DNA of 64,000 nucleotides, taken from positions 1 through 64,000 of the forward strand of contig PXRZ01000014.1 in NCBI GenBank assembly GCA_003022945.1. Reading direction: 5' to 3'. Positions 1 through 64,000 of the stretch are shown here, piece after piece. Position numbers and translations under genes: made by a program. This stretch comes from Halobacteriales archaeon QS_8_69_73 (GTDB lineage Archaea; Halobacteriota; Halobacteria; Halobacteriales; Haloarculaceae). The stretch's first letter is position 1. Each line of letters begins with the position of its first letter. The notes below the pieces were generated by a model, which was not told the DNA's origin, ran no database searches, and was given only the letters and a program-made list of their open reading frames with translations.

Positions 1-1381
1 CATCCGCTCGATGTCGTCGAGGGCGTCGCCGGTGAACTTGACGCCGTCGGCGCCGTAGATGCGGGTGGCGACGGTTTCGATTTTCTCCTCGATGGGCGCC
101 TCGTCGTCGTACAGGTACTCGAAGTCCGACTCGTCGCTCCCCTCGACGGCCTCGATGACGTGTTCGCCGAGGTCGGCGCCGCCCTCGCTTCCCGCCTCGA
201 AGACCTCCGACTCCGCGACGCGGACGCCGAGGTCCTCCCGGCAGTGATCCAGCACCGCCCGGACCTCGGCGTCGGTGTCGTCCGGGAACCGGTTGACCGC
301 GACGACGACCGGGACGCCGAACTGCTGGAGGTTCGAGACGTGCTGGTCGAGGTTCTCGAAGCCGCGCTCGACGGCCTCGACGCCGGCGTCGTCGATGGCG
401 TCGAAGTCGGCGGGCCACATCTCCTCGCCGTGGTACTTCAGCGCCCGGACCGACGCGACGAGAACCACCGCGTTCGGCGTCATGTCGCCGAGCCGGCAGA
501 CGATGTTCATGAACTTCTCGGCGCCAAGGTCCGACCCGAACCCGGCCTCGGTGATGAGGTAGTCGCCCATGCCGAAGGCGGCCTTGTCGGCGATGAGCGA
601 GTTAGTACCGTGGGCGATGTTCGCGAACGGACCGCCGTGGACGAACGCCGGCGTCCCCTCGACGGTCTGGACGACGTTCGGCTTGATCGCGTCCCGGAGC
701 AGCATGGCCGCGGGCCCGGTCGCGTCGATATCGTCGACGGTGATGGGGTCGCCGTCGCCGTCGTAGGCGACGATGATGCGGGCGATGCGCTCCTTGAGGT
801 CGCCGAGACCGTCGGCCATACACAGCGCGGCCATCAGTTCGGAGGCGGCCGTCAGGAGGAAACTGTCCTCGCGGGGCGTCCCGCCGAACTTCCCGCCGAG
901 GCCGATCACCATGTTCCGGAGCGCCCGGTCGTTCATGTCGATGGCACGGGGCCACCTGACGTCCGTCACGTCGAGGTCGAGGCTCTCGTCTTTGGTTATC
1001 TTGGCGTCGAGCATCGCCGAGATGAGGTTGTGCGCCGAGGTCAGCGCGTGGAGGTCGCCGGTGAAGTGGAGGTTGATGTCCTCCATTGGCAGCACCTGCG
1101 AGCGGCCGCCGCCCGCCGCCCCGCCTTTGAGGCCGAACACCGGCCCAAGTGACGGCTCCCGGATGGCGATCATGGCCTCCTCGCCGAGGTGGTTGAGCGT
1201 CTGCCCCAGGCCGACCGTCGTGACGGTCTTGCCCTCGCCCTTCGGTGTCGGGGTCATCCCGGTGACGAGCACGAGGTTGTTCTCCCGGTTCGCCGCCTCC
1301 TCGCGCAGACGGTCGAGGGCGTGGTGTTTGACCTTCGCGGTGTACTCGCCGAAGTACTGGAGCCCGACAGGGTTGCATGAA
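1..1381 (-). pseudogene. fhs: Formate--tetrahydrofolate ligase, cut by the window start and apparently lacking its N-terminus
   Basis: Reverse-strand reading NPVGLQYFGEYTAKVKHHALDRLREEAANRENNLVLVTGMTPTPKGEGKTVTTVGLGQTLNHLGEEAMIAIREPSLGPVFGLKGGAAGGG...; in-frame TAA just upstream and no conventional start before the conserved core. Confidence 0.75.
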
Positions 1382-1509
1382 GGTTAGCATACCTGCTAGA
1401 CCCCGGATACGATGTGTTTCCTGCCGGGTAGTCCGAGGGACGGGCGAATACGACCCCGCCGCGAATATAAAAGATAGTCGATAGGTTATATTCCGGCGGG
1501 CGCTATGGG

Positions 1510-1700
1510 GGGTTACCCTGCAGTGGAACCCGCCGCCGAGCCGACGCCTAGTTCCTGGACCACTTTCAGGGTGTACAGTGGGCGTAGATCTTGTATCTCG
1601 CCGGCCTCAACGGTGAAGACGTCGATACCGTTCACGGTGACCTCCCCGGTCGGTTCGTACCGAAGAGGTCGATCGTCGTGCCCTCGGTAGCGCGGCGGCG
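1510..1700 (-). pseudogene. SnoaL/NTF2-like (ester cyclase type) C-terminal remnant
   Basis: Reverse-strand GEVTVNGIDVFTVEAGEIQDLRPLYTLKVVQELGVGS ending in TAA; preceding similar sequence is in another frame. Confidence 0.4.
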
Positions 1701-1847
1701 ACGAAAAAAAGCTACCGGACGTGCGAGGCGTCCTCCCGGCATGGTTTCACATACAGGTGTTTTACCTATAGAAAGCTGAATAGAAATACGCCAATGTGAA
1801 ACTACTGTTTCGAAATAATTAAATCGTTCCGGGATCTACCCGTGTAT

Positions 1848-2027
1848 ATGACAGAAATGTCGAACGAAAGCAGTGACGACACCGCAGAGGAGTTCGTGAA
1901 CTACATGCCGGGAATGCCGAAGCTCTCCCGGGAGCCCGGCCAGGTCGAACGGGTCCTCGCGAACCTGCTCGGCCGTCGCCGCGTCGGGTCGCTCCGCGTG
2001 GTCGGTCGCCGCCGGGACGACGAGTAA
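1848..2027 (+). CDS. Small hypothetical protein
   Basis: Short ORF MTEMSNESSDDTAEEFVNYMPGMPKLSREPGQVERVLANLLGRRR upstream of the USP gene; acidic N-terminus. Confidence 0.25.
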   Translation: MTEMSNESSDDTAEEFVNYMPGMPKLSREPGQVERVLANLLGRRRVGSLRVVGRRRDDE

Positions 2028-2135
2028 CCGACCACACGCTTTCGTGCGGTCGTCCCGGCGACAGGTACAGTGACCAGTACGAGTCCGGCACAAATTATTT
2101 TTCAGCGGTCACGGAACGTCGACTGAGTCACTCAG

Positions 2136-2582
2136 ATGTACGAAACCATTCTGATTCCGTACGACGGGTCGGACGAGGCGCGAATGGGAGCCGAACACGG
2201 GCTGGAGCTTGCGGCGGCTCTGGGGGCGTCAGTGCACGTCCTCTACGTGATCAACATCCCCGGGACACCCCGGGCGGTCGCGCTGCGGGACGACGAGGAG
2301 GAGATGCGGGAACGGTACCGGGAGTACGCCGACGAGATTCTCGGCGAGCTTTCGGAGACGGCCGAGGAGAAAGGTGTCGAGGCCGTGACCGCGACCCGGA
2401 CCGGATCGGTGAGCCAGGAGATCGTCGAATACGCCGACGAAGAGGTCGTCGATGCCATCGTGATGGGATCGGCCTATCGCGGGAAGATCGGCAACCTCAT
2501 CGGGGGAACCACGGACAAGGTAGTCCGGAGCGCAACCGTTCCGGTGGTCACCAAACGGATGAGCGTCGACGAAATCCCATAG
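2136..2582 (+). CDS. Universal stress protein (UspA family)
   Basis: MYETILIPYDGSDEARMGAEHGLELAAALGASVHVLYV... with C-terminal GSAYRGKIGNLIGGTTDKVVRSATVPVV. Confidence 0.93.
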   Translation: MYETILIPYDGSDEARMGAEHGLELAAALGASVHVLYVINIPGTPRAVALRDDEEEMRERYREYADEILGELSETAEEKGVEAVTATRTGSVSQEIVEYADEEVVDAIVMGSAYRGKIGNLIGGTTDKVVRSATVPVVTKRMSVDEIP

Positions 2583-2593
2583 GAGTACCGTGC

Positions 2594-2643
2594 GTCATTT
2601 CGATGCCGACCGCACGCCTTCGTCCGGTCGATACCGAAATGAC
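2594..2643. terminator. Long hairpin after the USP gene
   Basis: GTCATTTCGATGCCGACCGCACG-cctt-CGTCCGGTCGATACCGAAATGAC, near-complete inverted repeat just past the stop. Confidence 0.5.
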
Positions 2644-2658
2644 CCGTGACACTCACCA

Positions 2659-2820
2659 TCAGCCACCGACGAGATACGTCTCCCGGACGTAGATGACGAG
2701 GCTGGCGCTCAGGAAGCTGGCGCCGGCCGGGGCGAACGACCCCTCGGTCATCGCGAGCAGACCGAACCCGAAGAGGACGACCGCGAGTCCGGCTGCCGCC
2801 GTCGCCGGCAGGTTTACCAT
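2659..2820 (-). CDS. Small two-helix membrane protein
   Basis: MVNLPATAAAGLAVVLFGFGLLAMTEGSFAPAGASFLSASLVIYVRETYLVGG. Confidence 0.6.
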   Translation of the reverse strand: MVNLPATAAAGLAVVLFGFGLLAMTEGSFAPAGASFLSASLVIYVRETYLVGG

Positions 2821-3235
2821 GTAAACAGGGAGTCGGCAGGCGCAATAATATCCACCGTCTCCCGACCTGCTGGCGTCCGACCGGTCGGTCGTGTAAGATA
2901 TCCGAGCGAATGAGTTTCGTTGACTGCTGCGGGAGCGGAACAAAGGTCCGGTGTCGTATCCGATCATTGTGGGTCGGACTCCTCGACGCCCGGATTCCGG
3001 GGGAAATTTGGCCAAGGTTTATTACAGGTACAACCTTGTCTGACAATGATACTGCGTATCATGAACCAGTCGACACGCAGGTGCGGAGCGACCGGTTCGA
3101 ACAGCACGTATCTGTCGGGGCGGCACGGTCGGAGCGTCGCTAGCTACAATCAGCCCACGCGACCGTGGGCTATCGGTACTAACTCATGTCGTGACATGAA
3201 ATCGAACACCACGCGACCATCGACGGAGGAAGACC

Positions 3236-5128
3236 ATGGCAGACGGTGAGGAAGCGACCGACGAGATGTCCGGTGGGCTCCAGGTGGAGCTGTTCCATCC
3301 GGAGTCCGACCGCGAACCGGGGGACACGAACATCCGGGCGCTCGGGTTCGACGTTCACCCGGTGGTGTTCCCGGTCGCGCTGGTCATCGTCACCCTGTTC
3401 ATCCTGGTGACGGTGTTCTACCGGACGATCGCCGCCGCACTCGGGTGGACAATGAGGGTGTCGCAAGACACGGCCGACGAGGAAGGCTATGAGGTCCTCA
3501 GACAGGCCGGCGACCAGGTGGTGGTCTACCAGAGCGCCCAAGACGCCTACACCGTGATATTTGACTTCATCGGAGCCAACTTCGGCTGGTTCTACCTGCT
3601 GGCCGTGAACATCTTCATCGTAGTGTTGTTATACTTCGCACTCGGAAAGTACGGCACGATCAAGATCGGCGGGGTCGAGGCCGAAAAGGAGTTCAGCAAC
3701 TTCTCGTGGATGGCGATGCTGTTCAGCGCCGGGATGGGGATCGGCCTCATGTTCTTCAGCGTACTCGAACCGGTGTTCTACTACCAGTCCACGCCCGGCT
3801 TCTGGGGCGCCGAGGGCGGAACCGATGCGGCCGCCTCGGCGGCGATGGCCCAGACGTTCTTCCACTGGGGCTTCCACCCGTGGGCGGTCTACGGGCTCGT
3901 CGGCCTCGGGCTGGCGTTCTTCTCGTTCAACCGCGGCCTGCCACTGACGTTCCGGTCGATCTTCTGGCCGCTGCTCGGCGAGCGCATCTACGGATGGCCG
4001 GGACACATCATCGACCTGGTGACGGTGTTCGCGACGCTGTTCGGCCTGTCTACCTCGCTGGGGCTGGGCGTCGCCCAAGTCAACAGCGGGATGGGGTACG
4101 TCGGCGGGAACATCCTCGGGGTCGTCAGCGGTCCGATCCTCCCGGAGTTATTCCCCAACCTCGCGGAGGCCGTCCTGATCGGGCTGATCACGATCATCGC
4201 GGCCTTCTCGGTCGCGGCGGGCCTCGACGGGGGCGTCAAGCGGCTCAGCACGCTGAACCTCTATCTGATGTTCGGCCTGCTGGGCTTCATGCTGATCGTC
4301 GGACCGACGATCTTCATCCTCGGTGCGTGGATCGAGGGGCTCGGCACCTACTTCGCGAACGTCGCCCAACTCGGCTTCTACCGCGGGACGATGGGTCCCG
4401 GCGGCGGCGTCGTCACCGATTGGACGATCTTTTACTGGGGCTGGTGGATCGCGTGGTCACCGTTTGTCGGGATGTTCATCGCACGCATCTCGAAGGGCCG
4501 CACCGTCCGCGAGTTCGTCTTGGGGGTCCTGCTCCTCCCGTCGATGTTCTCGACGCTGTGGCTGTCGACCTTCGGCGGTGCCGCACTCGCCCCATCCGTC
4601 CAGGAAGGCGGGAGCGGCGCCGTCGTGGGCGCGTACAACGACCTCGGCTACACCGCCTTCGAGACGCTCGGCATGTTCGTCATGCTGAACAACTACCCGC
4701 TCGGCGCCATCACCGGGTCCCTGGCGACATTGCTCGTGGTTACGTTCTTCGTGACATCGTCGGACTCGGGGTCGCTGGTCATCGACCACCTGACCTCCGG
4801 CGGCAAGCACGACGTCCCAAGGGTCCAGCGCATCTTCTGGGCGAGCACCGAGGGCTTCGTCGCGGCCGTGCTCCTGATCGGGGGCGGCCTGGACGCGCTG
4901 CAGACCGCCGCCATCACGACCGGGTTGCCGTTCGCGGTGATCCTGTGTCTAATGTGTTACACGGTCTATCTGGGACTCGACAATGAATACCAGATACTCG
5001 AATCCGAGGAGTTCGCCGAACGGATCGAGGACCTCAGCGACCAGGGCGAGGTCGACATCGTGACCACCGGCGACGAGGTGGTCACCGACGTCAGTGGGGG
5101 AGACGAGGCCGGCAGCAGCAGCGACTGA
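3236..5128 (+). CDS. BCCT family (betaine/carnitine/choline) transporter
   Basis: 630 aa, many TM helices; FSAGMGIGLMFFSVLEPVFYY, WGFHPWAVYGLVGLGLAFFSFNRGLPLTFRS, FYWGWWIAWSPFVGMFIARISKGRTVREF. Confidence 0.95.
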   Translation: MADGEEATDEMSGGLQVELFHPESDREPGDTNIRALGFDVHPVVFPVALVIVTLFILVTVFYRTIAAALGWTMRVSQDTADEEGYEVLRQAGDQVVVYQSAQDAYTVIFDFIGANFGWFYLLAVNIFIVVLLYFALGKYGTIKIGGVEAEKEFSNFSWMAMLFSAGMGIGLMFFSVLEPVFYYQSTPGFWGAEGGTDAAASAAMAQTFFHWGFHPWAVYGLVGLGLAFFSFNRGLPLTFRSIFWPLLGERIYGWPGHIIDLVTVFATLFGLSTSLGLGVAQVNSGMGYVGGNILGVVSGPILPELFPNLAEAVLIGLITIIAAFSVAAGLDGGVKRLSTLNLYLMFGLLGFMLIVGPTIFILGAWIEGLGTYFANVAQLGFYRGTMGPGGGVVTDWTIFYWGWWIAWSPFVGMFIARISKGRTVREFVLGVLLLPSMFSTLWLSTFGGAALAPSVQEGGSGAVVGAYNDLGYTAFETLGMFVMLNNYPLGAITGSLATLLVVTFFVTSSDSGSLVIDHLTSGGKHDVPRVQRIFWASTEGFVAAVLLIGGGLDALQTAAITTGLPFAVILCLMCYTVYLGLDNEYQILESEEFAERIEDLSDQGEVDIVTTGDEVVTDVSGGDEAGSSSD

Positions 5129-5280
5129 CGGACCGAACTGTCGGCATCCCTTTCTGCACCGCGTCTTCGAGCGACAGTACACAGCGTCCCGTCGCTCGAC
5201 ATCGTCACACTCCTCGCGGTCGCCCTCCCGTTCGGCGCTCGACCCGGACCACTGACGGGCGATGCCGTCCACCCGTTCGC

Positions 5281-5608
5281 ATGGACGCCGCGGGGACGGC
5301 CAGGCTCCGGGCCGCCGGCCTGCTGGCGCCGGTCGTCGCCGGCATCCACGTCCTGCACCCCTCCCAAGGTGGGGTCGCACTCTCGATCTACGCGCAGGTG
5401 GGCTACCTCGGGGGCCCCCGACCGCCGCTGTTCGCGCTGGCGGGGTTCGCGCTGGTGTTCGGCGTCGTCGCGGGCTCCGTTGGCCTCGACCGTGTTCGGC
5501 GGCGCGGGCCTGCTGGCGGCGTCGGCCGTGGAGGTGCCCTACGACCTCTCGACGGCCGTCTTCCTGCTCACCGTCGCGCTCCTGTACTGGCGGCCGGAAT
5601 TCGGATAG
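5281..5608 (+). pseudogene. Small membrane protein with frame disruption
   Basis: Frame 1 MDAAGTARLRAAGLLAPVVAGIHVLHPSQGG...FALAGFALVFGVVAG continues in another frame as ASTVFGGAGLLAASAVEVPYDLSTAVFLLTVALLYWRPEFG*. Confidence 0.55.
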
Positions 5609-5683
5609 TCGGGTCGCCGACGTCCGGAAAGCGCGTCGGCCCGTGAACGGCACCCTTTTCGGCACGCCGGCCCGCGCTCAACC

Positions 5684-6607
5684 ATGGTCATTCGCGCCGA
5701 GCGGGTGCGGCGCCGCTACGGGGAAACGGCGGCGCTCGACGGCGTCTCCCTGTCCGTCGGGACGGGAACGGTGTTCGTCCTCGCCGGCCCGAACGGCGCC
5801 GGTAAGACGACGCTGATTCGCGCGCTGACGGGCACGACGAGGGTCGACGGCACCGTCGAGCTGTTCGGCAAGCCGCCGTCGGAGGTGTCCGGCGAGCGCA
5901 TCGGACTGCTGCCACAGGAGTTCGCCCCCGCCGACCGCCTCACCGCCCGAGAACTCGTGGCGTACTACGGCGGCCTCCACGAGGAGTCCCGTGACACCGA
6001 CACCGTTCTCGAGGACGTCGGGCTGACGGAGACGGCCGACACCCACTACGAGGACCTCTCCGGCGGCCAGAAGCGCCGCGTCTGCGTCGGGACGGCGCTG
6101 GTCAACGACCCCGAGCTGCTCGTCCTCGACGAGCCGACGACCGGCGTCGACCCAGCGGGTCGACACGAGCTGTGGGGCGTCATCGAGGGGCTCGCCGAGC
6201 GGGGGACGACCGTCGTCCTGACGACCCACTACATGGCGGAGGCCGAGCGGCTGGCCGACCGGGTGGGGCTGCTGGCCGACGGCCGGCTGGTCGCGCTCGG
6301 CTCGCCGGCCGAGCTGCTGGAGCGACACGGCGGCGCCGACCGGCTCGTCGTCGCGGTCGACGACCAGGGCGCGGCGACGCGGGCGCTGGAGCGGGCCGGT
6401 TACCACGTCCTGCCGGACGAGCGGCACCTCGCGGTCGGGGTCGGCCCCGAGGAGATTCCGGCGGTCGTCGAGACGCTGGCCGACGCCGGCGTCGACTGCG
6501 AGCGGCTCACCTGGCGGCAGCCCGACCTCGAGGACGTCTACCTCGCGCTGGCGGGCGTCGACGTCGACCCCCAGGAGCTGTCCGAGCCGGAGGCGGTCCG
6601 GGCGTGA
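5684..6607 (+). CDS. ABC transporter ATP-binding protein
   Basis: Walker A GPNGAGKTT, signature LSGGQKRR, Walker B LLVLDEPTTGVDPAGR. Confidence 0.96.
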   Translation: MVIRAERVRRRYGETAALDGVSLSVGTGTVFVLAGPNGAGKTTLIRALTGTTRVDGTVELFGKPPSEVSGERIGLLPQEFAPADRLTARELVAYYGGLHEESRDTDTVLEDVGLTETADTHYEDLSGGQKRRVCVGTALVNDPELLVLDEPTTGVDPAGRHELWGVIEGLAERGTTVVLTTHYMAEAERLADRVGLLADGRLVALGSPAELLERHGGADRLVVAVDDQGAATRALERAGYHVLPDERHLAVGVGPEEIPAVVETLADAGVDCERLTWRQPDLEDVYLALAGVDVDPQELSEPEAVRA

Positions 6608-7395
6608 GCCGGGCCGGACGGGTCGCCGCCGAGACGCGAGCGGCCTGGTACGCCTTCGTCCGCCGGCGAACGGCCGTCTTCTTCACCTTCTTCTTCCCGG
6701 TCATCATCATCCTCATCTTCGGCGCGTTGGTCCGGACGGACCCGACCGGCGGCGGGCTGTTCACGGAGCCGCCGGGCTACTACGTCGCCGGCTACCTCGC
6801 GGTGGTCGTCCTCTTTACTCCGCTGTCGCGGGTCGGCAGCGAGGTGGCCCGCCACCGGGACGGCAACCGCTTCGAGAAGCTGGCGACGACGCCGCTGTCC
6901 CGCGCCGAGTGGCTGCTGGCGCAGATGCTCGTCAACGTCGCCGTCGTCGGGCTGGCGGCCGTCCTCGTCTTCGGGCTGGTGGTCGCGGTCACCGGCGCCG
7001 GCGTCGCCGCCTCGCCGCTGGTCGTCCCGTATCTCGTCGCCGGCGTCGCGCTGTTCTGCGGCCTCGGAGCAGTGCTCGGCCGCGTCGCCGACTCCCAGGA
7101 CGGCGTCATCGCCGCCGCCAACGGCGTCGCGCTCCCGCTTTTGTTCCTCTCGCGAACGTTCGTTCCGCCCGAACTGCTGCCGGCGTGGTTCCGCCCGGTC
7201 GTCGCGCTGTCGCCGCTGACGTACTTCGCCCGCGGCCTCCGGGCGGCGACCTTCCGGCCGCCGGGGACGCTCGCCACCTACCGGACCGGCGACGCCCTCG
7301 TCGGCACCGACCCCACTCTCAACCTCGCGGTACTGGCGGCGCTCGCGGTCGGCTTCTTCGCCGCCGGCGCCCTCGCGGTCCCGACGACGAACTGA
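6604..7395 (+). CDS. ABC-2 type transporter permease
   Basis: GTG start overlaps the ATPase stop (GTGA); multiple TM helices, SRVGSEVARHRDGNRFEKLATTPLSRAEWLLAQ, LSPLTYFARGLRAATF. Confidence 0.9.
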   Translation: MSRAGRVAAETRAAWYAFVRRRTAVFFTFFFPVIIILIFGALVRTDPTGGGLFTEPPGYYVAGYLAVVVLFTPLSRVGSEVARHRDGNRFEKLATTPLSRAEWLLAQMLVNVAVVGLAAVLVFGLVVAVTGAGVAASPLVVPYLVAGVALFCGLGAVLGRVADSQDGVIAAANGVALPLLFLSRTFVPPELLPAWFRPVVALSPLTYFARGLRAATFRPPGTLATYRTGDALVGTDPTLNLAVLAALAVGFFAAGALAVPTTN

Positions 7396-7432
7396 CGGCC
7401 GGAGTCACGGGCGATTCGGTTCCGGTACCGGG

Positions 7433-9167
7433 TTACTCCAGCTGGTGGTAGTCGAGCTCGTGGTCGGCGTCGAGCGCCGCCTGGACCGGCTCGCTCGGGT
7501 CCTCGACCGGTGTCGTCGTCAGCCGGGGGCTGCCGACGCTGTCGCGCCGGTAGTGGACGTTCCGGCGCCATCCGGGGTCGCGGTCGGGATGGTCGGTCCG
7601 GTAGTGTGCGCCGCGGGATTCGGTCCGCTCGCGGGCGCTCCGGAGGACCGCGTCGGCACCCAGCAGCCCGAAGCCGAGGTTGAGCGCGAACTCGTAGGAG
7701 CGGCTCGTCCGGTCGCCGACCGCGAGATCGGCCGCCCGCGACCGGAGCCGCTCGAGCCGGTCGAGACCGGCCGCCAGCCCGTCGTCGTCCCGGAGGATGC
7801 CGGCCCGCTCCCACAGCAGCTCCCGGAGCTCGTCGAGCAGCGCCTCGGGCTCCTCGTCGCCGTCGGCGTTCGACAGCGCCCGGAGGTCCCGGAGGTGGAC
7901 CCGGGCGCGGTCGTGCAGCACGTCGGAGTCGCCGCCGGGAGCCGGAAGACGTTCGGCGATGGCTTCGCCGGCGACGGCGCCGTAGGCGATGGTCTCCGCC
8001 AGGGAGTTGCCCCCGAGGCGGTTGGCGCCGTGGACGCCGGCCATCGTCTCGCCGATGGCGTAGAGGCCGTCGACGTCCGTCTCGCCGTCGTCGTCGACGA
8101 CGACGCCGCCCATCCCGTAGTGGGCCGTCGGCGACACCTCGACGGGCGCTTCGGCCATGTCGACGCCCAGCTCGGCGAACCGCTCGTACATCCGCGGCAG
8201 CCGCTCCTCGATGAAGTCGCGGTCCCGGTGAGAGATGTCGAGGAGGACGCCGCCGTGTTCCGTGCCGCGGCCCTCGTCGATCTCCCCGGCGATGGCCCGG
8301 GCGACGATGTCACGGGCGTCCAGCTCCATCTGGTCCGGCGAGTACCGCTCCATGAACCGCTCGCCACCGGGAGCGCCCGGCTCTCCCGAGTCTCCGCTCG
8401 CGTCGCTCGCGGAGACCTCCGCGTTGAACAGCCGACCGCCCTCGCCGCGGACGGCCTCGGTGACGAGCCGGCCGTCCCAGTCGTCGCCGTAGCGGTCGCC
8501 GACCATGCCGGTCGGGTGGAACTGGACGAACTCCATGTCGGTGAGCGCCGCGCCGGCCTGGTAGGCCAGCGCCGGCCCGTCGGCGGTGTTCTCGTCGTCC
8601 CGCGAGGAGTGGCGGCCGTACAGCCCGGTGTAGCCGCCGGCGGCCAGCACGACGACGTCGGCGTCGAAGACGACGAACTCGCCGGTGTCGAGGTCCGTCC
8701 CGACGGCGCCGAGCACGCGGTCCTCGTCGGCGACGAGCCGAGAGACGAAGACGTTCTCGCGGTAGGGGATCGACAGCTCCCGGGCCCGCTCGACGAGGGT
8801 GTCGAGCAGCGCCTCGCCGGTGTAGTCGCCCGCGAAGGCCGTCCGGCGGAACGACTGGGCGCCGAAGTACCGCTGGGCGATGGCCCTCGTTCAGCGTGTC
8901 GGCGGCGTGGATCGTCCAGTCGTCCTCGGGGTCGAGGCTCCCGAGGGCGCCGTTGATGCCGCCGCGGGCCCACGTCGTGTGGGCGTCGCCGTGGCTCCGC
9001 TTCCCGATGACGAGCACGTCCTCGGGGTCGACGCCCCGCTCGACCAGTTCGATGGCCGTCCGGGCGCCAGCCGCACCGGCGCCGACGACGAGGACGCGCC
9101 GGTCGACGGTCTCGTAGTCGACCGGCTCGGCCGACACATCAGGGTCCGTCGGTGGTGTCTCCGTCAT
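7433..9167 (-). pseudogene. FAD-dependent succinate dehydrogenase/fumarate reductase/NadB-type flavoprotein, internally disrupted
   Basis: N-terminus MTETPPTDPDV...VLVVGAGAAGARTAIEL...ARGGINGALGSLDPEDDWTIHAADTLNEGH; resumes in another frame IAQRYFGAQSFRRTAFAGDYTGEALLDTLVERARELSIPYRENVFVSRL... Confidence 0.8.
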
Positions 9168-9683
9168 ACCACAGATTAGCGGGCGTGGACGGATAATCCC
9201 ACCGCAAGGAAACGTCTGTGCAGGCTCTCTGCCCGCCGTTATCACGCTTTTCTGGCCCTCTCGACCCCGCCCGTGAGACGGCGCGACGCCCCCGGAGACG
9301 GCCGGCCACGACGGTCTCACTCCGGGCCGGGGTAGCCGAGTGCGGCCGGCCACTCGGGGCGGAGTCGGCGTGGCACCTCATACCCCGTTCGATCGTAGTC
9401 ATTTGGAGTACGTCCGACCGGCAGGACCCGCGTCATCGCGCCCAGCAGCAGAGTCGTCCGTCGTCATATCTCATACGTAGCTCCGTCCGTCGCCCTTCGT
9501 ATCGAAGTGCTTGCGGTGTCGTCCTTCGAGACGGCCCGTGTCGCCGGGTGCGAACACTGCTTCCTTCGAGCCGCCCTCGCCCCGAAGCGCTCGAAGAGGT
9601 CGACGGACGGGCGACACGACCTCCACGGCTGGTGACTCACTGTGGCTGAACGTTATACCCTCGGCTGTCCTTCTATCGAGTGC

Positions 9684-11045
9684 ATGGACGTGATCAACCC
9701 CGCAACCGGTGAACGGGAGGCGACCTACGAGGAGGACACCCGCGAGGATGTCGACGCGGCACTCGATCGGGCGACGAGCACGTTCGGCGAGTGGCGCGAC
9801 CGGTCGGTTCGTGACCGCGAAGGCCTCCTCGATGCGGCCGGAAGCGTCCTTCGGGCGAACAAGCACGAGTACGCCGAGACGATGACCCGCGAGATGGGCA
9901 AGCCGATCACCCAGGCGCTCGCCGAGGTCGAAAAGTGTGCCCGGGCCTGTGACCACTACGCCGAGCACGCCAGCGTCTATCTCGACCCCGAACCGCATCC
10001 GAGTCCACCGGGATCGACGGTCAAGACGGTGTACGAACCGCTCGGGGCCGTCCTCGCGGTGATGCCCTGGAATTTCCCCTTCTGGCAGGTGTTCCGCTTC
10101 GCAGCGCCGTACGTCACGGCGGGGAACGTCGGGCTTCTCAAACACGCCTCGAACGTCCCGGGATGTGCGCGTGCCATCGAGGAGGTGTTTCGGAAGGCCG
10201 GCTACCCCGAGGGCGTCTTTCAGTCGCTGTTGATCTCATCGGACCTCGTCGACGACATGCTCGCCGACGACCGGCTCCGGGCGGCCACCCTCACCGGGAG
10301 CGGTCCAGCCGGACGGGCCGTCGCGTCGACGGCCGGGGAACAGCTCAAAAAGACCGTTCTCGAGCTCGGCGGGAGCGACCCGTTCGTCGTCCTCGACGAC
10401 GCCGACGTCGAAGCGGCGGCCGAGACCGGTGTGTGGGCGCGCAACCAGAACAACGGCCAGTCCTGCATCGCCGCCAAGCGGTTCGTCGTCCACACCGACG
10501 TGTACGACACCTTTCTGGACCGGTTCCTCGGAGAGATCGAAGCACTCACCGTCGGCGATCCGATGGACGAGGAAACCGACGTGGGCCCGCAGGCCCGCCA
10601 GGGTCTCCTCGACGACCTCCACGAACAGGTCGAAGCGAGCGTCGCCAGCGGTGCACGGGTCGTTACGGGCGGCGACCCGATGGACCGGGATGGAGTGTAC
10701 TACCCTCCGACAGTGCTGACGGATATCCCCGAGGGCAGTCCGGTCGATGCCGAGGAGGTGTTCGGTCCGGTCGCTGCGGTGTACGAAATCGACGACGAGG
10801 CTGCAGCCGTCGAGAAGGCCAACGACACGGAGTTCGGCCTCGGTGCCAGTATCTGGACGGACGACCGCGACCGCGGCGAGCGTATCGCCCGACAGGTCGA
10901 CGCCGGCTGTGTCTACGTCAACCAACTCGTGAAGTCGGACCCACGGGTTCCCTTCGGTGGTATCAACGAATCCGGATACGGGCGCGAACTCGCCGAGGAC
11001 GGCATCACGGAGTTCGTCAACCGCAAGACCGTCTGGGTGGAGTGA
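9684..11045 (+). CDS. NAD(P)-dependent aldehyde dehydrogenase, succinate-semialdehyde dehydrogenase-like
   Basis: MDVINPATGEREATYEED; PWNFPFWQVFRFAAPYVTAGN; LELGGSDPFVVLDDAD; NNGQSCIAAKRF. Confidence 0.92.
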   Translation: MDVINPATGEREATYEEDTREDVDAALDRATSTFGEWRDRSVRDREGLLDAAGSVLRANKHEYAETMTREMGKPITQALAEVEKCARACDHYAEHASVYLDPEPHPSPPGSTVKTVYEPLGAVLAVMPWNFPFWQVFRFAAPYVTAGNVGLLKHASNVPGCARAIEEVFRKAGYPEGVFQSLLISSDLVDDMLADDRLRAATLTGSGPAGRAVASTAGEQLKKTVLELGGSDPFVVLDDADVEAAAETGVWARNQNNGQSCIAAKRFVVHTDVYDTFLDRFLGEIEALTVGDPMDEETDVGPQARQGLLDDLHEQVEASVASGARVVTGGDPMDRDGVYYPPTVLTDIPEGSPVDAEEVFGPVAAVYEIDDEAAAVEKANDTEFGLGASIWTDDRDRGERIARQVDAGCVYVNQLVKSDPRVPFGGINESGYGRELAEDGITEFVNRKTVWVE

Positions 11046-12626
11046 ATGACGGCCTCGGATCTGCTGGTGACCTGTCTCGAGCGCGAGGGTGTCGACCACG
11101 TCTTCGGCCTGCCGGGAGAGGAGATGGAGGACCTGTTATTCTCGCTCCGGACGTCGGACGTGACGTTCGTCCCGGTGCGCCACGAGCAGGGGGCGGCGTT
11201 CATGGCCGACGTCCACGGCCGGCTCACGGGCGATGCCGGCGTCTGTCTTTCGACGCTGGGCCCCGGGGCGACGAATCTCCTGACGGGCGTCGCGGACGCC
11301 CACTTGGACAAGAGCCCGCTCGTCGCGATCACCGCACAGGGCAGTCTCGAACGGCTTCACGTGGAGAGCCATCAGGCGATCGACGTTGTAGGGATGTTCG
11401 AGCCCGTGACCAAGTGGAACGCCCAGCTGAACGATCCGGACATCGTCCACGAATCGGTCCGCAAGGCGTTCAAGATCGCCGAGTACGAGAAACCCGGTGC
11501 AACCCATCTCGAACTCCCCGAAGACGTCGCGGGCGAGGATACGGAGGTGGATCCGCTTTCGACCCGTGAGCGTACTCGGGGTGCGGACCCGGACCCGGAG
11601 TCTCTCGCCCGCGTCGAGGCGCTGCTCCGCGAGTCCGAGCGACCCCTGCTCGTCGCGGGCAACGGCGCCGTCCGCACGGGGGCTGCGGGCCCGCTCCGCG
11701 AGCTGGTGGCCGTGACGGACCTCCCGGTCGTGTCCACGTACATGGGCAAGGGAGCCGTCTCGGATGACGATGAGCACTCGCTGATGACGCTCGATTCGGG
11801 TGCCCACGAGGAGGCGGCCGATGCCATCGCGGATGCCGACCTCCTGCTCACCGTCGGCTACGACATCGCCGAACACGATCCCGCCGACTGGAGACGCGAC
11901 GATGCCGCCGTGGTTCACATCGATAGCGAACCGGCCGAAGTGTACGAAGCGTACAATCCCGACGTGGAGGTGGTCGCGGACATCGGTCGCACCCTCCAGG
12001 AATTGACCGAGTGGTGTGAAGCGACGGCAGCGAGCTTCGACACCGAGTGGTATTCCGACCTCCGCAAACACATCGTCGCCGATATCGACCGCGAGCCGGC
12101 CGACACACCGCCGTTCACCGTTCGGGACGTCCTCCCGATACTGCGCGAGGCGATGGCGTCCGATGACGTGTTGATCTCGGACGTCGGGAGTCACAAGATG
12201 GCGATCGCGCAGAACTTCCCCACGTACGAGCCCAACACCTGTCTCATCTCGAACGGGCTCGCCTCGATGGGGATCGCCGTTCCCGGCGGGCTCGCGGCCG
12301 ACCTCGCGATCGATGAGAACGTGGTCGCAGCGACCGGAGACGGTGGCTTTCTGATGAACGCTGCGGAGATAGAGACCGCGACCCGCACGGGGTGTAGTTA
12401 CACTATCGTCGTGTTCGTCGACGACGACTACGGGTTGATTTCCGAAAAGCAGTTGGACCACACGGACGAGACGGTCGGGACGGGCCTGACGAACCCGGAT
12501 TTCGTCACCTTCGCGGAGAGTTTCGGTATCGACGGCTACCGACCGGAATCCCCCGCCGAACTTCAGGACGTCTTCGAGGCCGCTATCGGGGGCGGAATGG
12601 CACTGGTCGAGATTCCAGTCGAGTAG
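11046..12626 (+). CDS. Thiamine pyrophosphate enzyme, acetolactate synthase large-subunit-like
   Basis: DHVFGLPGEEMEDLLFSL, LSTLGPGATNLLTGVADAHLDKSPLVAITAQ, C-terminal VVAATGDGGFLMNAAEIETATR; starts next to the ALDH stop. Confidence 0.9.
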   Translation: MTASDLLVTCLEREGVDHVFGLPGEEMEDLLFSLRTSDVTFVPVRHEQGAAFMADVHGRLTGDAGVCLSTLGPGATNLLTGVADAHLDKSPLVAITAQGSLERLHVESHQAIDVVGMFEPVTKWNAQLNDPDIVHESVRKAFKIAEYEKPGATHLELPEDVAGEDTEVDPLSTRERTRGADPDPESLARVEALLRESERPLLVAGNGAVRTGAAGPLRELVAVTDLPVVSTYMGKGAVSDDDEHSLMTLDSGAHEEAADAIADADLLLTVGYDIAEHDPADWRRDDAAVVHIDSEPAEVYEAYNPDVEVVADIGRTLQELTEWCEATAASFDTEWYSDLRKHIVADIDREPADTPPFTVRDVLPILREAMASDDVLISDVGSHKMAIAQNFPTYEPNTCLISNGLASMGIAVPGGLAADLAIDENVVAATGDGGFLMNAAEIETATRTGCSYTIVVFVDDDYGLISEKQLDHTDETVGTGLTNPDFVTFAESFGIDGYRPESPAELQDVFEAAIGGGMALVEIPVE

Positions 12627-13138
12627 GCGGCTGGCGGTCGCTCACCTGGATTCCGCTGGACCTCCGTCAGTTTGTCCGTGAAAGCCACAGTTCTACCACC
12701 GAACATCTATCCGACGCTTCGGTTCTTGTCTCTCGACCTGACTTGCCGTATGACTCCCCGAGTAGCGCTCCGGCGGCCATCCCGGCGATGATTCCTTCGA
12801 ATCAAAGACTGCTCCGCCGAGTCCTCCAGCAAGGGCCCCTCCGAGGACTTGGTGAACGTCTCGACGTTCTCGTTTGTTTTCTCTCGAGGCGACCTGCCGG
12901 ACGAACTTGAGTGCGTGACTGCCATAATTGGGATACGTCTCGGAGTCCCACTACATATCTGTTCGCGGTGTAATCCTGACGGGCCAGCGGCGGCGGCCGC
13001 TAACATATCGGGCGTCGTGACGGGAAGCACACCACAGAAAGGGCCACATTCATGACTGCTCATGAGACACTTTACGACGTTCGAGAGCAAACCGGGAATC
13101 CCGTCCACGCGTCAGTCGACGGCGTGATTGACCTGTAC

Positions 13139-13369
13139 TCACGTAGGCAGAAAATCCACGTACCGACCACCAGGATGCTGATTTGCCGTATAGCCGGCAT
13201 CCTCGACAGCAGTGACGAGTACTCTCGGTTCGGCCTCCCCGTCAACCGTGGCGGAATTGTTCGTCCGGTCGACCGCTACTGATTCAACTCCATCGACGTC
13301 TCGTAGGGCTTCAACAGTCTGTTCGCAGCCGTCGCAGCTCATTCCCTCGACGGTGAGTGTCACGCTCAT
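13139..13369 (-). CDS. Heavy-metal-associated (HMA) domain protein, CopZ-like
   Basis: MSVTLTVEGMSCDGCEQTVEALRDVDGVESVAVDRTNNSATVDG; GMSCDGC metal-binding motif. Confidence 0.88.
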   Translation of the reverse strand: MSVTLTVEGMSCDGCEQTVEALRDVDGVESVAVDRTNNSATVDGEAEPRVLVTAVEDAGYTANQHPGGRYVDFLPT

Positions 13370-13496
13370 ACCTAGATGTACGGCAGCCGCATTTATTCCG
13401 ATTACTGCTTCGATACTAAGCTGACCGACCGGCGAGATTTCGGATCTAAAGCAATTCGGGAACAACTGTTTTTAGACCGTAATTCATGGCGTAGTC

Positions 13497-14093
13497 ATGC
13501 GAGACCTCGACGAAACCGACCTTGAGATCCTGCAGTTACTGATGGAGGATGCCCGTCGACCCTTTCGGGATATCGCCGACATCGTAGACCTCTCGCCGCC
13601 TGCGGTGTCTGACCGTGTAACTCGACTACAAGAGTTGGGCATCATCCGCCGGTTCACGATCGATATCGATCGCTCGCAGCTCCACGAGGGTGTTCCTGTG
13701 CTTCTCGAACTACACCTTGATCCGACGACGGTCGAGACGGTTCGTGAAGCCTTGCGTACCGCTGATCCCGTTGAGCAGCTTCTCGTCACGGCCGAGTCCC
13801 ATCTCGTGTGTCAGTGTTATATCCCGGACGGCGACGTTCGGGAGTGGCTATCCGAGACGATCGACCTCACGGCGATCGATGAGTACACTGTAACGATGCT
13901 ATCCGACGTGATGTGGACACCGAGCATCAAGGGTGCTGACTTCGCGCTCACGTGTGCCGAATGCGGGAACCATGTTACCGCGAACGGGGTTTCGACGCGA
14001 ATCGGCGACGAGCTGTACCAATTCTGTTGTCCATTATGTGAGACACGGTTCGAAGAGCAGCACGAGCATCTTCAGGAGAATGCTGTCGATTAG
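13497..14093 (+). CDS. Lrp/AsnC-type HTH regulator with C-terminal TRASH-like metal-binding domain
   Basis: N-terminal DETDLEILQLLMEDARRPFRDIADIVDLSPPAVSDRVTRLQELGII; C-terminal TCAECGNHVT...YQFCCPLCETRFEEQ; adjacent to copZ/copA. Confidence 0.85.
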   Translation: MRDLDETDLEILQLLMEDARRPFRDIADIVDLSPPAVSDRVTRLQELGIIRRFTIDIDRSQLHEGVPVLLELHLDPTTVETVREALRTADPVEQLLVTAESHLVCQCYIPDGDVREWLSETIDLTAIDEYTVTMLSDVMWTPSIKGADFALTCAECGNHVTANGVSTRIGDELYQFCCPLCETRFEEQHEHLQENAVD

Positions 14094-14203
14094 CCCATCA
14101 GTGAAGCAGCTCAAAAGCACTTTCGAATCAAAGAAATACGAAGCGAGCGGCCACAGGTTGTTAACAGAAATCCGCATAAGTACGTATCCCCTATGTCTCC
14201 GTA

Positions 14204-16694
14204 ATGAGTGAACGGACGGTCTCCCTCGACATCCAGGGGATGAGTTGCACCAGCTGCGCGCAATCGATCACTGACGCCCTCGACGCACTCGATGGCATCT
14301 CAGATACGACCATCAACTTCGCCACTGACGAGGGCACCGTCACGTACGATCCTGAGCGGGTATCGCTCGCTGAGATTTACCAAGCCGTTGACGATGCGGG
14401 CTACCGCGCGCTTCGCGAGTCTGTCTCGATCGGCATCGTAGACATGACCTGCGCCAACTGTGCGGAGACGAACCAGCAGGCACTCGAACGAGCACCTGGT
14501 GTTATCCGCGCAGAGGTCAACTTCGCGACCGACGAAGCCCAAGTCGAGTACAATCCCGCGGAGATCTCCGTCAACGAACTCTACGACGCGATCGAAGACG
14601 CCGGCTACACACCCATCCGCGAGACTGAATCCGACGCGGACGGCCAATCAGAGCAGGACCGTCGCGAGGCCGCCCGCACCGCAGAAATCCGTAAACAGTT
14701 GCGTCTCACCCTGTTCGGGGCAGTCCTTTCAGCACCGCTCGTCTTCTTCCTCGTCGAGCGATTCCTCTTCGGTGGTGGTATCCTGCCCGAGTCGATCCTC
14801 GGTATCGAGTTCGGCTGGGTCGAGTTCGTACTCGCGACGCCGGTGCAGGCGGTACTCGGCTGGCAGTTCTACGAGAACTCCTACAAGGCGCTCGCGAAGA
14901 ACCGCCGGGCGAACATGGATGTCCTCATCGCGCTGGGCTCCTCGACCGCGTATCTCTACAGCGTCGCCGTGCTCCTCGGACTCGTCGCGGGTGGGCTCTA
15001 CTTCGACACGGCGGCGCTCATCCTCGTGTTCATCACGCTCGGCAACTACCTCGAGGCCCGCTCGAAGGGGCAGGCCGGCAAGGCGCTCCGCACGCTCCTC
15101 GAGATGGGCGCCGACACCGCGACCCTCGTCGAAGCGGACGGGACTGAACGCGAGGTGAAAGTCCGCCCCGGCGAGAAGATTCCGACGGATGGTGTCGTGA
15201 TCGAGGGGCAGAGCGCCGTCGACGAGTCGATGATCACTGGCGAATCGGTGCCGGTCGAGAAGAGCGAGAGCGACGAGGTCGTCGGCGCGACCATCAACGA
15301 GAACGGCGTTCTGGTCGTCGAGGCGACGAAGGTGGGCTCGGAGACCGCACTCCAGCAGATCGTCCAGCTCGTCAAGGACGCTCAGAGTCGCCAGCCCGAG
15401 ATCCAGAACCTCGCCGACCGCATCAGCGCGTACTTCGTACCCGCGGTCATCCTCAACGCAGTGATCTGGGCGAGCGTCTGGTACTTGTTCCCCGAGGCGC
15501 TCGCGGGTCTCGTCAACGCGCTCCCGCTGTGGGGGCTCGTCACCGGTGGGCCCGCGATCGCTGGTGGCACGGTGACCGTGTTCGAATTCGCGATTATCGT
15601 GTTCGCCTCTGCGGTGCTCATCGCGTGTCCGTGCGCGCTCGGCCTGGCGACGCCGGCGGCGACCATGGTCGGCACGACCCTCGGCGCACAGAACGGCGTG
15701 CTGTTCCACCGATGTACTCGTTCTCGACGAGGAACGAACCGCGACCAACGGTGGGACCGATGCTGCGGCCGACGGCGGCCAACTGGCAGCGCATGAAACA
15801 GTCGACCAGGATTTCGTCCTGCGCGTTGCAGCGAGTGCCGAGAGCGGAAGCGAACACCCGCTCGCCGAGGCCATCGTCGACGGGGCCGAGGAGCGCGGCC
15901 TCGACGTCGAGGCGCCCGACGAGTTCGAGAACATACCAGGCCACGGTATCAGGGCGACGATCAGCGACGGCGAGGTCCTGGTCGGCAATCGCAAGCTCCT
16001 GCGGGACGACGGCATCGACCCGTCGCCGGTCGAGGACGACCTGGAACGACTGGAAAGCGATGGGAAGACTGCGATGCTGGTCGCACTGAACGGTCGGCTG
16101 CTGGGCATCATGGCGGACGCGGACACGATCAAGGAGAGTGCGGCCGAGGCCGTCGCGCAGCTGCGTGAGCGCGAGATTGACGTCTGGATGATCACCGGCG
16201 ACAACGAGCGCACCGCACGGGCGGTCGCCGAGCAGGTCGGCATCGGTCCCGACAATGTCCAGGCGGAGGTGCTGCCCGAGGACAAGGCCGACGTCGTCGA
16301 GGAGATCCAGTCGGACGGTCGCCGAGTGATGATGATCGGTGATGGCGTGAACGACGCGCCCGCCCTCGCTGCGGCCTACGTCGGGACGGCGATCGGCAGC
16401 GGGACCGACGTCGCCATCGAGGCGGCGGACGTCACGCTCATGCGCGACGATCCGCTGGACGTGCTGAAGGCGATTCGTATCTCCGCGGGGACGCTCTCGA
16501 AGGTCAAGCAGAACCTCGGGTGGGCGCTCGGCTACAATACGCTGCTGATCCCGCTGGCGTCGCTCGGGCTGCTCCAGCCGGTGCTGGCGGCCGCGGCGAT
16601 GGCGTTCTCGAGCGTGAGCGTGCTGACGAACACGCTTCTATTCAGACGGTACACGCCGGATCACGAGTACAAGCTCTTCGGACGCTTCCGGTAG
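14204..16694 (+). pseudogene. copA: Copper-translocating P1B-type ATPase with a deletion removing the DKTGT phosphorylation site
   Basis: Two HMA domains (GMSCTSC, DMTCANC), CPC motif ([30 protein letters not shown]), then frame break at ~15712; other frame [15 protein letters not shown]...ESGSEHPLAEAI..., then VWMITGDNERTARAVAE, MIGDGVNDAPALAAA. Confidence 0.88.
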
Positions 16695-16762
16695 GTACGT
16701 TACCCGCCGGGAGTTACCGTCTACGACCCAGACTCACGGACACCACTCATCAACCTCAATCG

Positions 16763-16918
16763 ATGACAACTATCACCACTGATTCCGTTCGCACGTACCT
16801 CGAACAGCGAGCATCCGAGGAACCGACGTGTCTCGAAGCGAACGACATCGCTGCTGACCTCGAGACATCACCGAAAGCACTCGTACAGTACCTCCACCGG
16901 GGTGAATCGAACATATGA
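16763..16918 (+). CDS. Short HTH-like protein, possibly truncated
   Basis: MTTITTDSVRTYLEQRASEEPTCLEANDIAADLETSPKALVQYLHRGESNI; overlaps next ORF by ATGA. Confidence 0.4.
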   Translation: MTTITTDSVRTYLEQRASEEPTCLEANDIAADLETSPKALVQYLHRGESNI

Positions 16919-17559
16919 CTCAAGAGACAGAGAACGATATACCGATGATCACGCTCAAAACAGTCGACCGACTCGTCGGTCTCCTCGTTGTCGGGCTCAT
17001 CCTGTTCGGGAGCTACAGCTGGTGGCAAGCGACGCGGCGGGCGCTCGCACGGGACGGGATGATGAGCCGGATGATGGGGACGATGCCGGGGATGGACCCG
17101 ATCTGGTATCTGTTCGGGACACTCGTTACGGTGAGCGTCGTACTTGGCGTCTATGTCGTGAGTCGAGAGCAGCTTGCTGACGTACTCTTGACATCGACGC
17201 CACCGAGTGAAGCGAACGCTGAGCGTGATGAACCAGACGGATCTACGAGTCTCAGTGTCAATCCACCCGAGCATCCATCGGAGCAACCCCCACAGGAGTC
17301 GTCGACGACCGATTCAACTCCGGATCGAACCTCGACACTGACCGTTCTGCCGGAGGACGAGCGACGCGTTATCGACCCGATTCTGGAATCACCCGGTCTG
17401 ACACAGGTTGAACTTCGCGCTCGGGCTGACTTCTCGAAAGCGAAAGTGAGCCAGACCGTCAGCGAACTCGAAGACCGAGGCTTGATCTACCGCGAAAAGC
17501 AGGGACGGACATATCGCGTCTATCCGGGAGAACTACTGAAGGAACAACAGCAATCGTGA
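16915..17559 (+). CDS. Membrane-anchored winged-helix regulator
   Basis: Two N-terminal TM helices then C-terminal VLPEDERRVIDPILESPGLTQVELRARADFSKAKVSQTVSELEDRGLIYREKQGRTYRVYP (MarR/wHTH-like). Confidence 0.75.
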   Translation: MTQETENDIPMITLKTVDRLVGLLVVGLILFGSYSWWQATRRALARDGMMSRMMGTMPGMDPIWYLFGTLVTVSVVLGVYVVSREQLADVLLTSTPPSEANAERDEPDGSTSLSVNPPEHPSEQPPQESSTTDSTPDRTSTLTVLPEDERRVIDPILESPGLTQVELRARADFSKAKVSQTVSELEDRGLIYREKQGRTYRVYPGELLKEQQQS

Positions 17560-17984
17560 TCGAAGTCGGACGATCCTCCCTGCTCGTCGTCGCCTATGCG
17601 ACCGGCGTGCTCAGTTTTTTTCCATAGCACCGAATCTATACCGTTAGGGAGGCCGTTGCTGTGAACTGCCCCGGGTCACATGGTTCGAGAGACCTTCGGT
17701 ATCTCGTCATTAATGGAAATCTTTGATTTCCCGCCAGCAGTCGGATTCCGTCGGAATCCGACAGTATCATGAGTCGGCTTCGCCGTCTCGGACGACCCCG
17801 AGGCAGTTGACCTGCTCTGCCTGTAGAAGACCGGTCACTGTCAAGAACGGCCGCGACGAACGATCCTATCTCATAGACACGTTCATATTGCTCTATGAAC
17901 GTTCTAACCGATTCTGAGAGGACCGTTCACGCCCACAGGGATAAATCCGTAGCGCATCTATGTGGAAGTGTAGGTGACGACAAC

Positions 17985-18299
17985 ATGCGAAACTTCACAC
18001 GAACTATATTGGCCGCTCTTGCGGTCCTCATGCTTGCCGTCGGCGGCGTTGCCGCCCACGGGAGTGACGGTGCCGCTTCGGACCAAGATCCCGTCCCTGA
18101 GAACGCCTCGGCGGATGAACGGGGAACATGGATGGAACAACATATGACCGAGCACATGGGCGCGGATTCGGCCGCGCAGATGCAGGACCGGATGGGTATG
18201 AGCTACGAGCAAATGGGCTCCGTAATGAAGGGAATGATGGACGACGAAGGGATGGATAATATGATGAATGAAAACGGGTCGGGAACGGGGTGTCACTAA
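17985..18299 (+). CDS. Secreted Met/His-rich protein, candidate metal-binding
   Basis: Signal peptide MRNFTRTILAALAVLMLAVGGVAAHG; MEQHMTEHMGADSAAQMQDRMGMSYEQMGSVMKGMMDDEGMDNMMNENGSGTGCH. Confidence 0.65.
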   Translation: MRNFTRTILAALAVLMLAVGGVAAHGSDGAASDQDPVPENASADERGTWMEQHMTEHMGADSAAQMQDRMGMSYEQMGSVMKGMMDDEGMDNMMNENGSGTGCH

Positions 18300-18548
18300 G
18301 AACCAAACGACGGAGATTGAAATTATAGAATGTACCCCAAGATCACGCCTAATTTTCCGACGTGGACGCTTTGTTCACCGGATTTTGAGACCTATCCCGG
18401 CTGAAGATCAGGCAAAGAGGGTCAGGGACCCCGTAGATAGGGACACGAATCAGGATACTCTGAAGTTGAGAACGCTGAAGTTCGTCAGATACGCCATCTC
18501 CGACGATGGAGCATATCACGAAATTGAGGCTTGGAACCCGCTCTCTAG

Positions 18549-19721
18549 TTATCCCTCGAAGGATAGCGCGGCGACGCGGCCATCCCCGTACATGATCAGA
18601 ATCTCACTACCTGGATCCTCGTCGATGTCCGCCAGCACCGGATACGTCCAGATGGGAGTCTCGCGTTCGTAGGTCGCCAGTTGTTCACCGGAGGATGGAT
18701 CGAGTACGTACACCACTCCCTCCTGCGTCCCGACCACTAACTCGGGAGATCGGTCGCCACCGATGTCGCCCAGCGTCGGTGGCAGCGCCTGGACCGTGCC
18801 CCCGCTGAGACCGAGATACACCTCGTCAGTACCGTCCCCGTCTCCATCTCCGACCGAGTGTATCTTTGAGATGGTATCGAGGCTCCGCGACCAAACTGTC
18901 CCGCCGTCGTCACCGTCAAGTGCAACTACATCATCGTCACTGGCGACGAATAGCTCCGGCGCTTCGTCGTCGTCCGCCTGCCCCGTAACTAAGAATTGTG
19001 CCGATATGTCCTTCTCCAAAAGGAGCTCGCCATCAGCTTCGTAGAGGTAGATCGCATCACCGGTGCCGACTGCGATTTCAGGGTCGCCGTCGCCGTCGAA
19101 ATCTGCAATCTGTGGATCGGCCCACGTAGACGAGTCGTGATTTCGGTCCCAGGCGGTCGTCCCGTTCGAACGTACGACGAATAGCCCACCCTGCAGATCC
19201 ACGACGACTACCTCCTTACCGTCACTGGGAAGGAGATTCGCGGTGGCGGGCTTACTGTAGCCGAGGGAGGTGGTTGGATGTCGCCATTTCTCCGCCCCCG
19301 TGTCGGCGTCGTGGGCTACGAGTCTCTGGTCGCCGGTCGCTGAGAGTACTTCGGGAGTACCATTCCCGTCGATGTCGTCGATCGCTGGCTCCGTAAGCGC
19401 GTGGTTCGTGCAGTTCTCGGCGGGAAGGCCCGCTTGCCGCTCCGCATCCCCGTTTGAGGGATCAAGCCACACGAGCGCACACGACGTGTCCGTTACCCCC
19501 TCTATCGTACTCAGTTCGTTGATCGGGGCGACGATAATCGTCTCGTTTTCCAGCTCCGTTGTCATCATGGGGTGATGGTTCTGCTGATAATTTCGCGAGG
19601 TATCTGAAACCCATCGTTCAGAGAGGGTTCCGCTTCCAGACGTCTCTGCAAAGGCGTAGAATCCACCCCCAACGAGAAGCACGAATAGAGCTACGACGAG
19701 AACCGCCGTGGAGGTACGCAT
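18549..19721 (-). CDS. Membrane-anchored FG-GAP/PQQ-like beta-propeller protein
   Basis: N-terminal TM (MRTSTAVLVVALFVLLVGGGFY), repeated AIDDIDGNGTPEVL / IADFDGDGDPEIAVG / VGDGDGDGTDEVYLG / LGDIGGDRSPELVVG / LADIDEDPGSEILI units. Confidence 0.8.
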   Translation of the reverse strand: MRTSTAVLVVALFVLLVGGGFYAFAETSGSGTLSERWVSDTSRNYQQNHHPMMTTELENETIIVAPINELSTIEGVTDTSCALVWLDPSNGDAERQAGLPAENCTNHALTEPAIDDIDGNGTPEVLSATGDQRLVAHDADTGAEKWRHPTTSLGYSKPATANLLPSDGKEVVVVDLQGGLFVVRSNGTTAWDRNHDSSTWADPQIADFDGDGDPEIAVGTGDAIYLYEADGELLLEKDISAQFLVTGQADDDEAPELFVASDDDVVALDGDDGGTVWSRSLDTISKIHSVGDGDGDGTDEVYLGLSGGTVQALPPTLGDIGGDRSPELVVGTQEGVVYVLDPSSGEQLATYERETPIWTYPVLADIDEDPGSEILIMYGDGRVAALSFEG

Positions 19722-19821
19722 CAACCGAGAGTACGACTCCAAAATAAAAAGCATAGCTACATACGCCTCTCCCGGCCAAAAACAGGCAAACTAAGAGGCT
19801 ACACCACCCACCTCCCGGATA

Positions 19822-21153
19822 ATGGGCGCTTTTCATCGGATTCATCGCCTCGGAGTCATACTCATTTTTCTCCTCTTGGTGCCCGGTGTAGCGAGCGCAC
19901 ACGAGATATCCGGCCAGTTCGAGGCACCCCTGCCACTGACTCTTCTTTTCAGCGGTGCTGCTGTGACCGTGGGAGTCACCGCTTTCATGCTCGCATTCAC
20001 CGTCGAGGAACCGCTCGCCGACGCCGTCCTCGAACCCCGCTTTTCGATATCTCCCCCAGTAGCTGCTGGCCTTCGGGTGACGGCTCGTGGACTGTTCTTT
20101 CTCGCGTTCGTTCTCACGCTGGTAACTGGCCTTCTTGGGAGACAGGTCCAGGCGGAGAATTTTGCGACGATCTTCGTCTGGGCCGTCTGGCTCAAGGGCA
20201 TCGCACTCATCGCGGCGATCACTGGGAGTCCGTGGCGCGTCCTCTCACCCTGGCGGGCCCTCTACGATACGCTCAGCCGCCTTGAGAGACGACCGATCGC
20301 CGTACTCGGTGACTACCCCTCGTGGCTTGGCGTGGGGCCAGCACTCATCGGGTATCTGTTCTGGATCGGCATCATCGAGAATCTCACCGTCATCCCTAGA
20401 TCACCGAACTCGACCGTTCTCCTGCTCATCGGATACACGACAGTGATGCTCGTCGGTGGCCTGCTGTTCGGTCCGGAATGGTTCCGGAAGGCGGACGTGC
20501 TTTCCGTCCTCTATCGGCTGTTCGGGCGGGTGTCTCCGGTGTATGCGACCCGTACGGAGACGGGTGGGTATCGAATCGAACTTAGAGGTCCCTGGCAGGG
20601 CTGTACGCGATCCGTATACGGACTCGCCGTTGCCGGCTTCGTGATCGCAACCGTCTACACGGTGAGTTTCGACGGATTCACCAGCACGCCCGAGTATCAG
20701 ACGATTCTGTTAGAAGTGCAGAGGACGTTCGACGTCGGTCCAACCGTCGCTGTACTGCTCTATCTCGTCGGGTTTCTGGGATTCATCGCAGCGTTTGCCG
20801 TGACGATCGTGCTTACCGGATGGCTCGCTGACGAGCCGAGTTCAGACTGGCGACGTGCGGCATTCGCGTTCGCGCCGACAGTTCTTCCCATCGCCGTCGC
20901 TTACGAGATCGCACACAACTATCCGTTCGTGCTGGCCAACGCGGGGCAGCTACCGGCGACGCTCTGGCCGTTCTTCGGCCTCGGTCGCGAACCGACGTTC
21001 GACCTGCTGTGGTGGCTTACTGTATACGTCGCTCTCAGCCGGTACGAGACTACACGGAAAGCACGGAGAGCCCACGGTCCACTCGTCGTCCTGATGATCG
21101 GCTATACCGTCCTCTCACTGTGGATCATCTCCCGACCCGTTGTGACTGGATGA
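19822..21153 (+). CDS. Polytopic membrane protein, hypothetical
   Basis: 443 aa, signal-like N-terminus and many hydrophobic segments. Confidence 0.7.
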   Translation: MGAFHRIHRLGVILIFLLLVPGVASAHEISGQFEAPLPLTLLFSGAAVTVGVTAFMLAFTVEEPLADAVLEPRFSISPPVAAGLRVTARGLFFLAFVLTLVTGLLGRQVQAENFATIFVWAVWLKGIALIAAITGSPWRVLSPWRALYDTLSRLERRPIAVLGDYPSWLGVGPALIGYLFWIGIIENLTVIPRSPNSTVLLLIGYTTVMLVGGLLFGPEWFRKADVLSVLYRLFGRVSPVYATRTETGGYRIELRGPWQGCTRSVYGLAVAGFVIATVYTVSFDGFTSTPEYQTILLEVQRTFDVGPTVAVLLYLVGFLGFIAAFAVTIVLTGWLADEPSSDWRRAAFAFAPTVLPIAVAYEIAHNYPFVLANAGQLPATLWPFFGLGREPTFDLLWWLTVYVALSRYETTRKARRAHGPLVVLMIGYTVLSLWIISRPVVTG

Positions 21154-21167
21154 CGCAATCATTGACA

Positions 21168-21330
21168 TCCTCCCCGCGCTAAAGGGCGAGGATTCCCCGA
21201 AGGGGAAATATTCAGGTTGCGCGTTTCCTCGGTTCTCAATTACGAGAATGCCACGTACAACATCGCTGATTTGGACTCCTCAGAATCGTGGGGGTTTGAA
21301 TGAATTCGTTAGGCAGAAGTGGTTCGCTGG
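21168..21330. mobile_element. Possible IS200/IS605 (IS1341-type) terminal-end remnant
   Basis: GACATCCTCCCCGCGCTAAAGGGCGAGGATTCCCCGAAGGGG stem-loop, resembling ends of tnpB elements; no transposase ORF. Confidence 0.3.
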
Positions 21331-21343
21331 GTAAAATCCGCTG

Positions 21344-22567
21344 ATGGTATCGGATCGGCGTCACGCGAAAGATGATGAAACCGGGGAGCGGTTTCAGCGA
21401 CGCGGATCCCTACGGCCGCTATCTATCCTCATCCTCTTCGTGCTCGTCCTCGTCCTCACGCAGGTTCCCGTCGCATCCGCAGGGCATGGTGCGGCTGAGG
21501 CCACACAACTCACGCAGGGCCACGGGGTTCTTCTCGCCGTCGGCGGCGTCATCACCCTCGGTGGTGTCCTCATTCTCAAGCGAACGGATCGCGTCTCGCC
21601 GACGAATGCCCTCTATGGCGCGTTCGTCGGACTCGCCGTGACTGCGCTCGGGGTGACCGTCTTCTCCGCGACATCGCCAGAGCCGACGTACGCGGCAAGT
21701 TCCATGCCCTTCCCGCGGTCGTGGTACGTACTAATGGCGTTGTCGGTCGGCTCTCTGATCATGGTGCTGAGTTTCATCGTCGGCTGGCTTCGATGGCCGA
21801 CCCGCCCCCGCTACACCTTCTTCGGGATTCTGATGGGCCTGTGGATCGCATATCCCTACCTCATTCCTGGGTCAGCCAGCGACACACACCCACTCGGGTA
21901 TGCTATCGTCTTTGGGACGCCCGTCTTCGTCGGATATATAATCTGGAAAGACGCTGGAAACGTGCTCAGCACGGTGCTGCGCGATACAGTTGCTCGTCGA
22001 TTTGGAATCGGTGTCGGGGCTATCGTGGCACTATACTTCATCTCTGTCACCGGCTATCTCTCGTTCGTCCCGGAACCAGGCGTTTACAATCGAAACGAGC
22101 AATTTATCGGTATCCTGCATGATGGTTATCAGCTCGTGAACTGGCCGCTATTTTTTATCTACCTTCCAGATGTCCCTCTCGTCCCGATCTTTTTGCTCGC
22201 CATTTCGCCCGGACTACTCGTCGTAACCGGGATGTTGAGCGCTCTCGTGGGATTGAACGCTGCCGTTATTGCCCGTCAGTGGCGCGTTGAAGAACAAGCT
22301 GGAAAGGCACAGAGTACCGCCGGACCCGCTGGACTTGTGGGCTGCAGTACCTGTGGCTGCTGTGGCCCGCTCGTTGCGAAAGTAGCGATTTTAGCGGCTG
22401 GCCCCTCCATCGCAGCACCATTGTACTGGGTGTTCGTCGATACCGCTTCCCCTCTCAGCGCGCTATTCATCGTCGCGAGCATCGTCCTGTTTGTCGGAAG
22501 TCTGATCTATTCGGTCGAAGCAGCGAGCCAGCCCACTCAAACCAACTCACTCGTTCCCGCGGACTAA
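21344..22567 (+). CDS. Polytopic membrane protein, hypothetical
   Basis: 407 aa, many TM segments; VGCSTCGCCGPLVAKVAILAAGPSIAAPLYWVF; start position uncertain. Confidence 0.65.
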   Translation: MVSDRRHAKDDETGERFQRRGSLRPLSILILFVLVLVLTQVPVASAGHGAAEATQLTQGHGVLLAVGGVITLGGVLILKRTDRVSPTNALYGAFVGLAVTALGVTVFSATSPEPTYAASSMPFPRSWYVLMALSVGSLIMVLSFIVGWLRWPTRPRYTFFGILMGLWIAYPYLIPGSASDTHPLGYAIVFGTPVFVGYIIWKDAGNVLSTVLRDTVARRFGIGVGAIVALYFISVTGYLSFVPEPGVYNRNEQFIGILHDGYQLVNWPLFFIYLPDVPLVPIFLLAISPGLLVVTGMLSALVGLNAAVIARQWRVEEQAGKAQSTAGPAGLVGCSTCGCCGPLVAKVAILAAGPSIAAPLYWVFVDTASPLSALFIVASIVLFVGSLIYSVEAASQPTQTNSLVPAD

Positions 22568-22746
22568 CTCACCATACAGGCCGTCGACGAGACGGTGTGC
22601 TTGATGTGGATCGATCGTGATCACACCGAATCCAGGCAGGGTCGTGTGGTTTTGGGCGGTTCACGCGGCCAGTACGACTTTCCAAACGTGTACTGTATCA
22701 CTGTATCAGTTCTAGACTATCCAACTACGGACTGACGTTACGCTCG

Positions 22747-23466
22747 TTACGGGTCCGAGTCCGCTCGTTCGAGCCGTCGTAGAACCGGAATCTCGTCGAG
22801 TCGTTCTTCGTCGAGAACGTCCCAGTCGAGCCCCGTGGGCTTACTGTCTGCAGCGTCCGTTCGAATCGGTCGCTCCGGGGTGAATATCCAGTCCATTGGA
22901 ACGTCCTGTGGCGTCGTAGGAACCGCTTCGTCGACGACTTGGATCTCGTGCACCGTCGTGACGGTAACGGTGTCGTCGTCCACCAGTCCGAACTCCCGCA
23001 GGACGGCGAACTCGAGATCACTGTATCCCTCGCCCTTGCCGACCCGTTCGCCGTGTTTAGTCACCGCGACGCTCCCGGAGACGATCAGATCGACGGTATC
23101 CATCTCGTCGGGACCGACCTGTGTGCCGAGTTCGGAGGACCCACCGATCGTCGTCGCGTGGTCGATGTCCTCTATCTCGCTCGGGTCCAGCCGCAGGAAG
23201 CACTTCTCGTCCCGCAGCCGAGGGACTGCCATGTAGACGACCGTGCCGGCCTCCAGCGCCCGCCGACGAACCGGCCGCTGTGGCGAATCGGGGTTCGATT
23301 TGACGACGTCCGTGCGTTTCCACGCTTCGGAGTCCTCGAGCCGTTCGGCGGCCCGCTCTGCCCCGGCAAAATTGGGGATTCTGCCGTGCGGTGGAAACGG
23401 AAACCGTGCTGCTCCGCTCTCCTCCAACTCGTCCCAGATTCGCTCTCGGAGTTCCTGCTTTTCCAT
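22747..23466 (-). CDS. 5-formyltetrahydrofolate cyclo-ligase family
   Basis: MEKQELRERIWDELEESGAARFPFPPHGRIPNFAGAE...GKGEGYSDLEFAVLREFGLVDDDT. Confidence 0.88.
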   Translation of the reverse strand: MEKQELRERIWDELEESGAARFPFPPHGRIPNFAGAERAAERLEDSEAWKRTDVVKSNPDSPQRPVRRRALEAGTVVYMAVPRLRDEKCFLRLDPSEIEDIDHATTIGGSSELGTQVGPDEMDTVDLIVSGSVAVTKHGERVGKGEGYSDLEFAVLREFGLVDDDTVTVTTVHEIQVVDEAVPTTPQDVPMDWIFTPERPIRTDAADSKPTGLDWDVLDEERLDEIPVLRRLERADSDP

Positions 23467-23499
23467 GTCTCCTGTTACAACCCGCGGTATTAGTAGACT

Positions 23500-23605
23500 C
23501 TCACCTCACGGCGAAAACGGAAGCCGTGCCGTTCCGCCGTCGTCCAGTTCGTCCCACACCGCCTCCCGGATCGCGTCCTCGTCGGGCGTCTCAGGCACCG
23601 CCCCT
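23500..23605 (-). pseudogene. N-terminal fragment of a second 5-FCL-like gene
   Basis: Reverse-strand DEDAIREAVWDELDDGGTARLPFSP parallels QELRERIWDELEESGAARFPFPP of the neighbouring gene. Confidence 0.55.
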
Positions 23606-24130
23606 GACGAACTCGATGTGTTGTGGGCCGTAGAAGAACGCCAGCATGAGGTAGGCGACGACCCCGAGAACGAGGCTGACGAGCCAGGCGGAGACGGCGA
23701 CGCGGCCGACCGTCGCGTGGGCGGTCTCCCGCAGTTCGGCGGTGGTGTGGGTCAGCCCCAGCGTCACCTAGTAGCCGCGCAGCGGCGCGCCCTCGACGAT
23801 CTCCTTGCGGCCGCCGCCGCCGGTCTTCAGCAGGTAGAGCACGAGAAACACGAGGATGAGCGAGAACGCCGCGACCATCGCCGCTCGGTGTTTCCGAACC
23901 TCGCCGTCGCGAATCCAGTAGACGCCAGCCAGCAGACAGCCGACGGTGAGGGAGTTGACGACGGCGATGGCGGCCGCCAGGGCGTCGACGGTCGACTCCG
24001 AGATTTCCGGATAGAGGCCGACGTCGCCGTACAGCGTCCCGACGACGACGACGTAGCCGACGACGGTCAGGACGGCCGTCAGCGCCCGCGGGTGTTCGCG
24101 GGCGAGGGCCGGACCACGAACTGTCGACAT
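23591..24130 (-). pseudogene. DUF420-type membrane protein interrupted by an in-frame TAG at an apparent deletion junction
   Basis: MSTVRGPALAREHPRALTAVLTVVGYVVVVGTLY...LYLLKTGGGGRKEIVEGAPLRGY* then same frame VTLGLTHTTAELRETAHATVGRVAVSAWLVSLVLGVVAYLMLAFFYG*. Confidence 0.75.
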
Positions 24131-24195
24131 ACCCGGCGTTCGGCGCCGGCGGTCAAGGAGGCTTCGCTTTCCCGTCCGTCGGCGGTCGTGCTTAG

Positions 24196-24520
24196 TTACG
24201 AGGAAGTAGCGTGCTTCGGCGGTGATGGCAGCGTTTCCGAACGCCCCCTCCCGCTCGCGGGCTGCGGCTCACGGCTCGCTTCGCTCGCCGTTCGCAACTT
24301 CGAGATACCTCGCTCTCGCTCGGTATCTCGCGACGCCTCGCTGCGCGCGGCCGGTGGCCGTGCGTGCGTCGGCTCGCTCCGCTCCGCGGCTCCCTGCAGT
24401 CGCCGCTCCGCCTCGAGGCCTCCCTCGCTGCGCTCGCTCGGCCTCGCTCCCCGAGCGGTCGGCCCCGTTCGAGTTCCCGCCCGATGTCGGCTGCCCGGCC
24501 GGCTCTCGCCCAACTAAACA
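24196..24520 (+). repeat. Dispersed GC-rich repeat, copy 1
   Basis: Starts GCGGTGATGGC..CCGAACGCCCCCTCCCGCTCGCGGGCTG, CTCGC-rich interior, ends GCGGTCGGCCCCGTTCGAGTTCCCGCCCGATGTCGGC. Confidence 0.8.
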
Positions 24521-24572
24521 GGGCACCGTCGACGACCGTCTGGATTAAGTACCGACCGGCCGCAGGCGGAGC

Positions 24573-25676
24573 GTGCGCGTCCTGAACCACCTCGAACTCG
24601 CCTCCCTGCTCGACCGCAGCGGCATCGGGACGGCGACCCGACAGCAGCGGACGGCGCTCGCCGACGCCGGCGTCGAGGTGGTCACCTCGCCGTGGAGCGG
24701 CGGCGACCCCCCGACGGCCCTCGCCGGACGGGTCGCCGGCGAGCCGCTGTTCGAGCGGTACGACGTCGCCCACTGCAACCTCGTCGGCCCGGGGTCGGTC
24801 GCGGTCGCCCGCCACGCCCGCCGCCGTGGGGTGCCGCTGGTGCTGCACGCCCACATCACCCGCGAGGACTTCGCCGAGAGCTTCCGGGGTTCGACGGCCG
24901 TCGCGCCGACCCTCGGGCGGTATCTCCGGTGGTTCTACTCGCAGGCGGATCTGGTGTTGTGTCCGAGCGACTACACCCGCCGGACGCTGGAGTCGTACCC
25001 CGTCGAGGCACCGATCCGGCCGGTGACCAACGGCGTCGATCTCGGGTCGCTGTCGGGCTTCGAGTCGCTCCGGGAGCCGTACCGCCGCCGGTACGACCTC
25101 GAGGGGACGGTCGCCTTCGCGGTCGGCAACGTCTTCGAGCGGAAGGGGGTGTCGACGTTCTGCCGGCTGGCGGAGGAGACGGACGATCTCGAGTTCGCCT
25201 GGTTCGGGCCGTACGATACCGGCCCGCAGGCCTCCCGGACCGTCCGGCGGTGGGTGACCGACCCGCCGGCGAACGTCACCTTCACCGGCTGGGTCGACGA
25301 CAAGCGCGGCGCCTTCGCCGCCGGCGACGTCTTCTGTTTCCCCGCGAAAGTCGAAAACCAGGGGCTGGTCGTTCTCGAGGCGATGGCCTGCGGCAAGCCG
25401 GTCGTCCTCCGGGACATCCCGGTGTTCCGGGAGTTCTACGCCGACGGCGAGGACTGTCTGCTCTGCTCGACGCGGGCGGAGTTCCGCGAGGCCGTCGAGC
25501 GGCTGGCCGATGACCCCGCCGAGCGCGAGCGACTGGGGGCCAACGCCCGCGAGACGGCCCGCGAGCACGGCCTCGACCGGGTGGGCGAGGAGCTGCGGGA
25601 CGCCTACGCCGAGGCCCGGCGGCGAGCCTCCGGCGACTCCGATTCCGGCGTCGACGCCGGAGTCGCAACCGATTAA
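24573..25676 (+). CDS. Glycosyltransferase family 4 (GT-B)
   Basis: VAFAVGNVFERKGVSTFCRLAEE, VFCFPAKVENQGLVVLEAMACGKPVVLRDIPVF; GTG start. Confidence 0.88.
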   Translation: MRVLNHLELASLLDRSGIGTATRQQRTALADAGVEVVTSPWSGGDPPTALAGRVAGEPLFERYDVAHCNLVGPGSVAVARHARRRGVPLVLHAHITREDFAESFRGSTAVAPTLGRYLRWFYSQADLVLCPSDYTRRTLESYPVEAPIRPVTNGVDLGSLSGFESLREPYRRRYDLEGTVAFAVGNVFERKGVSTFCRLAEETDDLEFAWFGPYDTGPQASRTVRRWVTDPPANVTFTGWVDDKRGAFAAGDVFCFPAKVENQGLVVLEAMACGKPVVLRDIPVFREFYADGEDCLLCSTRAEFREAVERLADDPAERERLGANARETAREHGLDRVGEELRDAYAEARRRASGDSDSGVDAGVATD

Positions 25677-25700
25677 ACCCCGGTGGGCGAAGCCGGCCGC

Positions 25701-26792
25701 ATGCAGACCGTCGCGGCGTTCACCGACACCTACCTCCCGACGGTCAACGGTGTCACCTACACGCTCCGGACCTGGCGGGACCGCTGGGAGCGGCGCGGCG
25801 GGCGGATGGGCGTCGTCTACCCGGGCGGCGACGGCTACGACCCCGAAACCCGGGAGTACCCGGTCTCCAGCGTCGGGTTCCCGTTCTATCCGGGGTTCCG
25901 GTTCGGCCTGCCGGGCGTCCCCGACGCCGCCCGCGAACTGCGGCCCGACGTCGTCCACGCGCACACGCCGTTCACGCTGGGGCTTGCGGCCCGGCGGCTC
26001 GCCGTCGACCGCGACCTGCCGCTGGTGGTCTCCTACCACACCCCCGCCGGCGCGTACGCCGACTACATCAGCGACGCCTTCGCCGGCGTCATCCGCCACG
26101 CCGCCGACCGCTACGAGCGGTGGTTCTTCGGGCAGGCCGACGCGGTGGTCGTCCCTTCGGAAACGGCCGCCGACCAGGTCGACGGCCGGACGCCGACGCA
26201 CGTCGTCTCCAACGGCGTCGACACCGAGCGGTTCGCGCCGGCCGACGACGCGACGGTCGCGGCTTTCCGGGACCGCCACGACCTCCCCGACGGCCCACTC
26301 GTCGGCTACACCGGCCGCCACGGCTACGAGAAGCGGCTCGGGGACTTACTGGCGGCGACGGCCGGCCTCGACGTCGGGGTCGTCCTCGCCGGCGACGGCC
26401 CCGCCCGGGCGGAGCTGCGGCGCCGGGCGGCCGCCCGCGACAACGTCCGCTTTCTCGGCTTCCTCGACCGCGAGGCGCTGCCGACCTTTTACTCGGCGCT
26501 GGACGCCTTCGCCTTCCCCAGCCCCATCGAGACCCAGGGGCTGGTCGCCCTGGAGGCCGTCGCCTGCGGGACGCCGGTCGTCGCCGTCGACGGCGGTGCC
26601 CTCTCGGAATCGGTCGTCGACGGCGAGACGGGGTATCACTTCGCGCTGGGCGACATCGACGGCTTCCGGGGGGCGATTCGGCGGGTCCTCGACGAGCAGG
26701 CGGCGCTGTCGGCCCAGTGTCGGAGGCGGCGGTCGGAGCTGGACGTCGAGCGGTCCATCGAGCGGCTGTCGGCGGTCTACGACGGCCTTTAG
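25701..26792 (+). CDS. Glycosyltransferase family 4 (GT-B)
   Basis: [71 protein letters not shown]. Confidence 0.92.
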
Positions 26793-27211
26793 CAGCGCTG
26801 CCGGCAGATTCGCTCGACGATGCGGCCCGTCGACAGCACCCGCTCGTCGCCCTCGCGGGCGGAGGCCCGCGTCACCCCGCAGTCGATTCCCTCCTCGGCG
26901 AGGGCCGCCGACAGCGCCTCCTCGTCGTGGTGCTGGTCGTGGCCCAAAACGATCACGTCCGGGTCGATGTCGCGGATGGGGACGAAGAAGTCCTCGGTGT
27001 GGCCGAGACGGGCCTCGTCGACCGGCTCCAGCGCCCCGACCATCTCCCGGCGCTGGGCATCCGGGACGACCGGCGCCGGCTTGTGGGTGACGTTAGCCGA
27101 GCGGGCGACGATGACGTGCAGCCGCTCGCCCATCGCGGCGGCCTCTTCGAGGTAGTGGAGGTGGCCGGGGTGCAGCAGGTCGAAGGTACCCTGTGCGACG
27201 ACGCGTCTCAT
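26789..27211 (-). CDS. ribL: Archaeal FAD synthase (RibL-type cytidylyltransferase)
   Basis: [45 protein letters not shown]; HxGH-type motif and [12 protein letters not shown]. Confidence 0.9.
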
Positions 27212-27212
27212 C

Positions 27213-27716
27213 TCACCGCAGCTCCCGGTCGATGTCGGCCTGTGTGAAGTCGAAGAACTGCTCGTCCGGCAGCTCGACGTCCAGCACGTCGAGGTCGGTC
27301 GGCTCGCCGTCGGTGTCGAAGGCCTGCCAGTCCGTGCGGCCGTACGGCGCGCCGACGATGATATGGACGTCGCCCCGAGAGAACGTCGCCAGGTCGGCGT
27401 CGCTCGGGCGCAACACCCCGTTAGGGTGGGAGTGGACCGAGCCGACGCTCTTGAGGTCGTTCGGCATGTAGGTCGGCTTGAACTCCGCGCTGACGGGGTT
27501 GGTCTTCGTCCCCGGCGCGAGGAGGACGTCGGTGATGACGGTCCCGTCGCGGTCGAGCCCCAGCGTCCGGGCGTCCTCGCCGCGGAGTTGGCCCATGTAC
27601 TCGTCGGGGTGGCTGTCCTCGGAGGCCTGCAGCGCGAACTCAAGGGCGTCGTCGGCGATGCCGAGAACCTCGCTCGACCGGAACAGCGACGGGGTCCACG
27701 ACCCGAGCAATCCCAT
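27213..27716 (-). CDS. JAMM/Mov34-MPN domain metalloprotease-like protein
   Basis: [23 protein letters not shown] (HSHPxG..SxxD); [13 protein letters not shown]. Confidence 0.88.
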
Positions 27717-27819
27717 ACCTCTCCGTCGGGTTGCCCGACAACTAAGGCTTCCGATGGGACGGACCGGCCGCCCGGCCGACAACAACACGCTTAAACTCGA
27801 CCGGAGCCGACGGTGGTCA

Positions 27820-29727
27820 ATGACTCAGTCCGCTGCCGGTAACGCCGAGTCGACCACCGACGACGGGGTGGTGTACGACCTCGGCCCCGACTGTACCCTC
27901 GATGACGTCGACGAGGGCGACCGCTATCTCGCGACGGTGAACGGTATCGTCGACTACGGCGTCTTCGTCGATCTCTCCGACGACGTCTCCGGGCTCGTCC
28001 ACGAGTCGAACCTCGAGGCCGATCCCGCGGTCGGCGACGAGCTGGTCGTCGAGCTGGTCGAAATCCGCGACGACGGCGACCTCGGGTTCGCCGAGACCGA
28101 CGTTAACCCTGCCGTCGAGGCCGTCGCGGTCGTCCACGGCGACGAGGTCGGTGTCGACGACCTGACCGACCGCGTCGGCGACACCGTCCACCTCGAGGGC
28201 GACGTCGTCCAGGTCAAACAGACCGGCGGGCCGACGATCTTCTCGGTCCGGGACGGCGCCGGCGTCGTGCCGTGTGCGGCCTTCGAGGAGGCCGGCGTCC
28301 GGGCGTACCCCGAGGTCGGCCTCGGCGACGTCGTCCGGGCGACGGGCACGGTCGAGACCCGCGACGGCGCCGTCCAGCTGGAGGTCGACCGGCTCGTCAG
28401 CCTCCGTGGCGAGGCCGAAGCGGAGGTCCGCGAGCGGGTCGAGGCCGCCGTCGCCGAGCGGGCCGCCCCCGAGGACGTCGACCCGCTCATCGAGTGGCCG
28501 GCCTTCGAGACGCTCCACGACGACCTCGCGGCCGTCGCCGAGCGGCTCCGACGGGCGGTGCTGTCCGGCCGGCCCATCCGGCTCCGCCACCACGCCGACG
28601 GCGACGGCATGTGCGCGTCGGTGCCGGTCCAGCTCGCTCTCGAACGGTTCCTCGCCGAGGTCCACGAGGACCCCGAGGCGCCGCGGCACCTGTTCAAGCG
28701 GCTCCCCTCGAAGGCGCCGTTCTACGAGATGGAAGACGTCACCCGGGACCTCAACTTCGCCCTGGAGGACCGCGAACGCCACGGCCAGCGGCTGCCGCTG
28801 CTGTTCATGGTCGACAACGGCTCCACCGAGGAGGACGTCCCGGCCTACCGGACGCTGGACCAGTACGACGTCCCGGTCGTGGTGGTCGACCACCACCACC
28901 CCGACCCCGACGCCGTCGGCCCGCTCGTCGAGGAGCACGTCAACCCGTACCTCCACGGCGAGGACTACCGGATCACGACCGGCATGATGTGCGTCGAGCT
29001 GGCGCGGATGATCGACCCCTCGCTGACCGACGACGTCGAGCACGTGCCGGCCGTCGCGGGGCTGTCGGACCGTTCGAAGGCCGACGCCATGGACGACTAC
29101 CTCGAGCTGGCCGCCGCGGCCGGCTACGACGAAACCGACCTCCGGGACATCGGCGAGGCGCTGGACTACGCGGCCCACTGGCTCCGCTACGACGCCGGCG
29201 GCAGCCTCATCGAGGACGTCCTCAACGTCGGCTGCGACGACCCCGAGCGGCACGCGGAGCTGGTCGAGTTCCTCGCTGACCGCGCCCGCCGCGACGTCGA
29301 CGACCAACTCGACGACGCCGAACCGCACGTCGACCACGAGCGGCTGGACAACGGCGCCCACCTCTACCGGCTCGACGTCGAGAACCACGCCCGCCGGTTC
29401 ACCTACCCCGCCCCGGGCAAGACGACGGGCGAACTCCACGACCGGAAGGTCGAGGAGACGGGTGACCCCGTCATCACCATCGGCTACGGCCCGGACTTCG
29501 CGGTGCTGCGGTCCGACGGCGTCCGGCTCGACATCCCGACCATGGTCGAGGAGCTGCAGGCGGAATTCGAAGGCGCCGGCGTCTCCGGCGGCGGCCACCT
29601 CGTCGTCGGCTCCGTCAAGTTCGTCTCCGGCATGCGGGAGCCGGTCGTCGACGCGCTGGTCGAGAGGATGGCCGACGCCGAACTCGACGAGGCGCTCCGG
29701 AGCACGCTCGTCCGCGACGACGACTGA
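27820..29727 (+). CDS. DHH family phosphoesterase with S1/OB-fold domains (archaeal RecJ-like)
   Basis: S1-like ATVNGIVDYGVFVDLSDDVSGLVHESNL; HHADGDGMCASVPVQLALERFL; VVVVDHHHPDPDAVG. Confidence 0.9.
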   Translation: MTQSAAGNAESTTDDGVVYDLGPDCTLDDVDEGDRYLATVNGIVDYGVFVDLSDDVSGLVHESNLEADPAVGDELVVELVEIRDDGDLGFAETDVNPAVEAVAVVHGDEVGVDDLTDRVGDTVHLEGDVVQVKQTGGPTIFSVRDGAGVVPCAAFEEAGVRAYPEVGLGDVVRATGTVETRDGAVQLEVDRLVSLRGEAEAEVRERVEAAVAERAAPEDVDPLIEWPAFETLHDDLAAVAERLRRAVLSGRPIRLRHHADGDGMCASVPVQLALERFLAEVHEDPEAPRHLFKRLPSKAPFYEMEDVTRDLNFALEDRERHGQRLPLLFMVDNGSTEEDVPAYRTLDQYDVPVVVVDHHHPDPDAVGPLVEEHVNPYLHGEDYRITTGMMCVELARMIDPSLTDDVEHVPAVAGLSDRSKADAMDDYLELAAAAGYDETDLRDIGEALDYAAHWLRYDAGGSLIEDVLNVGCDDPERHAELVEFLADRARRDVDDQLDDAEPHVDHERLDNGAHLYRLDVENHARRFTYPAPGKTTGELHDRKVEETGDPVITIGYGPDFAVLRSDGVRLDIPTMVEELQAEFEGAGVSGGGHLVVGSVKFVSGMREPVVDALVERMADAELDEALRSTLVRDDD

Positions 29728-29770
29728 GACCGGGCCGGTCGCTCCTTCAGCGAGCCGCCCGTCCCGGCGC

Positions 29771-31423
29771 TCAGGGCTGCCAACCGACCACCCCCTCGCG
29801 GCCGCCGAACTCGATTCGCCGCACGAGTAGCGCCGCGGCGGCGACACACACTGCGGCGACGCCGACGATCGCCGTCGGCACCGACCGGCCGTCCGGGCCC
29901 GACCAGTCGGCCCGGAACACCGACGCGTAGTAGCCGGCGACCGCCGACCCCTCGAGGGCGACGGCGACCTCGCGGTTCTCGGTCCGGGAGGTCCGCCCCC
30001 AATTGAGGCTCCCGACGACCGCGGTGTCGTCGACGACGACGCCCTTCGAGTGGACCTTCTCGTAGCCGTCGGGGTCGTCGACGCGGGCCTCGAGGTCCCA
30101 GCCCTCGGCGTCCGCCCGGCGGTTCAACCACGCCGCCAGCGCCTCGTTGTCCTCCTTGACGTACCAGCCGCTCGAGAGGTGGACCCGGGCGGTCACGCCG
30201 CGGTCGGCAGCCCGCAGGACGGCCCGCAGCAGGCGGTCGTCCCGGCTGCCGATGGTTACCTGCTGAACGAGCACCCGCTCGTCGGCGGCGTCGATCCGCG
30301 CGGCGACGGCGTCGGCGGCGTTGTCGGGCCCGACGAGCACCGTCGCCGCTTCGACCGATACCCGACGCGGGTCGTGTCGCGCCGGGAACTCGCCGACCGC
30401 GGGATTGGCGGCGGCGAACGTCCGACCCTCGCGGTAGCGCCCCCAAGGGGTCGCCGCCCGCCAGCCGCGATCGGTCGCATGGAGCCCCGCCAGCGCCTCG
30501 GCCGCCTCGGCGTTCTCGAGGACGACGCCCCAGCCGCGGCTCGACATGCCGCCCGTGCCGGCCGGCTTGAAGTTCTCCGTCAGCACGAGCGCTCGGTCGT
30601 CGACGACGGCGTACTTCGGGTGGTGGTGATCGTACCTCGCGTACGGGCCGGTCGGGAGGCGGACGTCGACGCCCGCCGCCGAGAGCCGGTCGAGCAGCCT
30701 CGCCTGGCGGTCGGTCATCCCGCCGACGGGCGACCCGCCGAGGAGAACGTGGACCTCGACGCCGCGGTCCCGTGCCGAGAGCAGCGCCTCGACGACCCGC
30801 TCGGAGGTGAGCGTGTAGCCGGCCAGCAGCAGGCGGTCGTCGGCGCTGCGGAGCGTCTCGACGGTTCGATCCGGCGCGTCCGGGAGGACGAATGCCGTCG
30901 CCCGGCCGCCGTCCGTTCGGACCGGCGCCAGGTCGGTCGCGCCGAGCGGGCGCCAGGCGCCGCGGGAGACGTTCCACACCTCCGCCTCCAGAGCGTCCCG
31001 GTAGCGGACCGCGGCGACGGTGTCGGTCCCCCGCCGGAGCCGGAGGTCGTCGCCGCCATTGGCGAGACGCAGCCGGCCGTCAAGTCCGACGACCGGGGCG
31101 TCGGCGTGTGTCGCCGCGGCCTCCGGCGTCGTCGAGAGGGCGACCGCCCCCGACAGCGTCCGGTTCGGAAGCCTCGCCGCCGTCGTGCCGTCGGTCAGCG
31201 TCCAGCCGGTCGTGTTCGTCGCCCGCGGGAACCGGACGACGACGAACTCGCCGGGGTCACCGCGCTCGACGGGGTCGGGGTAGACGGCGACGAGCGTCGC
31301 GTTCGCCGCGTTCGACGCGTCCGTCGCGTCCGGGCCGTCACTCGCGGCCACGACGACGCCCGGAGCGGCCGCGACGGTGACGAGTACGACGGCGAGCACG
31401 GCGACGAGTGGACGGGAGCGCAC
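29771..31423 (-). CDS. Secreted phospholipase D-like protein with lamin-tail-like N-terminus and C-terminal TM
   Basis: Two HxK motifs: YDHHHPKYAVVDDRALVLTENFKPAGTGG and YEKVHSKGVVVDDTAVVGSLNWGRTS; C-terminal hydrophobic segment; GTG start inferred. Confidence 0.85.
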   Translation of the reverse strand: MRSRPLVAVLAVVLVTVAAAPGVVVAASDGPDATDASNAANATLVAVYPDPVERGDPGEFVVVRFPRATNTTGWTLTDGTTAARLPNRTLSGAVALSTTPEAAATHADAPVVGLDGRLRLANGGDDLRLRRGTDTVAAVRYRDALEAEVWNVSRGAWRPLGATDLAPVRTDGGRATAFVLPDAPDRTVETLRSADDRLLLAGYTLTSERVVEALLSARDRGVEVHVLLGGSPVGGMTDRQARLLDRLSAAGVDVRLPTGPYARYDHHHPKYAVVDDRALVLTENFKPAGTGGMSSRGWGVVLENAEAAEALAGLHATDRGWRAATPWGRYREGRTFAAANPAVGEFPARHDPRRVSVEAATVLVGPDNAADAVAARIDAADERVLVQQVTIGSRDDRLLRAVLRAADRGVTARVHLSSGWYVKEDNEALAAWLNRRADAEGWDLEARVDDPDGYEKVHSKGVVVDDTAVVGSLNWGRTSRTENREVAVALEGSAVAGYYASVFRADWSGPDGRSVPTAIVGVAAVCVAAAALLVRRIEFGGREGVVGWQP

Positions 31424-31485
31424 ACGGCGGCCTGGCTCCGTCCCGGTACAAGAACCTGTGGTCGACCTGCGTGGCAGTGTTCGGA

Positions 31486-31545
31486 CAAGCGGTTGCCGGC
31501 CGACCAAACCCCGCTGGGTGGGACTGAAAGGGGCCGGGCTCTCGG
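31486..31545 (+). repeat. Dispersed repeat head, copy 1
   Basis: GTTCGGACAAGCGGTTGCCGGCCGACCAAACCCCGCTGGGTGGGACTGAAAGGGG; resembles the reverse complement of 38190-38255. Confidence 0.6.
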
Positions 31546-31559
31546 CCAGCCCCGGACGC

Positions 31560-31900
31560 TCGCGGCGCATAGCGCCGCGAACTCGAGAGAGCGACGCTCT
31601 CCCGGTGACGCAAGCGGAGAGGGAGCCGTCGGCTCCCTCAGGCAGTCGGCGCCGTGCGCCGACGACAGAGAGGGATCGAAGATCCCTCAGGCAATCGGGC
31701 ATTGCCCGATGACAGCGAAGGACTGGAGGTCCCTGGGCCGCTCGCGCGACGGAGCCGCGCGAGAAGACCGCAGGACGGAGTCCGAGGACCGTGGCTCGAA
31801 AGATGGCTTCACGAACGTCGTTCGTCATACCGGAAGAGCTTCGCTCTTCCGTAGATCGCGGATCTCCGATCCGCTCACTCCCGGAAATCGCCGATTGCCG
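31560..31900 (+). repeat. Tandem array of about 13 short perfect/near-perfect hairpins, mostly with 3-nt loops
   Basis: TCGCGGCGC-ata-GCGCCGCGA; GAGAGC-gac-GCTCTC; GAGGGAGCC-gtc-GGCTCCCTC; GTCGGCGC-cgt-GCGCCGAC; GAGGGATC-gaa-GATCCCTC; ATCGGGC-att-GCCCGAT; CTCGCGCG..CGCGCGAG; ACGAAC-gtc-GTTCGT; GGAAGAGC-ttc-GCTCTTCC; GCGGATC-tcc-GATCCGC and others. Confidence 0.9.
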
Positions 31901-32026
31901 GAGACAGCGAGTCGCGGCGGCCGAGAGTCCGGGGGCTTTCGAAATCCTCCCTGTCCACACTCCAACTCCACGTCTCTTATCTGAACGCTATCTGTGGAAC
32001 GAATCACTCTCTCGCGGCCAATAGAA

Positions 32027-32467
32027 TCAGCCTTCGCCGATTGTGGAGCCAACTCCAGCCCGGTGTCGCTGGACGGCACGTTCGAGACCGCCCGCCAGCA
32101 GCGCGAGCGCGAACACCGCGACCCATCCGACGAGGTAGACGCCCAGAGGCGATATCAGGTCCGCCTGCCCCGGGTCTCCGGCGGCCTCGAACCAGAACGC
32201 GGCACCGAACGGGACGAACACCACGACGGCGGGCGAAATCAGCCCCCATCGGTCGTACGCGTAGACCGGAGTGGCGCCGAGTAAGAATACGCCCGGATAC
32301 ATCGCACCGAAGAGCAACTGTGCGTCCGGCGGTGCCTCGAGTAACTGGTACGGAACCACCTCGAGCGTGAACGCTCCGCGCACCCAGTTTGTGGCGTTCA
32401 GCGCGACTACCAAGAAGATGAGCCCGGAGGCCGCTGCAAGGGCTGCTCGTCGCACGCGTCGGCTCAC
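32027..32467 (-). CDS. Membrane protein, hypothetical
   Basis: 146 aa, four hydrophobic segments (GLIFLVVALNATNWV, QLLFGAMYPGVFLLGATPVYAY, ISPAVVVFVPFGAAFW, VYLVGWVAVFALALLAGG). Confidence 0.7.
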   Translation of the reverse strand: MSRRVRRAALAAASGLIFLVVALNATNWVRGAFTLEVVPYQLLEAPPDAQLLFGAMYPGVFLLGATPVYAYDRWGLISPAVVVFVPFGAAFWFEAAGDPGQADLISPLGVYLVGWVAVFALALLAGGLERAVQRHRAGVGSTIGEG

Positions 32468-32564
32468 GCAGGGGATTTACAAATACGTGTCGCGGGGAGT
32501 GGAAACGAACGTCGCGAGTCGCGGCGTCAGAAGCGAAACGGCACCGTGTCCGGAACGTCGGCGG

Positions 32565-33784
32565 TCAGGCGGCGGTCGCCTCGCGGGCCTTCTCGGCCTC
32601 GGCCTGGACGATGTAGGCGCGGTCGTCGTCGTGCTCGGCGGCGGCCTCCAGCGCGCGCTCGGTGCCGATCTGCACCAGCGCCCACGCCGCGGAGGCGCGG
32701 ACCTCCGTGGGCTCGGAGTCGTCGTCGAGGACGTCCGAAAGCGGCTCGATCGCGCGGGTGTCGCCGATGAGCCCCAGCGCGCGGGCGGCCTGCGAGCGGA
32801 CGCTCGGCGCCTCGTCGGCCAGGGCGACGGCGACGGCTCCGGTGGCCTGTCGACGGCCCGCTCGTCGCCGATCTTGCCCAGGACCTCGATCTCCGGCTGG
32901 TTGCGCTTCTGTGCGGCTTGGTGCATCGGCTCGAAGGCCTCCTCGGGGCCGAGCCGCCGGAGGGCGTCGACGCAGTTCTCCTGCATGAACCCCGACTCGA
33001 GGGCCTCGTAGGCGAGGACGATCCGTTCGGGGTCGTTTTCCGCCTCGGCGATGCGGACGACGTTCAGCTCCGGCGGGAAGTCCTTGCGGTTCTCGCCGGT
33101 GATCCGGTCGTAGAACCCCTGGACCTCGAGCTGCTCGACGACGCTGAGGTCGTCCCACTCCTCGGCGTCTTCGAGGTCGTCCGCGAGCGTCTCGGCGGCC
33201 GCCAGCAGCGCCGCGATGGTGTCGGCGTCCCCGTCGGGATCGAGCCCGGCCGCGACGGTCGCCTCGCCGACGGCCTCGACGGTGCCGGCATGTGCCTCGA
33301 GATCGTCGCCGCCGGCGAACGTCTTGTCCAACTCCGTCTCGGCGGCCTCCAGCAGCGTCTCGACGGCCGCCCGGACGTCGGGGTCGCCGTCCTCCGTCCA
33401 GCGGGTCTCCCGGACCGTCGCGGCGGCGTCCGCGAGCTCCTTCTCGACGTCTTCGGCGTACGGTCCGCGTGCGGTCTCCAGCTCCTCCCGCAGGCCGTCG
33501 GTCCGCGATTCCAGCTCCTCGGCCGGCTCGTCCTCGTCGTCTTCGTCGCCACCGTCCGGCCCGAGGTCCGCGCCCTCGAGGTCGTCGGCAACGGCCTCCA
33601 GCGTCGCCTCGACGTCGTCGAGGTCGGCCTCGGTCTCGGCGGCCTCGAGGGTCGATTCGACGTCGTCGAGCCGGTCGGCCAGCGAGTCGACGGTCACCTC
33701 CGGCGCGGGCACGTCTTCGGTGCCGTCGGCGCCGTCGGCGGCCTCGTCGGGCGCCTCCGCGCTTTCGTCGTCCCCGTCGGTCAT
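32565..33784 (-). pseudogene. HEAT-repeat protein with frame disruption
   Basis: Acidic N-terminus, [71 protein letters not shown]; continues in another frame [40 protein letters not shown]...*. Confidence 0.78.
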
Positions 33785-33852
33785 ATCCGACACTCCGGCA
33801 GAGCAGGTCAAGAGCGTTTCCATTCGCGGGACGTGCCCGGTCGGCAGACCGG

Positions 33853-34530
33853 TCAGCCGTCCCGCCAGTAGACGAACGGCGCGAGCACGAGGTACCCGAC
33901 GGCGAACAACAGCAGCGACCGGGGGAACACCCGGCCGCCCACCTCCGGGAACAGCACGGCGAGCGCCTGCAGACCGCCCAGCACCAGCGCGTCCCGGGCG
34001 TACAGCTCCGGGTACGTGACGGGCGCGACCATCAGATACGTGAAGACGGCGGCGGCGGCCAGCAGCACGGGCGGGTCGGTGATCCCCGCCAAGTACGCCA
34101 CCGCGAGGATGGTCGCCGCCAGCGTCGTCTGGACGCCCTCCGTCTCCTCGGCGTGGCGGTCCTCGAGCATATAGAAGCCGAGCCGGACGACGGCCATCGC
34201 GACGAACATAGCGGGGACGCCGACGGTGACGGCCGTCGCGGCGGGCGAGCCGCCGGTTCCCGTGCGGGCGACGGCGTGGACGAGCACCGCCGGCGCGACG
34301 CCGAAGGAGGCGACGTCGGCCAGGGAGTCGAGGTGGTCGCCGACCGGCGTCCCGCCCCGGGCCCGGGCGACGACGCCGTCGAGGCCGTCGGCGATGGCCG
34401 CCAGCAGGACGAGCCGGGCGGCGAGCGTCGGGTCGGCGGCGGCGACGGCCGCGGCGGCGAACCCCAGCGCCGCGTTGGCGACAGTGACGGCGTCAGCCAG
34501 CCCCAACTGCCCCAGGAAACGCGGCTGCAT
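33853..34530 (-). CDS. CDP-alcohol phosphatidyltransferase (archaetidylserine synthase-like)
   Basis: Signature [25 protein letters not shown] plus TM helices. Confidence 0.9.
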
Positions 34531-34622
34531 GCTCTGTCTCGTCGGTCGGCAACGGCCGTCTTAGTAGGTTCGCTTCCGCCCGCGACCGGGGGGCATATGT
34601 CCGTCGAACCCCCAGCGGGCGT

Positions 34623-35039
34623 ATGGACCGACGCGCGTTTCTCGCGACCGCCGGCGCGGCGGCGCTGTCGCCCGTCGCCGGCTGTCTGGACGGCGGCCTC
34701 TCGGAGTCCGAGTACGACGTCGGGATGTCCGCCAACGCCTTCCTACCGGACAGCCACGAGGTCGCCGTCGGCGAGACGGTCGTCTGGGGCAACAACGGCT
34801 CCCGGAAGCACACCGTCACCGCCTACGAGAGCGCGATCCCCGACGGGGCGGCGTTCTTCGCCTCCGGCGGGTTCGAGACGACGACCGCCGCCCGCGAGGC
34901 CTGGAAGGACACCGGCGCGGGCAACGTCGCTCCCGGCGAGACGTTCGCACACACCTTCGAGACGCCCGGCAGCTACGGCTACCTCTGTATCCCGCACGAG
35001 CCGAAGGGGATGGTCGGCGTCGTCGAGGTGTCGGAATGA
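34623..35039 (+). CDS. Halocyanin-like blue copper lipoprotein
   Basis: Lipobox-like LSPVAGC; VGETVVWGNNGSRKHTVTAY ... GSYGYLCIPHEPKGMVGVVEV copper ligands. Confidence 0.9.
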   Translation: MDRRAFLATAGAAALSPVAGCLDGGLSESEYDVGMSANAFLPDSHEVAVGETVVWGNNGSRKHTVTAYESAIPDGAAFFASGGFETTTAAREAWKDTGAGNVAPGETFAHTFETPGSYGYLCIPHEPKGMVGVVEVSE

Positions 35040-35046
35040 CCCGGAC

Positions 35047-35691
35047 TCAGCCCTCGTCGACGTCGACGTCGCTCTCGTCGACGTCGACCGTGGCGGCCTC
35101 CTCGGCGGCGACCTCCTCGGGGCGGGCCTCCAGACGGGTCTTCTGGACCTCCACCCGCCGGAGCGGGTAGATGGTCTTGGCCTCGCCGTAGATGGCCGAC
35201 GAGAGCCGGCCCTCGACGATGCTGTCGATGAGTCCCTCGAAGGTGCGCTCGTCGGCGGCCTCCTCGACCAGCTCGACCATCGTCTCCCGGATGGCCTGCT
35301 CCTGGCTGCGGTCGGCCGACTTCGTCGTGTAGGCGACCGGCTGGACCTGCAGCCGGTAGTCGTCGGTCGTCAGCAGGGTGACGAAGGCGTCGACCTTCGA
35401 GGTGCCGCGCCGGGTGAGACTCCGCAGGTAGTCGCGGGTGAGTTCGTGCTGGACGAACTCCGTGTAGGCGGCGTCGCTGCCGACGTCCGTCACCTGGAAG
35501 GTCAGCTTCGTGTTGTTCTCGCTGGGGTCGTCCTCCAGCTCGCCGAGGGTCGTCTCGACCGTCCGGTCGTAAACCTGCTCGACCTCGTCGGCGGGTGTCT
35601 CACCGAGTTCGGCCCGGTCGAAGATCTCCGGCGCCATCACGGTGTACCATCGCTTCTCCTGTGACTGCTTCGAGACTGATCGTTCGCTCAT
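35047..35691 (-). CDS. rps3ae: 30S ribosomal protein S3Ae (eS1)
   Basis: KRWYTVMAPEIFDRAELGETPADEVEQVYDRTVETTLGEL... TIYPLRRVEVQKTRLEARPEE. Confidence 0.93.
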   Translation of the reverse strand: MSERSVSKQSQEKRWYTVMAPEIFDRAELGETPADEVEQVYDRTVETTLGELEDDPSENNTKLTFQVTDVGSDAAYTEFVQHELTRDYLRSLTRRGTSKVDAFVTLLTTDDYRLQVQPVAYTTKSADRSQEQAIRETMVELVEEAADERTFEGLIDSIVEGRLSSAIYGEAKTIYPLRRVEVQKTRLEARPEEVAAEEAATVDVDESDVDVDEG

Positions 35692-35909
35692 GGTTGAATC
35701 GTGGTGTCGGTTACTCGCTGTGCGACCTGCAGGTTCGTCACGTAATCGTCGACGGTCGTCCGGAGGCCGCCGGTCGAGTCGCGCTCGATCGTCGTTACGA
35801 CCGTCCGGCCGTCGACCCGGGTCGACATCTCCGCGGTGTTGTCCGGCCGGAGTGCCGCGGCGACCACCCCTGGGCGGTCGTGTGCCGTCCGGACCGTCGC
35901 CCGTCTCAT
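35688..35909 (-). CDS. pcc1: KEOPS complex subunit Pcc1
   Basis: 73 aa RPDNTAEMSTRVDGRTVVTTIERDSTGGLRTTVDDYVTNLQVAQRV; overlaps rps3ae start (ATGA). Confidence 0.85.
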   Translation of the reverse strand: MRRATVRTAHDRPGVVAAALRPDNTAEMSTRVDGRTVVTTIERDSTGGLRTTVDDYVTNLQVAQRVTDTTIQP

Positions 35910-36863
35910 CGCCGGGTCGCCTCCCTGTAGGCGTCGAGGTAGTCGGCGGCGGTGCCGTCGAACGTCGCCGCGCCGCGGCCCTCGCGGACGACCGCCCGGC
36001 CGTCCAGTGCCGCGGCCGCCGTCTCGAACGGGGCCGCGACGGCCGTCTCGGCGGCGACGGCCGCCCGGCCGTCGGCCGCCACGAGGGCGACCGGCTCCGG
36101 CGACCGGTAGCCGAGACAGAGCCGCGCGACCGTCCCGAGCGGGGCGTCGTCGTCGTCGACGCGGGCGACGTAGAAGCCGTCGTAGCGGCCGGTGTCGGCC
36201 GCCCGCAGCGCCGCGTGGGCCCGGCGGCCGTGCTCGCGCCACGTCTCCAGCGCCGTCGGCTCGACGTCCCGGCCCAGCGCCAGTGCGAGGCCGACGCCGG
36301 GGCGGTCGGCCGCGACCGCCCCGAGGACGTCGGCGTAGCCACCGAGCGTCCCGAAGCGGTCGCAGTCGTACGGCCGCAGCGCCTCCCGGACCGTCTCGGC
36401 GGCCCGAGGCCGATAGGTCGGCGCGGTCGTCGGTCGGCAGCGCGACGCCGGGACGCCGTTCGAGGTCCGCCGCCTCCAGCGGCCGACCCGACGGCTCGGC
36501 GCCGGCCGCCCGGGCGCCCGCCAGCGCGAGGATGGGATCGACGGCGTCGGCGGCGAGTTCGCGGGCGGCCTCTGCGGCCGCGGGCGCCAGCGGCGGCGCC
36601 GACAGCGCGACGTCGGCGCCGGCCGGGGCGTGCCCGACGGCGACCGTACGGTCGGCGTCCGTCGCCGGTGGCTCCGGAACGGCGTCGACGGCCGCCTGGT
36701 ACGGCGTCTCCGTCGCCTCCAGCGCCCGGACCAACAGTCCCGTCGCCGCCAGGGCGTCGCCGTCGGCCGTCGCCGCGAGCCGGACGAAGCCGGCCTCGCG
36801 GATGGCCGCGGCTACCGCCGCGGGCCCGGAGGCGTCCTCGCTGCGACGACCGGCGGCCGACAT
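35906..36863 (-). pseudogene. DHH/RecJ-like protein with frame disruption
   Basis: GFVRLAATADGDALAATGLLVRALEATETPYQAAV...LERRPGVALPTDDRADL then other frame PRAAETVREALRPYDCDRFGTLGGYADVLGAVAADRPGVGLALALGRDVEPTALETWREHGRRAHAALRAADTGRYDGFYVARVDD...*; sits between rps15 and pcc1. Confidence 0.75.
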
Positions 36864-36866
36864 CGG

Positions 36867-37331
36867 CTACTCCAGCAGCTCCTTCGCCTCGTCGTATTCG
36901 TAGGTGAACGCCTCGTCGAGCTCGTCGCCCCGGTAGTAGTCGACGAGCCGGCGGATCTTCGATTCGGTGTTCTGCAGGGCGCGCTTGTTCTGGGCGTCGC
37001 CGGGGTTGTCGTCCATGTGTGCTCGGAGCCGGACGGCCCGTTCCATCAGGTTCCGGAGGTCCTCGGGGAGGTCGGCGGCGGCGTCGTGTTCCTCGAGGAT
37101 CTCGGTGACCTTCTTGCCCGTCGCCAGCTTGACGTCCGGGATCGGCGTCCCCTGGACGCCCTCGTCGCGCAGCTCGAGGCCGATCTGACTCGGGTCGTGG
37201 CCGGCTTCGGCCAGCTCGACGACCCGCTCCTCGATGGCCTCCGTGTCTACGTCGCTCCACTCCGGCGGCTCGTCTGCCGCGGGCCGGTCCGAACCGGACG
37301 ACCCCCGGCGGCGTGAGTGCATTCGTGCCAT
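36867..37331 (-). CDS. rps15: 30S ribosomal protein S15 (uS15)
   Basis: MARMHSRRRGSSGSDRP...ELRDEGVQGTPIPDVKLATGKKVTEIL...NTESKIRRLVDYYRG. Confidence 0.95.
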   Translation of the reverse strand: MARMHSRRRGSSGSDRPAADEPPEWSDVDTEAIEERVVELAEAGHDPSQIGLELRDEGVQGTPIPDVKLATGKKVTEILEEHDAAADLPEDLRNLMERAVRLRAHMDDNPGDAQNKRALQNTESKIRRLVDYYRGDELDEAFTYEYDEAKELLE

Positions 37332-37654
37332 GGTCCTGGTTGGAACAGCACCGACCGCTGTAGTCGGCGTCGTCTCACCGTCGGCGGCGCGACGCCAGCA
37401 CTACCGCAATCCCGAGCCGACCAAGCGGCCGGCGAGTCAGATTTGCGGCCGTGCGGTTCCTACCGATGCTGGATGCTTCGCGCACAAAACCGTTTCTATC
37501 TGGCACTGAAGACCGTCGTCGTGCCGCTTCCGGCGCCGCCGCCCGGCGCACGGACGGTCCGGTCCGCTCCCCCGCGGCGCCGAGGTGGAGATGTACGGAG
37601 ACGTACCCCGCCCGGCGCGGTAGTTATTTACAGTGGGAGTGTCACGCCGCCGGT

Positions 37655-37774
37655 ATGACCCTGCTTCAGGCGGCGGGCGTACCGGCGTCGCTGTTCACGC
37701 CATCGGTGGTGTTCGTGGGGCTGGCGCTGCTGTTGCTCGGGGCGCTGCTGCTCGGACTCCGGCTCCGGACGTAG
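37655..37774 (+). CDS. Single-helix small membrane protein
   Basis: 39 aa MTLLQAAGVPASLFTPSVVFVGLALLLLGALLLGLRLRT. Confidence 0.45.
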   Translation: MTLLQAAGVPASLFTPSVVFVGLALLLLGALLLGLRLRT

Positions 37775-37859
37775 CGGCGGCACGCCCGGCGGTCCGCCGC
37801 GTGGCGCGGCCGCCGTCTGATACGGAACGGCTAAACGCCGGCGGCGAGAACGCTTCGGC

Positions 37860-38132
37860 GTGACCGTTGCCGCCGAGCGCATCGAACGGCTCCACGACCT
37901 CGCCCGGGCGGCGGCTCACGACGGCGAGGACGACCGCGCGCGACGGTACGTCCGCCGGGCCCGCCGTATCGCCGAGCGGAATCGCCTGCCGCTGCCGGAG
38001 CGGTTCAAGCGGTTCACCTGCGACGCCTGCGACGCCTACCTGGTGCCGGGCCGGAACGCCCGCGTTCGAACCCGGTCGGGCCACGTCGTCGTCGCTTGCG
38101 ACTGTGGGGAGCTGGCGCGGCACCCGTACTGA
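37860..38132 (+). CDS. rnp4: Ribonuclease P protein component 4 (Rpp21/Rpr2)
   Basis: ERIERLHDLARAAAHDGEDDRARRYVRRARRIAERNRLPLPERFKRFTCDACDAYLVPGRNARVRTRSGHVVVACDCGE; GTG start. Confidence 0.9.
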   Translation: MTVAAERIERLHDLARAAAHDGEDDRARRYVRRARRIAERNRLPLPERFKRFTCDACDAYLVPGRNARVRTRSGHVVVACDCGELARHPY

Positions 38133-38141
38133 CGCGGAGTA

Positions 38142-38255
38142 GTGTTCGGAAAAGAGGTTCGTGGTGGGAGAAAGGACCAGCGAGGAGTTCGAAAGTCCCA
38201 TTTCAGGCCCCCGACGGGGTACGCTCGGCTGGCCATCGCTTATTTGAACACCGGT
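38142..38255 (-). repeat. Dispersed repeat, copy 2
   Basis: Reverse complement GTTCAAATAAGCGATGGCCAGCCGAGCGTACCCCGTCGGGGGCCTGAAATGGGACTTTCG resembles 31486-31545. Confidence 0.55.
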
Positions 38256-38301
38256 CAGTGCGGTGTGTCAGCCTTTTATCCCCTGCCCCCAACCCGAAAG
38301 C

Positions 38302-38550
38302 ATGACCGACCGAACGCTGCGCGAGCGGGCCCACGACGTCGACGTGACGGTGTGGGTCGGAAAGGCGGGTATCGACGCCGTCGTCGAGGAGCTGTCCGAC
38401 CAGCTCGACGACCGCGAACTGGTGAAAGCGAAGTTCCTCCGGGCGGCCCGCGGCGGCACCACGACCGAGGAGTTGGCCGCCGACCTCGCCGACCGGGTCG
38501 GCGCCGAGGTCGTCGAGACGCGCGGCCACACGGCGGTGTTCCTTCGGTGA
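38302..38550 (+). CDS. YhbY/CRM-domain RNA-binding protein
   Basis: DVTVWVGKAGIDAVVEELSDQLDDRELVKAKFLRAARGG...VETRGHTAVFLR. Confidence 0.88.
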   Translation: MTDRTLRERAHDVDVTVWVGKAGIDAVVEELSDQLDDRELVKAKFLRAARGGTTTEELAADLADRVGAEVVETRGHTAVFLR

Positions 38551-39479
38551 TACTCCAGCAGGCCGAGGCCGCGGACGCTTCGAGTGTCGTCGGCAAGTTC
38601 CTCGTAGAGTACGTCGGCCTCTCGCCGGCCTTCGCCGACCCCATCGGCTACGCCGCACAGGGCGTCGTCGCGTTCGTCCTCCTGTACCTCGTAGGGAAGA
38701 CCGTGGTACTTCCGCTGGCCAGTCGCGCGATGGACCGCCGGGGGCTGGACGGCAATGCCAAGAAACCGCTCCAGAGGATCGCGTTCATCGCGGTGCTGTT
38801 CGTAGCGCTGGCGGTCTCCTTCGGGGCGGCCGGCCGGGGCAGTATCCTCACCTCGCTCGCGACCATCGCCGCCGCGGCCACGCTCGCGATTGGGTTCGCG
38901 CTGCAGGTCGTCCTGCAGAACTTCGTCGCCGGCGTCTTCATCTTCGCCGAGAGGCCGTTCCGCATCGGCGACTGGATCAAGTGGAGCGACGGCGAGGGCG
39001 TCGTCGAGGATATCAGCCTCCGGGTCACCCGCGTGCGGTCGTTCGACAACGAGTTGCTCACGGTGCCGAACTCCCAGCTCGCCGACAACGTCCTGACGAA
39101 CCCCGTCGACGCCGACAAGCTCCGCGTGAAGTTCGTCTTCGGCATCGGCTACGACGACGACATCGAGCGGGCGACCGACATCATCCTCGAGGAGGCGACG
39201 GCCCACGACGACATCATGGACAACCCCGCACCCTCCGTCCGGTTGACCGAACTCGGCGGCTCCTCGGTCGGCCTGCAGTCCCGGATCTGGATCGCCGAAC
39301 CCTCGCGGGCCGACTTCGTGACGATTCGCGGCGAGTACGTCACCGCGGTAAAGCGGCGCTTCGACGAGGAGGGCATCGACATCCCCTATCCGCACCGCAC
39401 GCTTACCGGCGGCATCGAGTTCGCCGACGGGCCGGTCGCAGCCGACGCCAGCGGCGGGACGGCGGCCGCCGAGGACTGA
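38547..39479 (+). CDS. MscS family mechanosensitive channel
   Basis: ATLAIGFALQVVLQNFVAGVFIFAERPFRIGDWIKW...VTRVRSFDNELLTVPNSQLADN; GTG start overlaps upstream stop. Confidence 0.93.
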   Translation: MILQQAEAADASSVVGKFLVEYVGLSPAFADPIGYAAQGVVAFVLLYLVGKTVVLPLASRAMDRRGLDGNAKKPLQRIAFIAVLFVALAVSFGAAGRGSILTSLATIAAAATLAIGFALQVVLQNFVAGVFIFAERPFRIGDWIKWSDGEGVVEDISLRVTRVRSFDNELLTVPNSQLADNVLTNPVDADKLRVKFVFGIGYDDDIERATDIILEEATAHDDIMDNPAPSVRLTELGGSSVGLQSRIWIAEPSRADFVTIRGEYVTAVKRRFDEEGIDIPYPHRTLTGGIEFADGPVAADASGGTAAAED

Positions 39480-39561
39480 CCGCGCTCCGACGGCTCGGGC
39501 TCCGACCTCCTGGTCGCCGCCCGAGCCGAAAGGTACATACCGGAGACCCCGCAAGTTCAGA

Positions 39562-39871
39562 GCGGACTAGGTCGGGCGGTTAGGCCCCGCTCGTCACCCG
39601 CGCTATGGTCTTCAGCGGGGACCGAATCCGGGGTTCGTCTGGCCCGACCAGTGCGGGCCCCGCAAGCCAACGTCGAAGCCTCGTCCTGCGAGGGCAGCGG
39701 TCCCCGGTCCGGCGTCTGCAGGGACGCCCGACCGGAGTTAACCGCGGGTAATCCGCCAGGCACGGAAGTGAGCAGCGGACCCGCGGACAGCTGTCGCCCG
39801 CAGGGTCGCGGGGTGGAGGAGGCACGCGGGACTCCCCGTGCTGGAACGGACAGGCAACCCCCGGCGTCCGT
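39562..39871 (+). ncRNA. 7S / signal recognition particle RNA
   Basis: ~310 nt GC-rich non-coding stretch; helix-8-like CCAGGCACGGAAGTGAGCAGCGGACC; 5' CGGAC pairs with 3' GTCCG; boundaries approximate. Confidence 0.85.
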
Positions 39872-39880
39872 TCACTCATA

Positions 39881-40000
39881 CCGAACTTTTTACACGGTCG
39901 CTCGCCGCCGGCGAGCGACCGGCAAAAATCCATGCGAATCGCCGAAGGCGATTCGCTGGATGACGAGAGGCGCCGTCGGCGCCTCTCGAACCACTTCGAT
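39881..40000 (+). repeat. Hairpin module element, copy A (three perfect hairpins)
   Basis: CGGTCGCTCGCC-gcc-GGCGAGCGACCG; GCGAATCGCC-gaa-GGCGATTCGC; GAGAGGCGCC-gtc-GGCGCCTCTC; ends CTTCGATGAAAAA. Confidence 0.85.
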
Positions 40001-40309
40001 GAAAAATAGCTCCCTCCTCCAGCCGCCTTGCGCCTGCGACGCTCGGCGTTAGTCGTCGGTCGCTACCGGACGCTCGCTCCGCTCGCGTCCGGCGAGAACA
40101 CCTATACCACCTCGGAATCCTCGTCGTATCGAATAGCTCGCTGAGAGTCAACTCGACGTATGACCGCGTCCTTCGGCACGTCCGTTCGCTAGCATACGCC
40201 GAGCGTAGCGAGGCGTTTCACCGCGCGAGCGGCGAGCCGCGACCGCAGGGAGCGTCTCGCCAGTGAGCGCGGGACCAAGGGCCGACCGTAGGGAGGCCCG
40301 CAGTGTCTT

Positions 40310-40376
40310 TTTCATCGAAGTTTTTACCGGTCGCTCGCCGCCGGCGAGCGACCGTGCAAAAAGTTCGGTTTAGAAC
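40310..40376 (-). repeat. Hairpin module element, copy B (opposite orientation)
   Basis: Extended palindrome around CGGTCGCTCGCCGCCGGCGAGCGACCG with T5/A5 arms and CTTCGATGAAAAA tail shared with copy A. Confidence 0.85.
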
Positions 40377-40807
40377 AGCCGTAGCGCCCGACCGTACCAG
40401 ACGCTGGCGGCCGGTAGCAGCGCGCCGACGGCGGCCAGCAGCCAGCGATGGTACTCGATGACGACGCCGGTCGTCAGTGGTCCGACGAGCGGCTCGGCCG
40501 TCGTCAACTGTAGCGGCACCTCGCTCGGGACGGTGACGGCCCACACTCCGAGGACGACCGTCACCGCCAGTCCGAGGCCGACGCCGACGCCGGCGGCCGT
40601 CTCGGGAGCGGTGCGCTCCTCGCGGCCGGCGGCGAAGACGACGACGGCCACCAGCGCGAGCAGCCCGCCGACCCACGGCGACAGCGCGCCGGCGCCGTAG
40701 TAGCTGCCGGCGTCGCCGTCGACGACTGCGTACGGCACGAGCAGCAGCCCGACCACCACGAGCGAGGCGATGATGCCGAGCGTCGGGGCCAGTCGGCGGC
40801 TCTCCAT
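40370..40807 (-). CDS. Membrane protein, hypothetical
   Basis: 145 aa with four TM segments (MESRRLAPTLGIIASLVVVGLLLVPYAVV...). Confidence 0.7.
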   Translation of the reverse strand: MESRRLAPTLGIIASLVVVGLLLVPYAVVDGDAGSYYGAGALSPWVGGLLALVAVVVFAAGREERTAPETAAGVGVGLGLAVTVVLGVWAVTVPSEVPLQLTTAEPLVGPLTTGVVIEYHRWLLAAVGALLPAASVWYGRALRLF

Positions 40808-40900
40808 GGCCGACGGTCGGGGCTGGGGCGTCTTAACCGGGCCGGATTCGGCCCGCCGGCCACCGCAAGGCACACCTACGCCGGCGTCGAAGCCGCCGGT

Positions 40901-41281
40901 ATGCCACTGGGAGGCGCGACGAAGAAAATACAGAAGCTCCTCGACACCGCCGAGGAGCTGTACAACCGAATCGTCGAGCTCCGCGAACAGGTGATGGAGG
41001 TCCGCGAGACCGTCCAGGAGACGAACGAACGGATGGCAGTACTGGAGAACCGCCTCGACCAGCAGGGGGCGATTCTCGAGGCGCTGGCCGAACACGAGGA
41101 CATCGACGTCGACGAGCTGGTCACGGAAGTCGCCATCGAGGAAGCCGAACCGGCCGAGGGGGCCGACTCGGCCGAGCGGGCCGAGCAGGACGAGTGGGAC
41201 GAGCAGGCCGACGGCACGGGACCGGAGACGGCAGCCGGCGGCAGCGCCGTCTCGGACGCCGAGGCCGGCAACGAGGACTGA
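40901..41281 (+). CDS. Coiled-coil protein (DUF5798-like)
   Basis: MPLGGATKKIQKLLDTAEELYNRIVELREQVMEVRETVQETNERMAVLENRLDQQGAILEALAEHEDIDVDEL. Confidence 0.7.
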   Translation: MPLGGATKKIQKLLDTAEELYNRIVELREQVMEVRETVQETNERMAVLENRLDQQGAILEALAEHEDIDVDELVTEVAIEEAEPAEGADSAERAEQDEWDEQADGTGPETAAGGSAVSDAEAGNED

Positions 41282-41689
41282 CTACGAGAGCCGGCGGTAC
41301 TCGATTTTCAGACAGCGGTCCTCGACGTACCGGCGCCCGGCGGCCTCGACGCGCTCGCCGGCCGCGGGGTCGCGGATGCCTTGCTGGGTCCAGACGGCCT
41401 CGACGTCGTCGCGCTCGAGCGCTTCGTCGACGATTCCGGCCACCTCCTCGCTGGGCCGGAACACGTCCACGATGTCGACGTCCGCCTCCACGTCGGCCAG
41501 CGAGTCGTACGCCTCCCGGCCGAGCACCTCGTCGGCGTAGGGGTTGATCGGGACGACCTCGTAGCCCTGCTCCTGCATGAACCGCGGGACGTCGTGGGCC
41601 GCCTTCCCCGGCGTCGACGAGCAGCCGACGACGGCGATGGTATCCAGCGCGAGCAGGTCGCGGAGTTCGACGTCGTTGTCGACCGGCAT
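41282..41689 (-). CDS. CoA-binding domain protein
   Basis: IAVVGCSSTPGKAAHDVPRFMQEQGYEVVPINPYADEVLGREAYDSLADV. Confidence 0.9.
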   Translation of the reverse strand: MPVDNDVELRDLLALDTIAVVGCSSTPGKAAHDVPRFMQEQGYEVVPINPYADEVLGREAYDSLADVEADVDIVDVFRPSEEVAGIVDEALERDDVEAVWTQQGIRDPAAGERVEAAGRRYVEDRCLKIEYRRLS

Positions 41690-41743
41690 GTGGTCGCCTA
41701 CGGCGCAACGGCTCAAAAAGCCTCCCGCGGCGTTCGCCGTCGC

Positions 41744-42559
41744 CTACAGGACCACGGCGGCGCGCCCGGCGACGAAGGCGACCGCCGCCGCGAACATCGA
41801 CATTTTGAGCCACCGCTGGCCGGTCGCCGGCGCCCCGAACGAGCGGTACATCGCTGCCAGCATCCCCACGACGGCGGGCGCCAGCACAACGAGATATGGC
41901 GGCCCGAAGGTGCCGCGCAGGTACGGAACGGGGCTGGCGACGACGGCCGCGACGACGAAGACGGCCGCGACCGCCAGCGCTCGCCGCCGCCCGAGAACGA
42001 TGGGCAGCGTCCGTAGCCCCTCCTCGCGGTCGCCGGCGACGTCCTCGACGTCCTTGACTATCTCGCGGGCCATCGTCGCGCTGGCCGCCAGCGCGAACAG
42101 CGCCAGCACGGACGCGCCGAGGTGGTAGAGGAACGTGCTGCCGGTCAGCGCGCCCACGAGCAGGTTCCCGACGCCCGGCAGCCCCTTGAATATCTCCGTG
42201 TAGGCGACAAGTGCGATCAAGTTCACCACAGCGATGACGACGGCTAGCGGCGGCAACAGCAGCGTCAGGCCGACGGCGACGACGAACAGTAACCCGCTGA
42301 ACGCCAGCGCCGCCCGCGGCGACACCGCCCCGCGCGGTATCGGCCGGTCGGGGCGGTTGACGGCGTCGATCTCGCGGTCGAAGTAATCGTTGACGGCGTT
42401 GCCGCCGCCGGTCGCCAACACCGTCGCGGCGACGGCCGCCGCCGCCTCCAGCGGCGCCGACAGCCCGCCGGCGACGAAGGCCCCGATGAACGTCAGCGCG
42501 CCCGCCGCGGCGGCGTTACCCGGCCGGGTCAGCTCCAGGAACCCGCGCGCCCGCTCCAT
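41744..42559 (-). CDS. UbiA prenyltransferase, geranylgeranylglycerol-phosphate geranylgeranyltransferase-like
   Basis: NAVNDYFDREIDAVNRPDRPIPRGAVSPR and KDVEDVAGDREEGLRTLPIVLG motifs. Confidence 0.9.
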   Translation of the reverse strand: MERARGFLELTRPGNAAAAGALTFIGAFVAGGLSAPLEAAAAVAATVLATGGGNAVNDYFDREIDAVNRPDRPIPRGAVSPRAALAFSGLLFVVAVGLTLLLPPLAVVIAVVNLIALVAYTEIFKGLPGVGNLLVGALTGSTFLYHLGASVLALFALAASATMAREIVKDVEDVAGDREEGLRTLPIVLGRRRALAVAAVFVVAAVVASPVPYLRGTFGPPYLVVLAPAVVGMLAAMYRSFGAPATGQRWLKMSMFAAAVAFVAGRAAVVL

Positions 42560-42649
42560 ACCGTCGGCTCCCGCCGCCGCCGCTTGAAGGCTCCGGAACC
42601 CCGGCGGAATGGACAGCGTTAAACCCGACAGCCGGCTACGGGCGTGCGA

Positions 42650-42724
42650 GGGCGCTTAGCTCAGTCTGGACAGAGTACTTGGCTTCGGACCAAGCTGCCG
42701 CGGGTTCAAATCCTGCAGCGCCCA
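42650..42724 (+). tRNA. tRNA-Arg(TCG)
   Basis: GGGCGCTTAGCTCAGTCTGGACAGAGTACTTGGCTTCGGACCAAGCTGCCGCGGGTTCAAATCCTGCAGCGCCCA; 7-bp acceptor stem, anticodon loop CTTCGGA. Confidence 0.95.
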
Positions 42725-42809
42725 TCATTTTGCGACGAGCGGACGCGAGGAGCCAGAAGTGTCGGCAAAGGATTCGAACCCTGCAAGGCCGAGCGGAGCG
42801 AGGTCTTGC

Positions 42810-42836
42810 TCCGGTTAAATCCTGCAGCGTCCATCA
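42810..42836 (+). repeat. Partial duplicate of tRNA-Arg 3' end (att-like)
   Basis: CGGTTAAATCCTGCAGCGTCCATCA versus GGGTTCAAATCCTGCAGCGCCCATCA at the tRNA end. Confidence 0.7.
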
Positions 42837-43035
42837 AGCTTTGAACGGCAACACCTGCAGGACGGCGTCAAGATGGACCGCCGTTAACTACGCTTTCACC
42901 TCGTTTGAGCATTAATGCTCGAGTCGTGATTTCGTTCGAGATTAAACGGAATAGGGTTCGTTACTGGAGGTCGCATACAACTGAACGAGTCGGGCGGGGG
43001 AAAAACATCAGTTCATGTGGGAAAAATCCAGCGAG

Positions 43036-43176
43036 TTACTCGTCTTCGAGGGCGTCGTAAATGTCCTGATTCGCGTCCCGGTCTGCTGCCGCGACCCGTC
43101 GGATCAGCTCCCGTCGGATGTCCTCCATCACTTCGTCCACCGGAGAGACGGACTCCGTCCCTTCTTCGGTCGCCAT
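43036..43176 (-). CDS. 46-aa protein, candidate antitoxin partner of Doc
   Basis: MATEEGTESVSPVDEVMEDIRRELIRRVAAADRDANQDIYDALEDE, directly downstream of the doc gene on the same strand. Confidence 0.5.
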   Translation of the reverse strand: MATEEGTESVSPVDEVMEDIRRELIRRVAAADRDANQDIYDALEDE

Positions 43177-43201
43177 ATTCGAGCGAACGATTCGAACGGC
43201 A

Positions 43202-43690
43202 TTAATCGTTCGGGTCCGACGAATCGTCAGTCAACTGTTCGACCCCGTACTGAATCAGATCCTCTCGCCACTCCTCGGTTTCTTCGGCCAGATCAAGTTC
43301 CTCAGTACGAGTTCGAAGATACTTGATGGTCTCCTCCGTATCGACGCTTGCCTCATCGGTCCCGAACTGTTTCAAGAGTGACCTTACTTCGTCATCATAT
43401 TCGAATCGATAGCCGTTGAGAACATAGAAAACGACCGTGACGTTGAGCGCGGTACGCTTGTTCCCATCGACGAAGGGATGATTAGCGACGAGAAGCCGAA
43501 GGAGGTGGAACGCCTTCTCGTGAATCGCCACAGGTGCCGAACCGAAGCTCCCCTCCTCGATGTAGTCCAGAGCGAACTCGACGTCGCTTCGATCCTGGGT
43601 ACCGGAGGGCGTATCAGGGTACTCAGAAACGATGTCGTCGTGAATAGCAATAATCTCCTCGACGGACGGATACCACATCGAGTCAGCCAT
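43202..43690 (-). CDS. doc: Fic/Doc family toxin (death-on-curing)
   Basis: Fic motif HPFVDGNKRTALN; MWYPSVEEIIAIHDDIVSEY. Confidence 0.88.
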   Translation of the reverse strand: MADSMWYPSVEEIIAIHDDIVSEYPDTPSGTQDRSDVEFALDYIEEGSFGSAPVAIHEKAFHLLRLLVANHPFVDGNKRTALNVTVVFYVLNGYRFEYDDEVRSLLKQFGTDEASVDTEETIKYLRTRTEELDLAEETEEWREDLIQYGVEQLTDDSSDPND

Positions 43691-44303
43691 TCAGCTTCAC
43701 GTCAAAGCCAGACGAGTGTAGGTGTTGGCATCGATTATATCGATGAATGCTGTCGAGATCATCTGTTCTCGAACGCTCGATTTTGGTCACATCACATCTA
43801 AAAAGGTCGATTCGTCCGTCAGTTGAGCGAGCGCTTGCAGCGCTCATAATTCTCGATGGGTACAATCGCCCGACAGCGACGGGGTGAACCTCTGATCGAA
43901 CGCAGCGACGGAGCTTACCTCCGGTGGCTGGATGAGAGGCCGGACAGTAAGAAGTCATCTGCAATTAGATAATTCGAGAAGGAGAGAGTCACTTGCCGGT
44001 CAATGAGCCGACCACCGGCTTCGGGCCTGCGCGTCGATTTCCAGCGATCGGACGTGCGCTACGGCCCGGAAATCGAGCGACGCCAGAAGCGAGGGCGCCG
44101 CAGGCCCGGACCGATCGGCTCCGGGCGATACGGTGAGAGGGGACGCGACGAGCGGATCACCCGGGAGACGGCCGGCAACGTCGGTCTCGTCCGGAACGGG
44201 GAGGCCGTCGACCCGCCGGCCGACGACGGAACCGGCGGGTAGCGCGGACCGCCCCGGTGCGTCGGCCCGAACAGTGAAGAATCGCCGGCCCGGACGTGAA
44301 TTC

Positions 44304-45911
44304 ATGTCGGATGGCGGGCTGGACGGACGCGACGAGCCGGCGCGCGGACGGGACGACCACGCCGAACTGCTCTCGGAGCTCGACTCCCACGACCTCGCGG
44401 TCGCCGTCGACCCGGAAACGCCGAGCCGGGAGGTGGCCTTCGAGTTCGACCCGGACGCCGACCCCGACGGGACGTTCCCGCAGTCGGTCGCCAGCGGCGG
44501 CCCGACGCCGGAGGGGGTGATCCTCTGGACGCGGATCGCCCCAGAGCGGTTCGAGCCCGGAGCGTCGGTCGCCGTCCGGGTCGCGACGGACCCGGCGTTC
44601 GAGGACGTCGTCTACGAAGGCGTCGTGACCGACGACGAGGGCATCCGGGCCCACGACCACACTGTGAAGGTCGACCTCGACGGCCACCTCGAGCCCGGCA
44701 GCGACTACCACTACCGGTTCGTCTACCGCGGCACCGCCTCGCGGGTCGGCCGCTGCCGGACGCTGCCAGCGCCGAACGCGGACCCCGATTCGGTCAGCTT
44801 CGCGGTGCTGGCCTGTCAGAACTACCTCAACGGCTACTACCCGGCGCTGCACCACGTCGCCGAGGAGGATGTCGACTTCCTGATCCACGTCCGGTTCATG
44901 CAGGAGGCGCTGGAGGCCCACACCCTCGTCGTCGGCTGGGACGACCACGAGATGGTCAACGACGTTTACTGGGACGACGAGACCGACGCCCCGGCCGGCG
45001 ACCACCCGCGCGGCGACGACCCGGCATTCATGACGGAGCTCGTCGCCGATGCGATGCACGCTTGGTGGGAGTATTTGCCAGCCCGCGTGGAGTACGACCC
45101 GGCCGGCGACGTCCTACAGGAGCGGTTCCGGCTCTGGCGGTCGCTGGAGTTCGGCGATCTCGTCACGCTCGCGATCACCGACGAGCGGCTGTTTCGCGAC
45201 CCGCCGCGGGAGGTCATCCCGACGGTCGACGAGGTCGGCCCCCACCGGGAGCCGCCCGGCCGCGCGATGCTCGGCGACGACCAGCGGGAGTGGCTCGTCG
45301 AGACCATCACCGGTTCGGAGACGGTGTGGTCGGTGTGGGCCGACGAGGTGCTGACGGTTCCGTTCCGACTCGGCTCCGGGCCGCTGTCGCTGTACCCCGT
45401 CCAGGGCGGCTGGGACGGCTACACCCGCGAGCGGATGCGGATAACCGAGGCCGTCGACGCCGCCGACGTCGACAACTACGTCACCCTGACCGGCGACATG
45501 CACTGCTACGTCGCGGCGTACAAGCGGTCGGCGTACCCGGGGCGGATCGGCGGCGGCGAGGGCGTCGCCCAGGGCGAGCGCATCGGCGTGGAATTCATGA
45601 CACCGGCGGTGACGTCGCTGAACATCGCCGAGGCGCTCGGCCTCACCCGCGGGTGGCGCGGCCGGCTCACCGAGCCGGTCCTCTCGCGGCTCGTCACCGC
45701 GATGAACCCCCACATCGAGTTCTTCAACAGCCACCACTGGGGCTATTCCGTCGTCGAGTTCACCCGCGAGGACTGCACGTACGTCGGCTACGCGGTGGAC
45801 AAGACCGACGACAGCCCCGACGCCGACCGGTCGGTGCTGACCGCCCACCGGGTCCCCCGCGGCGAGGTCACCCTGCAGGACGTCACCGACGAAGTGCGGC
45901 GGGAGGAGTAG
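44304..45911 (+). CDS. PhoD-like alkaline phosphatase with apparent internal deletion
   Basis: FPQSVASGGPTPEGVILWTRIAPERFEPG...SFAVLACQNYLNGYYPALHHVAEEDVDFLIHV|RFMQEALEAHTLVVGWDDHEMVNDVYWDDET. Confidence 0.85.
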   Translation: MSDGGLDGRDEPARGRDDHAELLSELDSHDLAVAVDPETPSREVAFEFDPDADPDGTFPQSVASGGPTPEGVILWTRIAPERFEPGASVAVRVATDPAFEDVVYEGVVTDDEGIRAHDHTVKVDLDGHLEPGSDYHYRFVYRGTASRVGRCRTLPAPNADPDSVSFAVLACQNYLNGYYPALHHVAEEDVDFLIHVRFMQEALEAHTLVVGWDDHEMVNDVYWDDETDAPAGDHPRGDDPAFMTELVADAMHAWWEYLPARVEYDPAGDVLQERFRLWRSLEFGDLVTLAITDERLFRDPPREVIPTVDEVGPHREPPGRAMLGDDQREWLVETITGSETVWSVWADEVLTVPFRLGSGPLSLYPVQGGWDGYTRERMRITEAVDAADVDNYVTLTGDMHCYVAAYKRSAYPGRIGGGEGVAQGERIGVEFMTPAVTSLNIAEALGLTRGWRGRLTEPVLSRLVTAMNPHIEFFNSHHWGYSVVEFTREDCTYVGYAVDKTDDSPDADRSVLTAHRVPRGEVTLQDVTDEVRREE

Positions 45912-45929
45912 GCGTCGACCTCGGTGACG

Positions 45930-46289
45930 TCAGTGAAAGCCGATGTTCGCCGGGTCGGTGTCGCGGTCGAACGTGACCTCGAGAACGCCGTTGTTGAACT
46001 GCAGTTCCCCGGAGCCGTCGTCGACGTACGCCGGCAGGTCGACCCGGGCGACGAACGGCGGGCCGTCCCGGTCGGCACGGATCGCCACGGCCCGCCCGTC
46101 GCACCGCACGTCGATCCGGTCGCGGCTCGTGCCCGGCACGTCGGCGACGACGCGGATCTCGTCGTCGTACTCGTGGACGTCGACGGCCTCGGCCCCGCCG
46201 TCGGTCATTCCGGCCAGTAGCTCCTCGATCCCGCCGAACCGCCCGCCGAACGGGCCACTTTCGTCGTCGTCACCCGGGTTCCGTCTCAT
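45930..46289 (-). CDS. Hsp20/alpha-crystallin family protein
   Basis: VDVHEYDDEIRVVADVPGTSRDRIDVRCDGRAVAIRAD...DLPAYVDDGSGELQFNNGVLEVTFDR. Confidence 0.85.
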   Translation of the reverse strand: MRRNPGDDDESGPFGGRFGGIEELLAGMTDGGAEAVDVHEYDDEIRVVADVPGTSRDRIDVRCDGRAVAIRADRDGPPFVARVDLPAYVDDGSGELQFNNGVLEVTFDRDTDPANIGFH

Positions 46290-46482
46290 CACCCCGGTTA
46301 CCTTCGCCGTGCCGATAAGGCTTCGCCGCGGCCCGCCGTCTGGCGGGCGGCAGACGGCCGACCCGGCCGCCCCGTCGGAGCCGCCCGGCTCGAGGCCGAC
46401 TTCCGTACGTCGGCTCGGGGCCGCCTTCCCTTCCCGGTGCGACACCGGAGTCGACAAGATGCTCGGTCGCATGCATCCGAAC

Positions 46483-47595
46483 ATGAGTCGCCCGGCCGTG
46501 ATAGTGAGCCAGTCCGGCGCGGTCACGCCGGGACTCCGAGCCGTCGTCTCGGCGTCCGGGGACGACGTCGTCGAGACCGTGACCGTCGACCGCCGGGAAG
46601 ACAACCGGTACTACCTCTCGCCGCCGACGCTCGACCGCGTCGAGACGCTGTGCGACGGCCTCGAGGCGACGGAGCCACGCGTCGTCGTCGACGGGACCGT
46701 CCACCCGGGCCAGATGGTCGACCTCGGGGAGCGGCTGCCGTCGGCCGCCCTCCAGGACCGCCGCGGCGCCATTTTAAAGCGACTCGGCGAGACGAACCCG
46801 GCCGCGGCGACGCGGTTCGAGCTCCGGCGGACCCGTATCGCCCGCCGTGCGGCGGCCCGCGACCAGCGCGACGGCGCGGCCGACACCCCGAGCGGCGAGA
46901 GCGGCCGGCTCGCCGAACACGACGAGCGCCGAGGGCGGCTCCGCGAGCGGCTCGACGACCGCCAGCGAGAGGCCCGCCGACGCGTCGACGACGCCTACAC
47001 CGACGTCGACGGCCACGTCGTCCTGCTGGCCCGCGGCGACGGGACCGCAGCGACGGAGGCCTGGACGGCGCTGACCGGCGACGACGCGGACGCGGAGCCG
47101 GCCGCCGGTCGTCCCGCGGGGGCGACAATGGCGACGGCGGCCGTCGGCCCGCACACGGTCGCGGTGACGGACGCCCCCGGCGTGGTCGCGGCCGATGGAT
47201 TTCCGGCGTGGTTCGCCGACGCCGTTCCGGGGGTGGTGGCGGCGCTGGAGCAGGCCGACCTCGTCCTGTGCTCCGGCGTCGACCCCGACGGACTGGTCGC
47301 CACCCTCGCCGAGCGGTTCGACGGCACCCACGAGGCCGTCGCGGCGACCCCTGAAGCGGTGCGTGCCCGCGTGACCGACACGTTCGGCGCCGCCGACTAC
47401 GTCGTCCGGCTGCCATACGGTGACGACGCGCAGGCGCTGCTCTCGGAGCTCCACGAGTCGGCGGCCGTCGCGGACGTGGCCTACGGCGACGAGGTGACCG
47501 TCCGATTGACGGTCTCGCGGTCGGCCGCCGAGTCGCTCGTCCGACGGATCGAGGCCGTCGGCGGGACGGCGCGACCGGCCAACGGAACCGACTGA
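46483..47595 (+). CDS. HflX-related, degenerate GTPase-like protein
   Basis: VVVDGTVHPGQMVDLGERLPSAALQDRRGAILKRLGETNPAAATRFELRRTRIARR resembles HflX N-domain; GTPase region lacks a recognisable GxxxxGK[ST]. Confidence 0.6.
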   Translation: MSRPAVIVSQSGAVTPGLRAVVSASGDDVVETVTVDRREDNRYYLSPPTLDRVETLCDGLEATEPRVVVDGTVHPGQMVDLGERLPSAALQDRRGAILKRLGETNPAAATRFELRRTRIARRAAARDQRDGAADTPSGESGRLAEHDERRGRLRERLDDRQREARRRVDDAYTDVDGHVVLLARGDGTAATEAWTALTGDDADAEPAAGRPAGATMATAAVGPHTVAVTDAPGVVAADGFPAWFADAVPGVVAALEQADLVLCSGVDPDGLVATLAERFDGTHEAVAATPEAVRARVTDTFGAADYVVRLPYGDDAQALLSELHESAAVADVAYGDEVTVRLTVSRSAAESLVRRIEAVGGTARPANGTD

Positions 47596-47602
47596 GACCC
47601 TC
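47550..47602 (+). repeat. Direct repeat, copy 1 (3' end of the HflX-like gene)
   Basis: CGAGGCCGTCGGCGGGACGGCGCGACCGGCCAACGGAACCGACTGAGACCCTCGG. Confidence 0.75.
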
Positions 47603-47695
47603 GGTCGGACGTTTAGGTCGCGCCTGGGCGAGGACGCCCCAAGTGCCGGTGCGAAATTTTATGTAGCGGAGCGGCATCAATCCGTCCCGATTCGA

Positions 47696-48662
47696 ATGAA
47701 ACGATACGTATCCGTCGCCGTCGTGGCGTTTCTCGCCGCCGCGGCCGTCATCGGCGTCGCCGCGGCCGACGCGGGGCCGCTGGCCGATGCCGGTCTCGAC
47801 CAGGAGGTCGGGGCCAACACGACGGTCCAACTCGACGGCACCGGCTCTTCCGGCGTGTGCCGACTGCGGTCGGACCAGCTTCAGGCCGACGGAGCCTGGC
47901 CGCCACAACGTGACTGTCGTCGTTACCGACTCGGAGGGACGGTCCAGCACCGACACGCTCTACGTCTATGTCAAGGATTTCGGGCCGACCGTGCGGCTGG
48001 ACGGCGACACCGACCCTCAGACGGGTGAACGGGCGCCGTACGAGACCACCGTCGAGGCCAACGGTTCCGAGTTGGAGGAGCTGACCTGGCGGGTCGACGG
48101 ACGGACCGTCGACCGCGAGACGATATCCGGGCGGTCGAGCGCAACCGAACGCAGGTTCCGGTTCTCTGGGTCGAGGTCGTACCGCCTCGCGGTCGTCGCG
48201 GAGGACACCACAGGTCGGTCCGACCGCGACACGCTCATCATCAAGCCACGGGTGGACCGGGAGCCGCGACCGAGTAGCGGCGAAGTAAACGAAGTTGTTG
48301 AACCCGTTGGAACCACCGCAACTGGCGACATCGACTGCAGCTGGTCATCTTATATCGCTCAAAGTGGGCACGCCTGCGTCGGCGACCAGACAGCACAGAA
48401 CGATGAGACGGTCATTGGTGGATACTCGCATGCCTGCAGGAAGGTCGAGTGTGCGAAAAGTTCTACCGTCGAAACAGAGTCCGAAGTTGATCTCGATACC
48501 ACTAAACGCTTCGCGGAAAATCGCGTCGATGAGGCTGAAGACAATGATGAAAGCGATGACGATGAATACAAGCTGAGAGACTCCGATAATTCGGACTCCA
48601 GCAGCGGAAGCAATCACATAGATATGAGCGGTAATGGGAATGCCGGGTACATCGCGCCCTGA
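47696..48662 (+). pseudogene. Secreted PKD-domain protein with frame disruption
   Basis: MKRYVSVAVVAFLAAAAVIGVAAADAGPLADAGLDQEVGANTTVQLDGTGSSG then other frame CADCGRTSFRPTEPGRHNVTVVVTDSEGRSSTDTLYVYVKD... Confidence 0.7.
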
Positions 48663-48742
48663 TTGAGACAATCCGGCCGGGTCAGTTCTGATTTTATACT
48701 GTCCGTCCAATGTTTATTACAGATGCACTTTTTTATTAGAAT

Positions 48743-49903
48743 ATGAATCGACGACGTGCTCTTCAGACGGCGGCGCTGGCATTTGCCGGGGGTATTGCTG
48801 GCTGTGACACCACCGGTGGCTCGTCCGACGACGACCCGACCAAGACTCCAGAGCTGACGGCGACCGAGACGCCGACAGAGACACAGACTCCGACGCCACG
48901 TGAGGAACCCCGTGGCACTGGCCCGCCGGTTTACCTGCAACTTTTCCCCCGCAGCTTTTTTAAGGGCACGGAGGGAGACGGAGAATATGAGTCTGACAAT
49001 GCGGTCTTCACCAAGGTCGACTGGGAGTGGCATCTGAAGAATCGAGAGACCGTGCCGAAGTTCGACGCAGTATCGTCCGAAAACTGGTCGTTCCGGCCAT
49101 TCAAAGGGAATTTCGATCGGGCGCCGAGTGCCGACGTGCTGAAAACACCCGTCTACGGCGCGCTCAATACTGCATTCAAAGCAGAAGAGGAACTGAGTAT
49201 AAATTTCCCGGACATCAGTCCAATCATGCGGGAACAGCTCGGGCTGGAGGCTAATGACGAGTATCGAGAGGCAGCCCGAGAAATCGATGAGGTGGTCTAC
49301 TCCTATAGTCCCGAGGTGCTCTATTATATCGGTGTCAATACTGATCCAATTCGCGACCTACTCGAAGACGGCCCAAATATGGCCCTGAGAGAGTGGTCCA
49401 ACGGTGGCAGCACCAAAGTCTATACAGATGTCCTCAGTGAAAATCCCAAGGATATCTCTGACCGGCTCATAATAGTCACCGATTATTACGATAAGGGGGT
49501 TGTAGCTCTCAAAGCAGAGAATGGCCCACTGACGCCGTATACTGCTGTTGGCAATCGGTGTGCTGGTGGCGGCGCGAGACCGGCATCCAGGCTTGAGTCG
49601 GTGCAGTGGTGTCTCGACGAGCTGGTTGATGCGCCCGTGGTCGCGGGTGAGGTCAGCGGTGGTCGGCGCGAATTTGACGATGCTCCTCACGGCGACCGCG
49701 ATATCGGGGCAATCAACCCATTCGAGACGATGTTCGTCGGGATGAATATTAGTGAGTTCTCGGCGGTCGTCCAAACTATCGTTTCCGATACCGAACGGCC
49801 AGCCCCGTCGGAAACAGAACTCGAAGAGGCGTTCGCCGAGAATACCGGTGAGTACAGCCCCACATACCACCCGAACGTTTCGAGTATCACCGCCACGTGG
49901 TGA
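48743..49903 (+). CDS. Secreted lipoprotein, hypothetical
   Basis: MNRRRALQTAALAFAGGIAGCDTTGG (Tat-like RR and lipobox), Thr/Pro-rich linker. Confidence 0.65.
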   Translation: MNRRRALQTAALAFAGGIAGCDTTGGSSDDDPTKTPELTATETPTETQTPTPREEPRGTGPPVYLQLFPRSFFKGTEGDGEYESDNAVFTKVDWEWHLKNRETVPKFDAVSSENWSFRPFKGNFDRAPSADVLKTPVYGALNTAFKAEEELSINFPDISPIMREQLGLEANDEYREAAREIDEVVYSYSPEVLYYIGVNTDPIRDLLEDGPNMALREWSNGGSTKVYTDVLSENPKDISDRLIIVTDYYDKGVVALKAENGPLTPYTAVGNRCAGGGARPASRLESVQWCLDELVDAPVVAGEVSGGRREFDDAPHGDRDIGAINPFETMFVGMNISEFSAVVQTIVSDTERPAPSETELEEAFAENTGEYSPTYHPNVSSITATW

Positions 49904-50057
49904 CCGACGGCGAGACGACACTGGTGGCAACTTTGTTTCGTAGGAGCCCTTCTGGCGGGTGACCCGGCGATAGTCGGTCGCCGTCGCGAGCCGCATCGGC
50001 GGCCCGGCCGGCCTGAACGGTGGCCTAACCCGAACCGGACCGCCACAGTGTCGCTAC

Positions 50058-50180
50058 ACCTCGATGTACTCCTCGTTGAACGTCCACTCGCTGTTGTTGT
50101 CGCGGGTCATGTATTCGCCGTAGTACGGCACACGGTTGCAGTTGGCGCAGGAGGAGAGAGGGCTCAATGTGGTCGAGCCC
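50058..50180 (-). pseudogene. C-terminal remnant of a zinc-ribbon-like gene
   Basis: Reverse-strand CAPEGSTTLSPLSSCANCNRVPYYGEYMTRDNNSEWTFNEEYIEV*, no start codon after upstream stop. Confidence 0.35.
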
Positions 50181-50235
50181 TCGGGGGCGCAGTCGGTAGT
50201 TTACTCAGGGAGGACCGCATTGAAACTCACCGGAC

Positions 50236-50294
50236 CGAGGCCGTCGGCGAAACGGCGCGACCGGCCGACGGGACCGACTGAACCCCTCTGTCGG
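50236..50294 (+). repeat. Direct repeat, copy 2 of the HflX-like gene 3' end
   Basis: CGAGGCCGTCGGCGAAACGGCGCGACCGGCCGACGGGACCGACTGAACCCCTCTGTCGG matches 47550-47602 with few differences. Confidence 0.75.
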
Positions 50295-50521
50295 CTCCTC
50301 ATCGCTGCCGCGATGCACCCCGCACCCACACCTGCATCCGCACTGGCCGCCGGACGACGGGCCCGCGGGGAACTACTTATGATGGTCGCCGCCGGACCCT
50401 CGGCCGAGTTCATGATATCGACGACGGACGACAGCGCACGGAGCGTCGGGACCGTCCTGTGGCGTCCCGGCGAGTCGACCGCTCCGGGAGGGTTGACCCG
50501 CGACGCCGGGGTCCGACGGCC

Positions 50522-51934
50522 GTGACGGCGACGGCAGGAACGGACGGGGACGGCGAGGACGACGCGGCTGACGTCGCCGACGTCGAGTACGGGATGGACG
50601 ACGTCCCGCCGGCCGGTCGGTCGGTGCTGCTCGGCCTCCAGCACTACCTGACGATGATCGGGTCGACCATCGCCGTGCCGCTGGTCCTGGCGACCGCCAT
50701 GGGGATGCCGGAGGCGGCGACGGCCCGTCTCGTGGGAACCTTCTTCGTCGTCTCCGGTGTCGCGACGCTCGCACAGACGACGGTCGGCAACCGGTATCCG
50801 CTCGTCCAGGGCGCCAGCTTCGCCATCCTCGCGCCGGCGCTGGCCATCGTCGGCGTCGTCGGCTCGAACGGCGGCGACTGGGAGGTGATGATCGTCGAAC
50901 TCCAGGGGGCGATGATCGTCGCGGGGCTCTTCCAGGTCGCCGTCGGCTACCTGGGGCTGTTCGGCCGGGTGAAGCGGCTGCTGAGCCCGGTCGTGCTCGC
51001 CCCGGTGATCGCGCTCATCGGCCTCTCGCTGTTCGACGCTCCGCAGATAACGAACCCGGAGACGCAGTCGGTCTGGCTCCTCCTCCTGACCGTCGGCTCC
51101 GTCGTCGCGTTCTCCCAGTACCTCGGCGGCCGACACCCGGTGTTCAAGCTGTATCCGGTTCTGCTGGGACTCGCCATCGCGTGGGCCGTCGCCGCCGTGC
51201 TGTCGGTCGCCGGCGTCGTCCCGGCCTCGTCGCCAGCGTTCGTCGATCTCGGGAGCGTCCCGGAGGCGCCGGCGGTCCAGCCGATCCGGCCCCTCCAGTG
51301 GGGGTTACCGCGGTTCACGCCCGCCTTCATCATCGGGATGACCGCCGGCGTGATCACCTCGATGCTCGAGAGCTTCGGCGACTACTACGCCGTGGCCCGC
51401 ATCGCCGGCGAGGACGCCCCCAGCGCCGGCCGCATCAACGAGGGCCTCGGCATGGAGGGCGTCGGTAACGTCTTCGCCGGAATCATGGGCACCGGCAACG
51501 GTTCGACGTCGTACTCGGAGAACATCGGCGCCATCGGCATCACGAGCGTCGCCTCCCGGTACGTCGTCCAGATCGGTGCCGCCGCGATGATCGTCGCCGG
51601 GTTCGTCGGCTACGTCGGCCGGCTCGTCACGACCATCCCGGCTCCCATCGTCGGCGGGCTGTTCGTCGTCATGTTCGCCCAGATCATCGGCGTCGGGCTC
51701 TCGCAGCTGCAGTACGTCGACTTGACGGACAACCGGAACGTCTTCGTCGTCGGGACGACCGGCATCGCCGTCGGCGGCCTGGTCGGGTTCGTCCTCGACA
51801 CGACCATTCCCGGCGAACCGACGTCCCGCGGGCTGACGGCCTGGCGGGAGCGGACCGAGTCGCCCGACGACTTTGAGAGCTTCCGGGACCGGTATCTCCC
51901 GTCGGCGACCGACGGCGAGGTGAAAGGCGACTGA
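50522..51934 (+). CDS. NCS2 uracil/xanthine permease, apparent internal deletion
   Basis: GLQHYLTMIGSTIAVPLVLA, NRYPLVQGASFAILAP, ESFGDYYAVARIAG, GNGSTSYSENIGAIGIT; C-terminal part DLTDNRNVFVVGTTGIAVGGLVGFVLDTTIPG looks shortened. Confidence 0.92.
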   Translation: MTATAGTDGDGEDDAADVADVEYGMDDVPPAGRSVLLGLQHYLTMIGSTIAVPLVLATAMGMPEAATARLVGTFFVVSGVATLAQTTVGNRYPLVQGASFAILAPALAIVGVVGSNGGDWEVMIVELQGAMIVAGLFQVAVGYLGLFGRVKRLLSPVVLAPVIALIGLSLFDAPQITNPETQSVWLLLLTVGSVVAFSQYLGGRHPVFKLYPVLLGLAIAWAVAAVLSVAGVVPASSPAFVDLGSVPEAPAVQPIRPLQWGLPRFTPAFIIGMTAGVITSMLESFGDYYAVARIAGEDAPSAGRINEGLGMEGVGNVFAGIMGTGNGSTSYSENIGAIGITSVASRYVVQIGAAAMIVAGFVGYVGRLVTTIPAPIVGGLFVVMFAQIIGVGLSQLQYVDLTDNRNVFVVGTTGIAVGGLVGFVLDTTIPGEPTSRGLTAWRERTESPDDFESFRDRYLPSATDGEVKGD

Positions 51935-52037
51935 CGACGGCGGCTCGGCGGTGGCTCGACGACACCATCGCCGTCGAGACTGCCGCCAGACGCAGCCCTG
52001 ACTCGCCGCGCCGCGGCCGCGGCGCCGTCCGTCGGGG

Positions 52038-52439
52038 TCACTCGCGGTGGACGCTGTCGGTAAGCCAGCAGCCGTCCAGCGGGCCGCCGTCGGCCACCGA
52101 GAGCCCGAAGCGGTAGGTCGCGGTCTCGCCGTCCGGCCCGGTGATGGTGACGCGGCGCTCGGCGGTCGCGCCGTCCCGCTCGACGGGGCCGGCCGTCGCC
52201 TCGTCGTGGTCGACCATCGGCCCGTACCGCGGCCCCCTGACCATGCGGACGAACCGGTCGAACGGCCCCGTCGCGCGCCGATTGGCCGGCGACGCGAAGT
52301 TGTACGCCGTGCCGATGCCCGCGTTCTCGAAGGGGTCGTCGTTCGTCGCCAGCGCCTCGACCTGGACGTCGACGACGCGGCCGGGGCCGTACGACGGCTC
52401 CGGCGTGAGCAACCCCTCGATCGGGTAGTCGTCGGTCAC
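52038..52439 (-). CDS. DUF4864-like protein
   Basis: VTDDYPIEGLLTPEPSYGPGRVVDVQVEALATNDDPFENAGIGTAYNFASPANRRATGPFDRFVRMVRG; GTG start inferred. Confidence 0.6.
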   Translation of the reverse strand: MTDDYPIEGLLTPEPSYGPGRVVDVQVEALATNDDPFENAGIGTAYNFASPANRRATGPFDRFVRMVRGPRYGPMVDHDEATAGPVERDGATAERRVTITGPDGETATYRFGLSVADGGPLDGCWLTDSVHRE

Positions 52440-52489
52440 GGTCGCCCTCCGTGGCCCAGCGGTATCAACCGTCGGGTCGCCGCGATAGT

Positions 52490-52672
52490 ATTTCGTGAGG
52501 AGGGAGTAGTACACGTCAGCGGTGATGATGGCGTGTCCGAACGCCCCCTCCCGCTCGCGGGCTGCGCCTCGCTGCGCGCGGCCGGCGGCCGTGCTTGCGT
52601 CGGCTCGCGCCGCGAGCGATCGGCCCCGTTCGAGGTCCCGCCCGACATCGGCTGAACGGTCGGCCATAGCGT
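52490..52672 (+). repeat. Dispersed GC-rich repeat, copy 2
   Basis: GTGAGGAGGGAGTAG...CAGCGGTGATGATGGCGTGTCCGAACGCCCCCTCCCGCTCGCGGGCTGCG...CGATCGGCCCCGTTCGAGGTCCCGCCCGACATCGGC. Confidence 0.8.
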
Positions 52673-52731
52673 AACAACGTGGCCGTCGCCGCGGCCCGAA
52701 CGGATGTCCGTCTCCGGCCTCAAGATAGGGT

Positions 52732-53529
52732 ATGCTCGGCTACGCGGCGATGAACCGGACGCTCCGCGGGCGGGACCCGCCGAGACGCTGCAACCGCGAC
52801 ATGCGGAAGGCAACCTGGGAGTCCGAGGGCCTCGAGCACGCGGCGGAACTCGCCGAGCGGAACCTCCGGGACCTCCGGGCCATCCTGGAGTGGAACCGCA
52901 ACCACGGCATCCGTTTCTATCGGTGTAGCTCGAAGCTGATCCCGTGGAACTCGGCGTTCGACGTCGAGGAACTGCCCAACTACGAGCGGATCCGGTCGCT
53001 GGCCCGCGACTGCGGCGCCTTCGTCCGGGCCAACGACATGCGGCTGACGTTCCACCCGGGCCACTGGTGTAAGCTCGCCAGCGAGTCCGCCGACACCGTC
53101 GCCCGGTCCGTCGAGACGGTCGCCCATCACGGACGGTGGCTGGACCTGATGGAGCTGCCGCGGTCGCCCCGGTACGCGGTCAACGTCCACATCGGCGCCC
53201 ACTACGGCGACAAGGCGGCGACGGCCGAGCGGTTCTGCGACGTCGTCGCCGACCTGCCGCCGCGGGCCCGGGCGCGACTCACCGTCGAGAACGACGACGC
53301 CGACTCGCTGTGGAGCGTTCCCGAACTCGTCGAGTCGGTCGCCGACCGGGTCGGGATTCCGGTCACCTTCGACTACCACCACCACACCTTCGCCGACCGT
53401 GGGCTCACCTACCGCGAGGCGTTCGACGCCGACCACGTCGCCCGGGTGCCACCGTGGCTGCGGCGAGCCGCCGACGTGATGATCGAGTCCGGCGGCAAGG
53501 AGCGGTCGCTGTTCCGGCTCCGCTCGTAG
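52732..53529 (+). CDS. UV damage endonuclease UvdE/UvsE family, apparent internal deletion
   Basis: MLGYAAMNRTLR; HGIRFYRCSSKLIPWNS; RLTFHPGHWCKLAS; ARLTVENDD; TFDYHHHTF; ADVMIESGGKERSLFRL. Confidence 0.88.
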   Translation: MLGYAAMNRTLRGRDPPRRCNRDMRKATWESEGLEHAAELAERNLRDLRAILEWNRNHGIRFYRCSSKLIPWNSAFDVEELPNYERIRSLARDCGAFVRANDMRLTFHPGHWCKLASESADTVARSVETVAHHGRWLDLMELPRSPRYAVNVHIGAHYGDKAATAERFCDVVADLPPRARARLTVENDDADSLWSVPELVESVADRVGIPVTFDYHHHTFADRGLTYREAFDADHVARVPPWLRRAADVMIESGGKERSLFRLRS

Positions 53530-53535
53530 TGCCGG

Positions 53536-53664
53536 TCAGCCGCCTTCGATCATGACGAAGTGCGCCGGGTACGTCGACTCGTGGTTCTTGGCGGTGCCGT
53601 ACGCGTCCGCCCGGCTGTGGGTCTCGTGGGTAAAATCGCAGGTGTCGCAGTGGAGCCGGTACAT
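53536..53664 (-). CDS. Small zinc-finger-like protein
   Basis: 42 aa MYRLHCDTCDFTHETHSRADAYGTAKNHESTYPAHFVMIEGG with CxxC and H residues. Confidence 0.6.
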   Translation of the reverse strand: MYRLHCDTCDFTHETHSRADAYGTAKNHESTYPAHFVMIEGG

Positions 53665-53805
53665 ATCACCGCTTCGGCACCGCCCGGTATAATTACGCGG
53701 TCGCTGCCGCGAGTACTACCCGCCCGTAGGCGTAGTCGCCGCTGCCCGACCGCCCGGCGCGCCGGAATCGACAGTCATAACGGCGGCCGCGACCGCCCGG
53801 GTAGT

Positions 53806-55200
53806 ATGACGCGCCGCCGTGTGCTGGTCCTCGCGGCCGTCGTCGCCCTCTCGGCGTCGCTGCTCGGTGTGCAGGCGTTGACCGCCGGCAAGGCGCCGTC
53901 GCCGGAGACCGACGACGACGCTGGCGCCGGCGACGCCGCCGCGGCCGACGCCCCGCCGAGTCACACGCTCGTCGCCACGCAGTCCTACGGCGGGTTCCGC
54001 AACGCTAACGGCGACGTCCGGCTGATCGACCGATCCGGCGAGGTCGTCTGGCGGTACGACCCGCCGAACGCGTGGGTGTTCGACGCCGAGCTCACCGCCG
54101 ACGACACCGTGCTGGTCTCGATGGGCGAGAGCGCACGGGCGCCCGGCGTCGACTGCCCCGAGCGGTACGGCGGGACGCCGACGAACGGCACCGCCGGCCC
54201 CTTCGACTGCGTCCGCAACCGCGTCGTCGAAATCGACTTCCGGACGAAGGCGGTCGTCTGGGAGTACGCCTGGTACGACGCCTTCCCGACCCACCACGAA
54301 GTCCACGACGCCGACCGGCTGCCGAACGGCGAGACGGCCGTCGCCGACATGGGCAACGACCGCGTCTTCACCGTCGACCGGTCCGGGGCCGTCACCTGGC
54401 AGTGGAACGCAACGGACCACATCGCCGAGGGGACGGAGTTCTGGGCCGAGCACGTCCCCGAGGACGGCCAGGCGGAGTTCCGCCGGCAGGGCCCGGAGTC
54501 CGACTGGACCCATATGAACGACGTCGACCGCCTGGAGAACGGCAACGTCCAGCTGTCGATCCGGAACTTCGACGTGGTGCTGGAGGTCGACCCCGAGACG
54601 AACGGTATCGTCGAGGTGATCGGCGAGCCCGACGACCACTCCGTGATGACCGAACAGCACAATCCGATGCGGGTTCCGTCGGCGGGGACGGTGCTGATCG
54701 CCGACAGCGCTCACGGCGGGCCGGCCGGCGCCGACCGGGTCGTCGAGGTCGACGTCGAGACCGACGAGATCGTCTGGGTCTACGACGGCACCGGCTCCGG
54801 ACGGACGCTCCAGTGGCCCCGCGACGCCGACCGGCTCCCGGGCGGCACCACGCTGGTGACCGACTCCCGGAACGGCCGGGTGCTGGAGGTCGACGAGAAC
54901 GGGTCGGTCGTCTGGCGGTACTCGATGGCCGACGAGAACGCCATCGTCTACGAGTCCGACCGGGTCGTCCACCCCGACCGGCCCGGCTACCTTCCGGAAG
55001 AGGGCGGCAACGTCTCCGGCGGCCGGGACCTCGAGAGCCGGACTGGCGCCGGCCCGCTCGTCGAGGCTCGGTCGGTCTTCGGGTCGTGGGCCAGACTCGT
55101 GGTCCCGGCCTGGGTCGGCGCCCTCGAGGTCCTCGTCGGAGTCGTCGGGCTCGTCGCCCTCGCGGGCCTCGCCCGAGAAGGGTGGCGTGCACAGCGCTGA
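53806..55200 (+). CDS. Arylsulfotransferase (ASST)-like membrane protein
   Basis: GEVVWRYDPPNAWVFDAELTADDTVLVSMGE; FPTHHEVHDADRLPNGETAVADMGNDRV; WTHMNDVDRLENGNVQLSIRNFD; C-terminal TM. Confidence 0.85.
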   Translation: MTRRRVLVLAAVVALSASLLGVQALTAGKAPSPETDDDAGAGDAAAADAPPSHTLVATQSYGGFRNANGDVRLIDRSGEVVWRYDPPNAWVFDAELTADDTVLVSMGESARAPGVDCPERYGGTPTNGTAGPFDCVRNRVVEIDFRTKAVVWEYAWYDAFPTHHEVHDADRLPNGETAVADMGNDRVFTVDRSGAVTWQWNATDHIAEGTEFWAEHVPEDGQAEFRRQGPESDWTHMNDVDRLENGNVQLSIRNFDVVLEVDPETNGIVEVIGEPDDHSVMTEQHNPMRVPSAGTVLIADSAHGGPAGADRVVEVDVETDEIVWVYDGTGSGRTLQWPRDADRLPGGTTLVTDSRNGRVLEVDENGSVVWRYSMADENAIVYESDRVVHPDRPGYLPEEGGNVSGGRDLESRTGAGPLVEARSVFGSWARLVVPAWVGALEVLVGVVGLVALAGLAREGWRAQR

Positions 55201-55326
55201 TACAGTCAGCCACGAGCGACTGATCCGACCGGGGCTGCGGTACACGGCCTACCGTCCGTGCCAGCGAGCGGCTTACGGTCAGAAACCACGGTGCATCACC
55301 GACGGCTGTCCGCGCAACCGATTCTG

Positions 55327-56040
55327 CTACGACCGTTCGACGACCAACCTGAAGCCCCAGCAAAATCTAAACGCCGGATCGTCGGTAAAAGTCTTTTCGC
55401 CCGGATAGACGCGATAATCCGACTCGATCCGATGGGCTCCCTCGGGGAAGCACACCGACTCGTTGTGGGTGGCGTGGATGTCGTAGGTCTCCCGGACCGT
55501 CTCGTTCGGGTCGAACCAGAGTGCCGTGGTGGCGGCATCAGCCTGCCGGTATCCACGCGGGCAGTCGTCGGAGGCCCGGTCTGCCCAACCATCACTGACG
55601 GCGATTCCGGTCTCGCTTTCACCCGAACCGTCCGGCACACCGCCTTCGACGCCCAGGGAGTCGTCCGTGCGGTTTCGCAACTCGACGGCGAGCCGTCCCG
55701 GCTCCTCGCCGGCCGGTTGGGCGAGGAACTCGACGCCGGCGCCGAACGGGGCGGCGTCCGGAAGCGTATCGGCGCGCAGCTCTGTGAACGGACTCCCCCG
55801 AAGTTCGGTCCGCTCGCTTCCGGCCGGCCGGTACGTTTCGGGGGTGCCGTCCGCCGAGGTCGGGGAGGGTCCGTCGGCGGGTTCGGCCGTTGGGTTCTCT
55901 CCGGTCGGCGTGGAGTCGAGCGTTCGGGGAGCCCCGGACGAAGAGGTATCGAACGTACAGCCGGTTGTCCCCACCAGTACGAACGCCGACAGGAGACGAC
56001 GGCGGGGTACCGCTTCGGCGTCTCCGTCCCCTGCACTCAT
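55327..56040 (-). CDS. Secreted lipoprotein, hypothetical
   Basis: MSAGDGDAEAVPRRRLLSAFVLVGTTGCTFDTSSSG lipobox-like, Thr/Ser/Pro linker. Confidence 0.6.
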   Translation of the reverse strand: MSAGDGDAEAVPRRRLLSAFVLVGTTGCTFDTSSSGAPRTLDSTPTGENPTAEPADGPSPTSADGTPETYRPAGSERTELRGSPFTELRADTLPDAAPFGAGVEFLAQPAGEEPGRLAVELRNRTDDSLGVEGGVPDGSGESETGIAVSDGWADRASDDCPRGYRQADAATTALWFDPNETVRETYDIHATHNESVCFPEGAHRIESDYRVYPGEKTFTDDPAFRFCWGFRLVVERS

Positions 56041-56337
56041 GCTCACCGATTGTGAATTTCAGTCACTTAAAAGCTCGTCGAGCAGCTGCGGTTTCGTGCG
56101 TCGTCGGAAATCCCACAGTGTCGTACGGGTCGATACCGTGGGTCACTACCAGGCGTCCTCGGTCGGCCGCACCGCCGGCACTCGCAGAAGCTCCCCGAGG
56201 CGCAGTCGACGGCATGTCCGTACCGCCGGCAGACCGCTTCGACGCCGGCGACCCCGGCCAGCACGGCCGCGCCGACGGCGGCCGTCAGGACTACCGGCGG
56301 CCGTCCGCGGGCGCCGGCTACGTTTCGTTACGCGAAA

Positions 56338-56556
56338 GCTGCCGGTCGGCCGACGTCGGGTGGGACCTCGAACGGGGCCGACCGCTCGCGGAGCGAGGCC
56401 GAGCGAGCACAGCGAGGGAGGCCTCGGAAAGCAGCGAGCGGGAGGAGCGACGACACGCGAGCATAGCGAGGCACAGCCCACGAGCGGGAGGGGGCGTCCG
56501 AAGCGCCACCGTCACCGCCGAACGACGCTATTCACTCCTCACCAAACACTATCTCG
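56338..56556 (-). repeat. Dispersed GC-rich repeat, copy 3 (opposite orientation)
   Basis: Reverse complement ATAGTGTTTGGTGAGGAGTGAATAG...CGGCGGTGACGGTGGCGCTTCGGACGCCCCCTCCCGCTCGTGGGCTG...GCGGTCGGCCCCGTTCGAGGTCCCACCCGACGTCGGCCGACCGGC. Confidence 0.8.
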
Positions 56557-56601
56557 GGTGCCGGGCACAGGGTTTAGGTCGGCGAGCGACGACTAGCCCG
56601 T

Positions 56602-56847
56602 ATGCCCGACGTCGAAGTGTCGCTGCCCGACCGCATCGACAGCGAGATCGACCGGCTCATCGAGCAGGGGGAGTTCCTGAACCGCGAGCAGGCCGTCGAG
56701 GAACTGCTCTCGATGGGGGTGTCGGCGTACGCGCCGACCGACGAAGCCGACCAGCAGGAAGGCGAGGACCTGTTCACGCAGATGACCGACGACCAGACGG
56801 ACCCGGCGGCCCGCGAGGACGACGAGGGCGACGACTACACCCTTTGA
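56602..56847 (+). CDS. Ribbon-helix-helix-like small protein
   Basis: MPDVEVSLPDRIDSEIDRLIEQGEFLNREQAVEELLSMGVSAY. Confidence 0.7.
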   Translation: MPDVEVSLPDRIDSEIDRLIEQGEFLNREQAVEELLSMGVSAYAPTDEADQQEGEDLFTQMTDDQTDPAAREDDEGDDYTL

Positions 56848-56958
56848 CACTGCCGATCGTGGTTGCGTGAGTCGATTCGAGGTGTTCGACGGTAGCCGTC
56901 CGATAGAAGCCGGTTTCGCGGCACCACGGATTGAAAGGTTACGGCCGGCAGCACGAGG

Positions 56959-57693
56959 CTACGACGACAGCGGCGTCTCCGCCCGGTAGACGTACCGGAG
57001 CGGCAGCCCCTCGTCGTCCGTCGGCGGCTCCGGCGGCAGCGACCGGCGGCTCCCGGGGCCGGGCCGGACCGTCAGCGCCAACGCGACCGCGTCCAGTACC
57101 GCCGGAATCGACACCGCGTGGCCCTCCGTGGCCTCGGCGACCGACTGGACGGCCGGCGGTGCGTCGGGGTCGAACTCCGCGAGAACGCGCATCCGCTCGG
57201 CGTAGCCGGCGGCGACGTCGGGCCGTTCGGTCGGCGGCTCGCCGGCGAAGGCGCGGTAACACAGCTCCGGGTGCGCCTCCAGGACGACGCCCCGGGCGTC
57301 GTCGATGGTCGTCATGAACTCGTCGACGGCGGTGACGAGTCTGGCCCGCTCGAAGGCCGCCCGCGGGAGGTCGCCGCCGGTCTTCCGCTCGTGGACCCGG
57401 GCGGCCGTCGGATAGCGCTGCTTGCGGGCGGCCTCCCGGACCGGCGCCGGGACGACCGCCTCCCGGCGGGCGCCGAGGAACTCGACGGCCGCCCGCTCGT
57501 TGGGCCGCGGCGCCGTCGCCGTCTCCAGCCCCACCGGGACATCGACCGCGACGGCCGCCGCCGTCTCCTCGTACCGCGTCCACAGCTCGCCGACCCCGTC
57601 AACGACCGTCGCGTGGTCGTACCTGTCGTCGGTGTAGGCCACCGCCAGCCAGACGTCCCCACGAGCGACGCTGCCGACGTAGTAGTCGCTCAC
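56959..57693 (-). CDS. DUF429-like protein
   Basis: VAVDVPVGLE...RPNERAAVEFLGARREAVVPAPVREAAR...VVLEAHPELCYRAFAG. Confidence 0.8.
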   Translation of the reverse strand: MSDYYVGSVARGDVWLAVAYTDDRYDHATVVDGVGELWTRYEETAAAVAVDVPVGLETATAPRPNERAAVEFLGARREAVVPAPVREAARKQRYPTAARVHERKTGGDLPRAAFERARLVTAVDEFMTTIDDARGVVLEAHPELCYRAFAGEPPTERPDVAAGYAERMRVLAEFDPDAPPAVQSVAEATEGHAVSIPAVLDAVALALTVRPGPGSRRSLPPEPPTDDEGLPLRYVYRAETPLSS

Positions 57694-57777
57694 GCCCGGT
57701 AGTACGGGCCCGGATGGATAAGGCCTATCGCCGTCGTCGGACGCGCGTCGAACGGTCGTCCGTCGGGGCCCGCGGCG

Positions 57778-58008
57778 TCAGCCGTCCCGTGCGGCGGTCG
57801 CCACCTCCAGCGAGAGGAAGAAGCCGTAGTAGGCGACGACGCCGGCGGCCATGAGGAGGTAGTACGCCCACGTCGGCCCGTCGACGACCCGGAACAGCGC
57901 GTTCACGAGCGTCACCCAGGCGACGGCGAACAGCAGGTCGGTGACGATGCCGCCGCGGTGCTCGCGGAGGTGGTCGCCGAGCCGCTCGAGGACGCCGTCG
58001 CCGGCCAT
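57778..58008 (-). CDS. Small membrane protein
   Basis: DHLREHRGGIVTDLLFAVAWVTLVNALFRVVDGPTWAYYLLMAAGVVAYYGFFLSL. Confidence 0.7.
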   Translation of the reverse strand: MAGDGVLERLGDHLREHRGGIVTDLLFAVAWVTLVNALFRVVDGPTWAYYLLMAAGVVAYYGFFLSLEVATAARDG

Positions 58009-58038
58009 ACTGGCTCGTGGCCGCCGTCGGCAAAGTGG

Positions 58039-59520
58039 CTACCGCCCGCGGCCGCCGCCCGGTCCGGTCGGGTCGCAATCCCGGGAAACCACCTCGATCC
58101 GCCGCCGGTCGCCGCCGCCGACGGCCGGAATCGGCTCCTCGACCAGGTACACCGACACCGAGCGGACGGCCGCTTCCCGGCCCGGTGCGCCGCGACGGCA
58201 GAGGTAGGCGCCGAGCGGCCGTTGCATCGCCGTTTCGGCGTTCCGGGTCTCGGCGAGATACCGGTGCCAGAGCGTGCTCGGGTAGGTCTCGGCGGCGTCC
58301 GGCGGGGTCCAGTCGACGGCCGACCCGTCGAGGGCGTCGACCCGCTCGCCGGTCGCCAGCGTCGCCGGCGCCACGACCCACCGGGTCGTGGTCGGCGGCG
58401 TCGGGGCGAACAGCTGCCAGACATAGCCGTCCGTCTCGACGTCGGCCGCCTCGCCCGGGCGCTCGACGCCGGCCAGTGCCGTCGCCGGCCAGACGACCGA
58501 CCCGACGAGCAGCACGGCGACGACGACCGTCCCCGCGACCCGGCCGGCGCGGGCGACCGACGATGGGAGGGTGGGGTCGTCCCGGAGCCGCGCCCGGAGG
58601 CGGTCGCGTAGGCCGGCCGTCCGCCCGGCCGCCGGGGCGACGACCCGTTCGAGGCGGTCCCAGACGGGCGCCGGGAGGTATATCGACAGCATCGCGACGA
58701 CGACCAGCGGAAAGAGCCCGAGCCGCATCGTCAAGAGCATCCCGACGTGGGCGGCGGCGTAGGCGGCGACGGCGAGGACGCGGCGCCGGCCGGTCGTCAG
58801 CACCAGCACCGGCGACGCCGCCAGCATCCCGACCCACAGCCAGTTCACCGCCACCAGCAGCTCCGGGAACGCGGTCGCGTACGGTCCGAGCCGGACGGAA
58901 AACTGCTCCAGTTCGAGGACGTACCGGACGGCCCGGCCGCTCGTCCAGGCGCCGCCGTGGAGCTTGAAACCGGCGTTGGCCAGGTAGACGACGACGAGCT
59001 GCAGGCAGAACGCCGCCGTGGCGGGGGTGACGACGCGCCGCGGGCGGTCGGCCGACCGGACGGCGTCGACCGACCAGCGACCACCCAATGGTAGGAAGAC
59101 ACTGAACAGCAGCGACAGCGCCAGCAGGCCGTCGCCGCCGTTGAGCACGTACCGGTTGCGGAGGTACAGTGACAGCAGCAGATAACAGGTGCCGGCCGTC
59201 GCCGCGCGGGTCCGGTAGCCGACGACGACGGCGGCGGCGGCCGCGGCGGTCAACGCGAACAGCGCCGCCTGTCCCCGCCAGGACCCGACCTGGGCGTGGA
59301 CCGATAGCGAGGCGAGCGCCGGTGCCGTCTCCGCGAGCGTCGACCGTGGCAGGACGCCGGCGTCGGTGTAGAAGGCCGTCAGGTGACGCGCCCGCAGCCC
59401 GAGGTCGGCCAGCACCAACAGCCCGATTGCGACCCGGAACGCCGCCAGCGCCCGGGCGTCGATTCCGACCCGGCGGGCGAGCGCGCGGCGCCAGCGGTCG
59501 CGGCGGCTCTCGGCGGGCAT
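58039..59520 (-). CDS. HTTM (vitamin K-dependent carboxylase-like) membrane protein
   Basis: ALAAFRVAIGLLVLADLGLRARHLTAFYTDAGVLPR; LLSLYLRNRYVLNGGDGLLALSLLFSVFLPLGGRWSVDA; VYLANAGFKLHGGAWTSG. Confidence 0.88.
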   Translation of the reverse strand: MPAESRRDRWRRALARRVGIDARALAAFRVAIGLLVLADLGLRARHLTAFYTDAGVLPRSTLAETAPALASLSVHAQVGSWRGQAALFALTAAAAAAVVVGYRTRAATAGTCYLLLSLYLRNRYVLNGGDGLLALSLLFSVFLPLGGRWSVDAVRSADRPRRVVTPATAAFCLQLVVVYLANAGFKLHGGAWTSGRAVRYVLELEQFSVRLGPYATAFPELLVAVNWLWVGMLAASPVLVLTTGRRRVLAVAAYAAAHVGMLLTMRLGLFPLVVVAMLSIYLPAPVWDRLERVVAPAAGRTAGLRDRLRARLRDDPTLPSSVARAGRVAGTVVVAVLLVGSVVWPATALAGVERPGEAADVETDGYVWQLFAPTPPTTTRWVVAPATLATGERVDALDGSAVDWTPPDAAETYPSTLWHRYLAETRNAETAMQRPLGAYLCRRGAPGREAAVRSVSVYLVEEPIPAVGGGDRRRIEVVSRDCDPTGPGGGRGR

Positions 59521-59571
59521 TCTCGCTGGCGTTGCGCGCTGACGGTAATATGTCTTCCGTGGTCGGCCCGC

Positions 59572-60543
59572 TCAGAACAGCGTCTCGTCGTCGTCGAGCA
59601 CCCGCGCGGGGCCGCCGACCTCCCAGATTCGGGTGTCGACGCCCGTCTCGGCGACGGCCGTCTCGACCCGGTCGACGAACCGGGCGGTCGTGTTCACGTA
59701 AACGGAGGCACCGGTGTCCGTCGAGAAGTACGCCGGGACGCCGTCGTCCCGGAGCTCGCGGACGGTCTCGAACACCTCGAGGGTCTCCGGTTGCCAGTAG
59801 ACCCACCCTGAAGGGCCGGTCATCGTCGTCGCCGCCAGCGACAGCGAGTCGTGCTCGGCCGTCTCGAAGGTCGTCTCGAACTCCGCCGCCCGCAGCGAGT
59901 GCCGCACCGTCCGGATCTGCTCGTGGATGTGGGCCATCCGCGCCTCGAACATGTGGCTGTCGGCGGCCTCGCGGTGGGCCTCGGCGGTGTGTTTGAACGC
60001 CGGCACCTCCGCGGCGACGATCCGGAGGTCCTCCTCGAGGTCCGACGCCAGCCGCTCCGAGCGGCAGTCGACGTCGTCGTCGCCGGCGTGGAGATGCGAG
60101 AAGGCGCCGGTGACGGCCCGGGCGGCCGACGCCGACCCCCGACGGGCGACCGCCGACATCTGGGGGTGTGTGAGTTCGAGGTCGGCCGCGGCACACAGCG
60201 CGACGGCGGCGGCCGCGAAGCCCGATGCCGAGGAGCCGAAGCCGATGTTCGTCGGGAAGTCGTTGACCGACTCGAGGCGGGCGCGGGCCTCGAGGCCGGC
60301 CAGCTCGCGGACCCGGTCGACGACCGACCGGACCCGCTCGGCGCCGCGGCCCTCGAGGCCCTCGCCGTCGACGACGTAGCGGTCGGCCTCCAGGTCGGGG
60401 TCGAACTCGACGGTCGTCCTCGTGTGACTCGGCGCGGTACAGACGGAAATGGAGTCGTGATACGGGAGGCGCAACTCCTCGTCGTGCATCCCGTGGTACT
60501 TGACCAGCCCCTGGATGGGGTGGGCCTTCGCGGTCGCCTTCAT
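59572..60543 (-). CDS. Mevalonate-pathway decarboxylase (diphospho-/phosphomevalonate decarboxylase family)
   Basis: [69 protein letters not shown]. Confidence 0.92.
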   Translation of the reverse strand: MKATAKAHPIQGLVKYHGMHDEELRLPYHDSISVCTAPSHTRTTVEFDPDLEADRYVVDGEGLEGRGAERVRSVVDRVRELAGLEARARLESVNDFPTNIGFGSSASGFAAAAVALCAAADLELTHPQMSAVARRGSASAARAVTGAFSHLHAGDDDVDCRSERLASDLEEDLRIVAAEVPAFKHTAEAHREAADSHMFEARMAHIHEQIRTVRHSLRAAEFETTFETAEHDSLSLAATTMTGPSGWVYWQPETLEVFETVRELRDDGVPAYFSTDTGASVYVNTTARFVDRVETAVAETGVDTRIWEVGGPARVLDDDETLF

Positions 60544-60604
60544 GCAGGTCCTGCGGCGGAAGGCGTCTTGGCAGTTTCGAAGCGGCCCTCGGAGGCCTGG
60601 GGGC

Positions 60605-60970
60605 CTACGACGCCACGCGCTCGCCGACTCGCCACTCGTACACCAGATAGTAGGCAGCGGCGAGGATGCCGACCAGCGCGATGACTCGCAGTGCCAGTCC
60701 GACGATATCCGACGAGAGGAGCGGATAGGCTCGGAAGAACGCGTACGGACCGAGTCCGAGGACGTACACGACGCTGACGAACAGCCACAGTCGACGGATG
60801 TCGACGTCCCGCCGGGTGACGAGCAGGTACGCAGCGACGGGCGCCCCAAAGACGCCGAGGAGCATCAGAGACACGGAGGCTGGCCCGGCAGAGAGGGTGC
60901 CGAGCGTCCCCGACCCGATGCCGACGAGCGCCGCGAGGGCGAACCAGCAGAGAACGAACCGTTCAGACAT
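60605..60970 (-). CDS. Membrane protein, hypothetical
   Basis: 121 aa with four TM segments. Confidence 0.7.
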   Translation of the reverse strand: MSERFVLCWFALAALVGIGSGTLGTLSAGPASVSLMLLGVFGAPVAAYLLVTRRDVDIRRLWLFVSVVYVLGLGPYAFFRAYPLLSSDIVGLALRVIALVGILAAAYYLVYEWRVGERVAS

Positions 60971-61426
60971 ATCTCGTCACACCCACGTGGTCGGCGCCGT
61001 GTGCATCGTACGAGAATGCTCCCACCCGAGACGCGGGACGAGCCGACCGGGGTCGTCCATGTCACTGCCTAACGGAGCTCGGTTCCGGTCGACGGCGACG
61101 GACTCCGAACGGGCCGTCGCCGCGAGCCGTACTGCAGCGTCCAGGGAACGACGTGCTCCCGCGGCACGACCCGGACGACCACGTCGCGGTCGAGCTGGCG
61201 GTCGGCCGCGGAGTCGACGCCGACCTCGGGGTCGTCGTGCGACCCCTCGCATTCGGGCCGACGAACTCGAGGCGGTGGGTCGCGAGCGCCGTCGCTGGTA
61301 CCGTCAGCGCCTCCATCGTCGTGACGGCCTCGCCAGGACAGGCGTGCCGGCTGCGGAAAAAGGGGGGTTTTGGAACCCGAGCGGCCGTGTCCGTGCCCGA
61401 TACACGGCGGCGCGACGGACCAGCGT

Positions 61427-62590
61427 TCAAGGCCAGGAGCCGCTCTCCTCGTAGGCATCGGCGACGCGCTCGATGGCGACGACGTAGGCGGCCGTCCGGA
61501 AGCTCGGAAGCTCCTTCTGTTCGTAGGCGTCGACCAGCCCCTCGAAGCCCTCGACGATGTGGCGATCCAGTTCCTCGACGACCCGCTCTTCGGTCCAGTA
61601 GAACCGCTGGCGGTTCTGGACCCACTCGAAGTACGACACCGTGACGCCGCCGGCGTTGGCGAGGACGTCGGGGAAGACGTAGACGTCGCGGTCGGTGAGA
61701 ACCGCGTCGGCGTCCGGCGTCAGCGGGCCGTTGGCCGCCTCGACGATGACGTCGGCGCCCACGTCCCGCGCGAGGTCGGCGTCGATGGCGTTTTCCAGCG
61801 CCGTGTACTGCTTGACGGCGCGGGCGTCGAGCCCGTCGGGGTGGTACACCGCCCCCGAGGAGTCCGACACCGCGACGACGTCGGCGCCGAGTTCGGACTC
61901 GATGAACTTCGCCGCGACGCTGCCGGCGTTGCCGTAGCCTTGGACGGCGACGGTCGCCCCTGCCGGGTCCTTGTCGAGATAATCGAACGCCTCCCGCGCC
62001 GTCAGCATCGTCGACCGGCCGGTCGCCTCGACACGGCCGCATGACCCCCCGGAGTCGATGGCCTTGCCGGTGACGACGCCCGGTTCGGTCGTCCCCTCCA
62101 ACGTCTCGTAGGTGTCTTTGATCCAGTTCATCTCCCGCTGGCCGGTGTTGACGTCCGGCGCCGGGATGTCCCGGTCCGCACCGATGAGCGGCCGCAGCTC
62201 CGTGGCGAACGAGCGGGTGATCCGCTCCAGTTCGGCGTCGGAGTAGTCGATCGGGTCGATCTCGATGCCGCCCTTCCCGCCGCCGTACGGGATGTCGACG
62301 ACGGCGCACTTGTACACCATCCATCCCGACAGCGCCTTCACCTCGTCGCGGGTCACCCCCGGGTGATAGCGGACCCCGCCCTTGTACGGTCCGCGGTCGC
62401 CGTTGAACTGCGAGCGATAGGCCTGGAACACCTCCAGCGACCCGTCGTCGAGCTCGACGGTGAGGCTCGTCTCCAGCACCCGCTCCGGATGCTTCAGTCG
62501 CTTGAGAACGTCGGCGCCGACGTCGATGTACTCCGCGGCGTCGTCGATCTGCTCCTGCAGGCTCTCGAACGGATTGACGTCACCCGACAT
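61427..62590 (-). CDS. Glu/Leu/Phe/Val dehydrogenase (glutamate dehydrogenase), apparent internal deletion
   Basis: [112 protein letters not shown]; lacks DLLVPAALENAI (reads [13 protein letters not shown]). Confidence 0.93.
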
Positions 62591-62769
62591 GCCGCGTACG
62601 TCGGCCAGTCGGCGCTTAAGCGTGACGAATCATATCACCATCAACTTCGCCCCCCGGTCGACGGTAGTCATCGGAACGGATCAAATTCGAGCGATAGATA
62701 AAGAACAAATATAAAAAGACCGGTACGTATTCTACTCGTCATATGGACAAAAATTCGGAACGATATTTG

Positions 62770-63753
62770 TCACCTATATCCTAAAGACTCCAATCGATCT
62801 TTGATCGTGTCATCGGGAACGTTCCTTTGTCTCCCTTCGACCCCGCGCATGATATCCTTTCGTTCGTCATGAGGACATTCGAACCATGGTACCTCTAGCA
62901 ATGGCTTGGTGTACACTTCTGGATGACCGTAGCGGCACGACAGTCGCGGCAGCCACCGTTCGACTCGAAGTGCTCGTTCGCCTAACAGGTTCCCGTGATC
63001 CGAAGTAAGCACTGTCTTTCCGTTTAGCTCGTCAAGTAGCACCTCACTTTGTTCCAAGACGAGTCGGAGATTCTCATCGTACGCTCGCTGGACTTCCTCT
63101 TTACTAACCTCACCGTCCTCGAGTTGCTCCCATACCGTCGGTGCATACCTGCGCGGCTCTCTTCCCTGCGCGCTAAGGCGAGAAGCTTCCAAATCGGAGT
63201 GCTCTCCGAGTTCTTGACCCAAATCACCGATGAACGGGTAATGCGGCTGCATGAAGTGAACAAGTAGCCGCTTATTCGGATACTTCTCGGCAGCGGCACG
63301 GGTGTATTCGACGACATCCTTCGGTAGCACCGTCTCGTGTTCGTCATCCCAAGCGTCCTGCCAGACCGGATAGAGAGCGGCAAAGTCTATGTCGACATCC
63401 GCAAACTCATACTGCGGACTCGCCGTCACGTAGACGGTATCCGAAAGGGTCTGGCCGTTGAAGTTCCGTTCCATCCATCTCGGTGTCTTCGGTCCTAACG
63501 AGATTCGCGTCTCCAACTTTCCATCGAACCAGCAGATACGGTCGAACATATCAGGCCGACATGCATCAAAAACCAGTAGATTATCCCAATCTTCGTGAAA
63601 GATGTGGCAGCCACCACCCAAACGATGCATAACGACACGTTCATGCAAATCATTGACCCGATTTCTCCAGCGCCAGCTGGCAAATCGCTCGACTCCCTTC
63701 GCTACTTCGATAGCCCCGCCCTGTTCGTACAATTCCCGTACCCGCCCTATCAT
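62770..63753 (-). CDS. Sulfatase/alkaline phosphatase superfamily-like protein
   Basis: DNLLVFDACRPDMFDRICWFDGKLETRISLGPKTPRWMERNF; VHFMQPHYPFIGD; VLTSDHGNLLGERA. Confidence 0.75.
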   Translation of the reverse strand: MIGRVRELYEQGGAIEVAKGVERFASWRWRNRVNDLHERVVMHRLGGGCHIFHEDWDNLLVFDACRPDMFDRICWFDGKLETRISLGPKTPRWMERNFNGQTLSDTVYVTASPQYEFADVDIDFAALYPVWQDAWDDEHETVLPKDVVEYTRAAAEKYPNKRLLVHFMQPHYPFIGDLGQELGEHSDLEASRLSAQGREPRRYAPTVWEQLEDGEVSKEEVQRAYDENLRLVLEQSEVLLDELNGKTVLTSDHGNLLGERALRVERWLPRLSCRYGHPEVYTKPLLEVPWFECPHDERKDIMRGVEGRQRNVPDDTIKDRLESLGYR

Positions 63754-63815
63754 AAGATCTCTACGAGTGTTCCCGTAGTGTGGTTAAATATATACCGAGA
63801 GACACGACACCACGT

Positions 63816-64000
63816 TTATATCTCGGCGTCGCCGCCGGCCGCGCGGTACCGTTCGACGATGCGCTCGGCGCGGGCGACGAGCGGTGCGTCGATCATCTCG
63901 TCGTCGACGCGGACGACACCGCGGTCGTCGGCGACTTCGCGAGCGGCGAGCACCTTCTCGGCCCACTCGATCTCCTCGGCGTCGGGCGTGAACGCCTCGT
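63816..64000 (-). CDS. HpcH/HpaI aldolase / CitE-like lyase, C-terminal part (truncated by window end)
   Basis: EAFTPDAEEIEWAEKVLAAREVADDRGVVRVDDEMIDAPLVARAERIVERYRAAGGDAEI*. Confidence 0.65.
   Translation of the reverse strand, partial: EAFTPDAEEIEWAEKVLAAREVADDRGVVRVDDEMIDAPLVARAERIVERYRAAGGDAEI

Follow-up and report, generated by a model that had tools for sequence, protein, structure and literature searches.

The window, a stretch of DNA of 64,000 nucleotides (64 kb), carries a gene for a PLD-domain protein at 29774-31414 and a conserved gene that runs from 32477 onward. Between them lies an element of 520 bp (31473-31992) with no transposase gene inside and an interior composed of hairpins. 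The first-pass annotation had described a tandem array of micro-hairpins at 31560-31900; it overlooked the closing arms, the terminal repeats, the dispersed relatives and the mobile element with IS6-type ends. Because the array has closing arms and terminal repeats, the true unit is 31473-31992, and the parts are the following.

31465..31472, + strand: target-site half ACCTGCGT; the empty site of the relative G311 has the matching ACCTACGC
31473..31489, + strand: left terminal inverted repeat (TIR), IS6 type, GGCAGTGTTCGGACAAG, third-best IS6 TIR score in the 64 kb
31516..31534, + strand: left arm GGGTGGGACTGAAAGGGGC, an order-wide motif with G tracts and the 5' strand of helix P0 (GAAAG), which covaries with the right arm
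31535..31547, + strand: closing helix P1, 5' strand, CGGGCTCTCGGCC, pairing and covarying with the right side
31560..31580, no strand assigned: micro-hairpin TCGCGGCGC-ata-GCGCCGCGA, first of module M5
31587..31601, no strand assigned: micro-hairpin GAGAGC-gac-GCTCTC, second of module M5, before GGTGACGCAAG
31619..31663, no strand assigned: twin module M4, unit 1, GAGGGAGCCgtcGGCTCCCTC AGGCA GTCGGCGCcgtGCGCCGAC
31670..31710, no strand assigned: twin module M4, unit 2, GAGGGATCgaaGATCCCTC AGGCA ATCGGGCattGCCCGAT
31742..31763, no strand assigned: imperfect hairpin CTCGCGCG..CGCGCGAG, M6-like
31811..31825, no strand assigned: micro-hairpin ACGAAC-gtc-GTTCGT
31831..31851, no strand assigned: micro-hairpin CGGAAGAGC-ttc-GCTCTTCCG, module M3; the loop is the reverse complement, gaa, in other copies
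31858..31874, no strand assigned: micro-hairpin GCGGATC-tcc-GATCCGC, module M3
31881..31901, no strand assigned: imperfect hairpin CCGGAAATC-gcc-GATTGCCGG, whose counterparts at orthologous positions in other copies are perfect
31919..31931, + strand: closing helix P1, 3' strand
31932..31940, + strand: right arm GGGGCTTTC, with a G tract and the 3' strand of P0, supported by P0 covariation
31976..31992, - strand: right TIR, IS6 type, GATAGCGTTCAGATAAG on the minus strand, best TIR score in the window

The 341 bp of the array contain nine perfect hairpins with stems of at least 6 bp and 3-nt loops (ATA, GAC, GTC, CGT, GAA, ATT, GTC, TTC and TCC), the highest density of 3-nt-loop perfect hairpins anywhere in the 64-kb window. 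All the hairpins listed in the first-pass annotation are present, some of the additional ones being imperfect, and its higher-order unit hpA-AGGCA-hpB-GACAG is real and is found again in other copies. The annotation had proposed shuffled sequence and related genomes as its two tests. Shuffles that preserve dinucleotide composition do not reproduce the array (mean 0.20 and maximum 2 such hairpins in 341 bp, 400 shuffles), and similar arrays are present in relatives. Both strands of the array fold more stably than shuffles, with z values of -5.6 and -5.2 on the two strands as RNA and -5.6 on each strand as DNA. Around the array, the closing arms pair 31526-31547 with 31919-31940. A CRISPR array was rejected, as the annotation had anticipated, because there is no constant repeat and there are no spacers; the direct repeat consists of only two 16-bp copies.

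In three relatives (G311, G306 and G303) the two flanking genes are 7-31 bp apart, compared to ~1.1 kb in the window, which identifies an empty site. That of G311 reads GACCTACGCCGTCGCC. The relative G305, of the same genus and with a PLD protein 94% identical to that of the window, carries at the same target a different, shorter MITE of ~190 bp, flanked by GCCTATGC and GCCTACGC (duplication 7/8). The right flank of the window copy is TGTGGAAC, no matching target duplication for the left flank, and ~570 further bp, with a small ORF, have been gained beside the copy. Its history is therefore not one clean insertion, and a rearrangement after insertion is likely. The gained stretch, which adjoins the array, holds an ORF of 146 aa (32030-32467, minus strand) that has no Pfam match and is absent from close relatives. 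In Haloarcula, 6 species have an insertion of ~250 bp with the scaffold described below, or a decayed form of it, and at least 12 others among those inspected have 19-82 bp in its place.

A matrix for IS6 TIRs was built from autonomous IS6 copies only and used to score all positions of the 64 kb. The ends of the window element take ranks 1 (right) and 3 (left), and rank 2 falls on the end of another family member, at 24184. This member (24184-24525, minus strand) has IS6-type ends and near-perfect 8-bp duplications, CCGTCGGC / CCGTCGAC. A further element of ~118 bp at 38138-38255 has two IS6-like ends and little interior. Copies in the window genome and in G305 terminate in GG[CT]NNTGTT[CT]AG.TAAG with 8-bp duplications that are perfect in the sibling copies L068 (GCTACTCC), L088 (GTCAGTCC) and L055 (GTCGCCGG); over the siblings as a whole they are perfect or near-perfect. 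Autonomous IS6-family elements (PF13610) of ~697 bp in the same family of hosts have ends of identical type and 8-bp duplications, for example L257 (ends and duplication GGCGGTGTTCAGATAAG / GGTAGTGTTCAGATAAG and TCCACCGG). Consistent with this, the features described for IS6 are 8-bp repeats, GG tips, a TGTT motif and archaeal members of 700-750 bp (PMC7986276). We assign the element to the IS6-type MITEs because of its IS6 TIRs, the autonomous ~697-bp partners, the 8-bp duplications of its siblings and the empty site in relatives. Its mobile nature is well supported, and we infer that the window copy was moved specifically by an IS6 enzyme.

A search for the IS6 transposase (PF13610) in the window genome, which is 76% complete, and in G305 found none; the same-genus genome G053 has 23 PF13610 matches. 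The source enzyme may be absent from the first two genomes or unsampled there, and the partner may act in trans or belong to the past. IS1595 was rejected as a carrier, as PF12762 loci do not have these ends, and so were the PATEs of Haloquadratum, which are defined by having no TIRs and no duplication, both of which the window family has (duplications in siblings). A phage collection searched with the element gave no match. Two IS6-family MITEs, of 227 and 336 bp, are listed in ISfinder (PMC7986276). Common to those and to the family studied here are GG..TGTT TIRs, 8-bp duplications (here in sibling copies), the lack of a transposase gene and archaeal IS6 partners of ~700 bp. In contrast to them, the elements here enclose a folded scaffold that covaries and a hairpin array that can expand, the copies are mosaic and not near-identical, and no partner gene was found in the host genome.

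The 541-bp region of the window has 42 matches in its own genome and 46 in G305, with different sub-modules shared. Of 301 genomes of the order, 162 contain its left-arm 15-mer, GGGACTGAAAGGGGC, in as many as 74 copies each and about equally on both strands, and the reversed control gives 0 matches; among the named hosts are Haloarcula, Haladaptatus, Halorussus, Natrinema, Natronococcus, Halobaculum and Haloparvum. The sequence parses as CGGG[TC]GGGACTGAAAGGGGC - P1 - core - P1' - GGGGCTTTC in 89 of the 140 exact-motif copies, in which P1 is mostly 12-13 bp long and has more than 80 distinct sequences. The scaffold thus laid out has two nested helices, P0 and P1, a G-rich internal loop between them and a core of two classes. 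Out of 298 genomes from the phylum, a covariance model of it matches 50, which all fall within the order of the window. Across 76 covariance-model matches 95.3% of cells are paired, with double changes in 24 of 29 pairs; 0 of 500 shuffles reach the observed pairing and slid partners give 31-43%. Even the seemingly constant arms pair and covary, as P0 shows in matches without the exact motif, the variants being GAAAG/CTTTC, CAAAG/CTTTG, GGAAG/CTTCC, GAACG/CGTTC, GCAAG/CTTGC, CGAAG/CTTCG and AAAAG/CTTTT. The annotation's inference of conserved pairing under changing sequence finds strong support across the order in the covariation of scaffold and P0. Two more scaffold members lie in the window, one at 52539-52643 (minus strand, covariance model E 5e-7) with the compensated P0 pair GAACG/CGTTC, and one at ~56320-56553 (plus strand, E 0.016).

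IS6 ends flank the arms at fixed distances (51 nt on the left side, 61 nt on the right) in ~14 of 87 scaffold copies, compared to 1-2 in controls. Either, therefore, the scaffold moves together with these ends in a number of lineages, or many lineages have lost them. Most copies in Halorussus and Haloarcula have no recognisable IS6 ends, so IS6 was possibly not the original carrier; at 0 of 30 loci does a scaffold copy lie beside an IS6 transposase gene. Haloarcula and others have head-to-head scaffold pairs spaced by ~45 bp. The gene context is intergenic, and the orientation to neighbours is mixed (20/18/16/12 across the four arrangements), which rules against a function as 3'-UTR or leader. 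With a simple ORF caller, copies at first seemed to be placed ~95-105 bp ahead of genes. The G tracts of the main class are conserved, GGGYGGG and then GGG/GGG between P0 and P1, and could form a quadruplex between the two helices; we word this cautiously because one subclass (TGGCGGACTGAAAGGGCG..) has GG tracts only. Archaeal repetitive quadruplex sequences are a different repeat, of Methanomicrobiaceae (PMC8044849).

Twin micro-hairpins with fixed linkers and flanks occur throughout the order, both within the scaffold and alone. We distinguish the modules M1 (gtcgtt-hairpin-TGATGA-hairpin-aaccac), M2 (linker TGGGCTG), M3 (TCATAC / TAGATC / TCACTC), M4 (AGGCA / GACAGA, the repeated unit of the window array), M5 (GCT) and M6 (GGCCG). 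The window array is one of several such modules that the order has in common. The 27 genomes with the M1 junction pattern all belong to the order; 0 of ~160 others have it, and the reversed control gives 0 matches. Among frame-selected M1 modules, with hairpins of more than 2 mismatches left out, 64 of 73 hairpins are fully paired. A lone twin module with loops gaa and gtc, linker TGGATGA and flank AACCAC lies in the window at 39934-39994, directly after the SRP RNA gene (39560-39873). Elsewhere, twin modules are located at most 45 bp from contig ends in two genomes, G007 (C3, C15) and G011 (C36, C49), and therefore probably break assemblies.

The loops and pairs of these hairpins point to DNA rather than RNA. 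Perfect hairpins have a modal loop length of 3. GNA loops, counted on one strand, make up 43% for stems of at least 9 bp versus 13% for the 4-bp hairpins taken as background; a C-G pair closes 97/101 of the former versus 111/318 of the latter. With stems deduplicated, the GNA share increases from 0.10 at stem 4 to 0.55 at stem 9 (Fisher p 8.5e-16). GNA loops on G-C stems form an ultra-stable DNA mini-hairpin, and d(GCGAAGC) melts near 78 C (PMC4686876). The 697 pairs of the twin hairpins (frame-chosen, up to 2 mismatches allowed) include 3 G-U and 7 mismatches, and in the scaffold G-U makes up 2.6% of pairs versus 4.7% for mismatched cells; the tRNA baseline for G-U is 3.8% in a small sample of 11 tRNAs. 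That G-U is rarer than mismatches is unlike the outcome of RNA selection, an argument weakened by some alignment error and by the small tRNA baseline. The loop and pair statistics support, and do not prove, that the hairpins form in single-stranded DNA.

Orthologous copies with ~95% identical flanks differ between the window genome and G305; the first-pass annotation had proposed comparing hairpin number between close strains. A 49-bp hairpin unit has been gained or lost (L052/L045), and hairpin blocks of ~250 bp are present in one genome or the other (L058/L033, L054/L084). At L064/L085 the orthologs share an identical stem but have inverted loops, GAA versus TTC, and at L060/L087 the stem is imperfect in one ortholog and perfect in the other. 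One slot reads CGAAAGAC..GTCTTTCG in some copies and CGAACGAC..GTCGTTCG in others, and half-changed intermediates exist. These differences are the steps expected if one arm were copied from the other.

We consider it probable that the element is an IS6-type MITE that carries an order-wide scaffold and has accumulated micro-hairpins which form, flip and multiply in single-stranded DNA. An IS6-family transposase acting in trans would move the element, leaving 8-bp target duplications, and paired micro-hairpin modules would accumulate in the scaffold core in the lineage of the window. The hairpins would fold in DNA that has become single-stranded in the course of replication, repair or transfer, and a polymerase could then turn back on the stable C(GNA)G loop and copy one arm from the other. 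Such copying would keep stems perfect during sequence drift, flip loops and add or remove hairpin units; we infer it as the cause of the perfect stems. A broader reading, which we offer tentatively and think rather doubtful, is that C(GNA)G triloops, fixed linkers and covarying stems form a self-expanding, order-wide grammar of single-stranded DNA hairpin modules around a scaffold with a possible quadruplex. It would spread by hairpin-templated DNA synthesis and hitch-hike on IS6 and others, as mobile DNA defined by fold and not by sequence.

The first-pass annotation had offered three guesses, of which a hairpin-templated expanding element comes closest, given the changed hairpin number and the inverted loop between orthologs, and a structured RNA is less favoured. 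In the latter reading the scaffold would be a structured non-coding RNA, or an RNA retro-element, of haloarchaea, and the array an expanded version of it. Covariation is very strong, with paired arms and core included, and an RNA could also produce it at such a level; the internal loops are conserved and the RNA folding z is about -5. Set against this, gene orientation is mixed and no AT-rich promoter column is conserved upstream of scaffold copies; Rfam covariance models run against the element gave no match at the gathering threshold or at E up to 0.5. Because of the GNA triloops, the lack of a preference for G-U over mismatches, the absence of orientation bias and the gain and loss of copies (presence/absence polymorphism), we regard an RNA as unlikely.

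The remaining guess, a multi-site array for a nucleoid, gyrase-like or recombination protein under selection for binding, would suit the conserved linkers and flanks (TGATGA, AGGCA, TGGGCTG, AACCAC) and the conserved G tracts. It appears very improbable to us, given the free variation of stem sequences and 3-nt loops, copy numbers that span 0 to >70 per genome even inside a single genus, and the gain and loss of hairpin blocks between close relatives. High copy number, hairpins, an intergenic location and the head-to-head pairs at ~45-bp spacing in Haloarcula and others also recall REP/BIME-like repeats that a RAYT-type Y1 (HUH) transposase moves in the form of single-stranded hairpins. However, no scaffold lies closer than about 1.5 kb to any of 18 Y1 loci, the copy-rich genomes G033, G034, G107 and G004 have no Y1 match, and several copies have IS6 ends and 8-bp duplications, which Y1 enzymes do not make; this reading is disfavoured and the least probable of all.

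With respect to known systems, the IS6-type MITE proposed here comes nearest, among described archaeal categories, to SMR-A of Haloquadratum (PMC3119063), likened by description and not by sequence. The SMRs are about 110 bp long, with inverted repeats, no duplication, up to 54 copies and an unknown mobilisation. The scaffold resembles SMR-A in its size of about 110 bp, its marked inverted repeats, a copy number in the tens and no or unseen target duplication; SMR-A targets IS605 palindromes, whereas the scaffold sits in ordinary intergenic DNA. Bacterial REP/BIME mosaics (PMC2817692, PMC8266576) likewise consist of intergenic hairpins in many copies, combined as mosaics and also arranged as inverted pairs. 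Unlike them, the scaffold has no linked RAYT-type gene, and it has a covarying closing helix of 12-13 bp, a core and, on some copies, IS6 ends. Mitochondrial double-hairpin or repetitive hairpin-forming elements (PMC2800124) resemble the modules in their twin hairpins, free loops, multiplication and differences between close relatives; they belong to another genome and age, and the stems here vary with pairing kept and the loops favour GNA. We found no description of this order-wide covarying family. A literature search for the left-arm motif returned no paper, with most subscription journals outside its scope, and an earlier description is possible.

Hairpins kept perfect despite sequence change are usually taken as proof of a functional RNA, and here they suggest DNA, with the caution that covariation alone does not tell RNA from DNA structure. 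If the proposed mechanism is true, these loci are a natural record of hairpin-templated DNA synthesis, many per genome and throughout the order, and ortholog pairs show the before and after of hairpin gain, loop inversion and stem correction. The origin and upkeep of palindromes becomes a testable question in model haloarchaea. The work also adds an unannotated repeat family found in many Halobacteria genomes.

Some scaffold copies have distinctive surroundings. On three Haloarcula plasmids, L438 (pHsi139, around 5001-5120), L439 and L440, a single class B scaffold lies in a non-coding stretch of 1.2-1.7 kb, perhaps as a transfer or single-strand origin. Its neighbour in L438 and L439 is a gene for a SOSS-B (single-strand-binding) like protein, and the plasmid has conjugation genes. 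Four copies in the Halorussus-type genome G076 (L093, L095, L101 and L104) have the right border of the scaffold in tandem copies (GTAGCGAGCGGGCGGGGGCTTTC...) and, at the left border, tandem repeats of 26 bp (CGGCCGGTGACACACTCCACCGAGAAT). In a Haloarcula relative (L299) a separate inverted-repeat insertion, TACGGTTTATTGTAG...CTACAATAATCCGTA, lies within the left arm of the scaffold.
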